From the NCBI GenBank assembly GCA_030613505.1, contig JAUWLW010000008.1:1-64000 (forward strand): 64,000 nucleotides of DNA, given 5' to 3'. Position numbers and translations under genes: made by a program. This document shows, piece by piece, positions 1 to 64,000 of the stretch (positions are counted from its first letter, which is position 1; each line of letters starts with the position of its first letter). The notes under the pieces are model-generated. The model made no database searches. It was not told where the DNA came from and saw nothing but the letters and a program-made list of their open reading frames with translations. This DNA is from Candidatus Zixiibacteriota bacterium (lineage in GTDB: Bacteria; RBG-13-66-14; B26-G2; WVWN01).

Positions 1-2
1 TT

Positions 3-1427
3 CTAAAGTTAGAAGGGCTCCGGGTTACGGTCAACATCTTCCTCCTATTGCTCGCGGCGGCGGCTTTCGAACACGTCTCCGACTACGGGTGGGTGCCTAC
101 CGTGGGCCGCATAATGCGAGGTACAATATTCGTCTTCGGCATATACCTCGCATTCCGCCTGCTCGAGCATATATTCGTCCGCCGCGTCGTCAAAGAGAAA
201 AAGCGCGTCGAAATTCCGCGCATAGTTCGCGATATCATACGCCTGGCGGTTTTAGTCCTCGCCGTATTATTCGCGCTGAAAGCCTTTTTGGGGCTCGAGC
301 CGACGGCCCTCATCGCGACGTCCACCGTACTCTCCGCGATCATCGGCCTGGCGATGCAAGACGTACTGGCCAATATATTCGCCGGTATCGCCCTCCAAAT
401 CGGCAAACCGTTTCGCGTCGGCGACTGGGTTACCGCCTACGACCAAACCGGAACGGTCGTCTCGACGTCGTGGCGCGCGACCCGTATCAAGACCCGCGAC
501 AATCACATCGTCGAAATCCCGAACGCGAACATCGCAAAGGCCGAAATCTACAATTACTCCGTACCCACGCCGCTTCAACGTCGCCACGTCGAGGTGGGCG
601 TAGTATACGGCGTGCCGCCCAATACGGTAAAAAAAGTACTACTGGAAGCCGCCCTCGCTGCCAAGGGGGTCTTAAAAGAGCCGGACCCAGACGTCCTCCT
701 CACCGAGTACGGCGACTTCGCAATCACATATCACCTCCGTTACTGGTTGAAGAATTTCGCGGATGTCCCGCAGACCGAAGACCGCATCATGACCAATATC
801 TGGTACCACTTTAAACGTGCCGGCATCACCATCCCCTTCCCTATCCGCGACGTGACGTTACGTCACATCGACGAGAAGGCCGAAACCCGAGCCGCCGAAG
901 AGCGCCGGGCCCGCGTCAGGGCGTATTTCGAAGACGTCGACCTTCTGGCTGCCCTCTCCAAAACCGAGCGCAACAAACTCGCCGCCGGAGCCGCCGAAAG
1001 ACGTTACGCCGCCAGCGAAAGGATCGTCCGCCAGGGAGATCCCGGCTCAGAGTTTTTTATCGTCGTATCCGGGAAGGTCCGGGTTACCGTGCGCCGCGAG
1101 GAAGGCCGCGCCGTCGATTTGGGCATATCCGGCCCCGGGTTTTTCTTCGGCGAGATGTCTCTTTTAACCGGCGAGCCGCGACGGGCTACGATCACGGCGA
1201 CGGAGGATACGGACGTGGTGGTAGTCGGCAAAGGTGGATTTCAGGAGATAATCGCCGCCCACCCCAAAATAGCCGATAAACTATCAAGCGCTATAGAAAA
1301 ACGGCGAACCGACATCGAACGCGAATTCGCCGAAGCAGGCGATGCAGACGCGGCCGCGACGGTGGAAAAAGAATATTCCCGCGAGAACGTTTTAAAGAAA
1401 ATAAAAACTTTTTTTGATATCGAATAG
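3..1427 (+). CDS. MscS-family mechanosensitive channel with C-terminal cyclic-nucleotide-binding domain (5' partial)
   Basis: Small-conductance mechanosensitive channel of the inner membrane, probably gated or tuned by a nucleotide ligand. The N-terminal part is hydrophobic. The pore helix with the Gly/Ala pattern typical of MscS (AIIGLAMQDVLANIFAG) is at about residue 98 of the tracked ORF, followed by the beta domain entrance GKPFRVGDWV. From about residue 300 there is a complete cNMP-binding domain whose phosphate cassette reads FFGEMSLLTGEPRRATI, keeping the Glu and Arg that contact the ligand. The ORF track starts at a TTG (48), but the frame stays open to base 3 with hydrophobic residues (IFLLLLAAAAF), so the true start is probably outside the window. 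Fusion of MscS with a cNMP domain is known in bacteria; the ligand here is not known. Confidence 0.9.
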   Translation, partial: LKLEGLRVTVNIFLLLLAAAAFEHVSDYGWVPTVGRIMRGTIFVFGIYLAFRLLEHIFVRRVVKEKKRVEIPRIVRDIIRLAVLVLAVLFALKAFLGLEPTALIATSTVLSAIIGLAMQDVLANIFAGIALQIGKPFRVGDWVTAYDQTGTVVSTSWRATRIKTRDNHIVEIPNANIAKAEIYNYSVPTPLQRRHVEVGVVYGVPPNTVKKVLLEAALAAKGVLKEPDPDVLLTEYGDFAITYHLRYWLKNFADVPQTEDRIMTNIWYHFKRAGITIPFPIRDVTLRHIDEKAETRAAEERRARVRAYFEDVDLLAALSKTERNKLAAGAAERRYAASERIVRQGDPGSEFFIVVSGKVRVTVRREEGRAVDLGISGPGFFFGEMSLLTGEPRRATITATEDTDVVVVGKGGFQEIIAAHPKIADKLSSAIEKRRTDIEREFAEAGDADAAATVEKEYSRENVLKKIKTFFDIE

Positions 1428-1623
1428 CCGCTCCCGGCAAAGCGCCCCCGGTGAAATTTATTATTTAGACGGGGCAATCGGAATTTTCCGCTCCGGCGAT
1501 TTATCCCCGTTAAAGTTTAAGCCCCTTAAAACGTACCCGCGCCGGTTTAGGCCGACGCGCTTTTAATTAGGAGCGCCCGAGCTACTTGACGTAAAACCGT
1601 TCGCATAAACGAAAAGGTTTCTA

Positions 1624-1632
1624 TGTTATAAT
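1624..1632 (+). promoter_or_regulatory. Extended -10 promoter upstream of accD
   Basis: The sequence TG-T-TATAAT is a perfect -10 hexamer with the TGn extension. No convincing -35 box lies 16-18 bp upstream, which fits extended -10 promoters. Transcription would start near 1640, about 48 nt before the accD start codon. Inference from motif only. Confidence 0.45.
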
Positions 1633-1687
1633 AAGTGCTCTAATCGTACTCGCACCGGCCTTAAATCCGTTTTTTAATTAAGAAATA

Positions 1688-2560
1688 ATGACAGAAGAAA
1701 ACAAAAAAAGCCGAGAAGAAAACCAAGCCAAGCATAAAGTACCGTCCGGCATCTGGATTAAGTGCAAGAGTTGCCGCGAGCCGCTCTTCGCCGCCGAGCT
1801 CGAGCGCAACCTTATGGTATGCCCGAAGTGCGATTATCACTTCCCGCTGGGCGCCGATAAACGCATCGACCTCTTAACCGACGAAGGTTCTTTCCAAGAG
1901 TACGACGCGGACCTGGCCGCGGTGGACGTTCTGTCATTCACCGATAAAAAGCCTTATCTCCAAAGGCTCGCCGAAGCTAAGAAAAGGACCGGCGTTAAGG
2001 ACGCCGTCGTGAGCGGCCTCGCGACGCTGGAGGGCATTCCCATCTCCGTCGCCGCGATGGACTTCGGCTTTATAGGCGGCTCGATGGGCAGCGTGGTAGG
2101 CGAGAAGGTAGCCCGTACTTTCAAGCGCGGCGTTGCCCACCGGCGGCCCGTCGTGATAGCGCCTACTTCGGGCGGCGCCCGCATGCAAGAAGGCGTCGTC
2201 TCGCTCATGCAGCTCGGAAAGACCAACGCCGCCGCGGCCGAGCTGGCCGACGCAGGCCTCCCTTACGTCGTCGTTATTTCCGACCCCACGACGGCGGGCG
2301 TGATGGCGTCCTACGCCTCGGTGGGCGACGTGATCATCTCCGAGCCCAACGCGCTGATGGGCTTCGCCGGGCCCCGGGTTATTATGGAAACCATCCGACA
2401 GGAACTGCCGCGCGGTTTCCAGCGCGCCGAATTCCAACTCGAGCACGGCTTCGTTGACATCATAGCTCACCGACGCGACGTCAGGAGTATCGTAGTCGAA
2501 TTATTGAAGGTATTGACGCCGGAAGTTATACTTGCTTCGCTCCAAGACGGGGAGCCTTAG
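1688..2560 (+). CDS. accD: Acetyl-CoA carboxylase carboxyltransferase subunit beta
   Basis: Beta subunit of the carboxyltransferase half of acetyl-CoA carboxylase, which moves the carboxyl group from carboxybiotin to acetyl-CoA to make malonyl-CoA for fatty acid synthesis. At 290 aa it has normal length. The N-terminal zinc ribbon is intact: two CxxC pairs about 19 residues apart (CKSC and CPKC, residues ~27-50). The crotonase-type core follows, with the GGSMGSVVGEK and SGGARMQEG motifs that bind CoA substrates. The start ATG has only a weak AAG Shine-Dalgarno element. No accA, accB or accC lies nearby. Confidence 0.96.
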   Translation: MTEENKKSREENQAKHKVPSGIWIKCKSCREPLFAAELERNLMVCPKCDYHFPLGADKRIDLLTDEGSFQEYDADLAAVDVLSFTDKKPYLQRLAEAKKRTGVKDAVVSGLATLEGIPISVAAMDFGFIGGSMGSVVGEKVARTFKRGVAHRRPVVIAPTSGGARMQEGVVSLMQLGKTNAAAAELADAGLPYVVVISDPTTAGVMASYASVGDVIISEPNALMGFAGPRVIMETIRQELPRGFQRAEFQLEHGFVDIIAHRRDVRSIVVELLKVLTPEVILASLQDGEP

Positions 2561-2727
2561 TGGCCGGCACGGACGGAATTGGAAACGTCCTTTCGAAAGC
2601 CGGACGGTTTGTCCTATGGCTCGCCGGCAGACCGTCCGTTCGTAAAGCGGCCCCCGGCAGGCCGACCGAACTCCAACCGGAATTGACTCACCGCGTCGAT
2701 AACGCCACTTCGTGAATATAAGAGGTT

Positions 2728-4611
2728 TTGGTCAAACTTAGTCACATACGAACAGCGCTAGTAAAGGGCGCGCGGCCGCTGCGTTGGCCCGCGGCCGCTC
2801 TGGCAGTTGGCGTCATCTGGAGCTTGGCTGAAACGCTGGTAATCCGAACCGTTTTCGATTCGGGTTTCTACTTCAGCCGGAGCTTAACGTCGGCCTTCAA
2901 CGGCCGTGTCGTCTTCTACGGCTTGGTTTCTGTAACCGTATGGGCACTTGTAATGCTCGGCGCAAGGTTGTGGCGTTGGGTTTTCGGCCGCGACTTCTCC
3001 CTCGACGCCGTAGCCAGGCGCACAATAACCTTTTGGGCCGCGGGGGCGGCGTGGGTTAACTTAACTATAATGGCGGCCTACTTGTTCCACGATAAACTAG
3101 GCATCCACCCCGGCAACCGGTTCGTACTCGTAGGCCTCGGCGCCGTCCCGTCGTTATTCGCCTTAGCGGCATTAATATTATTCCTAAACTGGCTGCGGCG
3201 ACGCTTCGGCGCGGCTCGGGCCGTCTTAAAATCCGTAGGCTATGCTTTCTTGGCCGCGGCCCTGGCCCTCGCCGCGACATCCTACGGCTACGAGCGGTTC
3301 CGGTCCTGGTCTAGGCCGAGGCCGTCGGGCTTACCCAACGTCGTATTCATAACGCTCGACGCGTGGCGAGCAGACGCGTTCCGCGACGACATCTCGCCGG
3401 CGATCGCGACCTTCGCGCGGGAAAACGGCCTGGTTTTTACGAACGCCCGGGCGCCGTCGTCTTGGACGCTACCGTCGTTCGCAGCTATATTCACCGGCTC
3501 GTACACCGTAACGCGGTCAAGCGGCGTCGAACGCCGAGACCACATCCAAGCGACCTGGGCCGAGGTAATGTGCAACGGCGGGTACGACACATTCGCCGTC
3601 TTCCATAATCCGCACCTCGATACCACCCGATTCGTTAACCGCGGTTTCACTCACTTCGACTACGTCCGTTTCAACGCCTTTTTAGCCGCAATTCACTACT
3701 ACGATACGGTTTGGTACTTCGCGAGGCGCGGGCGACGTTTCGTCCCCGAGACACCGGGCGAATCTAACCGCAAATTGACCGTCAGAACATTAACCGTTAT
3801 ACGTAAGAGTGTTCAAAGACCGAAATTTATTTGGGTACATTATTTGGACCCCCACTACCCGTACCAACCGACCGCCGGCATCTTACGGGAAAAGGCGCCG
3901 CACTTGTGCGATAAAACCGACCTCGGTACGGACAAAGGGAATTTATTGCCCGAAAATGCGGAAGCTATCAAAACATTATACGAATGTGAAGTGGAGAGCA
4001 CGGACCGTGAAGTGGCCCGCCTCCTGGCCGAACTCGCACGCGAACCCAACACACTCGTTATCATCTCGTCCGACCACGGCGAAGAATTCTTCGAACACGG
4101 CGGTACGCGACACGGCAAAACTTTATACGACGAGGTCTGCAAAGTCCCACTCGTAATAACTTTACCCAAGGCGGATCGTAATCACCTCCGCATAAACGAG
4201 ATATCTTCGCCGGTCAGCTTGGTGGACGTTGCCCCCTCCGTACTCAACTACCTCGGCCTACCCGTACCGCCGTCTATGGAAGGTCGAGTGGATATATTGT
4301 CGGGCGAAGTCCCCCGCGACCGTGAGGTCTTTATCACACTTAATTGTCCGAAATACCTTACCGCGGCCCTAATCGTCGGTGATAAAAAGGTAATTGCGAT
4401 GCTCGACGGCGACGACGTGCGCACCGAATATTACGACCTGAGCACCGACCCGGGCGAACAAAAGCCGTTGCCCCTCGACGAGGAGGGTAAACGGTTACGG
4501 ACAAGGCTCCTGGGATGGCTCGACGAGCGAGACGTCTCGCGCGAACGCGGCGCCGGCGGTAGACCCTTATTCAGCGACCGGGCGGACCTCAGGGCCTTGG
4601 GTTATATGTAA
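2728..4611 (+). CDS. Membrane-anchored sulfatase-fold (alkaline phosphatase superfamily) enzyme, copy 1
   Basis: Five predicted membrane helices (about residues 17-190) are followed by an extracytoplasmic sulfatase-fold domain. Metal-site motifs are present: VVFITLDAWRAD near residue 205, HYLDPHYPYQP, and ISSDHGEEFFEHGG. The nucleophile region reads WTLPSFAAIFTGSY; aligned by eye to the sulfatase CxPSR...TG signature, the Cys/Ser that becomes formylglycine is Thr247. Thr nucleophiles are typical of LtaS- and EptA-type phosphotransferases, and the 5-TM-plus-periplasmic layout matches those too. Transfer of a phospho-head group to an envelope polymer or lipid is therefore as likely as sulfate ester hydrolysis. 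The TTG start has an AAGAGG only 2 nt upstream, so the start is uncertain. A paralogue follows 21 bp downstream. Confidence 0.85.
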   Translation: MVKLSHIRTALVKGARPLRWPAAALAVGVIWSLAETLVIRTVFDSGFYFSRSLTSAFNGRVVFYGLVSVTVWALVMLGARLWRWVFGRDFSLDAVARRTITFWAAGAAWVNLTIMAAYLFHDKLGIHPGNRFVLVGLGAVPSLFALAALILFLNWLRRRFGAARAVLKSVGYAFLAAALALAATSYGYERFRSWSRPRPSGLPNVVFITLDAWRADAFRDDISPAIATFARENGLVFTNARAPSSWTLPSFAAIFTGSYTVTRSSGVERRDHIQATWAEVMCNGGYDTFAVFHNPHLDTTRFVNRGFTHFDYVRFNAFLAAIHYYDTVWYFARRGRRFVPETPGESNRKLTVRTLTVIRKSVQRPKFIWVHYLDPHYPYQPTAGILREKAPHLCDKTDLGTDKGNLLPENAEAIKTLYECEVESTDREVARLLAELAREPNTLVIISSDHGEEFFEHGGTRHGKTLYDEVCKVPLVITLPKADRNHLRINEISSPVSLVDVAPSVLNYLGLPVPPSMEGRVDILSGEVPRDREVFITLNCPKYLTAALIVGDKKVIAMLDGDDVRTEYYDLSTDPGEQKPLPLDEEGKRLRTRLLGWLDERDVSRERGAGGRPLFSDRADLRALGYM

Positions 4612-4632
4612 CTGCCCCGCCCGAACGTTAAT

Positions 4633-6522
4633 ATGGCATTAAAAAACCGGACACGGAACAATTTCGCGAGAGGCGCCGGCCTGGTCGGATGGCTGGCGGC
4701 GGCTGTCGGCATCGGCTTCTACTGGGCCCTCGCCGAGACGTTAATCCACCGCGGCTTGTTCGCCACCGGCTTCTACTACAATCAGAGTTTCGCGGACGCC
4801 CTCAACGGTCGCATCATCTTTTACGGCTTGGCCTCTTGCCTCCTTTGGGTCGCGTTCGCGCTGGGAGTAAAACTCTTCCGCCGGCTACGCCGTCGCAGCT
4901 TAACGCCGACAGCCGTCGGTTTGCAAGCATTAGTCGGCCTGGCCGCGGTAGCCGCGTGGGTTAATTTGGACGTCGTGGCGATGTACGTCCTGTACGAGCG
5001 GCTGGGCGTAAAGGTTAAAGCAGGGCTCGCGTTTCCAGCGCTCATTAGCGGCCCCACATTATTGATAACCACCGCCCTGCTCTTTTTGTCCGTTCGCGTT
5101 TGGCGGCGCTTGGGCCGGGGTAAGGTAGTATTAAGAACCGTTGGCCGGTTCATCTTAGCGGCGGGTCTCGTCCTGGCCGTGACCTCGCACGGCGTAAAAT
5201 ATTACCGCTCGTGGTTTCGGCCCGCGCCTGCCGAGTTGCCGGACGTCGTCTTCATAACGCTGGACGCCTGGCGCGCCGACGCGTTCAACGCCGAATTTTC
5301 CCCCGCGATCTTGGCGTTCGCGGAACGCGACGGCGTCATCTTCAGCCGAGCGCGCTCGACGGCCCCGTGCACGCTCCAATCCTTCGCCGGGGCGTTGACG
5401 GGCTCGTACAACGTTACCCGCCCCAACAGTATGGAATATAAAGAAAACCTCCGAACGACGTGGGCTCAGGTTATGTGGGAGCACGGCTACGATACGTACG
5501 CCGTCCTCGGCAACCCCTACCTCGATACGGTTCGCCTGCTCCACCGCGGCTTCGCGCACTACGACTACGCCGACTTTAACCCTCTCCTCGCCGCCGTCCA
5601 TTTCTACGATACGGCGTGGTACTTCGCTATGAGGGGGAGCGCGTTCAAGCCGGAAAACCCGGGCCGAACGAGCCGCCGCTTAACGGAGAAAACGCTCGCC
5701 GTTATACGCAAAAAATCGCGTAGGCCCAAGTTCGTCTGGGTTCATTACTTGGACCCCCATTACCCGTACCAACCGACCGACGCCGTCCTTCGAGAAAACG
5801 CGCCCAACTTATTAAACAAAACGGCCTACGGTACTGACCGGGGAAAATTGGACGCTAAAAACGTGGCGACGATAAAAGCGTTGTACGATTACGAAGTAAA
5901 AACTACCGACGCGTACGTCGCCCGCCTTTTAACCGAGCTGGCCGCTCGCCCCAACGTGCTGGTAATCATAAGCTCCGACCACGGCGAGGAATTCGTCGAA
6001 CACGGCCAATTCGAACATCGCAAGACGTTATACGACGAGGTAATCCGCGTCCCGTTAATAATCTCGCTACCGAAAGATGATCGCGGGCGCCCGACCGCCC
6101 CGCACGTCTCGGCGCCGATAAGCCTGATAGACGTAGCGCCGTCGACGCTCACATACGTCGGCCTGGATATACCTCCCACAATGGAGGGCCGAACGGATTT
6201 AATAACGGGCCGCGTACCGGAAGAGCGCGACGTATATTCGACGCTCTGGCACCCCGACGGGCCCTTCCTCGCTACCCTGGTCAAAGGTGACAAAAAAATC
6301 ATCCAGAAAATCAAGGCCGGCGAAACAACGTACGAATATTTCGATTTAGCCACCGACCCCGGCGAACAAAGTCCCCTACCGCTCGACGCTGTAGGTGAGG
6401 AACTAAAGGACCAGATCGCCGCATGGGTCCGGGACCACGTCGACTTCCGCGAAAGCGGCGTTGACGAAGCGGAGCTGTTCGGCGACCGCGCCGACCTGAA
6501 AGCTTTAGGATACGTACAATAG
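4633..6522 (+). CDS. Membrane-anchored sulfatase-fold (alkaline phosphatase superfamily) enzyme, copy 2
   Basis: Tandem paralogue of the preceding gene, of almost the same length (629 vs 627 aa) and colinear throughout: five N-terminal TM helices, VVFITLDAWRADAFN, HYLDPHYPYQPTDA, ISSDHGEEFVEHG, and the same closing phrase (RADL-ALGY). The active-site segment is CTLQSFAGALTGSY, again with Thr at position 247 where a formylglycine sulfatase has Cys or Ser; here a Cys sits one residue earlier. The pair probably arose by duplication and shares one transcript (21 bp gap). Likely role is modification of envelope glycans or lipids; the substrate cannot be told from sequence. Confidence 0.85.
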   Translation: MALKNRTRNNFARGAGLVGWLAAAVGIGFYWALAETLIHRGLFATGFYYNQSFADALNGRIIFYGLASCLLWVAFALGVKLFRRLRRRSLTPTAVGLQALVGLAAVAAWVNLDVVAMYVLYERLGVKVKAGLAFPALISGPTLLITTALLFLSVRVWRRLGRGKVVLRTVGRFILAAGLVLAVTSHGVKYYRSWFRPAPAELPDVVFITLDAWRADAFNAEFSPAILAFAERDGVIFSRARSTAPCTLQSFAGALTGSYNVTRPNSMEYKENLRTTWAQVMWEHGYDTYAVLGNPYLDTVRLLHRGFAHYDYADFNPLLAAVHFYDTAWYFAMRGSAFKPENPGRTSRRLTEKTLAVIRKKSRRPKFVWVHYLDPHYPYQPTDAVLRENAPNLLNKTAYGTDRGKLDAKNVATIKALYDYEVKTTDAYVARLLTELAARPNVLVIISSDHGEEFVEHGQFEHRKTLYDEVIRVPLIISLPKDDRGRPTAPHVSAPISLIDVAPSTLTYVGLDIPPTMEGRTDLITGRVPEERDVYSTLWHPDGPFLATLVKGDKKIIQKIKAGETTYEYFDLATDPGEQSPLPLDAVGEELKDQIAAWVRDHVDFRESGVDEAELFGDRADLKALGYVQ

Positions 6523-6556
6523 GTTTAGAAACGCGGACCACCCACTCCGGGCTTAC

Positions 6557-6573
6557 TGCGCCATTTTGGCGCA
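6557..6573. promoter_or_regulatory. Perfect inverted repeat between sulfatase pair and groES
   Basis: TGCGCCA-TTT-TGGCGCA is a perfect 7-bp palindrome with a 3-nt loop. No T-tract follows, so it is a poor intrinsic terminator. It could be an operator or a 3' stabilising stem for the upstream transcript. Function not established. Confidence 0.35.
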
Positions 6574-6665
6574 ACAAGTAATAAAACCGCCAATTTGACA
6601 AATAAGGACACTGCTGTCTACGCCGCAATCGCCTGAAAATAATACGTTTCTAGGTGAAGTATTTT

Positions 6666-6680
6666 TGGCACATTATTTGC
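6666..6680 (+). promoter_or_regulatory. Sigma-54-like (-24/-12) promoter upstream of groESL
   Basis: TGGCAC-N5-TTGC matches the conserved cores of the sigma-54 consensus (TGGCAC at -24, TTGC at -12, with correct spacing). Transcription would begin near 6692, about 70 nt before groES. I could not find a CIRCE (HrcA) element or a convincing sigma-70 pair here; a TATAAT at 6721 lacks a spaced -35 box. Confidence 0.45.
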
Positions 6681-6760
6681 GACTTAATTATAACGTATTT
6701 CCCCTGACACCGCATATCCCTATAATCTCACCACCCTTATTATAGAAAGGACCCCATCTT

Positions 6761-7084
6761 ATGATCAAAGTCCGTCCGTTGGGAGACCGCATCCTCGTCG
6801 AGCGGCTTGAGGAAGAAGAAGTAATTAAAGGCGGCATTATAATCCCTGATACCGCCAAAGAAAAACCCCAGCGCGGCGAAGTTATAGCCGTAGGCCTGGG
6901 GCGCTTGGACGAGGACGGCAAGCGCGTACCGCTCGACGTACAAGTCGGCGACAACATCTTGTTCGGTAAGTACGCCGGCAGCGAAGTTACCATAGACGAC
7001 GACGAATACCTCATAATGCGCGAGGAGGACGTCCTCGCCATCATCGAAGAAGGCAAACCCGATAAAAAACCCGGAAAGAAGTAA
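6761..7084 (+). CDS. groES: Co-chaperonin GroES (Hsp10)
   Basis: Lid of the GroEL folding chamber in the cytoplasm. The 107-aa protein begins with the family signature [16 protein letters not shown] and contains the mobile loop ([20 protein letters not shown]) that docks on GroEL, followed by [14 protein letters not shown]. It is slightly longer than the usual ~97 aa because of a basic C-terminal tail (PDKKPGKK). AAAGGA lies 10 nt before the ATG. groEL follows after 34 bp, forming the usual bicistronic operon. Confidence 0.97.
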
Positions 7085-7118
7085 TCCTCGAAATAACACC
7101 CTTTAGGAGGGTCCGTTA

Positions 7119-8744
7119 ATGGCAAAACAGCTAGAGTACGGCGTAGAAGCCCGCGCGGCTATTCAGAAGGGCGTAAAGAAACTCGCCCGCGCCGTTAAAG
7201 TAACGCTGGGCCCGAAAGGCAGGACCGTCATCCTCGATAAGAAATTCGGGAGCCCGGTTATCACCAAAGACGGCGTAACCGTCGCCAAAGAGATCGAGCT
7301 CGAAGACCCTTTCGAGAATATGGGCGCCCAAATGGTCCGGGAGGTCGCCTCCAAGACCTCCGACATGGCGGGAGACGGTACCACGACGGCCACCGTCTTG
7401 GCCGAAGCCATCTTCGACGAGGGTCTGAAAATGGTCACGGCCGGCGCCAACCCTATGGCTATAAAGCGCGGGATAGACGCCGCGGTAGAGGCCGTGGTCG
7501 ATAAGTTCAAGGAAACCTCCGACGACGTCAAAGAATCAAAGGAGATCGCCGCCGTAGGTACAATATCGGCTAATAGCGACCCCACCATCGGCAACCTCAT
7601 CGCGGGCGCGATGGACAAGGTAGGCAAGGACGGCGTCATCACCGTCGAAGAAGCCAAGGGAATGGAAACCACCCTCGAGGTCGTCGAAGGTATGCAGTTC
7701 GACCGTGGCTACCTCTCACCCTACTTCATTACCGACGCCGAGAAGATGGAATGCGTGCTCGATGAACCGCAAATCCTCATCTTCGAAAAGAAAATAAGCG
7801 CGCTCCGCGACCTCTTGCCGCTCCTCGAAACCATCGCGAAAACGGGTAAACCGCTCCTGGTCATAGCCGAGGACGTCGAGGGCGAAGCGCTGGCGACACT
7901 CGTCGTCAACAAGATACGCGGCATCTTCAAATGCGCCGCGGTCAAAGCCCCCGGGTTCGGCGAACGCCGCAAAGCCATGATCGAGGATATCGCCGTGCTG
8001 ACCGACGGCCGCGCGATAACAGAAGACCTGGGCATCAAGCTCGAGAACATCCAGATGGAGGACCTAGGCTCGGCGAAGCAGGTCAAAATCGACAAAGACG
8101 ACACGACGATCGTGGGCGGCGCCGGCTCGGACGACGCCATTAAGGGCCGGATCGCGCAAATAAAGCGCCAAATCGACGATACCACGTCAGACTACGACCG
8201 CGAAAAACTCCAAGAACGTCTCGCCAAAATCGCCGGCGGCGTCGCCGTAATAAGCGTGGGCGCCGCGACCGAGACCGAAATGAAAGAGAAGAAAGCCCGG
8301 GTCGAAGACGCGTTGAGCGCCACGCGGGCCGCGGTTGAAGAGGGTATAGTCCCCGGCGGCGGCGTCATTTTTGTACGCGTTATGAACGCACTCGACCACC
8401 TCAAGCTTGAAGGCGAAGAGAAAATAGGCGCCGACATAGTCCGCAAAGCCCTCCAATCCCCCCTCCGCCAGATTGCCGACAACTCTGGCGAAGAGGGTTC
8501 GCTCGTCGTCCAAAAAGTGAAAGACGCCGACGACTTTAACTTCGGTTTCAACGCCGAAACTAACCAATACGAAGACCTGGTAGCCGCCGGCATTATAGAC
8601 CCGACCAAGGTCGTCCGTCTCGCCCTCCAGCACGCCGCGTCCATCACGGGCCTACTGCTGACTACCGAAGCGCTGGTGACGGAAAAACCCGAAGATGAAA
8701 AAGCACCCCCCGCGCCCCCCGGCGGTATGGGCGGAATGTACTAA
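7119..8744 (+). CDS. groEL: Chaperonin GroEL (Hsp60)
   Basis: ATP-dependent folding chaperonin, 541 aa, full length. Visible hallmarks are [19 protein letters not shown] near the N-terminus, the nucleotide-binding [14 protein letters not shown], the apical-domain stretch, the [12 protein letters not shown] signature, and a Gly/Met-rich C-terminal tail (GGMGGMY). A strong AGGAGG precedes the ATG. It is co-transcribed with groES and followed by a hairpin terminator. Confidence 0.98.
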
Positions 8745-8767
8745 CGAACTGCTAGAGCGATTTATTT

Positions 8768-8799
8768 GAAGCCGGCCGCGAAGGCCGGCTTCGTTATTT
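8768..8799 (+). terminator. Rho-independent terminator of groESL
   Basis: GAAGCCGGCC-GCGAA-GGCCGGCTTC forms a perfect 10-bp stem, followed by GTTATTT. It sits 23 bp after the groEL stop codon. Confidence 0.75.
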
Positions 8800-8875
8800 C
8801 CCGACCGCCGTTCGAATCAGACCGCGCCGAGTCCAGGCCGCCGCCGCGAGCGCGCCGCAAATCGCTATTTTTCCC

Positions 8876-8904
8876 TTGCTAACGCTACTTCTAGTCGTTA
8901 TATT
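8876..8904 (+). promoter_or_regulatory. Sigma-70-like promoter of the tRNA gene
   Basis: TTGCTA and TATATT are separated by 17 bp and lie 10 bp upstream of the mature tRNA 5' end. Motif inference only. Confidence 0.4.
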
Positions 8905-8913
8905 ATAAACGTC

Positions 8914-8987
8914 GGCGGAGTAGCTCAGTCGGTTAGAGCACGCGGCTCATATCCGCGTTGTCGTGGGTTCGAATCCCTCCTCCGCCA
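8914..8987 (+). tRNA. tRNA-Met (anticodon CAU), elongator type
   Basis: Cloverleaf folds by eye: acceptor GGCGGAG/CTCCGCC, D arm GCTC...GAGC, anticodon stem CGCGG/CCGCG with loop CTCATAT (anticodon CAT), and T loop TTCGAAT. The T stem has one U-U mismatch. The 3' CCA is not encoded. A paired G1-C72 and no run of three G-C pairs in the anticodon stem argue against initiator tRNA. tRNA-Ile2 (lysidine-modified CAU) is a less likely alternative. Confidence 0.93.
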
Positions 8988-8996
8988 AAATACGCT

Positions 8997-9950
8997 ATGC
9001 GCTCGCTCACCTATATGGCCGCGGCGGTGGCTTTGGTTTCCGGCGCGGCCTTGGCCGTAGGCCGCGAAGATGCCCGGCCTTCCGTCGAGGGGACACTCCC
9101 CCCCGAACCCGAAGTCGCTAAGAGCTCGCTCGACGATTTAACCGCCCTTAAACGCGACGTCGAGGCAGGCGAAATCGCGCCCGCAAAGCTGGCCGCCGTT
9201 ATGGCCGAGGGCAACGCCGACGGCCGTTACGCGGACGTAACCGAGCTGGCCGAGGTCGCTTTGGGAACGCCGGCCTCGGTTATTACCGCGGCCGAAGCGG
9301 CCCGCGCCGCCGCGGCCCGCGCGGAAGAACGCCGGACCGGTAAAGCGGCGACGGAAACGCCCGAAAGCCGCCGGACAACTTACGCCGGCCTGCCCGTTTA
9401 CCAAAGCAATCCCCGGATACGCAACGAAGCCGGCGTAGCCTATTACTCCCTCGGACGGGCAGCCGACGCCCACGAGTCTTACCTGGCGGCGATTTCCCTT
9501 GCGCCGGCTTACGACGAACCGTACGCTAACTTAGGTTTATTGTACCGCCGTAAGGGCTGGTACCAGAAAGCCCTGGAACAATACGCCAAGGCCCTCGAGC
9601 TCCGGCCTACGAACGAGATCGTGTGGTACAACCGGGCGGTCGTCCTCGAGAAGCTGGGCCGCATCGAAGAAGCGGTCCCGTCGCTCGAGACGGCGATAAA
9701 ACTTGCGCCGAAGTATCGGCCCCCCATCAGGCGGCTAACGCTGTTGTGGTACGACCTCGGCGATTATGAAACCGCCCACGCTTATGCCCAAAAGCTCGTT
9801 TACCTAACGGAGAGCGACGAATTCGCTACGGCCGTAGAGGTTGAATCGGCGAACGAGCTCCTGACGTTAGCGGAAAACCGCCTCCACGGCAAAAAAGCGG
9901 AACCGGCGCTTACCGTCGATGGAACGGCGGCAACACCCGCGGGGCAATAG
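8997..9950 (+). CDS. Secreted tetratricopeptide-repeat protein
   Basis: The ORF track starts this protein inside the tRNA (8958). I move the start to the ATG at 8997, just after the tRNA; it gives a hydrophobic N-terminal segment (AAAVALVSGAALAVG) that looks like a signal peptide. After an Ala/Glu-rich linker, about four TPR units are visible from residue ~125, for example AYDEPYANLGLLYRRKGWY and NEIVWYNRAVVLEKLGRIEE. TPR proteins act as protein-interaction scaffolds, and export suggests a periplasmic or envelope role. No strong Shine-Dalgarno element is seen, so translation from the tRNA-mRNA read-through transcript is uncertain. No specific function is recognised. Confidence 0.8.
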   Translation: MRSLTYMAAAVALVSGAALAVGREDARPSVEGTLPPEPEVAKSSLDDLTALKRDVEAGEIAPAKLAAVMAEGNADGRYADVTELAEVALGTPASVITAAEAARAAAARAEERRTGKAATETPESRRTTYAGLPVYQSNPRIRNEAGVAYYSLGRAADAHESYLAAISLAPAYDEPYANLGLLYRRKGWYQKALEQYAKALELRPTNEIVWYNRAVVLEKLGRIEEAVPSLETAIKLAPKYRPPIRRLTLLWYDLGDYETAHAYAQKLVYLTESDEFATAVEVESANELLTLAENRLHGKKAEPALTVDGTAATPAGQ

Positions 9951-10064
9951 ACCGCGCCCCGACTACGGCGGCCGGGACTAACCGAAAATCCTAAATGGCG
10001 TACGCGGCGCCTTGTTGCCGAAACCGCGGTTTTATGTTAATATTAAATAAAAGGAGGAACTAAC

Positions 10065-10505
10065 GTGAAACGTTGGTGGGTTATACTAGCCGCGGTTGCC
10101 TTCGCGCTCTCGCTGCTCGCGTGCGAGGAGGTGCTGGAGAAAGGTAGCATCGAAGGCAACGTCAAAGACGACGGCCAAAACGTGCCGGGTGCTTTTGTCC
10201 TCCTACTCGAAGAGGGTAAAATGCTGGCTGGCGAGGCGCCGCTCGGTAACGGGTCGGTAACAAACGCCCAGGGGAACTATACTATCCTGCTCGTGGAACC
10301 CAACAAGAATTACTACGTCGTAGCGGTAAAAGACAAAAACGGCGATACGACGTACACGCCGGGCGTAGACCCGATAGGTTACTACGGAAGGTACAGCGAG
10401 ACGACCAGACTCTGGTATCCCGCACCCGTCTCGGTCGCCTCCGGCGAGAAGAAAAAAGGCATCAACGTAGCGGATATGCACATTATCCCCATACCCACCT
10501 GGTAA
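10065..10505 (+). CDS. Small lipoprotein with carboxypeptidase-regulatory-like beta domain
   Basis: GTG start with a strong AAAGGAGG about 7 nt upstream. The N-terminus is a lipoprotein signal ending in LLAC, so the mature protein should be lipid-anchored at about Cys20. The rest (about 125 aa) resembles a single carboxypeptidase regulatory-like / transthyretin-fold domain: GSIEGNVKDDGQNVPGAFV, then NAQGNYTILLVEPNKNYYVVA. Such domains are non-catalytic beta-sandwiches found on many envelope proteins. It has its own terminator and no obvious operon partner. Specific function unknown. Confidence 0.8.
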   Translation: MKRWWVILAAVAFALSLLACEEVLEKGSIEGNVKDDGQNVPGAFVLLLEEGKMLAGEAPLGNGSVTNAQGNYTILLVEPNKNYYVVAVKDKNGDTTYTPGVDPIGYYGRYSETTRLWYPAPVSVASGEKKKGINVADMHIIPIPTW

Positions 10506-10527
10506 AAGCGGATTAAAAGCGGTCCCC

Positions 10528-10554
10528 GGGGCATAGCTCGCTATGCCCCTTTTT
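10528..10554 (+). terminator. Rho-independent terminator after the small lipoprotein
   Basis: GGGGCATAG-CTCG-CTATGCCCC forms a 9-bp perfect stem with a tetraloop and is followed by five T. It lies 23 bp after the stop codon and just before uvrA, so uvrA must have its own promoter or rely on read-through. Confidence 0.85.
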
Positions 10555-10567
10555 CACACCAACCCCC

Positions 10568-13429
10568 ATGGCGGCGAAAAAATACATCCTCATCAAAGGT
10601 GCCGCGGCTCATAACCTCAAGAACGTCGACGTCAAGATCCCGCGCGACCAGCTCGTCGTCATAACCGGCGTTTCGGGTTCCGGTAAGTCTACGCTCGCCT
10701 TCGACACGTTATACGCCGAGGGGCAGCGGCGATACGTAGAATCGCTATCCGCGTACGCCCGGCAATTCCTCGGCCAGATGGATAAGCCGGAAGTCGAATA
10801 CATCGAAGGCCTTTCGCCCGCCATAGCCATCGAACAAAAGTCCGCCAGCAAGAACCCGCGTTCAACCGTCGCTACCGTTACCGAAATCCACGACTACCTC
10901 CGCCTCCTCTACGCCCGCGCCGGCGACCCCCACTGTTATAAATGCGGCAAACCCATCGCGGCTCAAGCCCCGGAGCAAATGGTGGACGAACTGGTGAAGC
11001 TCGCGGCCGGGACGAAACTCTACCTCATGGCACCGGTCGTGGTGGGCCGCAAAGGCCAACACAAAAACGAATTCGAACGGCTGCGGCGCGAGGGGTTCGC
11101 GCGCGTTATCGTCGACGGCGGCGAGTACGAATTGGAAGACGAAATTAAGTTGGAAAAGAATAAGAAGCATACCATATATGCCGTCGTCGACCGCCTGGTC
11201 ATGAAGAAGCAACTCGCCAGGCGGTTGGCTGATTCGCTCGAGACCGCGCTCGAGCTCGGCGAAGGCGTTGCGCTCGCCAGGATATTCCGCGAAAAGGGAT
11301 TCGACGATCGCGTCCTCAGCAAACACTTCGCTTGTTCCGATTGCAACATCTCGTACCCCGAGATAAGCCCGCGCCTGTTTTCGTTCAACAGCCCGTATGG
11401 TATGTGCCCGAGCTGCGGCGGCCTCGGCTTCACCCTCGAGGTAGACGAAGAACTGGTCGTGCCGGACGACGACCTTTCGCTTAACGAAGGCGCGGTCCTT
11501 CCCTACCGACGGGACCCTGACTCGTACGTCTGGCAATACCTCGAAAACCTGGCCCGACGATTGCGCTTCGACCTGGACACCCCCTGGCGGAAATTACCGG
11601 AACCGGTCCGCGAAGTCTTGCTCTACGGCAGCGAGGGGCGCCAGTTCCGCATGCGGTACGAACGCGACGGCCGCGTTTACCAGTTCGTACACGAGATAGA
11701 GGGCGTCATACCCCGCTTGAAACGGCTATACCGCGACACGCAATCCGAAGAGGCCCGCGAATTCTATTACGGCCGGTTCTTTCGCAAGGACCCTTGTCCC
11801 GCTTGTGGCGGCGCCCGCTTGCGGCCGGAGGCCCTGGCCGTGACCGTAGGCGATAAAAACATCGCCGACGTATGCTACCTTTCCGTCACCGAAGCGCTCC
11901 GCTTCTTCAGAAACGTCGAGCTCGCCGGCAACAAAGCCGTCATCGCCAAAGAGATTCTAAAGGAACTCGTCGCCCGCCTCGGCTTCCTCGCCAACGTCGG
12001 CCTGGAATACTTAACACTCGAGCGCGCGGCGCCCACGCTTTCCGGCGGCGAGGCACAGCGCATACGCCTGGCGACGCAAGTAGGTTCCGGCCTTGTCGGC
12101 GTAACCTACATCTTGGACGAACCTACCATCGGCCTTCACAAACGCGACAACGAACGCCTTCTGAAAACGCTGTATTCCCTCCGCGACCTAGGCAATACCG
12201 TCATCGTCGTCGAACACGACGAGCAGACGATACGCGCCGCCGACCACGTAATCGACCTCGGCCCGGGCGCCGGCATTCACGGCGGCCGGGTCGTGGCTTC
12301 CGGCCCGCCCGCCCGGCTCGAGAAATCGAGGAAATCTCTGACGGGCCGTTACCTGCGCGGCGACGCGTACGTCCCGACCCCCGCCGGCCGTCGCCCCGGC
12401 AACGGCGCGGCGCTTACGCTGCGGGGAGCCCGCCACAACAACCTCAAAGACATCGACGTGGCTTTCCCGCTCGGGACGTTTATATGCGTCACCGGCGTTT
12501 CGGGCTCCGGAAAATCCTCCCTCATATCCGAAACGCTTTACCCCGTCCTGAAAAGACGTCTCTACCGGTCGCCGGTGCGGCCCGGCGCCTTCGACGACGT
12601 CGACGGCCTGGACCACTTCGACAAAGTAATCGAGATCGACCAGCAGCCGATAGGCCGAACACCCCGGTCAAACCCGGCGACATATACCAAAGTCTTCGAC
12701 CCCATAAGACGACTCTTCGGCGAGCTCCCGGAATCGAGGGCGAGGGGTTACAAACCGGGGCGTTTCTCGTTCAACGTGCGCGGCGGCCGCTGCGACGCCT
12801 GCGACGGCGACGGCATCATAAAGGTCGAGATGCACTTCCTGCCGGACGTTTATATACCCTGCGAGGTCTGCAAAGGGAAAAGGTATAACCGCGAGACGTT
12901 GGAAATCAAATACAAAGGTAAGAACGTAGCCGACGTCCTGGCGATGACGGTGGAAGAGGCGCTCGCCTTCTTCGACGCGCATCCGAGGATTAAAAAGATT
13001 TTACAGACGCTGTACGACGTCGGCCTCGGCTACGTCGAGCTCGGCCAGCCGGCCCCTACCCTGTCCGGAGGAGAGGCCCAACGCGTAAAGCTCAGCCGCG
13101 AGCTCGCCAAGCGCGCCACCGGCCGAACGATTTACTTCTTGGACGAGCCTACCACGGGCTTACACTTCGACGACGTGAAGAAACTGCTGGCGGTCTTACA
13201 ACGGCTGGTCGACGCCGGCAACACCGTAATCGTCATCGAACACAACCTGGACGTCATCAAGAATGCCGACCACATAATCGACTTGGGCCCGGCGGGCGGC
13301 GACGGCGGCGGCCACCTGGTCGCGGCTGGTACGCCGGAAGAGGTCGCCCGGAAAAGAAATTCTTTTACGGGGAAATATCTAAAGGGAGTTCTGGCTAAAA
13401 AAAGAACCGGCCGCAAGACCGGCTATTAA
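10568..13429 (+). CDS. uvrA: Excinuclease ABC subunit A
   Basis: DNA-damage recognition ATPase of nucleotide excision repair, 953 aa, full length. Two ABC ATPase modules are present: Walker [11 protein letters not shown] (residue ~35) and [10 protein letters not shown] (~645), each with an LSGGEAQR signature and an ILDEP/FLDEP Walker B. Zinc-binding modules are visible at CYKCGKP, CSDCN...CPSCGG, CPACGG, and CDACDGDG...CEVCKG. uvrC is on the opposite strand 37 kb away; uvrB is not in the window. Confidence 0.98.
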
Positions 13430-13449
13430 ATTAATAATCTACCGCGCCG

Positions 13450-14166
13450 CTAGAAATCCGCCACGACCTTGGCCACGCCGTCCACCGCAAGCTCGTAAAG
13501 TTCCTTCCCCACTTCAGGCGAAGCTAAACTCGGGTCCGAGCCAATAGCCCCCTGAGGATAACGGTCCCTGATGTCAGATCGGCCCGGCTGCCATGTGATA
13601 AGGCCCGGCTCGGTCTGCTTCACGTCCGCCACGTCGCCTACGAGCTCAGGCCGCAAATACATTAGAATCGAAACCTCCGCGGGCGTTACGTGGCTCCCCT
13701 CCTTGGCGCCGAAGGCTTCGTCGATACGTTTTTCGACTCCGGCCGCGTCGTACCAATTATGTATTAAGATGCGGGCGCCGTCACGCTCGTACGCGGCTTC
13801 GGCCGCGGCGGCCTTGAGCGTGGGCACGTTGCCGCCGTGGCCGTTCACGACGACGATACGTCCGAAGCCCTGGCCTACCAGAAAGCCAAGCAAATCGGCC
13901 GCCATATGAAGATAACTCGACGGCTTAAGGCTCGCCGTCCCCGGAAAGGCGGCGTGGTGGAGCGACATACCATAACAGAGCGGCGGCGTTACGTAAACGC
14001 CGAGCCTTTCGGCCGCGGCTTCCGCAACGGCCGCGGCGATTATGTAGTCGATGCCCGTCGCTACCGCCGGGCCGTGTTGCTCGACGGACCCGGCCGGCAA
14101 CAATAGACGATCGTCCTTTTTGAGATAATTCTCGACGTCAGGCCAGAACGCATAATCTAAACGCAT
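13450..14166 (-). CDS. Creatininase-family amidohydrolase
   Basis: 238-aa metal-dependent amidohydrolase of the creatininase / FAPy-hydrolase superfamily. Diagnostic motifs with the metal ligands are all visible: LPAGSVEQHGP (Glu and His), GIDYIIA (Asp), MSLHHAAFPGT (His), VVNGHGGN (His) and SHVTPAEVS (Glu). Substrates in this family are diverse (creatinine, formamidopyrimidines, mycofactocin precursor), so none can be assigned. It is convergent with uvrA, with only 20 bp between stop codons, and looks monocistronic. Confidence 0.88.
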   Translation of the reverse strand: MRLDYAFWPDVENYLKKDDRLLLPAGSVEQHGPAVATGIDYIIAAAVAEAAAERLGVYVTPPLCYGMSLHHAAFPGTASLKPSSYLHMAADLLGFLVGQGFGRIVVVNGHGGNVPTLKAAAAEAAYERDGARILIHNWYDAAGVEKRIDEAFGAKEGSHVTPAEVSILMYLRPELVGDVADVKQTEPGLITWQPGRSDIRDRYPQGAIGSDPSLASPEVGKELYELAVDGVAKVVADF

Positions 14167-14260
14167 TTTTCCGTCTCCGCCGGCTCACGCGGTTAGTCGC
14201 TAGTTTTCGGCACGATATTAACCTTCGACGGGATATTAACATACAGGTACGACGTTCCCG

Positions 14261-14288
14261 AAATAAAAGCCGGCTCGCGCGCGCCGGC
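14261..14288 (-). terminator. Terminator after the alpha-2-macroglobulin gene
   Basis: On the minus strand the hairpin GCCGGC...GCCGGC is followed by TTTTATTT. It lies 28 bp beyond the stop codon. Confidence 0.6.
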
Positions 14289-14315
14289 CTAGCGGTATCG
14301 CCTTAACGAAACCGC

Positions 14316-17300
14316 CTACTCGAGCGCTTCCAATGCCACGTCGAACGACGCCTCCCGTGAGCTGCCCCAAACCTCCGGCGCGTACATCAACGACGCTCGC
14401 GCCGGCAGCGCCAGGTGTTTGCCGGGCTGCTCGGCGTGCATTACGTACGAGACGGTGTAATCGCCGGGCGAGAGCTCCGTGAAGAAGAACGCCATCTTCT
14501 CGTCGCGGCGTTCACGATGGAAATTACCCCAGTACCAGTCGTAGTAGTAGTCACTTTCCAGTACGTCTTCATCCACTTCGAAACCGGACGGGAAGTAATC
14601 CTCGAGGATGACGTATTCCATCGGGTTCTCGACCGTAAAAGTGACGTCTACGCGGAACCTGTCGCCCGAACGTACGATATCCGGTATGCCCTCTACGGCT
14701 TCGGTGCCGCCTTTGGCCAAACGGTAATATTTCCGGCTCACGACGAAACCCTCGTCGACGGGCATGATCTCGTCTTCTTGTTTGAAATACGTCAACAACG
14801 TCGAATAATACACTTTCCCGACGCCGTCGACTTCCACGCGGACGTCGTTGGCACCCGGTTGGACCGCGCCGTCCTTATCCTTGAGGTAGAGGTGCAGTTT
14901 GGCCGAAGCCACGTTCCCGGGAGTGACGGCAAGCGAGACCACCTCGGCGCCGTTGACGATAACGCGCGCGACGTAGTCGCCCTCGAGCTCCCGCGTCGCC
15001 GCCAGGTAATCGCTCAGCGCGAAGACGACGGCCGCCGTTTCCTGCGTGCTGCGCCAGTAGTTGCCACGCCGCTTGAGCGATAGCCAACGCGCTATACCCT
15101 CCAAGTTCTCGTCGTCGGTTCCCCGCGTCGCGACGATGGCCCGAAGCGCCGTAGCGGTCGTCTGTATGGGACTGTCTTGCCAACTATAATGCCATTCGCC
15201 GACGCCCGTGAAGTGAACGAAGCCACCCTCTTTTACGGCCAATTCGTCGAGGTCCTCGATTACGGTTTGCGCTTCCGCCGTCTCTTCCCTCTTCGCTAAC
15301 GCGAGCGCCAGCAGCGAGAGCTCGTACGCGTCGTAATCGTCGCGTTTTCTAAACGCGTCGACGAGCTCGGCTTTGCCGTCGTCCCGGCCCGCCTCCGCCA
15401 ATACGTACAACATGTATAAGTACGTCGAGCGCTCGTCTTTCTTTACGCCGTTCAGTTGGTCCGCCAAAGAATCGAGGCCCCGACGCAGCACGTCGTCGCG
15501 TACGTCGAAGTCGGCCTCCCGCGCTTTGAGCAGACCGTAGCAAACGTACGTCGTCATGAACGGATGGGTCTCGTCGTCGGTCCACCAACCCCAGCCGCCG
15601 TCGCCGTGTTGGAAATTGTACAACCTCTCGACGCCGGCCTTGACCATCTTCGGCAACTCGGCGTCGAGCTCGTCGTTCTCAAGGCCGAGTTTCTGCAGCG
15701 TTTGAGCGACGTACACCGTCGGTAAAAAGCGACTCATCGTCTGCTCGACGCAGCCGTACGGGTAACCGGCAAGGTATTCGAGAGCATCGAGCATCGTCCC
15801 GGCCAGCGACGGCGCGACCGAAATCTCCAACACCGTCGCGCCGGCAACGGCGTCGTCCGGGACTACGACGGTTTCCGCGAACGTCGCGTTCTCAGCCCGC
15901 GCCGACGCCACGTTGTATTCTAAGCCGTGCGGTAATATCGGGACTCTCAACTCCATCGCGTCGGACTCGACGCGCGTCAACGACGTCGCCGTGAACGTCG
16001 TCTCGCCGACGCCCTCGACGAAGCAGCGCCAATCGACCCGCGCCTCGCCGCCCGCCGCTATCGTAACGAATTTAGACGTCGCACCCTTAATCTTGATTTC
16101 CGGGCCCGCGCGAAGCTCGGCTTTGACGCGCTGCGCCGACGGTAAATAATTATGTACGACGCCCGATATCACTACGTCGTCCCACTGCGTCAGCGTCCGC
16201 GGCATCTCGAGGCGAACGAGAAGGTTCTTACGCGCGATCACTTTCTTCGTCGCCGCGCCGACGAGGGTATCCGTCGTTACGGCGCGCGCCGTCGCACGCC
16301 AGGTGGTCAGACTGTCCGGCATCGCGAAGTCGACCGTCGCTTTGCCTTCCTCGTCGGTCACAAGCTGCGGCCCCCAGAAGGCCGTGTCCGGAAAGTACGC
16401 CCGGATCACCGGCTCGACGTAGCCGTTGCCGTCCTTGAACTTCCCGGCTTTCTTCGCCATCGGCGCGGCCCGGTCCGACGCCTCTCCCAAAGTCATCTCG
16501 TCCATTAACGCGCCGCCTAGACCTTCCCCCTCGGCGTACCCGTACCCGTACGACGAGAAGTAGAACGACATATTGCTAGAGACGTAATTGCCGCGGCGAT
16601 CATAGAAGAATTGCCTGATGTCAGGGGCCGCCTCGGGTTTGATAGCGTATACCGATTCGTCCGCGACGCCGAGCGATACCTCCGCGGCCACCGGCGCGCC
16701 GAGCCAATCCGTCGCCCGAACCGAGAACGTCGCCGTTTCTCGCGGTTTATACGTATCCTTATTGGGCGCTATTTCGATATTTAAAAAACGGTCCTCGGGC
16801 GGTACGACGACGTCACGCTGCGCGCTCGTGAACGAGTCGTCCGCGACCATATACGCGTTAAGGTAAACGTTGGGTGCGAAGCGGCGCTCTATCGGGATCT
16901 CGACCAACGTCGTATCGCCCTCGGGCCGGACGACCCGGGCGTGGTACAACTCATCACCCTCTACCGTCAATAAGACGCCGCTGCCCGGCTTATCCGTCTG
17001 GACCATCGCGAGCGCGACGTCGCCCGGCGCGTACGACTCCTTATCCAGCGTCAGCGTAACGCCCGACCCCGAGTAATAGGAGTGATAATAACTTTCGTCG
17101 GCGACGTAAAACGCTACCGTATAGTCGACGTCGTTGCCGGCGTCGTCGTAAGCCGTGGCCTTTACCGTGTAGTAGCCGACTTCGTCCGGCACGAAGCGGT
17201 AGCGGCTCTCGCCGCTCGGCCCTACGCCGAGTTCGTCTTTCGCAATTGTCTCTTCCACCCATTTGCCGCGTTTAGTAACTTCGCTTTCCTCCCACCGCCG

Positions 17301-18818
17301 GGTGGTAATCTCGAACAAGACGTCGGTGGGGTGCGGCCGGCCGAGCGGGTCGCGGCTTTGGAAAGTGATGAAGGCCGCGTCGCCCGGTTCGTAGAAATAT
17401 TTATCTAGATAAACGTTAAGAGCTAAACCCGCGCGCCATACCGGCGCAGTGGCCGAGCCCGTAACCTCGCGCCGGCTGGCGTCGGTCATCACCGCGTCGA
17501 CGCGGTAATCGTAATCGTACGAGAGCTCGGCCTCGACGGCCAAAGTTCCACGATAATGGCCGTCGTCGTCGAGTTGGCCCTCGCCGTCGGCGACGTACTC
17601 CCAGCCGTAATAGTCGTAGTAGTCGTCGAAGTCGTAATACCAACTGTAGCGATAGGAGCGCCACCCGTAATAATATTTAGCCCGGCGATAGATAGTGTAA
17701 TCCACGTCCGCCCGGGCGACGGGCTCGCCAAAGTAGTAACGCCCGGTAACGTCGAAGGTCAATATATCGCCGGCCAAGTAGTAATCCTTGTGCGTCGTCA
17801 CCGTCACCTCGTACTCCGGCTTACGGTACTCCTCGACGTCGAAATACGACGTGAATTGCTGGTCGCGGAATCGGGTGTTTATATGGTACCGGCCCAGCGG
17901 CGGCTCTTCGCCCAGCGTGAACTCGGCGGCGAAAGAGCCGAACGTCGACGTCGTCAACTCGGCCTTGAAAGCCGTGTCCCCCGACGGCGCGTCGACCTCG
18001 ACGGTTACCTTCTCGCCGGGAAGGTTGCGGTACTCCTCACCCACGTAACGACGGAGTATCCCCTTCATACGCACCGTCTGATTAGGCCGATACACAGGTC
18101 GGTCGGTATAGGTATACCCCTTGTATCGCTCGGGGGAATAATAACCGAAGTACGATTCGCACGGCGTAACGCCCTTCCCCTTCCGGCCGAGAACCAGAAA
18201 ACTCGATCCTTCTTCCGGTAAAATTATCCCGTCCTTGATCGCCAGGCCGTCGGCGTCGGTATAAAGCTCGTCCGCCACTTTGGGAACCGTCAATATTTCC
18301 ACGCCCTCGACGGGCTCGCCGGACATCCTCTCCGCGGCGTACACCATGAGGGTGTCGTTGTCGGTTTTAACCGCTAGAGCGATGCTATTTACAACTACGA
18401 GCACCGCCGCCACCTCTCCTCCGGCCGAAGCGGTTACGACGTACGCCCCCTCTTCTTTTACGGGCACGTCGACATCTCGGTAATCCCAATAATAACCGCG
18501 GTCTATATCCTCTCTCCAAGTCGCCAGAGACTCGGCACCGGCGAAGTCAACGCCCGAGAGAGAATGCAAATCTAAATCGGGACTCTCCGCCGCGGCCTCG
18601 AGGTCGAGGGAGTAAACGGCCATATCGACTTCGTCGACGCCGTGGCTCTGCAGCTCCACGGTAACTCGGTCGCCGGGGTAAAAAACGCTTTCAGACGAAA
18701 GCCACAGGTTCGTCTCGCTTTCGGTAACCCGGCAACTCAAACTCGCGACGAACGCGAACAGTAAAGCCGACGCGGCTGCGCCGTATCGTACGAACTTATT
18801 ACGTGCTTCTCTCGCCAT
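14316..18818 (-). CDS. Bacterial alpha-2-macroglobulin family protein
   Basis: Large envelope protein (about 1500 aa) of the alpha-2-macroglobulin family, which traps attacking proteases. The thioester motif is intact: GYPYGCVEQTMSRF with Cys1023 and Gln1026. MG-type beta domains precede it (for example RPVYRPNQTVRMKGILRRY), and the alpha-alpha toroid and a C-terminal receptor-like domain follow. The first residues form a signal sequence ending near SLSC, a weak lipobox, so lipid anchoring is possible. I choose the ATG at 18818 over the tracked GTG (18830) because GAGGTG lies 9 nt upstream of it. About residues 380-420 hold an unusually Tyr-rich stretch. Bacterial homologues often sit beside pbpC; none is present here. 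Confidence 0.9.
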   Translation of the reverse strand: MAREARNKFVRYGAAASALLFAFVASLSCRVTESETNLWLSSESVFYPGDRVTVELQSHGVDEVDMAVYSLDLEAAAESPDLDLHSLSGVDFAGAESLATWREDIDRGYYWDYRDVDVPVKEEGAYVVTASAGGEVAAVLVVVNSIALAVKTDNDTLMVYAAERMSGEPVEGVEILTVPKVADELYTDADGLAIKDGIILPEEGSSFLVLGRKGKGVTPCESYFGYYSPERYKGYTYTDRPVYRPNQTVRMKGILRRYVGEEYRNLPGEKVTVEVDAPSGDTAFKAELTTSTFGSFAAEFTLGEEPPLGRYHINTRFRDQQFTSYFDVEEYRKPEYEVTVTTHKDYYLAGDILTFDVTGRYYFGEPVARADVDYTIYRRAKYYYGWRSYRYSWYYDFDDYYDYYGWEYVADGEGQLDDDGHYRGTLAVEAELSYDYDYRVDAVMTDASRREVTGSATAPVWRAGLALNVYLDKYFYEPGDAAFITFQSRDPLGRPHPTDVLFEITTRRWEESEVTKRGKWVEETIAKDELGVGPSGESRYRFVPDEVGYYTVKATAYDDAGNDVDYTVAFYVADESYYHSYYSGSGVTLTLDKESYAPGDVALAMVQTDKPGSGVLLTVEGDELYHARVVRPEGDTTLVEIPIERRFAPNVYLNAYMVADDSFTSAQRDVVVPPEDRFLNIEIAPNKDTYKPRETATFSVRATDWLGAPVAAEVSLGVADESVYAIKPEAAPDIRQFFYDRRGNYVSSNMSFYFSSYGYGYAEGEGLGGALMDEMTLGEASDRAAPMAKKAGKFKDGNGYVEPVIRAYFPDTAFWGPQLVTDEEGKATVDFAMPDSLTTWRATARAVTTDTLVGAATKKVIARKNLLVRLEMPRTLTQWDDVVISGVVHNYLPSAQRVKAELRAGPEIKIKGATSKFVTIAAGGEARVDWRCFVEGVGETTFTATSLTRVESDAMELRVPILPHGLEYNVASARAENATFAETVVVPDDAVAGATVLEISVAPSLAGTMLDALEYLAGYPYGCVEQTMSRFLPTVYVAQTLQKLGLENDELDAELPKMVKAGVERLYNFQHGDGGWGWWTDDETHPFMTTYVCYGLLKAREADFDVRDDVLRRGLDSLADQLNGVKKDERSTYLYMLYVLAEAGRDDGKAELVDAFRKRDDYDAYELSLLALALAKREETAEAQTVIEDLDELAVKEGGFVHFTGVGEWHYSWQDSPIQTTATALRAIVATRGTDDENLEGIARWLSLKRRGNYWRSTQETAAVVFALSDYLAATRELEGDYVARVIVNGAEVVSLAVTPGNVASAKLHLYLKDKDGAVQPGANDVRVEVDGVGKVYYSTLLTYFKQEDEIMPVDEGFVVSRKYYRLAKGGTEAVEGIPDIVRSGDRFRVDVTFTVENPMEYVILEDYFPSGFEVDEDVLESDYYYDWYWGNFHRERRDEKMAFFFTELSPGDYTVSYVMHAEQPGKHLALPARASLMYAPEVWGSSREASFDVALEALE

Positions 18819-18912
18819 CACGACGGTCACCTCATTATTTCTCCCTCGCTCTGCGCGGAACGCGGGTTTTCCTATTGGACGGCGACAAGAGCCCGCCGGT
18901 TTAAACGTCTGC

Positions 18913-19887
18913 TTACGTCAACTCAACTTGGGACGAATCACCGACGCTCAGCGACGCCGGCTTGCCATGGGCCGTCGCGCGGTCACCGATAATGGAGCTT
19001 TGGAGGATAAGGTTCTCGACCGCCGCGTACTCGCTCACGATGCTGTCCCGGACGATGGAATCTTTCAATATGGCGCCTCCCGCTACCGACACGTTAGGCC
19101 CGATTATCGAGTTCTGGATAGCAGCACTCTCGTCTATCCATACCGGCGGTATAATAATGGACCCCGGTCTCTTCGGCACTTCCTCAACCCGCGCCAAAAG
19201 GGACCTGTTGGTCTCGAGCAAAGCGGCCGGCTCGCCGCAGTCGTACCACCCCTCGATAGGGAAAGTCTCTATCTCGTGGCCGGCGTCGACCATCAACTGT
19301 AGGGCGTCGGTAAGTTGGTACTCGCCCCGCGTCTTGATATCTTCCTCGACGATGCGATCTATACTCTTCACCAGTAATTCGGGGTCGCTTATGTAATAAA
19401 CACCCGCGATGGCCAACGTGGAAATCGGTGTCTGGGGCTTCTCCACGAGCTTTATCACGCGCTCGCCGTCGAGCACGACGACGCCGAAGCGTCGCGGGTC
19501 GTCCACGACGCGCACGCCGAGGGCCGAAACACCCTTCTTCACGATTCGGGGCAAGTCAGCCTGGAAAATAGTATCTCCCAGTACGATGAGGAAGGGCCCG
19601 TCGTCCAAGTAATCCCGCGCTTCGCGTAGCGCGTGCGCGATGCCGAGTGTCTCCTTCTGAACGACGAAGCGGAGCGGCTTTTGTATTTTTTTCTCAAGGA
19701 AAGCCCTGAGCTTATCGCCGAGGTAGCCTATAATAAAGACGTACTCGTCGGGTTCAACCGAAGAGATCTCGTCCAAAATATATTCGATTATAGTCTTCCC
19801 GGCGACGTGCAGCATCGCCTTCGGAACGGTATGGGTATGGGGGCGCAGGCGGGTGCCTTGGCCCGCTACCGGTATAACCACTTTCAT
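18913..19887 (-). CDS. NDP-sugar pyrophosphorylase (nucleotidyltransferase) with C-terminal beta-helix
   Basis: 324-aa sugar-1-phosphate nucleotidyltransferase. It opens with IPVAGQGTRLRPHTHTVPKA, the nucleotide-binding signature, and has the FLIVLGDTIF metal/NTP motif and VGDDPRRFGVVVLD-type substrate loop (here VDDPRRFGVVVLD). The C-terminal third has hexapeptide-like repeats (SIIGPNVSVAGGAILKDSIV) of a left-handed beta-helix. RmlA-like or GalU-like activity (dTTP or UTP with glucose-1-phosphate) is likely, but the base is not certain. GGGAGG precedes the ATG. rdgB is 36 bp upstream in the same direction. Confidence 0.85.
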   Translation of the reverse strand: MKVVIPVAGQGTRLRPHTHTVPKAMLHVAGKTIIEYILDEISSVEPDEYVFIIGYLGDKLRAFLEKKIQKPLRFVVQKETLGIAHALREARDYLDDGPFLIVLGDTIFQADLPRIVKKGVSALGVRVVDDPRRFGVVVLDGERVIKLVEKPQTPISTLAIAGVYYISDPELLVKSIDRIVEEDIKTRGEYQLTDALQLMVDAGHEIETFPIEGWYDCGEPAALLETNRSLLARVEEVPKRPGSIIIPPVWIDESAAIQNSIIGPNVSVAGGAILKDSIVRDSIVSEYAAVENLILQSSIIGDRATAHGKPASLSVGDSSQVELT

Positions 19888-19923
19888 TTCTACCTCCCGT
19901 AATAACTTCGCTAACCCGGGGAG

Positions 19924-20508
19924 TTATATTTCCTCTAGGAACGTTTTTATCGCTTGGAACGCACGCGTTCGGTGGCTAATCTCGTTCTTCTCCTCGGACG
20001 TCATCTCGGCAAACGTACATTCGTAACCCGCCGGGATAAATAACGGATCGTAGCCGAACCCGCCGGTTCCGCGGGAGCCGTCCGCTATTCGCCCTTCGAC
20101 CTCGCCGCGCGCAAGCCATTCCCGGCCGTCGGGGATTACCAAGGCGGCGACGCAAACGAACCGCGCTCCCCTTGCACGCGCCGGCACGCCGTCGAGTTCG
20201 CGCAGCAATTTATCGTTATTGGCTACCGGGTCGCACGCCGGCCCCGCGTACCGGCTCGAGCGCACGCCCGGTGCGCCTCCCAAAGCGTCTACTTCCAATC
20301 CCGAGTCGTCGGCCAACGCCGGGACGCCCGCGGCCCGCGTTACGGCGCGCCCCTTCACAAGCGCGTTTTCCTCGTACGTATCACCATCCTCGGGCGGTAG
20401 CTCAATTCCAGCCAACGCCTCCAGCGCCGCGACGTCCGCGGCCGGGCCGACTATCGCCAATACCTCCGCGAGCTTACCGGCGTTACTGGTAGCGAGTACG
20501 ACGCGCAT
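19924..20508 (-). CDS. rdgB: XTP/dITP diphosphatase (non-canonical purine NTP pyrophosphatase)
   Basis: House-cleaning nucleotidase of the Ham1/RdgB family that hydrolyses dITP, ITP and XTP to monophosphates. Family motifs: VLATSNAGKLAEV at the N-terminus, YEENALVKGRAVTRAAGVPALADDSGL split by short text, the substrate loop GTGGFGYDPLF, and SHRTRAF near the end. The tracked ORF begins at a TTG at 20520; the ATG at 20508 gives the usual MxxVLATxN start and is preferred. It begins 12 bp after the stop of the DUF4091-type gene, suggesting co-transcription. Confidence 0.94.
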   Translation of the reverse strand: MRVVLATSNAGKLAEVLAIVGPAADVAALEALAGIELPPEDGDTYEENALVKGRAVTRAAGVPALADDSGLEVDALGGAPGVRSSRYAGPACDPVANNDKLLRELDGVPARARGARFVCVAALVIPDGREWLARGEVEGRIADGSRGTGGFGYDPLFIPAGYECTFAEMTSEEKNEISHRTRAFQAIKTFLEEI

Positions 20509-20520
20509 ACCGCAACCCAA

Positions 20521-22992
20521 CTACTCGAAAACTATGAGTTTCACGTCATCGATTATGATCTTATAAGACTCAGCGTCTACTCTTCCGCCATACGCCACGA
20601 GGCCGTCGGCCTCGAAACCGACCCCCACGATACGGGTCAGGTCGGGGCGGTAGGCCCCTTTAACGACGCACGAGCCATCCCGCTTAATCTCGAACCTGGG
20701 TTCGCCGGACCGAGGCAAGTTCTTAATCCGGAACGAGACGCGTGTCCACGCGCGCGGCCTGAGCGAAATACGGCGTCGGAACTGTCGATCGATGTCCAGC
20801 GTCTCATCGTCTAAAAGGAGCAGCCATATATCCACTATGAAATCGTTGGGATTGTAAGCGCCGAATTCAAGGCGGTGGTGTTTCGAAAAATCCTTGAGGC
20901 GGGGGTATAAGTTCACTATACGACCTATCCGGCCGACGGGGAATTCCGCCGCGAGCGCGACCTTACCCTCGTGTACGACGTCGAGTTCCTCCGATACCGC
21001 CAGCGCGTCGCTTTGGTCGCCACTCAACCAAAACGCGGCGTCGATCCCCGCCTCGAAATCGAACAAGGGCAACAAGCCCTTCAAACGTCGATAGAGCGTT
21101 ACGCCGCCACCCCGCGTTTCCCCGCTCCTGAAACCCGGGGCCGAAACCTCAAAAACGCCCCTTCCATCTTTAAACCGCAACGAGTACGAACCGTCCTCGC
21201 CGGTATACGTAGCGAACGCACCGCTCGCGACGCGGGCGTGGTATATAGGATTACCCTTCGCGTCGGCAACGCGCCCGGCCACATCCGCCCGCCGCCCCGC
21301 CGGCGGGCCGCCGCCCAATTCCGCAAGCAAAGCCTGACGCATTTCGAATATTTGGTTATTACCGAGGTCACGCGCCGAAACGTCGGCCAAGTCGTTCACA
21401 GCGTACGGTAGCAGCGATTGCAACCGCTCCCGGACGTAATCGCGGCCCCGTTTCTTCTCGACCATTTTGAAAAGCGCCCAGTCCTCTAAACCCTGGCGAA
21501 GCAGCTCGAGTCGAACCGACGATACCGGTTTTTCAACGCCGGCGGGGCCTCCCGGATAGAACCACGTCCCGAGGCCGTTGCCGAACGCCGCAGCCGTCCC
21601 GGCCATAGGGTCGTCCAACCACGGGTTCTTCGGCCGCACGGCGTCCGCGGGAGGCGCGAGCACCGCTAACCCCTCAGCGCCCCAGAGGTAGCCGTACCAC
21701 GATATCAACCTCGGACCTGCGCGTCGGCCGTCCAGAACGTCGCCGCCCGAGCCGTCGACGCGGATGAAGTACTGATGCCCCCGGCGTAAGTTTTGATAAC
21801 GCTCGGGGCAAACGGCCACGTCGTGGAACGTAGGCAGCCAATAAGATACCGCTCCCGCGAGCAACGCCGCCGGCGCGCCGCGGTAGGGCGACGTCGCCGC
21901 GGCCAACGCGGGTTCGCCAGGCCACGCCGACGCGGCTTTTCTCAAGTCGAACCACCACGTCGCGGAAGGCGCCCCTTCCTTAAACGGAGAAGGCGAACCT
22001 CCGTCGAACGCCGCCCATATGACCGGCGCCGTCGGCTTCTCGTCGCCGAACGCGCCGTATAGCGTCCGATACTCCTCGGCCATCTCGTCGACTTCCGGTT
22101 TCTCGTCCTCAGCCGTGGGCGACAAATAGAAGAAGGTCGGACCGGTCGCGCGGGCCGCTTCGGCCCAATCCCCGGCGGCCCTCTTCGCGCTTGTCGTCAA
22201 GCGGCGCTGCGAGTATCCCCCGTCGAGGGGGCTAACGTCCCGGCTCGAGAGTAAGTCCAAATACGGTTCCAACTTATCTTTCTTGACCGGCAGTTCCGGC
22301 CTACGCTCTTCCCACGCCGCGACGGCGCGGTAGTCCGGCTCGAGGAACGCGGGCGGACGCAACGACGGCTCGAGCGTTTCGGCGAGCACCTCGACTTCCA
22401 GCTTCAGCGTCTGCGGTTCGGCAGTCTTTGCCTTCACCGTTATGTAGCCGACGTATTTCCCCGCCTTCGTGTCGGCGGGGATTTCCACCAACACGAACAG
22501 CGGTTGCGCTTGCGCTTTGGCGAGGTCGAACGGTTCGCCGAGCGGCGGCAACGCGTCGGGAACGTCGCCCGCGCGGCCACGGTAGTCGCTGGCCTTCTCC
22601 ACCGTCAGATAGTATTCGAAATATATAGAAATGCGGTCGACGCCGATCTGCGCTCCGCCGGGCCCTACCAGCGGCCCAACTTCCAACTCGACGTCGTTTA
22701 CGTTGCCGTAATCGGCGTTTACTACCAACTGGAAAGCTTCGGTTTCGCCGCGGAGCGCCGTTAAGCGAACGGCGGAACCGTCGTAGATGTAGTTATCCGC
22801 CTCGAAAAAGGCGTCCCGGGTGATCAATTCGTCCGGCCCCGTCGCCCAGATCTTGAATTTATCGACGAAGGTAACGCCGTGGTACTGCGTGTAAACTTCG
22901 ACCCGCTCCAGCTTTCTTTCGCCGGGCCGGCAACCGACGACGCACGACGACGCCGCGGCGACGAAACCGAGGAGTTGGATGAAACGACGCAT
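20521..22992 (-). CDS. Lipoprotein with DUF4091-type glycoside-hydrolase-like domain and carboxypeptidase-regulatory domain
   Basis: 823-aa exported protein. The signal peptide ends in VVGC, a lipobox. The central part resembles DUF4091 proteins, a family with a glycoside-hydrolase-like barrel; its most recognisable stretch is GNGLGTWFYPGG...SSVRLELLRQGLEDW (residues ~490-540). A carboxypeptidase regulatory-like domain follows (GRVADAKGNPIYHARVASG, ~595-665), then a beta-rich C-terminal module of about 150 aa resembling carbohydrate-binding jelly rolls (YNPNDFIVDIWLLLLDDE). A role in glycan binding or hydrolysis at the cell surface is inference. It lies 3 bp downstream of prmC, in a run of minus-strand genes. 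Confidence 0.75.
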   Translation of the reverse strand: MRRFIQLLGFVAAASSCVVGCRPGERKLERVEVYTQYHGVTFVDKFKIWATGPDELITRDAFFEADNYIYDGSAVRLTALRGETEAFQLVVNADYGNVNDVELEVGPLVGPGGAQIGVDRISIYFEYYLTVEKASDYRGRAGDVPDALPPLGEPFDLAKAQAQPLFVLVEIPADTKAGKYVGYITVKAKTAEPQTLKLEVEVLAETLEPSLRPPAFLEPDYRAVAAWEERRPELPVKKDKLEPYLDLLSSRDVSPLDGGYSQRRLTTSAKRAAGDWAEAARATGPTFFYLSPTAEDEKPEVDEMAEEYRTLYGAFGDEKPTAPVIWAAFDGGSPSPFKEGAPSATWWFDLRKAASAWPGEPALAAATSPYRGAPAALLAGAVSYWLPTFHDVAVCPERYQNLRRGHQYFIRVDGSGGDVLDGRRAGPRLISWYGYLWGAEGLAVLAPPADAVRPKNPWLDDPMAGTAAAFGNGLGTWFYPGGPAGVEKPVSSVRLELLRQGLEDWALFKMVEKKRGRDYVRERLQSLLPYAVNDLADVSARDLGNNQIFEMRQALLAELGGGPPAGRRADVAGRVADAKGNPIYHARVASGAFATYTGEDGSYSLRFKDGRGVFEVSAPGFRSGETRGGGVTLYRRLKGLLPLFDFEAGIDAAFWLSGDQSDALAVSEELDVVHEGKVALAAEFPVGRIGRIVNLYPRLKDFSKHHRLEFGAYNPNDFIVDIWLLLLDDETLDIDRQFRRRISLRPRAWTRVSFRIKNLPRSGEPRFEIKRDGSCVVKGAYRPDLTRIVGVGFEADGLVAYGGRVDAESYKIIIDDVKLIVFE

Positions 22993-22995
22993 TAC

Positions 22996-23886
22996 TTAAA
23001 TACCGCTCGCCTTTCGCGCGCGCACGTACCTGTCGCGTCCGGCGAGGTCTCGGCTTACCTCCACGTCGCCGACGGTGCTTAATATGTCGGAAACAACTTC
23101 GCCGCAGCTTTCCGCTATCTCTACCGCTACGACGCCGCCTTCCCTTAATATCTTTGCGGCTAGCGCCGCGATAACCGGGTAGAATGCCAAGCCGTCGACG
23201 CCGCCGTCCAACGCCGCCCGCGGCTCCCATTCGCGGACTTCCACCGGCAGCGTCGGAATTACGGCCGTCTCCACGTACGGCGGGTTGGCGACGACCAGGT
23301 CGGCCGCCGGGAGCCGCGATGCAATCCCCTCGTCCCTTATGTCGCCGACGACCACGTCGACGCGTACGTCGTACGCCGACGCGTTATCCGTAAGTAGCGA
23401 AGCCGCGCTCTCGTCGGCCTCCACCGCGACGACGCGCGCGTCGGCGCGGCGCCGCGCCAGATAGATAGCGAGCGGCCCAACGCCGGCGAAAAGGTCCACG
23501 ATTACAGGCGCGTCTGTATCGACGATGGACTCCTCGGCCCATAAGGCCAAACCCTCCGTCTCGGGCCGCGGGATAAACACACCCGGCGCGACGGCCAAGC
23601 TCAACCCCACGAAGGGCGCCGTGCCGATTATTAATTGGAGCGGCTCCCCGCCGCCGCGGCGGCGGGTAAGATCCGCTAATCGCCCAAAGGCGGCCGCCGG
23701 CGCGACATCCCGAACGTGTTTGGCGAACTCGCAAACATCCCATCCGTACGCGTATGCCGTCAGCGCCGCGGCGTCGGCTCCGGGTGACGGCACCCCCGCC
23801 AGCGCCAACTCGGCTTCGGCCCACTCCCGGAGATGGCCGGCGGTCTTGGGCGCCGTTTCGTACGATACGTAAGGCGTTGGTGTCAT
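22996..23886 (-). CDS. prmC: Peptide chain release factor N5-glutamine methyltransferase
   Basis: SAM-dependent enzyme that methylates the Gln of the GGQ motif in release factors RF1 and RF2. The 296-aa protein has the family N-terminal helical domain, the SAM-binding VDLFAGVGPLAIYLA (residue ~110), and the catalytic VVANPPYVE motif. It starts 2 bp after the prfA stop, so the enzyme is encoded directly with its substrate, an arrangement common across bacteria. Confidence 0.95.
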   Translation of the reverse strand: MTPTPYVSYETAPKTAGHLREWAEAELALAGVPSPGADAAALTAYAYGWDVCEFAKHVRDVAPAAAFGRLADLTRRRGGGEPLQLIIGTAPFVGLSLAVAPGVFIPRPETEGLALWAEESIVDTDAPVIVDLFAGVGPLAIYLARRRADARVVAVEADESAASLLTDNASAYDVRVDVVVGDIRDEGIASRLPAADLVVANPPYVETAVIPTLPVEVREWEPRAALDGGVDGLAFYPVIAALAAKILREGGVVAVEIAESCGEVVSDILSTVGDVEVSRDLAGRDRYVRARKASGI

Positions 23887-23888
23887 AT

Positions 23889-24965
23889 TTACTCCGCCGC
23901 GGCGAGCAATTTTTCGCTTTCGGCCGCAGCCAGCGTATCTATTATCTCGTCCAAATCGCCGTCCAGGACGTTGTGAAGGCGGTAAAGGGTTAACGCTACG
24001 CGGTGGTCAGTCACGCGGCTTTGGGGAAAGTTATAGGTCCGTATACGCTCGGACCGGTCGCCCGTCCCCACCATGGACCGGCGCCTATCGGCCCTCTCCG
24101 CGTCAGCTTCCTCCTGGGCTTTCGCGAGCAAACGAGCTTGTAAAATTTTCATCGCCTTGGCCCGGTTCTTGATTTGGGACCTCTCGTCCTGGCAGGTTGC
24201 TACCACACCGGTCGGTACGTGGGTGATTCGAACCGCCGAATCGGTAGTGTTTACGCCCTGGCCGCCCGGGCCGGTCGAACGGAAGACGTCGACGCGTATA
24301 TCCTCGGGCGCCACCGCTACCTCTACTTCGTCCGCCTCCGGCAGGACCGCCACCGTAACCGCGGAGGTGTGGATGCGGCCCTGGCTCTCGGTCTCCGGTA
24401 CACGCTGGACGCGGTGCACGCCGGACTCGTACTTCAAGCGCGAGTACGCGCCGCGGCCTTCGACGCCGAATATTACCTCCTTGAAACCGCCTATCCCGGT
24501 CGGATGCGAGTTCATGACGTCGACGCGCCACCCGGCGCGTTCGGCATATCGCTGGTACATCTTGAGTAGGTCCGCCGCGAATAACGCCGATTCCTCGCCG
24601 CCGGTCCCGGCGCGAACCTCGACGATGACGTTTCGTTCGTCGTTGGGGTCCTTGGGCAGGAGGAGCAACCGGAAATTTTGTTCCGCTTCGTCGAGGGCAA
24701 CCTTCAACCCCTCGAGCTCGCCCCGCGCGAGGTCCTTCATCGCCGGGTCGTCGTCGCCTTCCATTATGGCGCGGGTATCGGCGATCTCGCGCTCGAGTTC
24801 GCGAACACGTTTACCTGCGGCGACGAGCTCGTCGAGCTCGCGGCGGCGCCGGCCCAACTCCGCGAGGCGTCTGTGGTCCGAGGCTACCGCCGGGTCGGCG
24901 AGCTTATCGTTCACTCGCATAAGCTCGTCCTCGGCGATTTCCAACGATTTCATGAGGTCTGCCAT
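23889..24965 (-). CDS. prfA: Peptide chain release factor 1
   Basis: RF1, which recognises UAA and UAG and triggers peptide release. The GGQ loop ([20 protein letters not shown]) is intact. The stop-codon recognition tripeptide PxT is present as [15 protein letters not shown], which separates it from RF2. I choose the ATG at 24965 (MADLMKSLE, 358 aa) over the TTG at 24971. The start lies just past the TGA stop of the DUF1385 gene. RF1 does not read UGA, so it would not compete at the UGA codons of the candidate selenoproteins in this window. Confidence 0.97.
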
Positions 24966-24967
24966 AA

Positions 24968-25957
24968 TCAATCCCCCGCTTCGCGCGGCCCTCCCACGGC
25001 GCCGCCCTCCTCCTCTTCGACCCGCCGAAACGACGATAGCGCCACTTCGATCATACCGTCGTCCGGCTCCCGCGTGGTCAGGAATTGCGTAAGCATCCCG
25101 GGCAGGAGGAAAACATTTACTATCTTATTATCGGGGAAACGACTTCCCAAACGTATCACCTCGTACGCCACGCCCGCTATCGGTATTATGAGCGCCAACC
25201 GGACCAACAACTTCGTTATAAAGTTAATGTCGCCGGGAAGCAGCGTGAAGACGACGGAATGGAAAAGTATCAAAATCAGGAGCAATATGATTATAAAGGA
25301 CGTCCCGCAACGAGGGTGGAAACGGCTCGCCGCGGGAACGTTTTCCGCTCGGGGCTCGCGGCCGTGTTCGAACGTATTTATGACCTTGTGCTCGGCGCCG
25401 TGGTAGGCGAACATCCTCCTGACGTCCTTGAGCATCGATATCGCCAATAGATATCCCAAAAACACGATTATACGCAACAATCCGTCCACCAGGTTAAATA
25501 TTACCGCCCCTTCCGTGGTGACGCCCAACGGCTCTTTGAGTAGGTACGCCGCACCGTACGGCACGCCGACGAAGAGCACCAACCCGAATGCCAGCGAAAA
25601 CGCCACGACGCCCGCCTTTTCCCAAAAGGAAGCTTTTCTTCTTTCTTGACCTTCCTTCGGGGGTTCGGCGATTTCCGCGGAAAACATAAGTGCTTTAATC
25701 CCAAGCGCGAGAGACTCGTACAACGCCGCGGCGCCGCGGATAACCGGTAGCTTCCACGGTAATTTGGAGGTAATTGACAGGTGCTCCCGGGCCTCCGTTA
25801 CGATCTCCCCCGCCGGATTTCGCACCGCGACGGCGTACGCGTGAGGCGAGCGGAACATTACGCCCTCGATAACGGCCTGGCCTCCGATGAAGGGGCGCCG
25901 GCCCTTGGCCGAAATCTGTAGAATGCCCACGGCAACTCCGTTACTTAACCGTTGCAC
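24968..25957 (-). CDS. DUF1385 family membrane protein
   Basis: 329-aa polytopic membrane protein of the DUF1385 family, recognised by [22 protein letters not shown] at the N-terminus, the [17 protein letters not shown] region, and [16 protein letters not shown] with conserved His residues, followed by [10 protein letters not shown]. About four to five TM helices are visible. Biochemical function is unknown. Its position directly before prfA-prmC is a frequent bacterial arrangement. It ends in TGA, evidence that TGA is a normal stop in this genome. The GTG start lacks a clear Shine-Dalgarno element. Confidence 0.88.
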
Positions 25958-26221
25958 TGATTAACCAGAAAGCTGACCCCAAACTAGTATTCCGCTAATA
26001 TTATAAATGACGAACCGCACCGGGTCAACATCGCCGCAGCCTAAACCGCCAATAATCCGTAAAAACCGCCGCCGGAGGCGACGTAAAGCAATTCTCCAAA
26101 CCGCAGCGTCGCGACGGCCTGGCGCTTAACGCTATATTCTTAAAACTCGTTCAAAGCCCAAGCGTAAACCCGGTGAGCTCGTACTTAAAGACGCCGGCAA
26201 CGAGAGCGGCCGTAGCGCCCG

Positions 26222-26986
26222 TTAAAGCGGCCCGCGCTTCGCCGCGATCACGGCCTCGGTTTTCCTCAACTCCCGTTCCGCCTCCGCGGCGTACGGCGAA
26301 AGGCGATGATAGTCGAGGACGTACCGGTAGGTTTTTACGGCTTCGTCTAACTTCCCGGTTTCGCGATAACACTCGGCCAAGCCCATCGCTACCGGCACCG
26401 ACGGGAATTCACCACGGTAGTTATCGAATATTTGCCGGTATTTCGAAATGGCCGCGTCGTAGTTACCCAACGCCTTATCGCAGTCCGCGACGCCTACGGC
26501 CGCCAGCACTTCCTCCAAACCCGACGATTTCGCCTCAACCTTAGCGAACAGCTCCTGCGCTTCCTCGTACTCGCCACGGTCGAAGTAGAGGGATGCCAAC
26601 TCGTACGTAGCAGCCCGACCGGTCCCGGTGTCGCCGAAACGATTTACCAAGTTCTCGAGTTCAGCCGACGTCTTAGCCGCGAGCTCATCTTCGTCCAACT
26701 TCCCTTCCTCGCCCGCCGCCTCCGCGGCTTTTTTAACCTCGTCGGCGATCCTCTCCTGAACGTGGGCGTACGCCCGGGCGGCCCGCACCTCTCGGTCCCG
26801 GCGGTACCAGGCATAACCGCCAACTGCCGTCCCGGCGATCGCAACGCTGCCGGCTACGGCCGCGATAACCTTCCATCTCTTGACTACCGGTTTTATAATT
26901 CTTCGAAAACGGGTTTCGGCCACCGCCTCGGCCGGCCTCCTGGCCCGCTTCAGTATAGCCTTCTCTTTTCTCTTCTTTATCTTCAT
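26222..26986 (-). CDS. Single-TM tetratricopeptide-repeat protein
   Basis: 254 aa. A very basic N-terminal segment (KIKKRKEKAILKRARR) is followed by one TM helix at about residues 38-58 (VIAAVAGSVAIAGTAVGGYAWY), then a periplasmic helical region with TPR units (TYELASLYFDRGEYEEAQELF; ANYDAAISKYRQIFDNY-like). The layout resembles YfgM/YbgF-type envelope TPR proteins. It is the last gene of the long atp-polyprenyl synthase-resB-ccsA run, 19 bp after ccsA, so it may assist that membrane system; this is inference. Confidence 0.78.
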   Translation of the reverse strand: MKIKKRKEKAILKRARRPAEAVAETRFRRIIKPVVKRWKVIAAVAGSVAIAGTAVGGYAWYRRDREVRAARAYAHVQERIADEVKKAAEAAGEEGKLDEDELAAKTSAELENLVNRFGDTGTGRAATYELASLYFDRGEYEEAQELFAKVEAKSSGLEEVLAAVGVADCDKALGNYDAAISKYRQIFDNYRGEFPSVPVAMGLAECYRETGKLDEAVKTYRYVLDYHRLSPYAAEAERELRKTEAVIAAKRGPL

Positions 26987-27005
26987 GCGTCTAACGTCCT
27001 ATCGA

Positions 27006-28502
27006 TTAAGGGCCTAAAAAAGGCTGGCCGTTGAATATCGCGCCAGCGAAAAGCGCGCACACCGCCGCGGCGAACGTTAAAATCGCCAACGCGGCGGCGC
27101 CGTTCCCCCGCCAACCACGCCCGTGACGAGCGTGCAGATAAGCCGTCGCGAGGGCTAAGACGACCAGCGAGGCTACGTCGCCCCTTTCCCAGTTCCACCA
27201 CGCCGCGCGGGCTTGTTGGGCCCAAATCGCACCCGCAACCAACACCCCCACCGCGAACAAGGGATACCCCAGCGTTATCGCGCGGCGCTCGATAACGCCC
27301 AAGTCGTCCCCGGAAGGGAACCGCGCCGAAGCGCGCGGGGACCTAAAAAGCCGAAAAACCGCGGCCGCAAATCCAACGGCGAATGCCCCCTCGCCTAAGC
27401 TCGCCAGCACGGCGCGCGCCGAAAACCACCCCGACTGCAGCGCCGGCGCGAGCTGCGTTTCCACACCCGAAGGAAACAAAGACGCCGCAACGCCGAACAT
27501 TACTGCCGCAGGCATAAGTACCAAGCCGAGGAACCCGCCCCGCGTCTTCAAATAGAAAATGAGGAATAATAGTACGACGCTCCACGAAAATAGCAGCAAT
27601 AGTTCGTATGGGCCGGCAACCGGCAAGTGGCCGGCGATTACAGATCGCGCCGCCAGCGCCGCCGTTACGAGAACGAACCCCGCCAACGCCGCCCCCGCGC
27701 CGCTATCGGCGACGGCGCGCCTACCGACCGCCGCCCATACGAAGAAAAGCAACGCCGACGCGGCGTACAGGCCGAAGCCGACCTTTAGAACGCCAAACTT
27801 ATCCAGGTACGTTTCGAGCGATAGCTTCGCCGGCGACGGGTAGCCCGGTTGCTTTTTAAGAGCGGCCGCCAACGGCCCGGCCGCCAGGCGCACAGCCGCG
27901 GCGTCGCGTTTCTCGTAGGCTTCGCTTAATCCGCGTACGCGACGCCAAATTAGGTTTTCTTTGTTGAGTGGCCGCCACCCCGCAACGTCCGAACCCGGGA
28001 CAACGAGCAGGCCGTACCACGACAAGCGGTGCAAAGCCGCGGCCCGACGAACGACGTCCGTCACTGCTCGTTCGACGTCGCCGCCGCCGAAAGATCCCGG
28101 ACTATGCACGACGCCCGGCATGACGACGCCCTCGAACTCCCGCAACGACAACCACCTGTCTTCGGGCACGCCCGGCACTTCCCCTCCCTCGACGTAGATG
28201 AGTCGGCCGTCTCGACGGTATTCCGGGTCCAATATCGCAAGCCAGACGGCAGCGTCCGCGTTATCGCCTAAGTCGCCGTCGCGAACGTCTCCCCGCCCTT
28301 TAAGGAGATTATAACGGCTACGCGCGAACGTCCGCCAAGGCATGGGCCTATCGACCTTAACCGCCACCCCCTTAAATATTTCGCTTAGACTTGCCCCTTC
28401 GACAAACTCCAGGCGGCCCGAAAAATCGCCCCCTCCTTCCGCCGCCGAAGCAACCGCAACCGAAAACGCGAAAACGAACGCCCATAGTACTCCCAATCGC
28501 AT
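27006..28502 (-). CDS. CcsA-like cytochrome c assembly (haem-handling) membrane protein, divergent
   Basis: 498 aa. The N-terminal ~240 residues are a signal-like helix plus an extracytoplasmic domain; the C-terminal half has about eight TM helices of the CcmC/CcsA fold. It sits 4 bp after resB, the usual partner in system II cytochrome c maturation. The haem-handling residues are unusual. The WWD-type segment reads WAQQARAAWWNWERGD where the family has WxxYWxWDPKE. The external His preceding it appears to be Arg (GWFSARAVLASLGEGAF), and the protein stops before the usual C-terminal GLHSY His. The TM-helix His is kept (AYLHARHGRGW). Function as a true synthase is therefore doubtful. Confidence 0.72.
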   Translation of the reverse strand: MRLGVLWAFVFAFSVAVASAAEGGGDFSGRLEFVEGASLSEIFKGVAVKVDRPMPWRTFARSRYNLLKGRGDVRDGDLGDNADAAVWLAILDPEYRRDGRLIYVEGGEVPGVPEDRWLSLREFEGVVMPGVVHSPGSFGGGDVERAVTDVVRRAAALHRLSWYGLLVVPGSDVAGWRPLNKENLIWRRVRGLSEAYEKRDAAAVRLAAGPLAAALKKQPGYPSPAKLSLETYLDKFGVLKVGFGLYAASALLFFVWAAVGRRAVADSGAGAALAGFVLVTAALAARSVIAGHLPVAGPYELLLLFSWSVVLLFLIFYLKTRGGFLGLVLMPAAVMFGVAASLFPSGVETQLAPALQSGWFSARAVLASLGEGAFAVGFAAAVFRLFRSPRASARFPSGDDLGVIERRAITLGYPLFAVGVLVAGAIWAQQARAAWWNWERGDVASLVVLALATAYLHARHGRGWRGNGAAALAILTFAAAVCALFAGAIFNGQPFLGP

Positions 28503-28506
28503 CGCG

Positions 28507-30141
28507 CTATCGATTTTCCTTTACCGCAGCTACCCACGCGTCGAAAGCCGGTTTAAGTACGCGGGCACCCTTGCTTGAGCGCACGGCTAAGTAAACGCGG
28601 CCGCCGCGGACGAACGCCACCAGCTCGTCGTACCGCAACACCGCGGCCGCGACGACGCCGACCGAAAAGAATAAACAGGCCAAGTAGAAAAAGGCGAGGC
28701 CCGGTTCACGGGTAACGGTTAACGCGGTAACGGACGCCTCCTTACTTCCCCGAAACCTGAATATGCTATCGCCGCCGTTCGTATGGACGCCAACCCTGGC
28801 GCCGAAAGGGAATTCTACTCGTTCTTCGCCGCCGTCACGCCGCTCGATTACGCCCTCCAGGTGACGTTCGCGAAGGTCGAGGCTCTCACCCTCCGCCATA
28901 ACGACTTTCATCGTTTCTTCCCCGTCGCCGAACGCAACGTACGAACCCGACGCTAAAAGGTATTCACGGCGCGCGGCGCGCCAAGGGCCGCCGTCGCCGC
29001 CGTAATCAATTCGGACCGGTTCATCGGTGAAGTCGGGTGCGTCGGCTCGTATAAATGACCGGCCGGGGTCCAATTTAAACAAAACCCCCTTAGCCCTTTC
29101 GCCTTTAACGTTCTCGATTTGGACGAATGCCGCCGGATTGTAGTCCGCGCCGTCATCGCCAATACCCGCCTCGGTGGCGTAAAAACGTTCGAAGTATTCT
29201 ACGTAGTGGAACGTTAGGCCGGAGCGCCCCAAGGCGCGGCCTTCACCCGGGGCCATAGTCACGTCGCCGCTTTCTCCCCCTACCGTCCAAGAAAAAATAG
29301 CGCGGCCGTAGCCTTCAACCGAAGCACCTTTCTTTAACTGCACCTCCTCGAGAAATAAGCCTTTCGCACCCACTTCCATATCGGATTGGTATATCGCCAA
29401 GCCCCGATAACGCAACGGCCTGTTAACGTTGAGTTCACCAGCGGCTACCTCGTCGCCGTAACGTAACAGACCTACTTTTGTCCGGTACGATAAAACTTTA
29501 CCGGTATTCGCGTCCGCGATTTCGTCGACGGCGTCCGCACGTATCTCGAAACCTTTTCCATACGCCGAGGGCAACGCCAACCGTTGCCCTTCGAAAATGG
29601 AAATCTCGCCGCGGCGGCCGAAAACACCCAACACCGCGCTTAACAAAGCGAATAGTAAGCCGATATGGATTAAAACCTTACCGACTAACGCCACCGGCCG
29701 GCGCCGCCCGTAAAAAACGTCGCCACTCTCGCGCCAATTGAAAGGTAAAGCTCGAAGCTTTGCGATAACCGTTTTAAATACCGGCGCCGGCCCTATCTCT
29801 GCTTGATAAGACGCTGTTTCTTCAAACGGAAGCCGCGGCGGTCGTGGCCTAAACGCCGCGAATGCCGCCCGCAATCGCCGCGCCGTACACGTCAGCAAGC
29901 TTACGGTGAGGAATATTAAAATCGCTACGAAATACCACGACGTAAAAATGTCCGTTAAATCTAGTGATATCAGTAAATTATGGGCCCATTCTTTATAATG
30001 CGCTTTATAATATTCCGCTGGCGCATTCTGAGGAACCAAGGTCCCGACGAACACGACGACGCCAAGCGCTAGGGTGAAAAATATCGCCAGGCGACGCGAA
30101 GATAGGAAATCTATTATTTTATTCAAGGTCGGTTGCGGCAA
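28507..30141 (-). CDS. resB: ResB/CcsB-like cytochrome c biogenesis protein
   Basis: 544-aa membrane protein. It has the ResB opening (FLSSRRLAIFFTLALGVVVFVGTLVPQ), TM helices near residues 15, 70 and 160, a large extracytoplasmic domain (~190-480) and a final TM helix (~490). The TM His of system II synthases is present in VLIHIGLLFALLSAVLG. With the downstream CcsA-like gene it would form a CcsBA complex that exports haem and attaches it to CxxCH apocytochromes. The TTG start abuts the stop of the polyprenyl synthase gene (TAGTTG). No c-type cytochrome with CxxCH is encoded in this window. Confidence 0.85.
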   Translation of the reverse strand: MPQPTLNKIIDFLSSRRLAIFFTLALGVVVFVGTLVPQNAPAEYYKAHYKEWAHNLLISLDLTDIFTSWYFVAILIFLTVSLLTCTARRLRAAFAAFRPRPPRLPFEETASYQAEIGPAPVFKTVIAKLRALPFNWRESGDVFYGRRRPVALVGKVLIHIGLLFALLSAVLGVFGRRGEISIFEGQRLALPSAYGKGFEIRADAVDEIADANTGKVLSYRTKVGLLRYGDEVAAGELNVNRPLRYRGLAIYQSDMEVGAKGLFLEEVQLKKGASVEGYGRAIFSWTVGGESGDVTMAPGEGRALGRSGLTFHYVEYFERFYATEAGIGDDGADYNPAAFVQIENVKGERAKGVLFKLDPGRSFIRADAPDFTDEPVRIDYGGDGGPWRAARREYLLASGSYVAFGDGEETMKVVMAEGESLDLRERHLEGVIERRDGGEERVEFPFGARVGVHTNGGDSIFRFRGSKEASVTALTVTREPGLAFFYLACLFFSVGVVAAAVLRYDELVAFVRGGRVYLAVRSSKGARVLKPAFDAWVAAVKENR

Positions 30142-31155
30142 CTAATACTTTCTACACCACGTCCAATCGGCTATAGCGGCCAAAAAGTCCCGCGCTTCTC
30201 CCGGCGGAACGCTCGTAAGCGCGTCCTTCCCTTTTTCAGCGTACGCTCGTGCTGTGGCACGCGATTTCTCGAACGCGCCGCCTTCTTTTAGTGCGCGCAC
30301 GAGCTCGTGTTCGACCGATTCCCCTTCCCAAATCGCTTGCACCGCGGCGCCGATTTCGCGGCCACGCGGCGACGTTAACCCGTAAATTACCGGAAGCGTT
30401 ATCTTCCCGGAACGGATGTCGGCGAATCCCTCTTTTCCCAATACCTCGCCCTCCCCCGCGAGGTCGAGGCAGTCGTCGGTTATTTGGAAGGAAATGCCGG
30501 TATTCAACCCGTAATCGGTAAAAGCTCCGTATTCACAACCATCGTACCCGGCCGCGATCGCACCCACCTGGCAAGACGCTTCTAATAACTTGGCGGACTT
30601 TAACGTAATCATCTTTACGTAATCGTCTTCCGCCACGTCGAGCCGTTCCTGGCGCCACATCTCCAAGAATTCGCCGGCGACCATGCGATTCGTCGTCGCG
30701 ACGGCGACGTTAAGGATCTCCCAATTCCTCACTTCTTTGGCTAGGTATTGGAATACGCGGGTCAATATATAATCGCCGCCCAATATCGAGAGGTGATTGC
30801 CGAAACGCCGGTGGGTAGCGGGGCGACCACGCCGCAGCGGCGCCTCGTCGATGACGTCGTCGTGTAACAGCGTCGCCAAGTGGATACCTTCCATACAAGC
30901 GGCCAGGCCCGCGACGCGTTTTTGGTCGATACCCGCCGTAGCCGCCGAAAGCAACGTCAATCGCGGCCGAAACCTTTTACCGCCGGAACCCGCGGCGTAC
31001 CGAAGCACTTCGGTTATGAAAGGCAAATCCGCACCCAAAATCTCGGCTATCTTTTCTTCCGTAGCGGCGAGGCCGTCGGCCAAGAATAAGTCGGACTCAC
31101 CCATCGTCCGGCGGACCTCTTCCGCAAAGAACCCGTCGTTCTCTAAATTCGCCAC
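30142..31155 (-). CDS. Polyprenyl diphosphate synthase (trans-isoprenyl chain)
   Basis: 337-aa class I prenyltransferase that elongates allylic diphosphates with isopentenyl diphosphate, probably making the side chain of a quinone. Both aspartate-rich motifs are intact: LLHDDVIDEAPLRRGRPA (DDxxD, residue ~90) and ITDDCLDLAGEGEVLGKE (DDxxD, ~220), with GGKRFRP upstream. Small residues before the first motif suggest a long-chain product (C35-C50); exact length is not predictable here. The GTG start overlaps the atpC TAG stop by one base (TAGTG), so it is translationally coupled to the ATP synthase operon. Confidence 0.92.
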   Translation of the reverse strand: MANLENDGFFAEEVRRTMGESDLFLADGLAATEEKIAEILGADLPFITEVLRYAAGSGGKRFRPRLTLLSAATAGIDQKRVAGLAACMEGIHLATLLHDDVIDEAPLRRGRPATHRRFGNHLSILGGDYILTRVFQYLAKEVRNWEILNVAVATTNRMVAGEFLEMWRQERLDVAEDDYVKMITLKSAKLLEASCQVGAIAAGYDGCEYGAFTDYGLNTGISFQITDDCLDLAGEGEVLGKEGFADIRSGKITLPVIYGLTSPRGREIGAAVQAIWEGESVEHELVRALKEGGAFEKSRATARAYAEKGKDALTSVPPGEARDFLAAIADWTWCRKY

Positions 31156-31418
31156 TATAATTTATCCTCACGCTTTGCCGTCGCGGATTCCGTTATTATG
31201 ATGACAGAAGCCGGCGTTACTTCCATATAGCCGGGACCTACGTCGAATTTGTACCGCCGCCCTTCGGCGGCGACCGTTACGATTCCCGGTTTGAGCGACG
31301 TAACGAGCGGAATATGGCCCGGCAGTACGCCCAGGTAACCTTCCGTGCCGGGGGCAACTACCGAAGTCACCGAGCCGCGGAATTCCACCGCTATAGGCGT
31401 CACTAAGCTAAGGGTCAA
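31155..31418 (-). CDS. atpC: ATP synthase F1 subunit epsilon (short form)
   Basis: Central-stalk epsilon subunit. Only 87 aa: the N-terminal beta-sandwich is present (TPIAVEFRGSVTSVVAPGTEGYLGVLPGHIPLVTSLKPG), but the C-terminal two-helix hairpin found in ~135-aa homologues is missing. That hairpin can inhibit ATP hydrolysis, so this enzyme probably lacks epsilon-type self-inhibition. The TTG start overlaps the end of the preceding GNAT gene by 11 bp and lacks a well-spaced Shine-Dalgarno element. Confidence 0.93.
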   Translation of the reverse strand: MTLSLVTPIAVEFRGSVTSVVAPGTEGYLGVLPGHIPLVTSLKPGIVTVAAEGRRYKFDVGPGYMEVTPASVIIITESATAKREDKL

Positions 31419-32277
31419 CTCCGTCGGTAGAACGATCTGATTCTCTCCTTTTTAACCCGTCTTCGACGTCGCTTGCGAAGGCCAGCCGGTTAACGGTGAC
31501 GCGGCCTTCGACGCACACGCCGAACAACGCGCCGTAGCGCTTTGAGCCTTCCCGTCCTTCGACCTCTACGATTTTTACGTTACCCGTCTCAACTGGGCCG
31601 GGGATTCCGCGAACCGTTTCCGCCGCCCAAAGGCTCGCCGGACAGCTGGGGTGGCACAAAAACGTTACCCCGTCGTACTCAAAAGGCCGAGGTGGCACCA
31701 GGGCCGGCTTCCCCCGGGTGCCGTACGATACTGCCATCAAAACCCGGTCGCCCTCCTCGTCCACGGCGTCGAAGCCGAAAGAGCGGAAAAACGCTGCCGG
31801 CATATACGACCAGTCGTCGGCGGGATCCGCTCCGCGCCACGCCACCGTCGCGACTCCGCTATCGTTGCCGCGGGCATGGCGAATAACACCATCCATCAGC
31901 GCCCGCCCGACGCCCCGCCCAACGTACGGCCTCATCACCCACAGGCAATCGATGAAGAGATACCCCCTACCTTCCACCGGGTATAGCGTCTCCTCGATCG
32001 GCACGTACTCTAAAAGCCCCACCACTAAACCGTCCGCCAAAAGTGTCAGCTCGTCTCGGCTAACACGTTCGCCGCCGAAATCTATAAACCGCGGCGGCCG
32101 GGGCTCTATCGCTAAAACTACCTTAAGGCCGCGAGGCGCCATCTCCTGGAGCCAATGGCGACGACGCCTTTTTATTTCGCGGGTTTTCGCGTCCTTGCCG
32201 CGCCCCGCGCAAAAGGCCGCAACGTCGTCAAACTCCGTCGTCATCGCTGGCCTTACCTTTACGATTTTCCCCGTCAA
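31408..32277 (-). CDS. GNAT-family N-acetyltransferase with YoaP-like C-terminal domain
   Basis: 289 aa. The acetyl-CoA-binding core is clear: LFIDCLWVMRPYVGRGVGRALMDGVI, with the R/Q-x-x-G-x-G/A loop (VGRGVGRAL). The C-terminal part (from residue ~195) has a Cys/Pro segment, FLCHPSCPAS, and looks like the thioredoxin-like YoaP domain often fused to this GNAT type. The substrate is unknown. It lies between atpD (19 bp upstream) and atpC (11 bp overlap), an odd place for a non-ATPase gene. Translational overlap argues it is really part of the operon. Confidence 0.85.
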   Translation of the reverse strand: MTGKIVKVRPAMTTEFDDVAAFCAGRGKDAKTREIKRRRRHWLQEMAPRGLKVVLAIEPRPPRFIDFGGERVSRDELTLLADGLVVGLLEYVPIEETLYPVEGRGYLFIDCLWVMRPYVGRGVGRALMDGVIRHARGNDSGVATVAWRGADPADDWSYMPAAFFRSFGFDAVDEEGDRVLMAVSYGTRGKPALVPPRPFEYDGVTFLCHPSCPASLWAAETVRGIPGPVETGNVKIVEVEGREGSKRYGALFGVCVEGRVTVNRLAFASDVEDGLKRRESDRSTDGVDP

Positions 32278-32296
32278 AGCCGCCGCCCGTCAAATT

Positions 32297-35229
<2,933 letters not shown>

Positions 35230-35243
35230 ACCCCCGCCCCCTA

Positions 35244-35447
35244 TTACCCGCCGGCGCCGGTTTCGTTCGCCAATAAGACGCGGAGAACATCCCCCGGCAC
35301 CAAACGGTCGTTTAAGTGGACGCGGGCGGCGACGTCGACGCTCCTCATCAACTCCGCCGACGAATCGCCGATAGCGAACATATCGTATCGCTCGGCTTCG
35401 GCGAACCCAAGGTCGCCATTGTAATACGCACGGAATTTCACGGTCAT
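35244..35447 (-). CDS. Small hypothetical protein inside the atp operon
   Basis: 67 aa from an ATG with TAAGGT about 8 nt upstream. It exactly fills the space between atpG (28 bp) and the beta-barrel-like gene (14 bp), on the same strand, so it is probably real. The C-terminal half (VDVAARVHLNDRLVPGDVLRV) alternates hydrophobic residues like a small beta domain. No family recognised and no signal peptide or TM helix seen. Confidence 0.55.
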   Translation of the reverse strand: MTVKFRAYYNGDLGFAEAERYDMFAIGDSSAELMRSVDVAARVHLNDRLVPGDVLRVLLANETGAGG

Positions 35448-35475
35448 GTTACGTATACCTTACGACACCGATTTA

Positions 35476-36384
35476 CTAACGGAGGCTCTCCGCGGCCGAC
35501 GTAACCTCGATAAGCTCCTTCGTAATCGCCGTTTGACGCGCCTTGTTGTAATCAAGGGTTAGCGTCTGGAGCATATCTCCACAGTTCCGGGTCGCGGCCT
35601 CCATCGCCATCATACGAGCGCCGTGCTCCGAGCTCGTATGCTCCTGCAGGATACGCCAAACTTGAACGTTTACGTAAAGCGGCAAAAGCTCGTCGAGGAT
35701 GGTCTCGCTATCCGGTTCAAAGATATACTCCAAAAATTGGCACGCTTCGGGCACGACGTCTCCCGGGGACCCGACGGTTTCTTCCGGCAAGAGCATCTCC
35801 TCCAACCGGATAGGCAATACCGCCCGTACGCTCACCACCTGCGTTCCCGCCGAATAGTAATGGTGGTATAAAAAGTCGACGCGGTCGACGTCGCGGGCGA
35901 GAAAAGCCGTCGTCACCATCCGGCCTATAGCCCGCGCGTCGTCGTACGTTATCCCGCGGAAAAACCCTATATAGCTTTCCAGGACCGTAAACTTTTTACC
36001 GCGAAAGAAATCGTAACCTTTCTTGCCGACGCAAATCATGTCCGCATATTGGCCATAACGCGTCCGATGTTCCTCCTGATAAACCAGGGCGCGCCTGATG
36101 ACGTTAGAATTGAAGGGCCCGCATAATCCTCGGTTGGACGTCACTACCACCAGGATTGCGTTCTCGTCGCCGCGGTCCACCAAAAGCGGGTGGTAGGCCG
36201 GCTCGCCGCAAGTAGCCAGATGAGCGATAATCTCAGCCAGGTGGGCCGCGTACGGCCTCATCGCCATCAGCGCGGCTTGCGCGTTTCTGACCTTCACCGC
36301 GGAGACGGTCTTCATAGCCGCGGTTATCTCCCGTGTCTTCTCAACGGTACCGATGCGTTGTCGTACTGCCCGAAGCGTCGCCAT
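35476..36384 (-). CDS. atpG: ATP synthase F1 subunit gamma
   Basis: Rotor shaft subunit, 302 aa. The N-terminal helix reads RAVRQRIGTVEKTREITAAM and the C-terminal helix contains ASEHGARMMAMEAATRN-like sequence (SSEHGARMMAMEAATRNCG), both diagnostic. The central ITSNRGLCG equivalent is VVTSNRGLCGPFNSN. Its ATG overlaps the TAA of the upstream lipoprotein gene (TAATG), so translation is coupled to that non-ATPase gene. Confidence 0.96.
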   Translation of the reverse strand: MATLRAVRQRIGTVEKTREITAAMKTVSAVKVRNAQAALMAMRPYAAHLAEIIAHLATCGEPAYHPLLVDRGDENAILVVVTSNRGLCGPFNSNVIRRALVYQEEHRTRYGQYADMICVGKKGYDFFRGKKFTVLESYIGFFRGITYDDARAIGRMVTTAFLARDVDRVDFLYHHYYSAGTQVVSVRAVLPIRLEEMLLPEETVGSPGDVVPEACQFLEYIFEPDSETILDELLPLYVNVQVWRILQEHTSSEHGARMMAMEAATRNCGDMLQTLTLDYNKARQTAITKELIEVTSAAESLR

Positions 36385-36911
36385 TATTTAACCGTTATCC
36401 ACCTCGCTGCGGTCCCGTCGGGCGGTTTTTGCCACTCGAGCCGGCTAACGTCCGGGTCGCCGCCCCGGCCTACAGGTGCGACGGCCGCGGCGTACGCGAA
36501 GCGGTAATCGCCGGCCGCCACTCCGGCTTTTATTTTAAGCTTTACGTCGGAAACGCCGCCCGAGAGCACTGACGACTCGTAATCGTCACGAGTGCGAAAA
36601 AAGTTCCACTCGTTACCGGGCCGCCCGCCCAACGGGCCGGCGTTGACCCCGTCCAAACGCCGAAGCTTTCCTTTGGCCGCGCCGCGGAAGGTCCCTTCCT
36701 TGACGTCGACGCCTTCCGGCAGCGATACCCCTAAGATACCGAATACGGGACCGTCCGCTCGAGCCGAAACGTCGGCGCGGACCAGCAACTTTACCTCGAA
36801 CGTCGAACCTGCGCTAACCTCCAACGGCTGGACGACGTCGACGATTTTTATGCAAGACGCCGACAGAAAAGTGACCGCTACGGTCGAGAACGTCATTACG
36901 AACCGCGCCAT
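36384..36911 (-). CDS. Predicted lipoprotein inside the atp operon
   Basis: 175 aa. Signal peptide with a lipobox (LSASC, Cys20), so probably lipid-anchored in the envelope. The mature part is beta-rich (GSTFEVKLLVRADVSA; VSDVKLKIKAGVAAGDYRFAYAAA), resembling an immunoglobulin-like sandwich. It is located between atpA (3 bp upstream) and atpG (TAATG overlap). No function recognised. Coupled translation means its dose is tied to the ATP synthase. Confidence 0.7.
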   Translation of the reverse strand: MARFVMTFSTVAVTFLSASCIKIVDVVQPLEVSAGSTFEVKLLVRADVSARADGPVFGILGVSLPEGVDVKEGTFRGAAKGKLRRLDGVNAGPLGGRPGNEWNFFRTRDDYESSVLSGGVSDVKLKIKAGVAAGDYRFAYAAAVAPVGRGGDPDVSRLEWQKPPDGTAARWITVK

Positions 36912-36914
36912 AAC

Positions 36915-38474
36915 TTAAGCTCCCCCCGGTTCTGAAGCCCCCTCGCTTTCGACGGAAACGCCTTTCTGTCTTAGATAACCGGACACGAACGTCACGATAT
37001 CTTCGTTTAGCTTTTCGTGTACGTCGTCCGGCAAATCGCCGGTCTCCCTAATACGGCGGCCGTACTCCGGACGAACGGTCCTCATATACTCGAGGAATCT
37101 TTCGGCGCATTCGCCTACCATATTTAGGGGTACGTTATCCAGCGCGCCGGAAACCGCGGCGTTGATAACCAGGACTTGCTCGTCGACGGGCACGGGCGAA
37201 TATTGATCTTGTTTTAGAATTTCGACCAACCTCTCGCCGCGGCGAATTTGGTCTTGGGTCACTCTGTCCAGCTCGGTCCCGAATTGGACGAACTTTTCGA
37301 GCTCGCGGTACTGGGCGAGGTCGAGGCGCAACATACCGGCGACTTTCTTCATCGCCTTATTCTGCGCCTTGCCGCCTACGCGCGATACCGAAAGGCCCGC
37401 GTTTATCGCCGGCCTGATACCGGCGTAGAAAAGGTCGTCCTCGAGGTATATTTGGCCGTCGGTAATGGAGATAACGTTCGTCGGTATGTACGTAGAGAGG
37501 TCGCCGGCCTGCGTCTCTATTATGGGTAACGCCGTTAGAGACCCGCCGCCCATCTCGTCGGATAATTTAGCGGCGCGCTCAAGCAACCGCGAGTGCAGAT
37601 AGAAGACATCGCCCGGGTAGGCTTCGCGCCCGGGCGGCCTTCTTAAAAGCAGCGAAAGCTGGCGGTAAGCCCAGGCGTGCTTAGAGAGGTCGTCGTACAC
37701 GACGAGCGCGTGGCCGCCGTTATCGCGGAAGTACTCGCCCATCGCGCACCCGGCGTAGGGCGCGATATATTGCAGCGATGCAGTATCCGAAGCGCCGGCG
37801 TGGACCACCGTGGTGTAAGACATCGCGTCGTATTCTTCGAACGTCTTTATGACTTTAGCGACGGTGGAATTCTTCTGCCCAATGGCGACGTAGACGCAGA
37901 CGACGTCGGTATCCCGTTGATTTATGATGGCGTCGACGCAAATCGCCGTCTTTCCGATGCTGCGGTCGCCCAGGATAAGTTCGCGTTGACCCCGGCCGAT
38001 GGGCGTTATAGCATCTATGGCTTTTAACCCCGTCTGTAGCGGTTGGTCGACCGGCCGGCGCTGAACGACGTTCGGCGCCTTCCCCTCAAGGGGCAGGGTC
38101 TTGTCTCGGGAAACGGTACCCCGGCCGTCGAGAGGATCCCCGACCGGCGATACGACCCGGCCCAACAACGCTTCGCCCACCGGGACCTCGAGAATACGGC
38201 GCGTCGTGCGCGCGACGTCGCCCTCCTTTATAACGCGGTCGTCCCCCAGGACCACAACGCCTACGGTGGTCTCTTCCAGGTTCATGGCGATACCGTAAAC
38301 GCCACCACTGAAGAGAACCATTTCGTTGTACATCGCGTCTGAGAGGCCGTAGACGTGGGCGATGCCGTCGCCGACACTCGTTACGATCCCCGTCGTCGCA
38401 ACGTCGAGCTCTTTCCGATAACGGGCGATTTCCGTCTTAAGTATTTCGCTTATCTCGTCGGGGCTTATCCTCAT
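36915..38474 (-). CDS. atpA: ATP synthase F1 subunit alpha
   Basis: Non-catalytic nucleotide-binding subunit of F1. The start is set at the ATG giving [13 protein letters not shown] (519 aa); the tracked start is 10 codons upstream. P-loop [10 protein letters not shown], the [17 protein letters not shown] segment and the [10 protein letters not shown] motif are present. The gene overlaps the 3' end of atpH by 38 bp, which indicates tight translational coupling. Confidence 0.97.
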
Positions 38475-39027
38475 AAACGGGCTCCTCGAAGCCGGCCGTT
38501 GCACCGGCCATAGTCTCCCGGATATCCTCTAAACGAGACGCCAACGTCCCGTCGATAACGTGGTCGCCGATGGTTAACCTTAACCCGCCGACTACGGCCT
38601 CGTCGACGACTGTTTCGATCTCAACGCGCTTCCCGGTGAGCCGCGCGAGCGCCGTCTTGAGCCGCTCCCGCAAACCCTCCGTTAGCGGCAGCGCGGTAGT
38701 TACCTCCACAGCTATGACCCCGGCGTCGCGACGGTAGGCCCGCAAGAAATCTTCGTAAATGGCCGGCAGCAGGATTAGGCGACCTTTCTCTATAAGGAAC
38801 TTTACGAAATCTCCGGTAAGTTCGTCGGCCACCAGCTCTTCTACCAATTTCACCTTGGCCTCTTCCGGGACCGCGGGATGCGCCAGCAACTCCTTAAGCT
38901 CGGCGCGCTCGACGAATAACTCCACGAAGGCAGCCAGGTACTCCAAGACTTCGGCCACTCTGCCTTGGGCAAAGCTGAGCTTATAAAACGCCCGGGCGTA
39001 GCGCCGTGCAATTATCGAATCTCGCAT
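38437..39027 (-). CDS. atpH: ATP synthase F1 subunit delta
   Basis: Peripheral-stalk subunit linking F1 to the b subunits, 196 aa. It starts with [19 protein letters not shown], typical of delta/OSCP. The C-terminal region ([34 protein letters not shown]) is the conserved family signature. A short charged tail (KPRRDKRNT) extends over the atpA start. Located between atpF and atpA as usual. Confidence 0.95.
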
Positions 39028-39034
39028 CTCGCAC

Positions 39035-39547
39035 CTAGGATTCCAGAGGCCGGTCGAAAGCCGTACGACCTTCCATCTCGGCTAAAAACTTCTCAGCGAG
39101 CTTACGCTCGCGCTTGGTAGTCCTGGTCTCCTCGAGGACTCGCCCCGCGATAGCAACGGCCATATCGGCCATCTCGCCCCGAATCCTCTCCACCGCCTGC
39201 GCCTCCTCGATGGCGATAAGCTCCTCGGCCTTATGTAGCAGGGCGTCGGCCTGGCGGCGCGTCTGCGTTAAGAGTTCCTCGCGGTGGCGGGCGGCTTCCT
39301 CGTTCACGCGCTTTAGGATGGCGGAGGCCTCCTCGCCAACCTCGGCCATTATTTTCTCGTATTTAGCCTGGAGTTCGTCGGCTTCGGCCCGGGCCGCCGC
39401 CGCGCGCGCCATGTCGCCTTCGATCCGCTCTCGCCTTTCCTTCAATATCGGCTCGAGGAGAGTCTTATATATTACCGTCACGCAAACGGTGAAGACGAGG
39501 AAGATACCGAGCTGATAGAAAAATATTACGACGTTAAATTCGAACAT
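39035..39547 (-). CDS. atpF: ATP synthase F0 subunit b
   Basis: Peripheral-stalk membrane subunit, 170 aa. One TM helix near the N-terminus (VVIFFYQLGIFLVFTVCVTVIY), then a long charged coiled coil (KERRERIEGDMARAAAARAE onwards) and the delta-binding end. Length and order (c-b-delta) are standard; only a single b gene is present. Confidence 0.94.
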   Translation of the reverse strand: MFEFNVVIFFYQLGIFLVFTVCVTVIYKTLLEPILKERRERIEGDMARAAAARAEADELQAKYEKIMAEVGEEASAILKRVNEEAARHREELLTQTRRQADALLHKAEELIAIEEAQAVERIRGEMADMAVAIAGRVLEETRTTKRERKLAEKFLAEMEGRTAFDRPLES

Positions 39548-39554
39548 AAGAGAA

Positions 39555-39932
39555 CTAGCCCAACAACCCTTGTAGCGGGTTGGCGAAAATTAGGAGGATC
39601 GCGACGAAAAGGGTATAGATCCCCAGCGTCTCTATAAACACAACCGTGAGCAACATGGGGACGAAGAGTTTGCCCGAAGCTTCGGGTTGGCGAGCGATCC
39701 CTTGTAGCGCCGCGTTCGCGGTCACGGCTTGCGCCACCGCAGCCCCGGCCGCGGCAAAAGCCATACCCAGAACCGCGGCTACCAGCGTCCACGAAAAACC
39801 CTTCGCCGCCGTTTCTCGTAACGACATGGAAGGCTTTTCGGCGACCTCGCCCGTTTTTTCCGCGCCGAAAGCGGCGGCGGCGCCGAAAGCGAAGGTTATG
39901 ATCGCGAGCCACGTCAACGTTTTAATGGTCAT
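39555..39932 (-). CDS. atpE: ATP synthase F0 subunit c, with N-terminal signal-like extension and Na+-type ligand set
   Basis: Rotor-ring proteolipid, 125 aa, longer than the usual 75-90. The extra N-terminus is a signal-peptide-like helix (LTWLAIITFAFGAAAAFGAEK) plus a hydrophilic linker. Two TM helices and the polar loop ARQPEA follow. TM1 has Gln 12 residues before ARQPE (AVAQAVTANAALQGIARQPE), and TM2 has the ion-binding Glu followed by Thr and a Tyr at +5 (FIETLGIYTLF). This matches, by eye, the Gln32/Glu65/Ser66/Tyr70 set of the Na+-translocating Ilyobacter enzyme, with Thr for Ser. Na+ coupling is a prediction. Confidence 0.93.
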   Translation of the reverse strand: MTIKTLTWLAIITFAFGAAAAFGAEKTGEVAEKPSMSLRETAAKGFSWTLVAAVLGMAFAAAGAAVAQAVTANAALQGIARQPEASGKLFVPMLLTVVFIETLGIYTLFVAILLIFANPLQGLLG

Positions 39933-40003
39933 TACGCTCGAGCCTCCTTACGCATTACGTAACGTAAACCGAACCCTTCCAAGGCGGGTAACCGCGGTCG
40001 GGA

Positions 40004-40780
40004 TCAATGGTTCTCCTCGCCCCACCCCACGGCGGCGCCAAAGTATAGGATCGGCAAAAAAGCGAATATAAACGCCTGAAGGAAGCTTGTGAAAGCTACC
40101 AGCGCGTAAAAAACTGGCATCAACGTTACCGCCATAATGTATTCTATAAACGGCTCCATATTCAAAGCCGGGAATAGGACGTTAACGTTGGTCACGATAT
40201 TATTTACCACCGTCACGAACTGCTCTTCCCCGAAAATATTACCGTAAAGACGAATCGTGAGCGACATGGGGCGAGCGAATTCGCCGACGCTTTCCAACAA
40301 TACGAAAACGGGGCCTCCCACGATGAACGCGATCTTCGTCATACCCGCGAACGGGCCGGTCTTATGAAGGAGATACTTCCTTAACCCGAGTTCTCTAATG
40401 CCCACGTAAAAAGTCATCACGAACACGCATACCGCCATCGCCGCGTTCACGGCGATGTTAGTCGTCGGCGCGACGAACCCGGGGACCATCCCGAAGAGGT
40501 TAGCCACCAAAATAAACAAGAAAAGCGAAAGGCAAAACGGGAGATATTTCACGACCTTCGCCCCGCCGATATCGCGCAGGAAATACCGGCCCGTCTCGAC
40601 GACGAGCTCGAGGACCATTTGGGGAATACCGGGCCTAAGTTTCGCTTTGCGGCAAATCGAATAGAAGCCAACTAAGACCACGACGGCAACCAATATCGCG
40701 TGCGTCACGACGACGTTTTCGTGGTGGTGAAGGCCCGGGAGAGGCAAGCCCCATTCTAAACCTACTCTAAATTCTTCCAT
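40004..40780 (-). CDS. atpB: ATP synthase F0 subunit a
   Basis: Stator channel subunit, 258 aa, about six TM helices. The essential Arg is in MSLTIRLYGNIFGEEQFV (TM4-like), and the C-terminal segment AFTSFLQAFIFAFLPILYFG is typical. It ends in TGA, supporting TGA as a normal stop in this genome. atpE begins 71 bp downstream. Confidence 0.96.
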   Translation of the reverse strand: MEEFRVGLEWGLPLPGLHHHENVVVTHAILVAVVVLVGFYSICRKAKLRPGIPQMVLELVVETGRYFLRDIGGAKVVKYLPFCLSLFLFILVANLFGMVPGFVAPTTNIAVNAAMAVCVFVMTFYVGIRELGLRKYLLHKTGPFAGMTKIAFIVGGPVFVLLESVGEFARPMSLTIRLYGNIFGEEQFVTVVNNIVTNVNVLFPALNMEPFIEYIMAVTLMPVFYALVAFTSFLQAFIFAFLPILYFGAAVGWGEENH

Positions 40781-40783
40781 ACC

Positions 40784-41188
40784 CTAAGTAATCCCGGCCG
40801 CGCATCGTTCCCGGAGGCAATACAACACGACCAACGCCGGGCTGAACGTCGCGACGGCCACGGCGCCGAGGGCTACGGCCTGGGCCGACAAAGGGGTAAT
40901 CTGTAATAACGCGGCGATTAAAGCGAGCGGCAACAACGCTTTCGCCGTAAGAGCCAAGATACCCTTCAGTAACAAACGCTTTTTGCCCTGCGCCGCCGCG
41001 CGCGCTAGGATCACGGCGAACGTCGCGATCAAAATAAAATCGGCCGCGACAGCGCCTCCCCCCGCGAAAGCACCCACGGCCCAAGTACCGCCGCCATATA
41101 TACCGGCACCCGCAACGACCGCGGCCACGGCGGCGAGCAATCCCACAACGAAACCGAAGGGGTAACGTACCAGGCCTTTATCCGTCAT
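40784..41188 (-). CDS. atpI: AtpI-like F0 assembly protein
   Basis: 134-aa hydrophobic protein with four TM helices (for example FGFVVGLLAAVAAVVAGAGIY and ALGAVAVATFSPALVVLYCL), placed directly before atpB. AtpI-type proteins assist c-ring assembly. The ORF track extends the frame to 41497 with an Arg-rich, non-hydrophobic N-terminus that overlaps atpZ; I reject that and use the ATG at 41188, which overlaps the atpZ stop as ATGA. The sequence itself is weakly conserved, so the name rests mainly on topology and position. Confidence 0.75.
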   Translation of the reverse strand: MTDKGLVRYPFGFVVGLLAAVAAVVAGAGIYGGGTWAVGAFAGGGAVAADFILIATFAVILARAAAQGKKRLLLKGILALTAKALLPLALIAALLQITPLSAQAVALGAVAVATFSPALVVLYCLRERCAAGIT

Positions 41189-41421
41189 CGGAGCAAACGC
41201 GGGATCTCGCGGATCACGAGATAAACGGCCGCCGCGATTCCTAAAAAACCTAACACAAGTATAAATGCGGGCGTCGTCCCGAGCCATCGGTCGAGAAAAT
41301 AACCGCCGAAAAACCCGCCCAAAACGACCGCCATAAACAACCACCCTAAATTTATGGCGATCGCTGCGTTCCGTACGAAACGCTTTCTCCTGCCAGGCCC
41401 TTCCCGGTCGTTTTGCGACAC
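41185..41421 (-). CDS. atpZ: AtpZ/AtpI-family F0 accessory protein
   Basis: 78 aa with two TM helices. The stretch GGFFGGYFLDRWLGTTPAF is the AtpZ signature (gGyflDrwlgt.P). In some bacteria AtpZ-AtpI form an ion channel or help insert the Na+/H+ rotor. It is the first gene of the atp operon, starts with GTG, and its TGA overlaps the atpI ATG by 4 bp. No obvious promoter motif was found in the ~100 bp upstream. Confidence 0.85.
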   Translation of the reverse strand: MSQNDREGPGRRKRFVRNAAIAINLGWLFMAVVLGGFFGGYFLDRWLGTTPAFILVLGFLGIAAAVYLVIREIPRLLR

Positions 41422-41521
41422 GCCGTATCCCGTCCTGAAACCCGCGCAGATGGCCTAAACTTTCGGAAAATATAACATTTCGGCCGTTTAAACACAAGCG
41501 AAATTGATTAAGAAACGCCGT

Positions 41522-41547
41522 AAAAAAAGAGGGCTTGCGCCCTCTTT
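41522..41547 (-). terminator. Terminator of selenoprotein-candidate copy 1
   Basis: On the minus strand: AAAGAGGGC-GCAA-GCCCTCTTT followed by further T. The same stem and GCAA loop follow all three paralogues. Located 25 bp after the stop. Confidence 0.85.
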
Positions 41548-41571
41548 ATCGCCCGCGGGTGATAGCGTTTG

Positions 41572-42315
41572 CTAGTTGAACAACGCCTTGACGCTACCGA
41601 ATGACGTCGGCACTATACTCGTAGAATACGGACGGGCGCCAATGTCCTTACCGCCTTCGCCGGCACCTCTACAGGGTGAACTCTCGGCGAGGTCGAAATC
41701 GTTGTTCTCGAAGTTTTCAAATAACGGGTCCTTGTGGATCTCGCCCGTGCCCGGTTTGGGAACAAAACTGTTCCACACGTGTCCTCAACCTACGCACAGG
41801 TACATGTAGTTCCCGCCGGGATTACTATCTACGTCGTTATACAGGATTGTAAGCGTAGGAGTGTTCTCGTGGCGCGCGACGCCGTATTTGACGTTACCCC
41901 AGATTATGTTGTTCTTGATGACGGCCGTCGAGCTCAACCAGACTACGACGCCCATGTTCCCTTTGCAAATCGTATTGCCTTCGATTAAGGCTTTAGCCCC
42001 TTCGTATACGGCTACCGCTCCGCTATACTCGTTGCAGTTGATAAGGCAGCAACCGGTGATATGAAGGTCCGTTCCGTATCCGGCGGCGTAAACCGAACCA
42101 TCCTTCAGATCGCACAACGCGCCGTTGCCGCGTATGCAAGACTTCTTACCCTTTAGTACGTCGCAACGACCCGTATATACCTCGTTAGGGTCAAGCACTA
42201 GAAGTTTGTCGTATCCTTCCCCAGGTCCCGCTTCGTCGTACGCTTGTTGGAGGGTCTTGGCAAACGTAACAGATACCGCAAGCGTTAGTGCCAACAATAC
42301 GACGGAGTAACGCAT
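41572..42315 (-). CDS. Secreted beta-helix protein, candidate selenoprotein copy 1 (in-frame TGA at codon 177)
   Basis: I read this as one gene through the TGA at 41785-41787. Signal peptide (SVVLLALTLAVSVTFA), then a Cys-rich right-handed beta-helix with repeats such as ITGCCLIN, NTICKGNMGVVVW and AVIKNNIIWGN. Then comes C174-V-G-U177, and 70 more codons (PGTGEIHKDPLFENFENNDF...SSPCRGAGEGGKDIGA) that match the other two copies, ending TSFGSVKALFN. The DPLF...SPC...DIGA tail is normal for secreted beta-helix proteins, so the protein is incomplete without it. ATG start with AAAGGAGGT. A CxxU motif suggests redox chemistry outside the cytoplasm; function unknown. If TGA were a stop, the product would be a 176-aa truncated helix. 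Confidence 0.8.
41759..41774 (-). promoter_or_regulatory. SECIS-like hairpin, copy 1
   Basis: GGAACA-GTTT-TGTTCC, a perfect 6-bp stem with a 4-nt loop starting with G. The loop begins 16 nt after the TGA, within the range known for bacterial SECIS elements (short stem-loop just downstream of UGA, G early in the loop). Confidence 0.6.
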
Positions 42316-42409
42316 TTTTATCGACCTCCTTTTTACTACTTTTACCCTCTTTACGAACCGCGCCGGTTACAACGATTTTAATCACGGCCCGTACGAAATA
42401 CTCTAATTA

Positions 42410-42438
42410 TTTATAACATCGGCCCAGTCTCAAGACAA
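42410..42438 (-). promoter_or_regulatory. Promoter of selenoprotein-candidate copy 1
   Basis: TTGTCT-N17-TATAAA with a TG extension before the -10 (GATGTTATAAA). Predicted start near 42403, leaving a 5' leader of about 88 nt. The GATGTTATA block recurs before copy 2. Confidence 0.55.
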
Positions 42439-42462
42439 GCTAAATCGACACGTAATAACAGT

Positions 42463-42489
42463 AAAAAAGAGGGCTTGCGCCCTCTTTTT
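42463..42489 (-). terminator. Terminator of selenoprotein-candidate copy 2
   Basis: AAAAAGAGGGC-GCAA-GCCCTCTTTTT on the minus strand, the same stem-loop as in the other copies, 22 bp after the stop. Confidence 0.85.
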
Positions 42490-42510
42490 AAGCGCGAGTG
42501 CGTCAACTTG

Positions 42511-43239
42511 TTATTTGAAAGACGCTTTTACGCAGCCCAGCGAAGCCGGCGCTACACCCGTACCGTACGGCCGGCCACCCATGTCTTTACCGTTCTCGCC
42601 AGCGCCTTTACAGGGCGAATTCTCCGCGAGGTCGAAATCGTTGTTGTTGTAATCCTCGAAGAGAGGATCTTTATGTATTTCGCCTGTACCCGGTTGTGGA
42701 AGGAAACTTTTCCACGTACCGCCACCTCAACCGGGGCACCAATACATATAGTTCCCTTTGGCGTTATTGTCCAAGTCGTTGTAGAGAATCGTCGGTGACG
42801 AGGTCTCGTCCCGGGTGATGCCGTAGTCGTTACCCCATATAATATTATTTTTGATCGTCGCCTGGCCTTGCCAAACCCTAACGCCCATCTCGCTCTTGCA
42901 TATCGTATTACCATCCACCAAGGCTTTGGCGCCGTTGTCGGCCCCAATCGCTACACCGCCGTTTATCAAACAACAGCCCGTAATCACGAGTTCGGTACCG
43001 GCTTGCGACGCGCACACCTGGCCATTCTTCGGGTCGATCAACGCGCCGTTGCCGCGGATGCAAGATTTCTTGCCCTTTAATACATCGCAACGACCCGTAT
43101 ATACCTCGTTAGGGTCAAGCACTAGGAGTTTGTCGTACCCTTCGCCCGGAGGCGCCGCGTCGTACGCCTCTTGGAGAGACTTCGCCCACGCCGCGGGCGT
43201 AACGAGCGCCAGAGCTACGATAAATGCTATATAGCGCAA
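42511..43239 (-). CDS. Secreted beta-helix protein, candidate selenoprotein copy 2 (in-frame TGA at codon 171)
   Basis: Paralogue of the flanking copies. TTG start with AAAGGAGGTGA; signal peptide IAFIVALALVTPAAWA; the block YDKLLVLDPNEVYTGRCDVL is identical to copy 1. Beta-helix rungs include NTICKSEMGVRVWQGQATIK and NNIIWGNDYGI. The motif C168-P-G-U171 is followed by 71 open codons (GGGTWKSFLPQPGTGEIHKD, then DPLFEDYNNNDFDL, SPCKGAGENGKDMGG) to a TAA at 42511. The ORF track ends at the TGA (42727) and misses the tail. The tail ends in ASLGCVKASFK, a variant of the shared C-terminal motif that adds a Cys. Total 242 residues. Confidence 0.8.
42691..42721 (-). promoter_or_regulatory. SECIS-like hairpin, copy 2
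   Basis: Two stacked helices: CGGT...ACCG outside and GTGGAA...TTCCAC inside, with loop AAGTTTCC. The loop begins 17 nt after the TGA. The inner stem differs in sequence from copies 1 and 3 while pairing is kept. Confidence 0.58.
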
Positions 43240-43319
43240 CGTCTATCACCTCCTTTGCCGTCGTCTTCTTCAGACTCAACAACGTTCAACGCGTTTACCT
43301 AATCGCGCGTGTTTATTAA

Positions 43320-43347
43320 ACTATAACATCTCCCCTTTTAAAAACAA
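43320..43347 (-). promoter_or_regulatory. Promoter of selenoprotein-candidate copy 2
   Basis: TTGTTT-N16-TATAGT with the TG extension (GATGTTATAGT), the same block as in the copy 1 promoter. Confidence 0.5.
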
Positions 43348-43372
43348 GGTAATTAACCCTACTTACCCCAAG

Positions 43373-43400
43373 AAAAAAAGAGGGCTTGCGCCCTCTTTTT
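43373..43400 (-). terminator. Terminator of selenoprotein-candidate copy 3
   Basis: AAAAAGAGGGC-GCAA-GCCCTCTTTTT on the minus strand, followed by more T; 23 bp after the TAG stop. Confidence 0.85.
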
Positions 43401-43422
43401 CGTTCCGGAACTATTGGCGTTC

Positions 43423-44181
43423 CTAGTTGAATAAAGCCTTTACCTTGCCGAAGGATGTCGGCGTTATAGCCGTGCGGAACGGCTTCCCGCCCATATCCTT
43501 GCCGCCTTCGCCGGCGCCCCTGCACGGGGAACTCTCGGTCAAGTCGAAGTCGTTATTCTCGAAGTTTTTGAATAACGGGTCCTTGTGGATCTCGCCCGTG
43601 CCTGGCGTTGGTACGAAGCTGTACCAAGTGCCGCCACCTCAACCCGGGCAGAAATACATGTAGTTGCCGCCGTAGTGGGAGTCGACGTCGTTGTAGAGGA
43701 TGTTCAGCGTACCGGTATACTGGTGTTTGGCGATGCCGTACATCGACCCGCCGCTCTTGTTATTCTTGAAGATGATGTTGTTCTTCACAGTAGCGGAGGA
43801 ATACGCCCAGATGTAGAGGCCGAGCCCGTTTTTACAGATCGTATTTCCGTCGATGTTCGCGGTAGCGCTATCGGCAACGTAGATCGCGCCGAAGGTACCG
43901 CCATTTATCAAACAGCAACCCGTAATGTCCAGTTGGGTACCGGGCTGAGCAACGAATACCTGGCTGTCGCCGAGGTCGCAAAGCGCGCCGTTACCGCGAA
44001 TGCAGGACTTCTTGCCGATCAAAACACCGCACCCGCCGGTATACGTCGTATTAGGATCGAGCACAAGGAGCTTGTCGTAACCTTCGCCGGCACCGGCCTC
44101 GTTGTAGGCCGACTGCAACGTTTTCGCCACGGCCGCGGGGGCTATAAGCGCCAGTGCCAATAAAACGACTAAATAACGCAA
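43423..44181 (-). CDS. Secreted beta-helix protein, candidate selenoprotein copy 3 (in-frame TGA at codon 181)
   Basis: First transcribed of the three in gene order. TTG start with a near-perfect AAGGAGGTGA; signal peptide LVVLLALALIAPAAVA. The helix domain keeps CIRGNGALCDL, ITGCCLINGG and NTICKNGLGLYIW. The motif C178-P-G-U181 is followed by 71 open codons to a TAG at 43423 (GGGTWYSFVPTPGTGEIHKD, DPLFKNFENNDFDL, SPCRGAGEGGKDMGG, TPTSFGKVKALFN). The ORF track shows only the part before the TGA, since the tail lacks a start codon. Total 252 residues. Extracellular location follows from the signal peptide; substrate or partner is unknown. Confidence 0.8.
43604..43635 (-). promoter_or_regulatory. 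SECIS-like hairpin, copy 3
   Basis: GGCG outside pairs with CGCC, TTGGTAC inside pairs with GTACCAA, loop AGCTTC with G at the second position. The loop begins 18 nt after the TGA. Compared with copy 1 (GGAAC/GTTCC), the stem here is GGTAC/GTACC, an A-T to T-A swap on both sides. Confidence 0.62.
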
Positions 44182-44267
44182 TGCACTTCACCTCCTTCGC
44201 TGGAAATTTCCCTTTGGCGCAAGTGCTAAAATAACGCGCCCGTTTCGCCCAGTTCACTCCTGCTAAT

Positions 44268-44296
44268 ATTATATATTAAAACCTTTTTGAATGCAA
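44268..44296 (-). promoter_or_regulatory. Promoter of selenoprotein-candidate copy 3
   Basis: TTGCAT-N17-TATAAT, close to the sigma-70 consensus, about 85 nt upstream of the TTG start. Confidence 0.6.
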
Positions 44297-44398
44297 GTAA
44301 AATAATCATATACTTGTTAATTGAACATATATTACTAAGTTAGTAATGTTATGCCTCCATAATCTACCCTAGCGCTCTACCCCCAGCGGGATTCCGGT

Positions 44399-45094
44399 TT
44401 AATCTTCCCCGCGTCCGCGTCGCCTTCGCGCCAGCCACCGCGCCACCAAATCCTTCGCCGGGTCCGTAAAGGCGTTGCCGAAAGCGATCGCCGCGGCAAA
44501 CATAACGGCGCCGAAAACGATAATGAAAACCGCGATAAGGAACGTCGTCGTTAAGTAGAGCTTCTCCAACGCCATAACGGCGCCGATAAACAGGACGCCG
44601 TAGCGAACGGCCTTGCCTATAACCGCAGCGTTTAATCCCTCTACTTTGCTCGCCCATACGCGAGCAAGCCCCCCCAAGAACGACCCGGCAATATGGGCTA
44701 CGAAAAGTATCGCCGCGGCCAAGAGGATGCGCGGCAGATAGAGTATCGAGAAATCGAATACGCGGGTGAGTAAGGTGAACCCCAATATCTCGGCGCAAAA
44801 ATCCAAGAACAATAGTACGACCACCCACCAAATAACGCGCCGGACGATCTCCCCGGCCGAATATTTGATATCCCCTTTGGCTAGCGCACCAAAGCCCAAC
44901 CTCGCGGCGCCCTTTTCTATGGGCAACGCGAGGAAGACGCGGCGCGCGAGCCGCGACAATAAGTAAGCTAAAAGCAGGCCGGCGGCAAAAACCGCCGCTG
45001 CTACCAGCAACACCGGTAGATATCCGGCTATGGTTTTCACCGTGCTGAGAAACGGTTCCACTACGGTTTGTGCGAAAAATTCACTCATATCCAT
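44399..45094 (-). CDS. Conserved-TM-helix (CmpX/MscS-related) membrane protein
   Basis: 231 aa with about five TM helices (VLLVAAAVFAAGLLLAYLLSRLA; IIWWVVVLLFLDFCAEILG-like; ILLAAAILFVAHIAGSFLGG). The repeated pattern and the closing GAVMFAAAIAFGNAFTDPA fit the conserved TM helix proteins related to MscS channels, which lack the cytoplasmic MscS beta domain. It is 8 bp downstream of the APC-Usp transporter gene, so the two are probably co-transcribed. Possibly an osmotic or envelope-stress channel; function not proven for the family. Confidence 0.78.
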   Translation of the reverse strand: MDMSEFFAQTVVEPFLSTVKTIAGYLPVLLVAAAVFAAGLLLAYLLSRLARRVFLALPIEKGAARLGFGALAKGDIKYSAGEIVRRVIWWVVVLLFLDFCAEILGFTLLTRVFDFSILYLPRILLAAAILFVAHIAGSFLGGLARVWASKVEGLNAAVIGKAVRYGVLFIGAVMALEKLYLTTTFLIAVFIIVFGAVMFAAAIAFGNAFTDPAKDLVARWLARRRRGRGED

Positions 45095-45102
45095 ATCGAA
45101 AT

Positions 45103-47343
45103 CTAAGGCGCCGCCGTCCCCGACAGAAGCCGCTCGAGGCGGCCTCGCCGTACGGGCGTGAATTTCTTTATAATAACGACCGTATTATCCACGCGCTCGG
45201 ATATCTCCTCCGGGACCGATTTAAACAACAATTGCTCCCACGCGCCGCCCTTGCGTGCGCCCAGCACGATGAGGTCTTTCGGTAGTATCTCCGCCATCAA
45301 CGCTTCAGTTACTTCTTCGGCGTAGAGCACGTCCCTTTCGAAACCGCGTCGACACTCCACGTCGCAAACTACCTCGTCCAAAAGGTTCCTTGCCGTATAC
45401 CGCGGCACGCCGAATTCATCGGCCGCGCCGGATACCGTAACGACGCGCAACTTGGCGTCGAAGCGGTCGGCGAACGCCGGCGCCAGTTCCGCGGCGAGGC
45501 GGGAGTTGGAGCTGCCGGAAACCGCGACCAGTATGCGGCCTACGTCCGTCAAATCGTCGGCGCCGGGCCTCACTACCGCGACATCACACGGGGCGTCGTC
45601 GAGCACGGCGTCAATAACCGTGGCCAACAACCTGTCGCCCAAGGTCCGTCGGCTGACGCGTCCCATAACTATGAAGTTGCAATTCTCTTCGCGGGCCGTC
45701 TCCAAAATGCCGTGCGAAAGGCGGTGCGATATCTTAATCATTCGCTTGACGTCGTCGACGCCCTCGCGCTCGCAGATCTTCTCGGCCAACATGAGCTGGG
45801 AACGAAAATCGCCGGCCCGCGCGACGCCACGTTCGAGGGGTACGTAATACGGAACCTCCACTACGGACAACAATAATATCTCGCCGTCGAACTTCTTCGC
45901 GATGGCCGCGGCAACCGTCACCAACGACTTCATCGTATCCGGGTTGCCGACGGGGACCAGGATTTTATATTCCTTACGCGCTTGCTTGGCCATCAAGTAC
46001 CGAATGACCCGCTCGCGCTCGAGCGTCCGTTTGGCGCCTTTCGAATAAGCTAAATATACCAATCCTCCCGCGGCCAGATAACAGGTCCCCAAAAGGTAGG
46101 TGTTCCACTCCATGAAGAGCAACATAAGAAGGTTGGAGGCGATGCCTAAGGCCGGTATCAAGTAGCCGAAGGGCAAGCGGAACGGACGTTTAAGTTCCGG
46201 GCGGCGCCGCCGGAGCATTATTACCGAAAAATTGACCACGACAAGGGCGAAGAGTAAGCAAAAGTTCGTGAGGTGCGCTACGGACCGCACCTCGCCTATT
46301 ACCGCGATTATGATCGCCAATCCCGCCGTTGCCGCGATCGCCCAATGCGGCGTACGGAAGCGCGCGTTTACCCGGGCCAAAAACCACGGCATGAAGCCGT
46401 CGCGTGCGATCGCGTACGTGACGCGCGAGGTCGTGAGAACCGCGGCGTTTAGCGCCGAAACCGTCGACAGAACACCCGCGATTAATACGAAGAATAGGCC
46501 GTATCCCCCTAATACTTTCGCGGCTATTATCGCGAGGGGCGCAGGCGCCTCCCCTAAAACTTCGAAATCTATTATCCCAACAGATACCATAATCACAAAG
46601 ACGTAAATTATCGTAGGGATCGCCAGCGCTAACAAGATCGCCCGCGGAACGTTCTTCTCCGGGTTTTTGACCTCCTCCGCCGCGTCCGAGATTTGCTCGA
46701 AACCGAAGAAAGAAATGTAGATGAGCGAGGTGGCGGCGAGGACGCCGAGCGTACCGAACGGCGCGAAATTGTCGAAACGCTCCCACTCCACGAAACGGAA
46801 ACACAATATGACGAATACGACCAGTATCGCGACTTTGCCGAGCGTCAAGAAGGTTTGCGTATGACCCGCTTCTTTCGTCCCCTTAATATTTAGCAGCGCT
46901 AGAAGGATTATAAGGGTCGCGGCCGCGACGGCTCGGTTTAACGTATATGGCAACGCCAACTCGACGAGGGGGGTGAAATGCTCTGCGAACCCGATAGAGT
47001 ACAGGGCCGCGGAGACAACCAGGCCAAAGACCATCGACCAACCGGTGATGAAGGCCGTAAAGCCGCCGATGGCCTCGTGGACGAAGGTATAGCCGCCGCC
47101 GGCGATGGGGATGGCCGCGGCCAGCTCGCAGTACGACAGCGCCGTGAATAGCGTCATGAAGCCGACGATGACGTACGAAACCGTCGCCGCCGGGCCCGCT
47201 GTGCCGGCGGCCAGGCCGGATAGGATGAAGATGCCGGCGCCTATCATCGCGCCCACGCCCAGCATCGTCGCGGCGACGAGGCCCAGCGACCGCGTCAGCT
47301 TGACCTCGTGCTCCTCGCCCGGCAATGGAATTCGCTCAGCCAT
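45103..47343 (-). CDS. APC-superfamily amino acid permease fused to two universal stress protein domains
   Basis: 746 aa. Residues ~15-440 form a 12-TM amino-acid/polyamine transporter with the TM1 signature GVGAMIGAGIFILSG and later FFGFEQISDAAEEVKNPEKNVPRA. Two cytoplasmic Usp domains follow (~457-600 and ~607-735), starting YKILVPVGNPDTMKSLV and VGRILVAVSGSSNSRLAAEL. The first keeps a VMGRVSRRTLGDRLL nucleotide-loop-like sequence; the second ends with LGARKGGAWEQLLFKSVPEE. Such fusions are thought to couple transport to energy or stress state. Amino acid specificity is not predictable. Confidence 0.92.
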   Translation of the reverse strand: MAERIPLPGEEHEVKLTRSLGLVAATMLGVGAMIGAGIFILSGLAAGTAGPAATVSYVIVGFMTLFTALSYCELAAAIPIAGGGYTFVHEAIGGFTAFITGWSMVFGLVVSAALYSIGFAEHFTPLVELALPYTLNRAVAAATLIILLALLNIKGTKEAGHTQTFLTLGKVAILVVFVILCFRFVEWERFDNFAPFGTLGVLAATSLIYISFFGFEQISDAAEEVKNPEKNVPRAILLALAIPTIIYVFVIMVSVGIIDFEVLGEAPAPLAIIAAKVLGGYGLFFVLIAGVLSTVSALNAAVLTTSRVTYAIARDGFMPWFLARVNARFRTPHWAIAATAGLAIIIAVIGEVRSVAHLTNFCLLFALVVVNFSVIMLRRRRPELKRPFRLPFGYLIPALGIASNLLMLLFMEWNTYLLGTCYLAAGGLVYLAYSKGAKRTLERERVIRYLMAKQARKEYKILVPVGNPDTMKSLVTVAAAIAKKFDGEILLLSVVEVPYYVPLERGVARAGDFRSQLMLAEKICEREGVDDVKRMIKISHRLSHGILETAREENCNFIVMGRVSRRTLGDRLLATVIDAVLDDAPCDVAVVRPGADDLTDVGRILVAVSGSSNSRLAAELAPAFADRFDAKLRVVTVSGAADEFGVPRYTARNLLDEVVCDVECRRGFERDVLYAEEVTEALMAEILPKDLIVLGARKGGAWEQLLFKSVPEEISERVDNTVVIIKKFTPVRRGRLERLLSGTAAP

Positions 47344-47504
47344 AGTGCGTCAGGGATTAACTACTTTCGCGAATTATACTAAACGGCGCTAAAAAAACAA
47401 GGTAAATCGGGTTCGACTTCAAACGTGGCTATTTTACTATTAATATTAAATGATACGAAATGATTACAGATTGTGAAAAAACGCGCAATTGCGAAATATT
47501 TTTC

Positions 47505-47533
47505 TTGACTCTCTCTCTCTCTCTTACTATTAT
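47505..47533 (+). promoter_or_regulatory. Promoter with (CT)8 repeat as its spacer
   Basis: TTGACT and TATTAT are separated by exactly 17 bp, and that spacer is almost entirely CT dinucleotides. Start predicted near 47540, upstream of the cluster of secreted-protein genes. Confidence 0.65.
47509..47524 (+). repeat. (CT)8 simple sequence repeat
   Basis: Eight uninterrupted CT units overlapping the end of the -35 box and the promoter spacer. Dinucleotide tracts of this length are prone to slipped-strand mispairing. Confidence 0.95.
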
Positions 47534-47553
47534 ACGGGTTGAAGGTGGTCGAA

Positions 47554-47890
47554 ATGACGGAACTTTTATACAAACCGAAGTATTACGTACACGTATGGCG
47601 GATAGAGGTCGAAAACCCGGTGGACCCGGAGAATTATATCCTTTGCCCTTTCAATTCGATAGTTTTCGTACGAGCACAAACGGACCCCCCAACGGACCCG
47701 CCAGAACGGTAACCGTGTAGAGCTCGACGTTATTTGCGACGGCGGCCGAACGGACCTGTGTTACGCTCAGTACATAAGCGAAGTGTTCGTAGACCCGTGG
47801 CCGTGGAAATTGATATCGGAAATCAGCATGTGGGGCGCGCCGGAAGTAACTACCGAAATAGATATGATAATCCGTTACCGCTTAGCGTAA
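47554..47890 (+). pseudogene. Small gene interrupted by a frameshift at a C6 run
   Basis: ATG at 47554 with AAGGTGG 5 nt upstream gives MTELLYKPKYYVHVWRIEV and runs 52 codons to a TAA at 47710. From just after the C6 run (47685-47690) the +1 frame reads on with protein-like sequence (NRVELDVICDGGRTDLCYAQ, then EVFVDPWPWKLISEISMWGAP) to a TAA at 47888. Removing one C joins the two halves into about 111 residues of beta-rich, Trp/Tyr-containing sequence. No signal peptide and no family recognised. It could be a phase-variable gene, a real decay, or a base-calling error in a homopolymer. It is the first gene after the (CT)8 promoter. Confidence 0.6.
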
Positions 47891-47920
47891 GGGCGAAAAG
47901 TATATACTTAACTTGTACTT

Positions 47921-48748
47921 ATGAGCCGTTTATCTTTAATTGCGGCTACGGTAATGATAGTATGCCTGCCCGAAGCTCGAGCGGGTGTAGGTTCGGTAAT
48001 CTCTTCTTTTGTCGCGGCCTCGGAGAGCGAGCGCCGCAACGCCTGGGCCGCCTACCGCGACCGGCGCGACCTAGAGCACGTTTACGCATTCTGCGACCAA
48101 CCGAACGAGGTCCGAAAATTCACTACTCGCGGTTCGCTTGTCTCCTCCTATAGTATAGAAACGCCGTGGCCCTTACGGGGCACCGACACTACGCACCTGG
48201 GCCCGGGCTATATGGGCCTTTGCGGCGGCGAAAAAGACTTCAAAATCCTCAACCTCGCTACGGGAAAGATTGTATATTCCTACGCTACGTCAATAACGTA
48301 CAATGACTTCTTCTACGACGGTACCCATTACTATTTTAAGCCCTTCTCCGCGGGTGGCTTTTTCTACCGATATACTACTAGCGGTGAATATAAAGGATGG
48401 ATTCACTACGACGGGTACCCGCCGGGGGGATGGTTCGGCGGCTGCGGTTATACGAACCGCTTCGCCGGCGCGGTAGGTTCGTACGTAATTATCGATTTAT
48501 GGTCCCCCGACATAACGGTGGCGTTAACGCATCCTGGAGGGTCGCTGGTCAATGCGTGGCATTCCCCGGGCGCAGGTTTCGGTTCAACGTGCGGCCCGGC
48601 TGCATTCGGTAACTACGGCATCACGTTTTGGGGAATATTCGACTTACGTAGTAGCCGGGATAGTTGGTTATACCAAGTCGATATTTCCGGCGCGGTCCCG
48701 GCGGTAACGCCATCGTCCGTGGGAAAAATAAAGGCAATATACCGCTAA
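47921..48748 (+). CDS. Secreted beta-rich protein with shared C-terminal motif, copy A
   Basis: 275 aa. Signal peptide LSLIAATVMIVCLPEARA, then Tyr/Trp/Gly-rich beta sequence with irregular blade-like repeats (KILNLATGKIVYSYATSIT; VRKFTTRGSLVSSYSIETP), consistent with a small beta-propeller. Four Cys occur in CGG/GCG/TCG contexts. The C-terminus is TPSSVGKIKAIYR, matching the next gene and similar to the three selenoprotein candidates. It begins 30 bp after the frameshifted gene, with a poor Shine-Dalgarno site. No family recognised. Confidence 0.72.
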   Translation: MSRLSLIAATVMIVCLPEARAGVGSVISSFVAASESERRNAWAAYRDRRDLEHVYAFCDQPNEVRKFTTRGSLVSSYSIETPWPLRGTDTTHLGPGYMGLCGGEKDFKILNLATGKIVYSYATSITYNDFFYDGTHYYFKPFSAGGFFYRYTTSGEYKGWIHYDGYPPGGWFGGCGYTNRFAGAVGSYVIIDLWSPDITVALTHPGGSLVNAWHSPGAGFGSTCGPAAFGNYGITFWGIFDLRSSRDSWLYQVDISGAVPAVTPSSVGKIKAIYR

Positions 48749-48754
48749 ACGTTA

Positions 48755-49513
48755 ATGGGTAAGGTACTTTTAATTTATTTTATATTAGCTATTACGCCGG
48801 CCGCCGCCCTCGCTGTTTTAGGCGAAGTAGTAAATTCTTTCCCCGCGCCCGACGAAAAGCCGCGGGCTCTCGCCCGAAGCCCGGAATCCCTTTTCGTTTA
48901 TTGCTACACCTGGGGCGATAATATCTGGCGTCTAAACCCAACCAACGGGTCGGTCGTCAGCTCGTTTCCGTCGCCGTTCGGCGTCTTTACTACCGGCCTA
49001 AGCTATTCGTGGGGCGGGAACCTATGGATCGGTAACTGGTATAATAACTACGTATATAGATGTGCCGCGTCTAACGGGAGTATATATGGTTCGTGGTATG
49101 CAGGCCACAAACCCCGAGGTTTGGCTGTTGAATGCGCAGGCGACGGGGGCTTTAACCCGCGAGCCATATTTTCGTCGGACACCAGCCCACGGTACGTTTG
49201 GCGTCACGACCTAACGAGCGGGAGAATCTACTCGAGCTTTAAACCTGGCGCACACATCTTAGACATTGCGTGGGATTGGCGGAACAAAGTCGTTTGGGGC
49301 GGGTACTCGTCGACTATTTACGGGTACCGTACCGCCGGGGCTACCGTTTTCTCTTTCCCCTCCCCCGGCACCTCGCCATACGGCTTTGCTTATTACGCGG
49401 AACATTTGTACGTAGCGACTTACGAGAAGAATTTTATATGGCAAATACATTGCCCCCGCTTTGAACCCGTAACCCCGTCGTCAATAGGTAAAATTCGGAC
49501 TTTGTATAAATAG
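48755..49513 (+). CDS. Secreted beta-propeller-like protein with shared C-terminal motif, copy B
   Basis: 252 aa, 6 bp after the previous gene. Signal peptide VLLIYFILAITPAAALA, followed by about five YVTN/PQQ-like blades with a recurring xVxSFPSP phrase (WRLNPTNGSVVSSFPSPFG; TAGATVFSFPSPGTSPYGF; WRHDLTSGRIYSSFKPGAH). The end, TPSSIGKIRTLYK, repeats the motif of the preceding protein. Probably a distant paralogue of it. Likely exported and surface-exposed or released; partner unknown. No Shine-Dalgarno element is evident. Confidence 0.74.
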   Translation: MGKVLLIYFILAITPAAALAVLGEVVNSFPAPDEKPRALARSPESLFVYCYTWGDNIWRLNPTNGSVVSSFPSPFGVFTTGLSYSWGGNLWIGNWYNNYVYRCAASNGSIYGSWYAGHKPRGLAVECAGDGGFNPRAIFSSDTSPRYVWRHDLTSGRIYSSFKPGAHILDIAWDWRNKVVWGGYSSTIYGYRTAGATVFSFPSPGTSPYGFAYYAEHLYVATYEKNFIWQIHCPRFEPVTPSSIGKIRTLYK

Positions 49514-49556
49514 GCCTGATTAAAAATTCCCTAGCGGAGCTCCTAAACCCAAGCTA

Positions 49557-50777
49557 TCATCGAGTACTTTTATCCGTTCGCTCAACGTGGATATAGAACT
49601 CGGGCCTCGTGGGGGTACCGAAGATGCGAAGCTCGGCGACGCCTACGCCGGCGTAACTGACGCGGACCTCCCCCACGAACATATTCACGAGGTTTTGCAG
49701 CGTCATATTTTCAGAACGGAACGTTAGCTCGAGCGACAACTTCGACGCGCTCCCGCCGAAGTGCCACCGCGCCTCCGCGGCCCGGCACGAACCCTCGTCG
49801 ACCGTGAAGTCCGCGTTGTGGAGCGTGAATTGGAAGTTAACGTCCTCCAGCCGGACCTGTACGTTGTCCGGCGCGAGGATTAGGTTGCCGTGGCTCAGCC
49901 GGCCCGTTGCGCGGTGGTCGAGCTTGCCACGCCCCCACGTCAACGTCCCCTCGAACGTCAAAATACCCTCGGCCTCAAGCAGGTACCCGGGCTTCCCCAC
50001 CCACGGCAGGACGTTAACCACCTCCACAGCCTCCACGCGGTACTTCGCCGAGCCTTCCTTGGTTACGAAAGAATGGCCCGCGGAGAACTCGAAAGAGCGC
50101 TGCCGCGTCGTTTTCCCTTTGAGCGACGTTTCTATTTCTTCGTCTGAAATACGCCCGCCGACGTCGACGTCGCGTAGTATTATGGTATCGCCGGCGTCGC
50201 CGCGAAAGACAACGCGCCCCCGCGTTGCCGCGAACTCGAAATCGAACGGTGCCCGCTTCCCCTTTCGCGGCTTCGCTTCCCCGGCCTCACCCACTGCCGT
50301 GTTAACCGCCGGCGCGGGGGCGGCCGGTGCAGCAGGCGACGGTAATACGGCCCCCGGTAATACCGCGGCCCCGCTGCCCTCACCCGCCGCCGTTCCCCAA
50401 GGCTTCCGCAATACCGGCCGGCTTAACTTTAACGGATAGAGGTATATAGTATATTCTTCCGTAGTAACTTCCTTAACTAAGCGAGCGTCGAACCGCAACA
50501 GAAGAACCGCCGACGGCCGGAGTTTTACGCGGACGCGCGACGCCTCGCCGCTTATAAATGAACGCGGCCTTTTAACGAAAACCAGGTCGCGAACCTCGAC
50601 GCCCAACGGGAATACGTACCTCACCGCGCCTATGGTTACAAAGTCCCCGAAACGTTCCGTTATGGCTTCGCCGACGCGCCGGGGCAGCCATACGTTCAAT
50701 AGCCGGTAGCCGACGAGCGCCGCGACCGCGACGAAGAATAGAACGACGAAGCCGATGGATGCCCTTTTGGCGCTCAC
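49557..50777 (-). CDS. AsmA/TamB-like envelope protein
   Basis: 406 aa. One N-terminal TM helix (IGFVVLFFVAVAALVGYRLL) anchors a long beta-rich domain interrupted by an Ala/Pro/Val low-complexity linker (~130-165). The layout and the pattern of the closing part (LTFRSENMTLQNLVNMFVG) resemble the AsmA/DUF748/TamB superfamily, lipid-transfer bridges of the periplasm, though this one is short. The GTG start overlaps the uvrC TGA stop by 4 bp (GTGA), so it is co-translated with uvrC. Family call is by architecture only. Confidence 0.6.
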   Translation of the reverse strand: MSAKRASIGFVVLFFVAVAALVGYRLLNVWLPRRVGEAITERFGDFVTIGAVRYVFPLGVEVRDLVFVKRPRSFISGEASRVRVKLRPSAVLLLRFDARLVKEVTTEEYTIYLYPLKLSRPVLRKPWGTAAGEGSGAAVLPGAVLPSPAAPAAPAPAVNTAVGEAGEAKPRKGKRAPFDFEFAATRGRVVFRGDAGDTIILRDVDVGGRISDEEIETSLKGKTTRQRSFEFSAGHSFVTKEGSAKYRVEAVEVVNVLPWVGKPGYLLEAEGILTFEGTLTWGRGKLDHRATGRLSHGNLILAPDNVQVRLEDVNFQFTLHNADFTVDEGSCRAAEARWHFGGSASKLSLELTFRSENMTLQNLVNMFVGEVRVSYAGVGVAELRIFGTPTRPEFYIHVERTDKSTR

Positions 50778-52582
50778 GGTTCCCCTTTCCGTGCCCCGTG
50801 CAGATAATCGAAGAGAGCTTGCGCCGCGCGCGTCGTCATCTTGGGCGCCCGCACCAGCTCGTCTACGGATGCCGACATAATTTTCTCTACTGAGCCGAAA
50901 TGCCTGAGCAACGCCTTCTTCCGCGTCGGACCTATCCCCTCGACCTCGTCGAGTATCGACTTGGAAGCCGCGCGGGCGCGTACTTTTCTATGGTACTCCA
51001 CGGCAAAGCGGTGCGCTTCGTCGCGCACTCGCGCCAGGAACAAAGTCGCCGCTTCGCTTATGGCCGCGGCCTGCCGGCTCCCGCGAACGAAAAGGCGGTC
51101 GGGGTCCTTGGCGAAGGCCGCTACCTTTTGTCCCTCGAAACCCGCCTCCGCGACGGCTCGAGCCGCCGCGGTTAATTGATTAAGGCCACCGTCAACCAGG
51201 AAAAAGTCCGGCGGTTGGTCATCCCCTCTCTTTACCCGAGCGAACCGCCTTTTAGTAACTTCAGCGATGGCGGCCAGATCGTCCTGGCCCGGGACGGTCC
51301 GGATGCGATAGCGTCGGTACGAGCTTTTATCGGGTACGCCGGCGTCGAAAACCACCAAACTCCCCACGACCGACTTAGGCCCGGTATTCGATATGTCCAC
51401 CATCTCGAACCGGCCCGGCGGCTCAGCCGATGCCGTCGCGGCGCCCAATTCCTCGAAAACCGCCGCCAATTCTCCCCGGCGAGCCTTGGACAATTCGGAA
51501 GCCTCGATAAAATACTCCAAGTTCTTAGCGGCGACGCCAACCAGATGGGCGTACTCGCCCCACCGCGGCACGACTATTCCAACGACGCCGCCCCTCTTTT
51601 CCGCCAGCGACGCCGCTAAAACGCTCCGCCCCGAGAAACTCCGCGCCACGGCTATTTTCGGCGGTACCTCGGCTCCCGCGCCGTAGTGGCTAAGTAAAAA
51701 TTGCTCCAGCGGATTGCCGGCGGGCGCGTCGACCTTTACCGCCACCCGATCCACCAAACGGCCCTCGCGGACCCGCAGCACGACGCCGTACAGCTTCCCC
51801 GCCCTTACCTCACAGGATACCGCGTCCACGTTCGTGTTCTTCCGGGCAACGGCGTACTGTTCCGCGACGGCGCGGTTCAACCCCCGTATTACGTCCCGCC
51901 ACTTCGCCGCTTCCTCGAACGAGAGGGCCGCCGCCGCGGCCGCCATCCTCTTCTCGAGCTCGCGTATGACGCCGGCTCGCCGACCGGTGACGAATTTTAC
52001 CGCTTTCTCGAGCAAGGCCGCATAATCCTCCACCGAGACGGCCCCCGCACACGGGCCGATACAGATGCCGATCTCATAATCGAGGCACGGACGGCGGGGC
52101 GCCTTGCGGTCGAGGTCGTACTTACACGTCCGCAGGCTGAAGGCGCGGTTGGTCAACGCCACGGTCCGCCTGACGGCCTTCGCGTCCGTAAAAGGGCCGA
52201 CGTAGCGACCCGTGCGCTCGTCGCGGGCTTCCCGCGTCAAAAATACGCGCGGGAACCTCTCCTTCGTAATTTTTATATAAGGAAAGCCGTGGATGCTGAC
52301 GTTATACTTGGGGCGGTATTTATTAATGAGGTTCATCTCGAGCAAGAGGGCTTCCGTTTCGTTGGCGGTCAACACTAGTTCGACGTCGGTAGCGCGTTTC
52401 AGCATAGCCACGGTTTTGGGGTTCCCTAACCTCTTCCCGCTAAAATATTGATTCAACCTCTTGCGCAACGACTTAGCCTTCCCCACGTATAACGGCTTGC
52501 CGCGGCCTTTGAATATATAACAGCCCGCCTCGTCCGGGACTTCATCCATCCTTTCTCTTAAATGTTTTAACGCGTACTCCAT
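50774..52582 (-). CDS. uvrC: Excinuclease ABC subunit C
   Basis: Dual-incision nuclease of nucleotide excision repair, 602 aa. The GIY-YIG domain is at the N-terminus (CYIFKGRGKPLYVGKAKSLR), the UVR interaction segment near residue 205-235 (ALSFEEAAKWRDVIRGLNRA), the RNase-H-like domain with VDISNTGPKSVVGSLVVFD and DFFLVDGG, and two helix-hairpin-helix motifs at the end (LDEVEGIGPTRKKALLRHFG). It ends in TGA. uvrA is elsewhere in the window. Confidence 0.98.
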   Translation of the reverse strand: MEYALKHLRERMDEVPDEAGCYIFKGRGKPLYVGKAKSLRKRLNQYFSGKRLGNPKTVAMLKRATDVELVLTANETEALLLEMNLINKYRPKYNVSIHGFPYIKITKERFPRVFLTREARDERTGRYVGPFTDAKAVRRTVALTNRAFSLRTCKYDLDRKAPRRPCLDYEIGICIGPCAGAVSVEDYAALLEKAVKFVTGRRAGVIRELEKRMAAAAAALSFEEAAKWRDVIRGLNRAVAEQYAVARKNTNVDAVSCEVRAGKLYGVVLRVREGRLVDRVAVKVDAPAGNPLEQFLLSHYGAGAEVPPKIAVARSFSGRSVLAASLAEKRGGVVGIVVPRWGEYAHLVGVAAKNLEYFIEASELSKARRGELAAVFEELGAATASAEPPGRFEMVDISNTGPKSVVGSLVVFDAGVPDKSSYRRYRIRTVPGQDDLAAIAEVTKRRFARVKRGDDQPPDFFLVDGGLNQLTAAARAVAEAGFEGQKVAAFAKDPDRLFVRGSRQAAAISEAATLFLARVRDEAHRFAVEYHRKVRARAASKSILDEVEGIGPTRKKALLRHFGSVEKIMSASVDELVRAPKMTTRAAQALFDYLHGARKGEP

Positions 52583-52619
52583 ACCGTATACAACCGCCGT
52601 TCACCAGCTCGACGCTTCC

Positions 52620-53705
52620 CTACCGCGTCAAGCGGCTAAAGATGCCGCGCCGCACGACTTCCTCCGGCGTAAAACGCCGCACGTAGAAGCACCATATCCC
52701 CGCAGCGATTCCCACCGCGTACCTCAAATGGAACGTCGGGAAAATCGCCAGCGCCTTGAAAAAATCCCGCGAACTCGTCTTGGCCGCCACCGCCACCGAC
52801 GCTGCGACGTCCGCTACAAAATACGCCGCCGCCAACGCCCCGCCCGCGAGCCATAAGTACGGCGTAACGAAGCCCCCCGCCGCGGTTAAGGCCAAAGCCG
52901 CGAAGAACGCCGGCGGGACGAGAGGCTTCCAATCTATAAAGCGGCCGTGCTTTCTCGCCACCGCCACCTTCCAAAACGCGTACTGGTTATACTGACGCAA
53001 CAGCTGCCGGACCGAACCGCGAACGTAATACTTCGCCCTCATCTTCTGCTTTTGGTAGATTACACCCCCCGCTTGGCGCAGGCGATAGTGGAAGTCGTCG
53101 TCCTGGTTGCGCACCAACGATTCGTCGAAATCGCCCACTCGGTCGAATACGTCCCGCCGCCACACCGGATACAAAACGGCGTCGACCGGCCCCTCGGCGC
53201 GGCCCACGCGAATCGGCGTATTCCCGGTCGCGAATATATTGCTATTAACCGCGGCGACGAGGCGACCCTCCTCGCCCGCGGCGACGCGGTCCACAGGCCC
53301 GCCCACGGCCCATATCTCGGGGTTTCGCTCAAGGGTCTCGACGCCCGTCCTGACGTAGTCCGGCGGGATCTCGGCGTGGGCGTCTACGCGTACGACGTAT
53401 TCGCCGCGCGCCGCGGCCACGCCCACCCCCATCGCGCTCCCCGCGAATAAATCGGGATTATCTACCAGCCTAACGCGGGCGTCGCGGGTTGCGATTTCCT
53501 TTACTATATCGCGCGTGCCGTCGGCGCTCATCCCGTCGACGACGAGGACCTCAAGGCTGTCCGCCGGCCAATCGTTCGCGAGGATGGACCCGACGGCCTT
53601 CGCTATGAAAGCCTCTTCGTTCCGGCAAGGGACTATCGCCGATACCAACGCCGTTCCCCCGCTCGACCGCGGTTCCCGGTCTTTACCGTCGCCTACCTTC
53701 TCCAT
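52620..53705 (-). CDS. Family 2 glycosyltransferase with C-terminal membrane helices
   Basis: GT-A fold transferase of about 361 aa. Motifs: VSAIVPCRNEEAFIAKAVGS, the nucleotide-sugar-binding VVDGMSADGTRDIV, the DxD-type RVDAHAEIPPDYV, and QNDDDFHYRLRQAGG. Two to three TM helices near the C-terminus anchor it to the inner membrane, as in ExoA-like succinoglycan/exopolysaccharide enzymes. The tracked ATG (53735) lies only 12 bp beyond the transketolase terminator; the ATG at 53705 (MEKVGDGKD) is more plausible. A TATTAT box just upstream of it would give a nearly leaderless transcript. Confidence 0.85.
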   Translation of the reverse strand: MEKVGDGKDREPRSSGGTALVSAIVPCRNEEAFIAKAVGSILANDWPADSLEVLVVDGMSADGTRDIVKEIATRDARVRLVDNPDLFAGSAMGVGVAAARGEYVVRVDAHAEIPPDYVRTGVETLERNPEIWAVGGPVDRVAAGEEGRLVAAVNSNIFATGNTPIRVGRAEGPVDAVLYPVWRRDVFDRVGDFDESLVRNQDDDFHYRLRQAGGVIYQKQKMRAKYYVRGSVRQLLRQYNQYAFWKVAVARKHGRFIDWKPLVPPAFFAALALTAAGGFVTPYLWLAGGALAAAYFVADVAASVAVAAKTSSRDFFKALAIFPTFHLRYAVGIAAGIWCFYVRRFTPEEVVRRGIFSRLTR

Positions 53706-53746
53706 GTCGTTAAATAATATCAGAACTGGCCGCATCCAAAAAGGGC

Positions 53747-53770
53747 AAAAAAGCCCGGCTTACGCCGGGC
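53747..53770 (-). terminator. Terminator of the transketolase operon
   Basis: Minus strand GCCCGGC-GTAA-GCCGGGC followed by six T. Lies 30 bp after the stop of the C-terminal transketolase gene. Confidence 0.9.
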
Positions 53771-53799
53771 CTTATTACGGTAATGCCGCGTCTCGGGAA

Positions 53800-54786
53800 T
53801 TACTTCTTCATCTCGATAACTTCTTTGACCTTGGATACGATATTATCCGAGTTCATGCCGTACCTGTCGAGCAACTCTCGCGGGCTGCCCGATTCGCCGA
53901 ACACGTCCTCGATACCGACGATGCGCATCGGCACCGGGTGATGTTGGCTAATAACTTCCGCGACGGCGCCGCCCAGGCCGCCGTAAACCTGCGCTTCCTC
54001 GGCGGTAACTATTGCCCCGCATTCCTTCGCGGCCGTAAGCAACGTATCGACGTCGAGAGGTTTCACGGTGTGGCAGTTTATGACGCGCGCGTCGACGCCC
54101 TCCTTCTCGAGCTTGTCGGCCGCCACCAAAGCCTCGTAGACCAGCGGCCCGCAACCAATTATGGCGACGTCGCCGCCGTCGCGGTAGACCTCCGCCCGGC
54201 CCACGGTAAAAGGCGTCTCCTCCGTCGTTATGACCGGTACGCCTTCCCGGCCGAAACGCAAATATACGGGCCCCTCGTGCGAAGCGGCCCATATCGTCGC
54301 CTTCTTGGCCTCTATGGCGTCCGTCGGCACGACCAACGTCATGCCGGGCAGGACTCGCATTAACGGTATCTCCTCCAGAGATTGGTGCGTCGGCCCGTCG
54401 GGCCCCACCGAGATACCGCCGTGCGCGCCGCCGATCTTAACGTTCAATTCGCCGTAGCATATCGACGTGCGGATCTGGTCCCACGCCCGGCCGGCGACGA
54501 AGACGCCGTACGTAGTCACGAACGGCACCAGGCCCGTCCGCGACATGCCGCCCGCCTCCGCCAGCATGTCCTGCTCAGCGATGCCGAAATCGACGAATTT
54601 CTCGGGGAATTTATCGCGTACCCATATGGTCCGGGTCGATTTAGCCAAATCGGCGTCGCACACGACGACGCGGTCGTCGTGCTCGCACAGCCACAACAGG
54701 CCGTGGCCGTAGCCGTCGCGGCTCGGCACCATATCGACGCCCTTGCGGTAATCAACTAAATGTACATCTTCGCGTATGCCGCCCAT
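53800..54786 (-). CDS. Transketolase, C-terminal subunit (split form)
   Basis: 328 aa, equivalent to the pyrimidine-binding and C-terminal domains of transketolase. The catalytic-Glu motif is in FVDFGIAEQDMLAEAGGMS, followed by the substrate-phosphate region GGISVGPDGPTHQSLEEI and the C-terminal domain (AIIGCGPLVYEALVAADKL). With the N-terminal subunit encoded 33 bp upstream it forms a two-gene transketolase of the non-oxidative pentose phosphate pathway. DXS-like activity is excluded by the split layout and motifs. GGAG precedes the ATG. Confidence 0.92.
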   Translation of the reverse strand: MGGIREDVHLVDYRKGVDMVPSRDGYGHGLLWLCEHDDRVVVCDADLAKSTRTIWVRDKFPEKFVDFGIAEQDMLAEAGGMSRTGLVPFVTTYGVFVAGRAWDQIRTSICYGELNVKIGGAHGGISVGPDGPTHQSLEEIPLMRVLPGMTLVVPTDAIEAKKATIWAASHEGPVYLRFGREGVPVITTEETPFTVGRAEVYRDGGDVAIIGCGPLVYEALVAADKLEKEGVDARVINCHTVKPLDVDTLLTAAKECGAIVTAEEAQVYGGLGGAVAEVISQHHPVPMRIVGIEDVFGESGSPRELLDRYGMNSDNIVSKVKEVIEMKK

Positions 54787-54819
54787 CGTCGTCTCCTCGA
54801 CTAATATAGTAAATGATCG

Positions 54820-55686
54820 CTAGCCAACCCAATCGAAATCGTGCTTCTTATATTCTTCCCACGGCGCCGTAAAGCCGAGGTCGGCGAGCGCCTGCTGCAC
54901 CTGCTCGCCCTTCTTCGGCGTCGCGCCGTGCCAGTCGGCCAGATTCTCCATGAACGAAACGCCCTTGCCTTTAATGGTATTGGCGATGATCATAGTGGGA
55001 CGTTTCTTCTCCAGAAGGAACCGCTGGTAAGCGTACGTCATCTGCCCGAGGTCGTGGCCGTCGATCTCGAATACTTGCCAGTTGAACGCCCGCCACTTAT
55101 CCGGAAGCGAATCGAGGCCCATAACCTCCTCCGTATTGCCGTCGATCATCAAGTAATTGCGGTCGCAGATGGCGCAGAGATTGTCGAGGCGGTAGTGGGC
55201 CGCCGTCATACCGGCCTCCCATATCGCGCCCTCGTTCTGTTCGCCGTCCCCCGTCAAGACGAAGACGCTGTTGGGCATACCTTGCCGCTTGAGGCCCATG
55301 GCGGCGCCGGCGGCGAGCGAAAGGCCCTGACCCAGCGACCCGGTCGAAAACTCGACGCCGGGGGTTTTCAGACGGTGCGGGTGTCCCTGCAGTATGGAAT
55401 CCAACTTGCGCAGCGTCCACAGCGCCTTCCGTGGGAAGTACCCACCGGCGGCTAAAACCGCGTACAAAACCGGGCACGCGTGCCCCTTCGACAGGACGAA
55501 CCAGTCGCGCTCTTCCCAATCCGGTTTCTCCGGGTCGTGTTTCAGGATGTTCCAATAGAGCGAGACCAGGACCTCGACCGCCGAGAGCGAACCGCCGGAA
55601 TGGCCGGAGCCCGCCTCGGCAAGCATGACCATTATGTCGCGGCGGATCTTACGACTTGTCTCTTCAAGCTCTTTAATTTCGACCAT
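54820..55686 (-). CDS. Transketolase, N-terminal subunit (split form)
   Basis: 288 aa from the ATG at 55686 (AGGAGAGG directly upstream); the tracked ORF adds 10 residues. Thiamine-diphosphate-binding motif VLTGDGEQNEGAIWEAGMTA...DNLCAICDRN (GDG...N) is intact, as are GSGHSGGSLSAVEVLVSLYW and SKGHACPVLYAVLAAGG with the catalytic His. Transfers two-carbon units between ketoses and aldoses together with the C-terminal subunit. Confidence 0.93.
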   Translation of the reverse strand: MVEIKELEETSRKIRRDIMVMLAEAGSGHSGGSLSAVEVLVSLYWNILKHDPEKPDWEERDWFVLSKGHACPVLYAVLAAGGYFPRKALWTLRKLDSILQGHPHRLKTPGVEFSTGSLGQGLSLAAGAAMGLKRQGMPNSVFVLTGDGEQNEGAIWEAGMTAAHYRLDNLCAICDRNYLMIDGNTEEVMGLDSLPDKWRAFNWQVFEIDGHDLGQMTYAYQRFLLEKKRPTMIIANTIKGKGVSFMENLADWHGATPKKGEQVQQALADLGFTAPWEEYKKHDFDWVG

Positions 55687-55902
55687 AGCCTCTCCTAAAT
55701 TAAATTGGGCCAGCAAAGAACGGTTAACGAAACGGGTTCATATTATATGCGAAAACCCAAACCGCCGCAAGTGAAATTATACACAAATAACCGGTTTTCG
55801 CCCGAATACCTTAATAGACGACGGGGTCGGTTGCGGCTTTTATAACAAACCTAAGCGGCCCGACGTTCAACCGCATCTTATTAATGAAAACCGTATAACC
55901 CG

Positions 55903-55937
55903 AAAAACCCCCGCCCGGATGCGGCGTCGGGCGGGGG
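55903..55937 (-). terminator. Terminator after haem-lipoprotein-like copy 1
   Basis: Stem CCCCCGCCCG / CGGGCGGGGG (10 bp) with a 10-nt loop, followed on the minus strand by TTTTT. A near-copy of this element follows the second paralogue. Confidence 0.85.
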
Positions 55938-55974
55938 TGTTGACGTCAAACGTTCGGTACGGCTCGGGCCCAAC

Positions 55975-57438
55975 TTATCTGCCCGGGTGCGGGTCGAAGA
56001 GGCCCAGCAGGACGTCCTCCTCCGGGTCGATCTTCGTTACGGTCCCTATCTCCCGCATCATCTCGAGCGTGTAGTACCAGTCCTTACCATAGTAGTTTTT
56101 CTTGAGCCTTTCGCCGTTTTCGCCTTCCCACGGTTCGTAATATTCCTGACCCGGAAATTGCCACCGGCAGCGGCAGATTACGTCCGCCACGGAACCGTAC
56201 GCAGGCTTGTGAAGGTAACCGGGTATCCGCTCGCCGCCTTCCTTGGGCCAAGGGCTTTCCGGGTCGAACGGGACGGCCGTCGGCTTCCACAGGTACGTAG
56301 GCCCGGGCGGGTTATATACGGGGTCGCCGCTCCAATAGGCCGGGTAGCCGGTAACGCCGCCGTTGGCCTCGGACCCCAATACGCCGGCGTCGAACGTCAG
56401 GACTTCGTCCAGGGATTTCGGGTTGTTATTTGAGCCTACGGGCGGCTTTTTTATCCCTTTGGAGTCGACGTGGCAATCGAAGAGCCAGGCCGAACCCTCC
56501 CATCCGCGGCCGTTGTAGTTGCTCCGCGTCGCGCTGAAATACCAGAAGTCGCAAAAGGCACCCGGGTAATACTTGTCGTAGTACGGGGAGTTTGGGTCGT
56601 CGGTATAAACCTTCGGCGTGCGGTAGACGACGTCGCCGCCGGCCTTCAAGAGCTCTATCCCCCGGCCCTGGAAGCCGGGGACCGTCTCCACCAGCGCCCA
56701 GTCGTAACCTTCCACATTCGCCGGCGCATGCTCGGCCTTATCTCGGATGCCCTTGTTTTTCGTGTTCCGCAGGAACCACGTCGACCACGCCAACGCGAGC
56801 CAGTCCTCGTGCGACGCCCATGCGCGACCATCTTTAAAACCTTCGCCGGGGGGGATTTCCTTGCCGCCTATCTGATACCAGTAATAATGATGTGTGCCGC
56901 CGGGCTCGGGCGCCGTGCCGTGCTTCTCTCTCGCTTGTACGGGTTGTATGGTGTGGCTCGGGTCTTCCCAACGGAAGAAGAACCAGATCCGCGGCGGGTA
57001 GGCGTAAGTGTAGAGCGCCTTGACCCAAACTTCCTTTACGCCGCTACCCGAGCCGATCATGGGTTTAGTCTTGATGACGGTCCACGGCGTCGTCTCCCAT
57101 AACCAGTAATCGCCGCCCTTGGGGACGCCCTGTTTCGCTTGCTCGGCGACGCCGTCGACGAGCGGGTACTCGTCGTAGACGTACGTTACCGGGACGGCGT
57201 TAGGACCGGAGCCGTCGCCGTTCCAATCCAACGTGCATACCGCGGCGCCGTCGTGGTCCCAACCGTTCGGGTCGTTGCCGTTGCCGTCGCAAACCAACAG
57301 CGAGAAGGTCTGGTCCTTATACTCGACCTTGGGCGGCGTAGGGCCGTTCTCTTCTCCGCATCCGAAAACGAGAAACGCGCCGGCCCCTGCCGCCAAGGCG
57401 AAGGCGAGCGCGAATGCGAAATCTTTATCGAAAGCCAT
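55975..57438 (-). CDS. Lipoprotein resembling ethylbenzene-dehydrogenase gamma (haem-binding) family, copy 1
   Basis: About 487 aa. Lipoprotein signal ending LVFGC (start at ATG 57438, with AGGGG 9 nt upstream, rather than the tracked GTG). The segment VKALYTYAYPPRIWFFFRWEDPSHT and the closing KDWYYTLEMMREIGTVTK resemble the beta-sandwich of ethylbenzene dehydrogenase gamma-like domains, which bind a b-type haem in periplasmic oxidoreductases. Axial ligands cannot be assigned by eye, and no molybdenum subunit is nearby. The paralogue upstream is nearly identical at both ends, differing mostly in the middle. Role in extracytoplasmic electron transfer is a guess. Confidence 0.6.
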   Translation of the reverse strand: MAFDKDFAFALAFALAAGAGAFLVFGCGEENGPTPPKVEYKDQTFSLLVCDGNGNDPNGWDHDGAAVCTLDWNGDGSGPNAVPVTYVYDEYPLVDGVAEQAKQGVPKGGDYWLWETTPWTVIKTKPMIGSGSGVKEVWVKALYTYAYPPRIWFFFRWEDPSHTIQPVQAREKHGTAPEPGGTHHYYWYQIGGKEIPPGEGFKDGRAWASHEDWLALAWSTWFLRNTKNKGIRDKAEHAPANVEGYDWALVETVPGFQGRGIELLKAGGDVVYRTPKVYTDDPNSPYYDKYYPGAFCDFWYFSATRSNYNGRGWEGSAWLFDCHVDSKGIKKPPVGSNNNPKSLDEVLTFDAGVLGSEANGGVTGYPAYWSGDPVYNPPGPTYLWKPTAVPFDPESPWPKEGGERIPGYLHKPAYGSVADVICRCRWQFPGQEYYEPWEGENGERLKKNYYGKDWYYTLEMMREIGTVTKIDPEEDVLLGLFDPHPGR

Positions 57439-57524
57439 CTCCGTCACCCCCTACGGAAAGCTCCCACTTGCCAGAGGAAAGAGTTAAGGAGAAAACCGCT
57501 TCCCCCTACTCTTTCCCAGCTGCG

Positions 57525-57707
57525 TCAGGCGTTAACCAACCCCACGATCCAGAGCGTGTAGAAGACCGCGATAAGCACGCCCCAGAAGAGAGCCTTCTTG
57601 CCTAAGAACTTATTCTCTTTGCTTATGGCGCGAAAGATGAAGCCGATGGTGGAGCCGACCCAGCCCAGAAAGCCTATCTCGACCACCGCGGCCCACATGT
57701 TGGACAT
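57525..57707 (-). CDS. Two-helix membrane miniprotein between the haem-lipoprotein-like paralogues
   Basis: 60 aa from an ATG with GGGAG about 9 nt upstream, ending in TGA. Two TM helices (WAAVVEIGFLGWVGSTIGFIF and ALFWGVLIAVFYTLWIVGLVN) separated by a short basic loop (KENKFLGKK). It lies 77 bp from copy 1 and 108 bp from copy 2 on the same strand. No family recognised. It may be a small accessory subunit of a membrane complex with the flanking lipoproteins, on position alone. Confidence 0.65.
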   Translation of the reverse strand: MSNMWAAVVEIGFLGWVGSTIGFIFRAISKENKFLGKKALFWGVLIAVFYTLWIVGLVNA

Positions 57708-57740
57708 AACGAGACTCCCGTTGCTTGTTTACCTTCCGGT

Positions 57741-57775
57741 AAAGCCCCCGCCCGGGTGCGGCGTCGGGCGGGGGC
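57741..57775 (-). terminator. Terminator-like hairpin after haem-lipoprotein-like copy 2
   Basis: GCCCCCGCCCG / CGGGCGGGGGC, an 11-bp stem nearly the same as the one at 55903, but followed by only three T on the minus strand. Probably a leaky terminator allowing read-through into the miniprotein and copy 1. Confidence 0.65.
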
Positions 57776-57815
57776 GTTGACGTCAAACGTTACGTACGGT
57801 TCGCTCGAGCGGCGC

Positions 57816-59288
57816 CTACCTGCCCGGGTGCGGGTCGAAGAGCCCCAGCAGGACGTCCTCCTCCGGGTCGATCTTCGTTATGGTCCCTATCTCCCGCATT
57901 ATCTCGAGCGTGTAGTACCAGTCCTTGCCGTAGTAGTTAGGCTTTTCCTTATACCTTTTGCCTTCTTCGCCTTCCCACGGGTCGTACCACTCGCGGTTGG
58001 GCTGCTGCCACTGGGCGCGGCCTACGATACCCGCCGCGCCGCCGAGGGCCGGCCGATGCAAGTAACCCGGAATTCGCGCGCCGCCTTCCTTGGGCCAGGG
58101 GGCGGGGAGCGAGAAAATCGGCGCCAGCTCTTCCGAACTCCACATGTAATACGCGCCCGGCGGGTTATACACCGGGTCGCTGGGCGCCATGTACGTCGGC
58201 ATGCCGGTGCCGATATCGCCGCCGTTAATGGCGATGCCGACGATGCCGCTGTCGAACGTAAGCCACTCTTTCATGGAATCCGGATTCGTGTTCGACCCCA
58301 CCGGCGGGTAATTGAAACCCGTATTATCTATGTGGCAGTCGAACAGGTAAGCGGCCTCCGTATCTATCCAACTGCCGGCCAGGGTATAGTTGGTCCGGGA
58401 AGCGCTGAAGAACCACATGTCGCAGAACGCGCCGGGATAGCCTTTTTGATTATAAGGCGCCTTTTTGGTATCAACGACAGGTGTCCGGTAAACGATGTCG
58501 CCGCCACCCTTGCAAACGTCGATACCTCTGGTTTGGAACCCGGGGACCGTCTCAACCAATTCCCAATCGTAATCTACAGCCGGATCGGGGATTTTATTCG
58601 GGTTCGAAGTACTCCGGAGGAACCACGTCGACCATACCAGCGATAGCCAGTCCTCGTGCGATGCCCATGCGCGACCATCTTTAAAGCCGTCGCCGGGGAT
58701 TTCCCTGCCGCCTATCTGGTACCAATAATAATGATGGGTGCCGCCGGGCTCGGGCGCCGTGCCGTGCTTCTCTTTCGCTTGTACCGGTTGTATGGTATGG
58801 CTCGGGTCTTCCCACCGGAAGAAGAACCATATCCGCGGCGGGTTGACGTACGTGTAGAGCGCCTTGACCCAAACTTCCTTTACGCCGCTACCCGAGCCGA
58901 TTATGGGTTTGGTCTTGATGACGGTCCACGGCGTCGTCTCCCACAACCAGTAGTCGCCGCCCTTGGGAACGCCCTTTTTCATTTGCTCGGCGACGCCGTC
59001 GACGAGCGGGTACTCGTCGTAGACGTACGTCACCGGGACGGCGTTAGGACCGGAGCCGTCGCCGTTCCAGTCCAACGTGCAAACCGGGGCGCCGTCGTGG
59101 TCCCAACCGTTCGGGTCGTTGCCGTTGCCGTCGCAGACCAACAGAGAGAAGGTCTGGTCGTTGTATTCGACCTTGGGCCTGGTTATATCAGGCTCGTCTT
59201 CTTCGCACCCGGCGAGTAAGAACGCGCCAACGCCCACGGCTACGCCGAAGGCCGCTAATAAAACATATCCACTCTTCAGCCTCATCAT
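57816..59288 (-). CDS. Lipoprotein resembling ethylbenzene-dehydrogenase gamma (haem-binding) family, copy 2
   Basis: 490 aa, paralogue of the gene at 55975. ATG with AGGAGGG upstream; lipobox FLLAGC. The first ~200 residues (DQTFSLLVCDGNGNDPNGWD onward) and the last ~30 (ending DVLLGLFDPHPGR) are almost identical to copy 1, including at DNA level, while residues ~210-440 diverge with small insertions and deletions. WFFFRWEDPSHTIQP and the HHYYWYQIGG motif are shared. The pattern suggests a recent duplication or gene conversion with diversifying centre. Same functional caveats as copy 1. Confidence 0.6.
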   Translation of the reverse strand: MMRLKSGYVLLAAFGVAVGVGAFLLAGCEEDEPDITRPKVEYNDQTFSLLVCDGNGNDPNGWDHDGAPVCTLDWNGDGSGPNAVPVTYVYDEYPLVDGVAEQMKKGVPKGGDYWLWETTPWTVIKTKPIIGSGSGVKEVWVKALYTYVNPPRIWFFFRWEDPSHTIQPVQAKEKHGTAPEPGGTHHYYWYQIGGREIPGDGFKDGRAWASHEDWLSLVWSTWFLRSTSNPNKIPDPAVDYDWELVETVPGFQTRGIDVCKGGGDIVYRTPVVDTKKAPYNQKGYPGAFCDMWFFSASRTNYTLAGSWIDTEAAYLFDCHIDNTGFNYPPVGSNTNPDSMKEWLTFDSGIVGIAINGGDIGTGMPTYMAPSDPVYNPPGAYYMWSSEELAPIFSLPAPWPKEGGARIPGYLHRPALGGAAGIVGRAQWQQPNREWYDPWEGEEGKRYKEKPNYYGKDWYYTLEIMREIGTITKIDPEEDVLLGLFDPHPGR

Positions 59289-59451
59289 TTATCACCCTCC
59301 TGGGTAGAAATGAAGGCTTTGGACTTTGCCGTTTTCCCTTTGCGGGCAACGAAACGGCCGACGGCCCAGCCCGCTTACGCTATTTTCCGAAACTCTACCA
59401 CACGCCCCCTACGGTGTCAAGTCATTTTTTGCAGCCTTTCATTGCTGCTTT

Positions 59452-60417
59452 TCATTCAAATTTGAAACACAATAATCGTTTTTCTCCGTCCGTCGCCAAT
59501 ATCAAATCCGCCGCAGCCGCGGGTGCGGTAGCCGCGTAACTTTCCAACTTAAAAATTTCCTCCGACCCCTCCGCCGTCGCGGCGTACACCCGGCCGTCCT
59601 CGCAAGCCACGACGACGCGCCCGCGGTGAACCGCAGCGCCCACGACGTTGCCCCCCGGCTCAAACGCCCACAGAATTTCGCCCGTTAGCGCGTCACAGGT
59701 GAAGACCGTGCGGCGGCCGGGCACGAAAATTTCGTCGCCGCTCGCAACCGGCGCACCGGTTAGAGGCTCGCCGAGCTCGGTACGCCAATACTCGTCGCCG
59801 GTCAGCAAATCGTAAGAAGCCATTTCGCCCGAGGCCCCGGCCACGTACGCTCGGCCGCTTGCCGCGACAACGTAAACCCCGCCCACTACGGCCCTCGTAC
59901 GCCATAGCGGTTCCGCATCCCGGGGCAGACACGCGGCCACGTAACCGCCGCCGGTCCAAGCTAAAAACGTACCGTCGCCGGCGTACGCGGCGCCGACGAC
60001 GTTCTCGTCAAATCGAACCTTACCCTCTTCCGCACCGGATAATCGGTCGTAAAAAACGACCGCCTCGCCGTGACCGACGGCAACGGCGCGTTCGCCGACC
60101 GCGGCCTTTACCACCCCCGGGCCGGCGCGTCCCCTCCAGACGTTTTTTCCATCCGCGGCCCTTAGGGCGTATATCCGACCCTCGGGGTGCGGGACATATA
60201 AATATACGTAGTCGCCCGCCGAAACCGGCGCTTCGGGCAACGGCGCCTTAAACCGGCGGGACCACAATTCCGAGCCGTCCTCCAAACGCAAAGCGTAGAG
60301 TTTCTTGTCCCCGGCCGCGTAGTATACGCGGCCTTCCGCCACCAGCGGCGGCGCGTCCGCGGGCGCCCCGACCTTAAAAGACCAGATAAGTACCGCCGTC
60401 GCAGTCAATAATTCCAC
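59452..60417 (-). CDS. PQQ-like beta-propeller repeat protein
   Basis: About 320 aa built from PQQ/BamB-like blades (GRVYYAAGDKKLYALRLEDG; GRIYALRAADGKNVWRG; YDLLTGDEYWRTELGEPLTG; FTCDALTGEILWAFEPGG). Such propellers are usually protein-interaction domains rather than quinoprotein enzymes when free-standing. Start is uncertain. The tracked ORF (60537) would overlap the divergent gene's 5' region, and a TTGTAG-N17-TATAAT promoter lies inside its first codons. The GTG at 60417 begins 6 nt after that -10 box, implying a leaderless mRNA; an ATG at 60456 is the alternative. The N-terminus is only weakly signal-like. Confidence 0.72.
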   Translation of the reverse strand: MELLTATAVLIWSFKVGAPADAPPLVAEGRVYYAAGDKKLYALRLEDGSELWSRRFKAPLPEAPVSAGDYVYLYVPHPEGRIYALRAADGKNVWRGRAGPGVVKAAVGERAVAVGHGEAVVFYDRLSGAEEGKVRFDENVVGAAYAGDGTFLAWTGGGYVAACLPRDAEPLWRTRAVVGGVYVVAASGRAYVAGASGEMASYDLLTGDEYWRTELGEPLTGAPVASGDEIFVPGRRTVFTCDALTGEILWAFEPGGNVVGAAVHRGRVVVACEDGRVYAATAEGSEEIFKLESYAATAPAAAADLILATDGEKRLLCFKFE

Positions 60418-60575
60418 GCCGCGATTATAACGCAAAGCCGCCACCGCTACAATCATCTTTATCCGCGGCGCGACCGATTCGCCGCCCCCCCACGGCCGTG
60501 ATTTTTTAGTTGCGGACCGTATGCGGTTATGATACAAAGGGCGGTAATAAATTAACTACTCCAGACAGGGCGCGT

Positions 60576-61082
60576 ATGCCGGACGATCATAAAATGAAAA
60601 ACATCGAGATATTCAAGTACCTCTCGCCCGAGGAGTCGGAACGGGTATTAAACGACGTTACGGAAGTCCGGTTGGGAACCGGAGAAACCGTCTTCGAGGC
60701 GGGGAGCGCCGGCAACGAAATGTACATAATTAAAAGCGGCCGGATTAAGGTTTACCGGGTCTTCGACGACAACGAAATAGCTTTCGCCGAATTCGGCACC
60801 GGCGATTGCTTCGGCGAAATGTCGCTCATTGACGAGTATCCGCGTTCTGCGTCCGCGACCGCCTTGGAGGATTGCATTCTGCTGGCGCTCCCCCGGGCGA
60901 CGTTCAAACAAATCGTCGAAAGGGACCCGCCGGTCGGCGTCAAGCTATTGCTGGCCGTGGCCGAGGTATTCTCCAAGAGAATGCGCAAAACGGATAAACT
61001 CTTGGAAACGTACCACCTCGTGAACAAAGCGCTGATAACCAACGAAGAATTCCGACAGCTCTACACGGCGATTCACTCGTAA
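60576..61082 (+). CDS. Stand-alone cyclic-nucleotide-binding domain protein
   Basis: 168 aa from the ATG at 60576 (AGGG 5 nt upstream); the tracked TTG start adds 22 unlikely residues. A full cNMP-binding fold is present: MKNIEIFKYLSPEESERVL, the beta-roll, and the phosphate cassette CFGEMSLIDEYPRSASATA with the conserved Glu and Arg. No helix-turn-helix or catalytic domain follows, only a C-terminal helical tail (SKRMRKTDKLLETYHLVNKA). It may act as a sensor subunit or a regulator in trans. Lies 22 bp upstream of the HU gene. Confidence 0.85.
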   Translation: MPDDHKMKNIEIFKYLSPEESERVLNDVTEVRLGTGETVFEAGSAGNEMYIIKSGRIKVYRVFDDNEIAFAEFGTGDCFGEMSLIDEYPRSASATALEDCILLALPRATFKQIVERDPPVGVKLLLAVAEVFSKRMRKTDKLLETYHLVNKALITNEEFRQLYTAIHS

Positions 61083-61104
61083 CCCCCCAAACCGGGGGAA
61101 TATA

Positions 61105-61398
61105 ATGACCAAAAAAGAAATCGCCGCCAAAGTAGCGCTCCGCACGGGCATAACGCACAAGCGCGCCGTCGCGGTTATAGACCAGCTATTGGCCGAGATA
61201 AAGTCCTCGCTCGCTGCGGGCGAAAAAACGGAGATACGTGGCTTCGGCGTTTTCAAGGTCCGGCGCACCAAAAGAAAGGTGGCCCGCGACCTCAGTACTA
61301 ATACCGAAATAGTAATCGCGCCCACGCGCCGCGTAAAATTTATACCCGGCAAGCAGATGAAAGAGAAGCTGAATCGGAAGTTAGCCGCGGCCGAATAA
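61105..61398 (+). CDS. HU/IHF-family DNA-binding protein
   Basis: 97-aa nucleoid-associated protein. N-terminal helices (TKKEIAAKVALRTGITHKRA), the signature GEKTEIRGFGVFKVRRTKRK, and the DNA-intercalating arm (ARDLSTNTEIVIAPTRRVKF, with Pro at APTRR) are all present. HU and IHF cannot be separated on sequence alone. Preceded by GGGGGAA and followed by a strong bidirectional terminator. Confidence 0.95.
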   Translation: MTKKEIAAKVALRTGITHKRAVAVIDQLLAEIKSSLAAGEKTEIRGFGVFKVRRTKRKVARDLSTNTEIVIAPTRRVKFIPGKQMKEKLNRKLAAAE

Positions 61399-61420
61399 AA
61401 AATCTCACGGAATTAAAAAA

Positions 61421-61448
61421 CCGCGCCCCAGGCGCGGCTTTTTTTTTC
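61421..61448. terminator. Bidirectional terminator between HU and pckA
   Basis: CCGCGCC-CCA-GGCGCGG stem with nine T on the right and six A on the left, so it can stop transcription from both converging genes. Confidence 0.88.
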
Positions 61449-61464
61449 GAAAAATCAAAGTTAG

Positions 61465-63048
61465 CTAAACGTGAGGTCCCGCGGCCTTCACGTCGTCGCT
61501 CGCCATATCCTCGAATTGCTTGAAATTTTCGGCGAAGCGTTTCGCAAGCTCGAGAGCTTTGGCGTCGTACGCTTTCTTGTCCTTCCACGTATTCTTGGGC
61601 CACAATACTTCGGTGGGAACGCCGGGGCACTCCTTGGGAACTAGAACTCGGAAGACGGGGTCAGGTTCGAACTGCTGCTTTTCGAGCGTTCCCTCGAGAG
61701 CCGCGGAAAGTAATCCCCGCGTAACGCCGATGGCCATACGGTCGCCGACGCCGTACGGGCCGCCGCTCCACCCGGTATTTACAAGCCAGCAATTCGTCTT
61801 ATGCTTCGCCAGGCGTTCGCCCATCAGCGTCGCGTACACCGTCGGGTGCCGGGGTAAGAAGGGGGCGCCGAACCCGGCACTGAACGTGGCCTGCGGCTCG
61901 TCGATGCCGGATTCCGTGCCGGCGAGCTTCGCCGTATAGCCGGAGAGGTAATGGTACATCGCCATTTCGGGGGTAAGCTTCGATATGGGGGGTAGTACGC
62001 CGAAGGCGTCGGCGGCGAGGAAGAAGACGTTCCGCGGGTGGCCCGCAACGCCCTCCGTTATACAGTTGGGGATATATTCCACCGGGTACGTCGCCCGGGT
62101 ATTCTCGGTGATGCTGCCGTCGTCGTAGTCGATAGCCCGCGTTCCCGGGTCGACGATAACGTTTTCCAGAAGCGAGCCGAATTTGATGGCGTTATATATT
62201 TGCGGCTCGTCCGTCGCCGAGAGGCGGATCACCTTGGCGTAGCACCCGCCCTCGAAGTTGAAGCAGCCGTCGGCGCTCCAACCCGTCTCGTCGTCGCCTA
62301 CGAGTCGCCGCTTGGGGTCGGCGGAGAGAGTCGTCTTCCCCGTCCCGGAAAGGCCGAAGAACAACGCCGCGTCGCCGTCGGCGCCGACGTTGCACGAACA
62401 ATGCATCGGGCAAACGTCCTCCGCCGGCATGAAGTAATTCATAATAGTGAAGATGCTCTTTTTGATTTCGCCGCCGTAGTGAGACCCCGTAACGAGGATA
62501 ATATTCCGGCGGAGGTCGACCGCCACCACTACGTACGAACGCACACTATCTGATTCGGGGAGGGCGTGAAAGCCGGAAGCCATCACCACCGTAAAATCCG
62601 CCTTATGCTTCGCGAGTTGTTCGGGGGTAGGCCTGCGGAATAACGTCTGGGAGAACAACGCGTGCCAAGCTTTTTCCGCTACGACCCGAACGCCTTTGGC
62701 ATGCTTCGGGTCGGCGCCTACGAAACCGTCGAAAAGGAACAGCTCCTTGCGAGAGAGGTATTCCGTAACCTTCGCGTAAAGGTTATCGAACACCGCGGGC
62801 TCCATCTCTACGTTTACCTTCCCCCACCAAATATCTTTCTCGGTAGATGGCTCGCGTACGACGTATTTATCCTTTGGCGAGCGGCCGGTCCGGTCGGGCA
62901 TCGTCCTAACAACCAACGCGCCGTTGTCCGCAAGCTCTCCTTCATATCTGCGGAGAGCCAATTCCACTAGTATGGGAGTAGATAAATTGCGGTATACGTT
63001 CCTTTGGGGTTTTATACCAAGACCGCCCAAGCCATAATCGTCGGCCAT
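61465..63048 (-). CDS. pckA: Phosphoenolpyruvate carboxykinase (ATP)
   Basis: Interconverts oxaloacetate + ATP and PEP + CO2 + ADP. About 527 aa. The P-loop GLSGTGKTTLSADPKRRLVGDDE combines Walker A and the Mn/Mg site; HCSCNVGADGDAALFFG precedes it, and RTMPDRTGRSPKDKYVV is the substrate-binding Arg region. Two adjacent ATGs exist (63051, 63048); GAGGAG is spaced better for the second. In a fermentative organism it may run in the carboxylating direction toward oxaloacetate and succinate; this is inference. Confidence 0.97.
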   Translation of the reverse strand: MADDYGLGGLGIKPQRNVYRNLSTPILVELALRRYEGELADNGALVVRTMPDRTGRSPKDKYVVREPSTEKDIWWGKVNVEMEPAVFDNLYAKVTEYLSRKELFLFDGFVGADPKHAKGVRVVAEKAWHALFSQTLFRRPTPEQLAKHKADFTVVMASGFHALPESDSVRSYVVVAVDLRRNIILVTGSHYGGEIKKSIFTIMNYFMPAEDVCPMHCSCNVGADGDAALFFGLSGTGKTTLSADPKRRLVGDDETGWSADGCFNFEGGCYAKVIRLSATDEPQIYNAIKFGSLLENVIVDPGTRAIDYDDGSITENTRATYPVEYIPNCITEGVAGHPRNVFFLAADAFGVLPPISKLTPEMAMYHYLSGYTAKLAGTESGIDEPQATFSAGFGAPFLPRHPTVYATLMGERLAKHKTNCWLVNTGWSGGPYGVGDRMAIGVTRGLLSAALEGTLEKQQFEPDPVFRVLVPKECPGVPTEVLWPKNTWKDKKAYDAKALELAKRFAENFKQFEDMASDDVKAAGPHV

Positions 63049-63138
63049 CATCGACTCCTCTCAGTTATCAAAAATTGGCCTAAACTGTGAAAATAATAAC
63101 GCGCCATCTTACAATAATCAGGTCGGCTTCGCAAGTAA

Positions 63139-64000
63139 TCATTCTACCGACGATAGCTCGTACACGTCATTCAGCGGGTCTCTGTACACCGGTTTATTAT
63201 ACTTTTCGATGAACTCGTAGAAGACATTCTTAGTACGCTTAGTGTACGAAGGCCAAGCTTTCTTTTCGAACATATGGAATATATGTACATGCGTAATACC
63301 CCACCGCCGCGTGAGATCGTAAAGGCCCGCGGCGTCGGCGCCGGTTTCGGCCGCCAATAAAAACGCCGAGGCCTCGAAGAAAGAATCGTAGACCGCTTCT
63401 CGCTCGAGATACAGCGTGTGGTTGGTAAATACCATCAGTATCTTGGCATCCGGCCGCGTTTTCTCGTTTATGAATTTCTGCGCGAGGTAAAAACCGCATT
63501 TCCCCTCGAGGAACTGCTCCCTACTTTCGCCGGCGAGGTAGTCGAACCCCTCGAGCGTGTGGAAGACGCCGCCGACGTTGTACGCCAGGGCGGTAAATAT
63601 GATAAGGACGACGACGCCCGCACGCCACGCCCCTCGAGCGACCGACCCCAAAGCCCCTTCGACGGCCGCCAACGAGCCGGAGGCGGCGACGGCCAGAGCG
63701 GCTAGGCCGCCGTCCAAAAAGCGAAGTTGCTGCGGCCCCACCGACCAACAAGCGACGAACGCCCACGCGAACGCCACCAACCGGCCCGCGCGCCGGAACG
63801 CCAGCGCTGCGACCGCGGCCAGCGGCAAAAGGTACGGCAGATATATCCCGGCGAAATAATTGTAATCGAAATCCGCCCTAACCGAAATCCGGTACGGCAA
63901 CAGCAGATAGTCGTACCACTTTCTACCGGCCCCTATGTCGTGCTGCCACGAGACGAGGTGTTCCGCTTGCAGCCGCGAGAAATCGCGTCCGCCTAGAACG
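63139..64000 (-). CDS. C-terminal part of a membrane glycosyltransferase-like protein (GT39/ArnT type, partial)
   Basis: The frame is open to the right edge, so the gene continues outside the window. Visible residues include QAEHLVSWQHDIGAGRKWYD and YNYFAGIYLPYLLPLAAVAA, TM helices (LVAFAWAFVACWSVGPQQLRF; GVVVLIIFTALAYNVGGVFH), and a soluble C-terminal domain (ILMVFTNHTLYLEREAVYDS; WGITHVHIFHMF). This layout matches the C-terminal half of lipid-carrier-dependent glycosyltransferases, with a periplasmic tail predicting ligand or substrate binding. The tracked TTG start at 63900 is internal. Family call is moderate because the catalytic N-terminus is missing. Confidence 0.65.
   Translation of the reverse strand, partial: VLGGRDFSRLQAEHLVSWQHDIGAGRKWYDYLLLPYRISVRADFDYNYFAGIYLPYLLPLAAVAALAFRRAGRLVAFAWAFVACWSVGPQQLRFLDGGLAALAVAASGSLAAVEGALGSVARGAWRAGVVVLIIFTALAYNVGGVFHTLEGFDYLAGESREQFLEGKCGFYLAQKFINEKTRPDAKILMVFTNHTLYLEREAVYDSFFEASAFLLAAETGADAAGLYDLTRRWGITHVHIFHMFEKKAWPSYTKRTKNVFYEFIEKYNKPVYRDPLNDVYELSSVE

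Follow-up and report, generated by a model that had tools for sequence, protein, structure and literature searches.

Does the CT repeat at positions 47505-47533 act as a switch on the genes behind it? The repeat lies in a stretch of 64,000 nucleotides from a Candidatus Zixiibacteriota genome (hereafter the window), where it separates the two boxes of a sigma-70-like promoter. In our reading, which we hold with a probability of about 0.72, the promoter is phase-variable, belongs to the known kind in which a repeat lies in the spacer, and drives an operon of three cistrons.

The promoter lies on the plus strand. It consists of the -35 element TTGACT (47505..47510), a pure (CT)8 tract (47509..47524) and the -10 element TATTAT (47528..47533). 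The whole region reads TTTTTC-TTGACT-CTCTCTCTCTCTCTTAC-TATTAT-ACGGG, with its last base at 47538 of the window. The initial annotation had given this promoter as TTGACT-N17-TATTAT, and both its sequence and its positions were correct. It had also described the (CT)8 tract as forming the spacer. Seven CT units (14 bp) lie inside the 17-bp spacer, the first unit is the final two bases of TTGACT, and the trinucleotide TAC fills the rest. Because of this overlap, a change in the number of CT units keeps the -35 element intact and alters only its distance to TATTAT. The repeat is thus placed between the -35 and -10 boxes, as in phase-variable promoters with a repeat as spacer. The tract is well beyond what chance would give: 100 rounds of dinucleotide shuffling of the window yielded none of 12 nt.

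We counted TTGAC-TATAAT pairs in four genomes, with the reversed pattern as control. The counts were 92 against 7, 95 against 4, 69 against 3 and 83 against 11 (339 against 25 in sum), and they show that promoters of the class TTGAC-N18-TATAAT are in heavy use in the genus. Spacer lengths in G003, one of the same-genus genomes, were 17 bp in 46 cases, 16 bp in 11 and 18 bp in another 11; lengths of 15 and 19 bp were found once each. The window's own genome was sampled over 468 kb with the looser box TANNNT. There, 57 pairs were spaced by 17 bp (one of them double-counted, since two stretches overlap), 7 by 15 bp and 10 by 19 bp. Each of the spacings other than 17 between 10 and 27 bp had 2 to 22 pairs. 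This sharp peak in the species' own promoters bears out the earlier statement that the spacing is optimal at the present repeat number. The (CT)8 promoter stands at the species optimum of 17 bp, and changes in unit number take it away from that optimum. Since spacers of 15 and 19 bp are at background in the species, gain or loss of one CT unit should disable the promoter, possibly in a graded rather than a complete manner. That a one-unit change would be harmful, as had been proposed, is well supported for this organism by these background counts, although the drop in transcription may be partial. A weaker -10-like hexamer, TACTAT (47525..47530, plus strand), overlaps TATTAT and is now 14 bp from the -35 element. 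With 9 CT units it would be at 16 bp; with 7 units, TATACG would be at 18 bp. Either may leave residual activity.

The first cistron (47554..47709, plus strand) has 51 codons and starts with an ATG behind the Shine-Dalgarno sequence GAAGGTGG. Its codon use resembles that of a coding sequence up to about 47660 in one frame, and again between 47708 and 47890 in another, so that a continuation in a different reading frame can be drawn at 47663..47890 (plus strand). The shift from one frame to the other falls in 47661-47707, a GC-rich stretch that contains a C6 run as well as a near-duplication of 12 bp. The interruption could be decay, an assembly error or a second switch, and because of it the operon may be partly decayed. 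A search of 15 genomes for relatives of the first cistron found only itself.

The second and third cistrons are close together and on the same strand as the first. They are predicted to encode a 275-aa exported protein (47921..48748) and its 252-aa exported paralogue (48755..49513). Signal peptides were recognized in both products by inspection of the translations. The family to which they belong has 9 copies in this genome and 6-12 per genome in the genus. Although no Pfam family scored above cut-off for it, a profile of 21 family sequences matched the surface-layer beta-propeller 1l0q_A with an E value of 7.1e-12. This match to a solved member points to a YVTN/NHL-type beta-propeller family resembling surface-layer proteins. 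A structure prediction for the 47921 protein from two input sequences gave a pLDDT of 29, and the model was unusable. The initial annotation had called the downstream genes exported and probably surface-exposed. For the 47921 and 48755 proteins export is supported by the signal peptides, and the family type suggests possible surface exposure; the description does not fit the first cistron, which is frame-interrupted and has no signal peptide.

We also looked at the promoters of this gene family. In a set of 19 genes paralogous to that at 47921, 7 have a promoter-like TTGAC site with 17-bp spacing upstream; three of the 19 are uninformative either way, because the scoring was done on their wrong strand. 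One would therefore expect this class of promoter at 47505. None of those seven sites has a dinucleotide tract.

The promoter and its three cistrons form a lineage-specific segment of 2.16 kb (47412..49570). It is flanked by a divergent conserved gene for an amino-acid permease with Usp domains (45103..47343, minus strand), which is not part of the switch. The segment is absent from two genomes of the same genus, G001 and G003. In G001, the permease gene and the next conserved gene are only about 107 bp apart, and the gap in G003 is similarly short; the G003 contig matches the public record WVWN01000062 (Candidatus Zixiibacteriota). In G002, a run of N in the assembly lies beside the permease gene at the expected place of the operon. 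From its absence in G001 and G003, the operon appears to have been either recently gained in the window's lineage or lost in those of the two relatives. Elsewhere in the window, three similar exported proteins are encoded in tandem on the minus strand (41785-44181), and one of them matches NosD/beta-helix.

CT/GA tracts were searched in the whole 2.86-Mb genome, and the census of other repeats covered 810 kb of it. Only two CT/GA tracts of at least 12 nt were found in the genome, and both are directly 3' of TTGAC. The chance that a given tract abuts TTGAC in that orientation is about 0.0015. The second tract, TTGACA-(GA)9.5-TACTTAATAT, is on the minus strand at L007:5245-5263 (G000:C96:43244-43262), where 19 bases of GA repeat separate TTGACA from TACTTAATATGG. 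It lies upstream of the gene for an orphan exported protein of 180 aa, which has a signal peptide and for which no relatives were found in the genus. The best-scoring -10 box here is TAATAT, 23 bp from the -35 box. This locus is predicted to be OFF, because its spacer is three units longer than 17 bp. Common ancestry of the two tracts was rejected: they are opposite in strand sense and share no similarity beyond the repeat and about 10 nt (TTTTCTTGAC), so the second tract arose separately.

A third spacer repeat was found at L173:4490-4520 (G000:C96, about 49990-50020), where TTGACA-N8-G10-TAGACT has a spacer of 18 bp that would become 17 bp with one G fewer. Few long runs of G occur in the sampled 810 kb, and this G10 run is one of them; it precedes a predicted secreted S8 protease with a C-terminal end like a sorting domain. 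Some other tracts in this genome are not spacers. A C11 tract (L165:4513-4523, minus strand, G000:C15) is inside a lipoprotein coding sequence directly after the lipobox and is a possible translational on/off switch. C19 and C12 runs are near each other in a very GC-rich stretch (L186:12036-12076, G000:C70). Two (CT)5 tracts on contig C7 were discarded as purine-rich stretches near start codons.

Three other explanations of the locus have to be weighed. One is that TTGACT/TATTAT is not the promoter of the operon, so that transcription starts elsewhere and the tract is there by chance or as a structural element. Matches to promoter boxes are by themselves weak evidence: a scan of 4 kb gave 6 sigma-70-like sites compared with 2.8 in shuffled sequence. 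Against this, TTGACT/TATTAT is the sole plus-strand candidate in 46000-50000, with a score of 10 of 12 bases that is tied for best. It is on the matching strand, 20 nt upstream of the ATG with its Shine-Dalgarno sequence. The 17-bp class is enriched genome-wide, and paralogues carry promoters of the same class. We regard this explanation as quite improbable. Even less credit is due to the idea that the repeat number is an artefact of assembly, with a miscalled repeat and a true spacer other than 17 bp. Metagenome assemblies can miscount repeats, and the reading frame is interrupted about 150 bp downstream. However, a 16-bp tract is well within a short read, and a miscount that yields exactly 17 bp would be a coincidence.

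The more serious rival accepts the promoter but takes the repeat as a passenger, a CT tract that grew by chance in a spacer with little constraint on its sequence and, under working mismatch repair, is stable enough for the site to work like any ordinary promoter. In favour of it, the spacer is exactly 17 bp at present, the tract is only 16 bp, and the 17-bp promoters of other family members do without repeats. Eight dinucleotide units are rather few for a fast switch, which counts against phase variation, as does the possible partial decay of the operon. However, spacer length is kept within narrow limits, and drift would not be expected to leave an unstable repeat there. In this genome, promoter spacers account for both CT/GA tracts and for one of the few long runs of G in 810 kb, and the length of the second CT/GA tract already departs from the optimum. 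We consider a passenger repeat unlikely, though clearly less so than the other two explanations, and prefer the phase-variable promoter.

We then scanned 385 genomes for TTGAC followed by 15 alternating W/S bases. The scan gave 32 forward matches compared with about 24 in a reversed control, which is known by count only. This loose pattern as a whole is not clearly enriched, and the pure repeats alone stand out. There were six of these, two in the window's genome and four in three distant genomes. In G122, a CT repeat spans 17 bp to a perfect TATAAT and a GA repeat spans 19 bp to a poor TAACCT. Both adjoin TTGAC and precede exported cysteine-rich proteins (L110 and L127; G122:C2 and G122:C4), and this CT and GA pair mirrors the pair in the window's genome. 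Close relatives of G122 had no pure repeats of the TTGAC-adjoining pattern. G029 has a CA repeat with a 19-bp spacer. In G041, a GACA tetranucleotide repeat lies between TTGACA and TATAGT (L113, G041:C20:193258) before a protein with a signal-like N-terminus, and its spacer of 25 bp is two units above 17.

In all six pure repeats, the top-scoring -10 box is at 17 bp plus whole repeat units. The proteins encoded behind all four repeats of the other genomes have an export signal, as judged by a crude hydrophobicity score and inspection and in small numbers. Matches without a repeat rarely show such -10 spacing or an export signal; only L108 has a comparable exported protein downstream, and it is itself an imperfect octamer repeat. 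Three further candidates were set aside: a CT match in G070 was too short and had no good -10 box, L147 had no convincing -10 box, and L158 is presumably a ribosomal RNA fragment.

Spacer repeats had been put forward as known phase-variation switches, with hifA/hifB of Haemophilus as the example, and published systems of that kind include this one (PMC2651432) as well as porA and tp0126 (PMC7864442). At the divergent hifA/hifB promoter of Haemophilus influenzae, (TA)9-11 was proposed to change the distance between -10 and -35, and length variants were observed (van Ham 1993; described in PMC2651432). The two loci share a dinucleotide repeat between promoter boxes, and hif is upstream of surface-structure genes. 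The hif repeat, however, is TA in a region common to two divergent promoters, whereas the repeat at 47505 is CT, serves one promoter and is known from one genome. In tp0126 of Treponema pallidum, a poly-G tract between -35 and -10 varies in length, and reporter assays showed best expression at 17 bp (PMC7864442). The position of the repeat and the optimum are the same as here, and the tp0126 product is an outer-membrane protein. Its repeat is mononucleotide, however, and the G10 locus (L173:4502) is the nearer match to it. For porA of Neisseria meningitidis, PMC7864442 discusses a poly-G spacer that sets expression of a surface protein around an optimum of 17 bp. This control by spacer length resembles that proposed here, but the porA repeat is mononucleotide and its effect on expression is known from experiment. 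In nadA of Neisseria meningitidis, repeat number controls the strength of an adhesin-gene promoter; in contrast to the locus at 47505, that repeat is flanked by repressor operators and shifts distal promoter elements rather than the -35/-10 spacer (PMC2791445).

From these observations we propose that a sigma-70 promoter with a slippage-prone CT-repeat spacer would serve as a stochastic expression switch for the three-cistron operon. The sequence, and the spacing that the species itself favours, indicate that the promoter is ON at eight units, with its spacer of 17 bp. As the DNA is replicated, CT units would be gained or lost. At 15 or 19 bp, transcription of the exported beta-propeller genes would then fall until the tract reverts, and a gained unit may leave weak activity through TACTAT. 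The selective value is a matter of speculation; it could perhaps be avoidance of phages or grazers, or varied attachment.

Repeat-driven phase variation has been described mostly in host-adapted pathogens, where it is explained by immune escape. For Zixibacteria, a search of the literature on phase variation returned nothing relevant. New here are the lineage, the presence of two CT/GA spacers within a single genome, of which one is apparently ON and the other apparently OFF, and the fact that the layout recurs in distant genomes. Whether TTGAC-abutting repeat spacers (CT, GA, CA, GACA and, nearby, G) are recurrent, independently evolved stochastic switches for exported proteins in several lineages of uncultured, probably free-living bacteria, outside host-associated pathogens, is a question on which we place even odds. 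Three spacer repeats in one uncultured lineage, along with loci of the same layout in three genomes far removed from it, suggest that this strategy may serve bacteria other than pathogens too.
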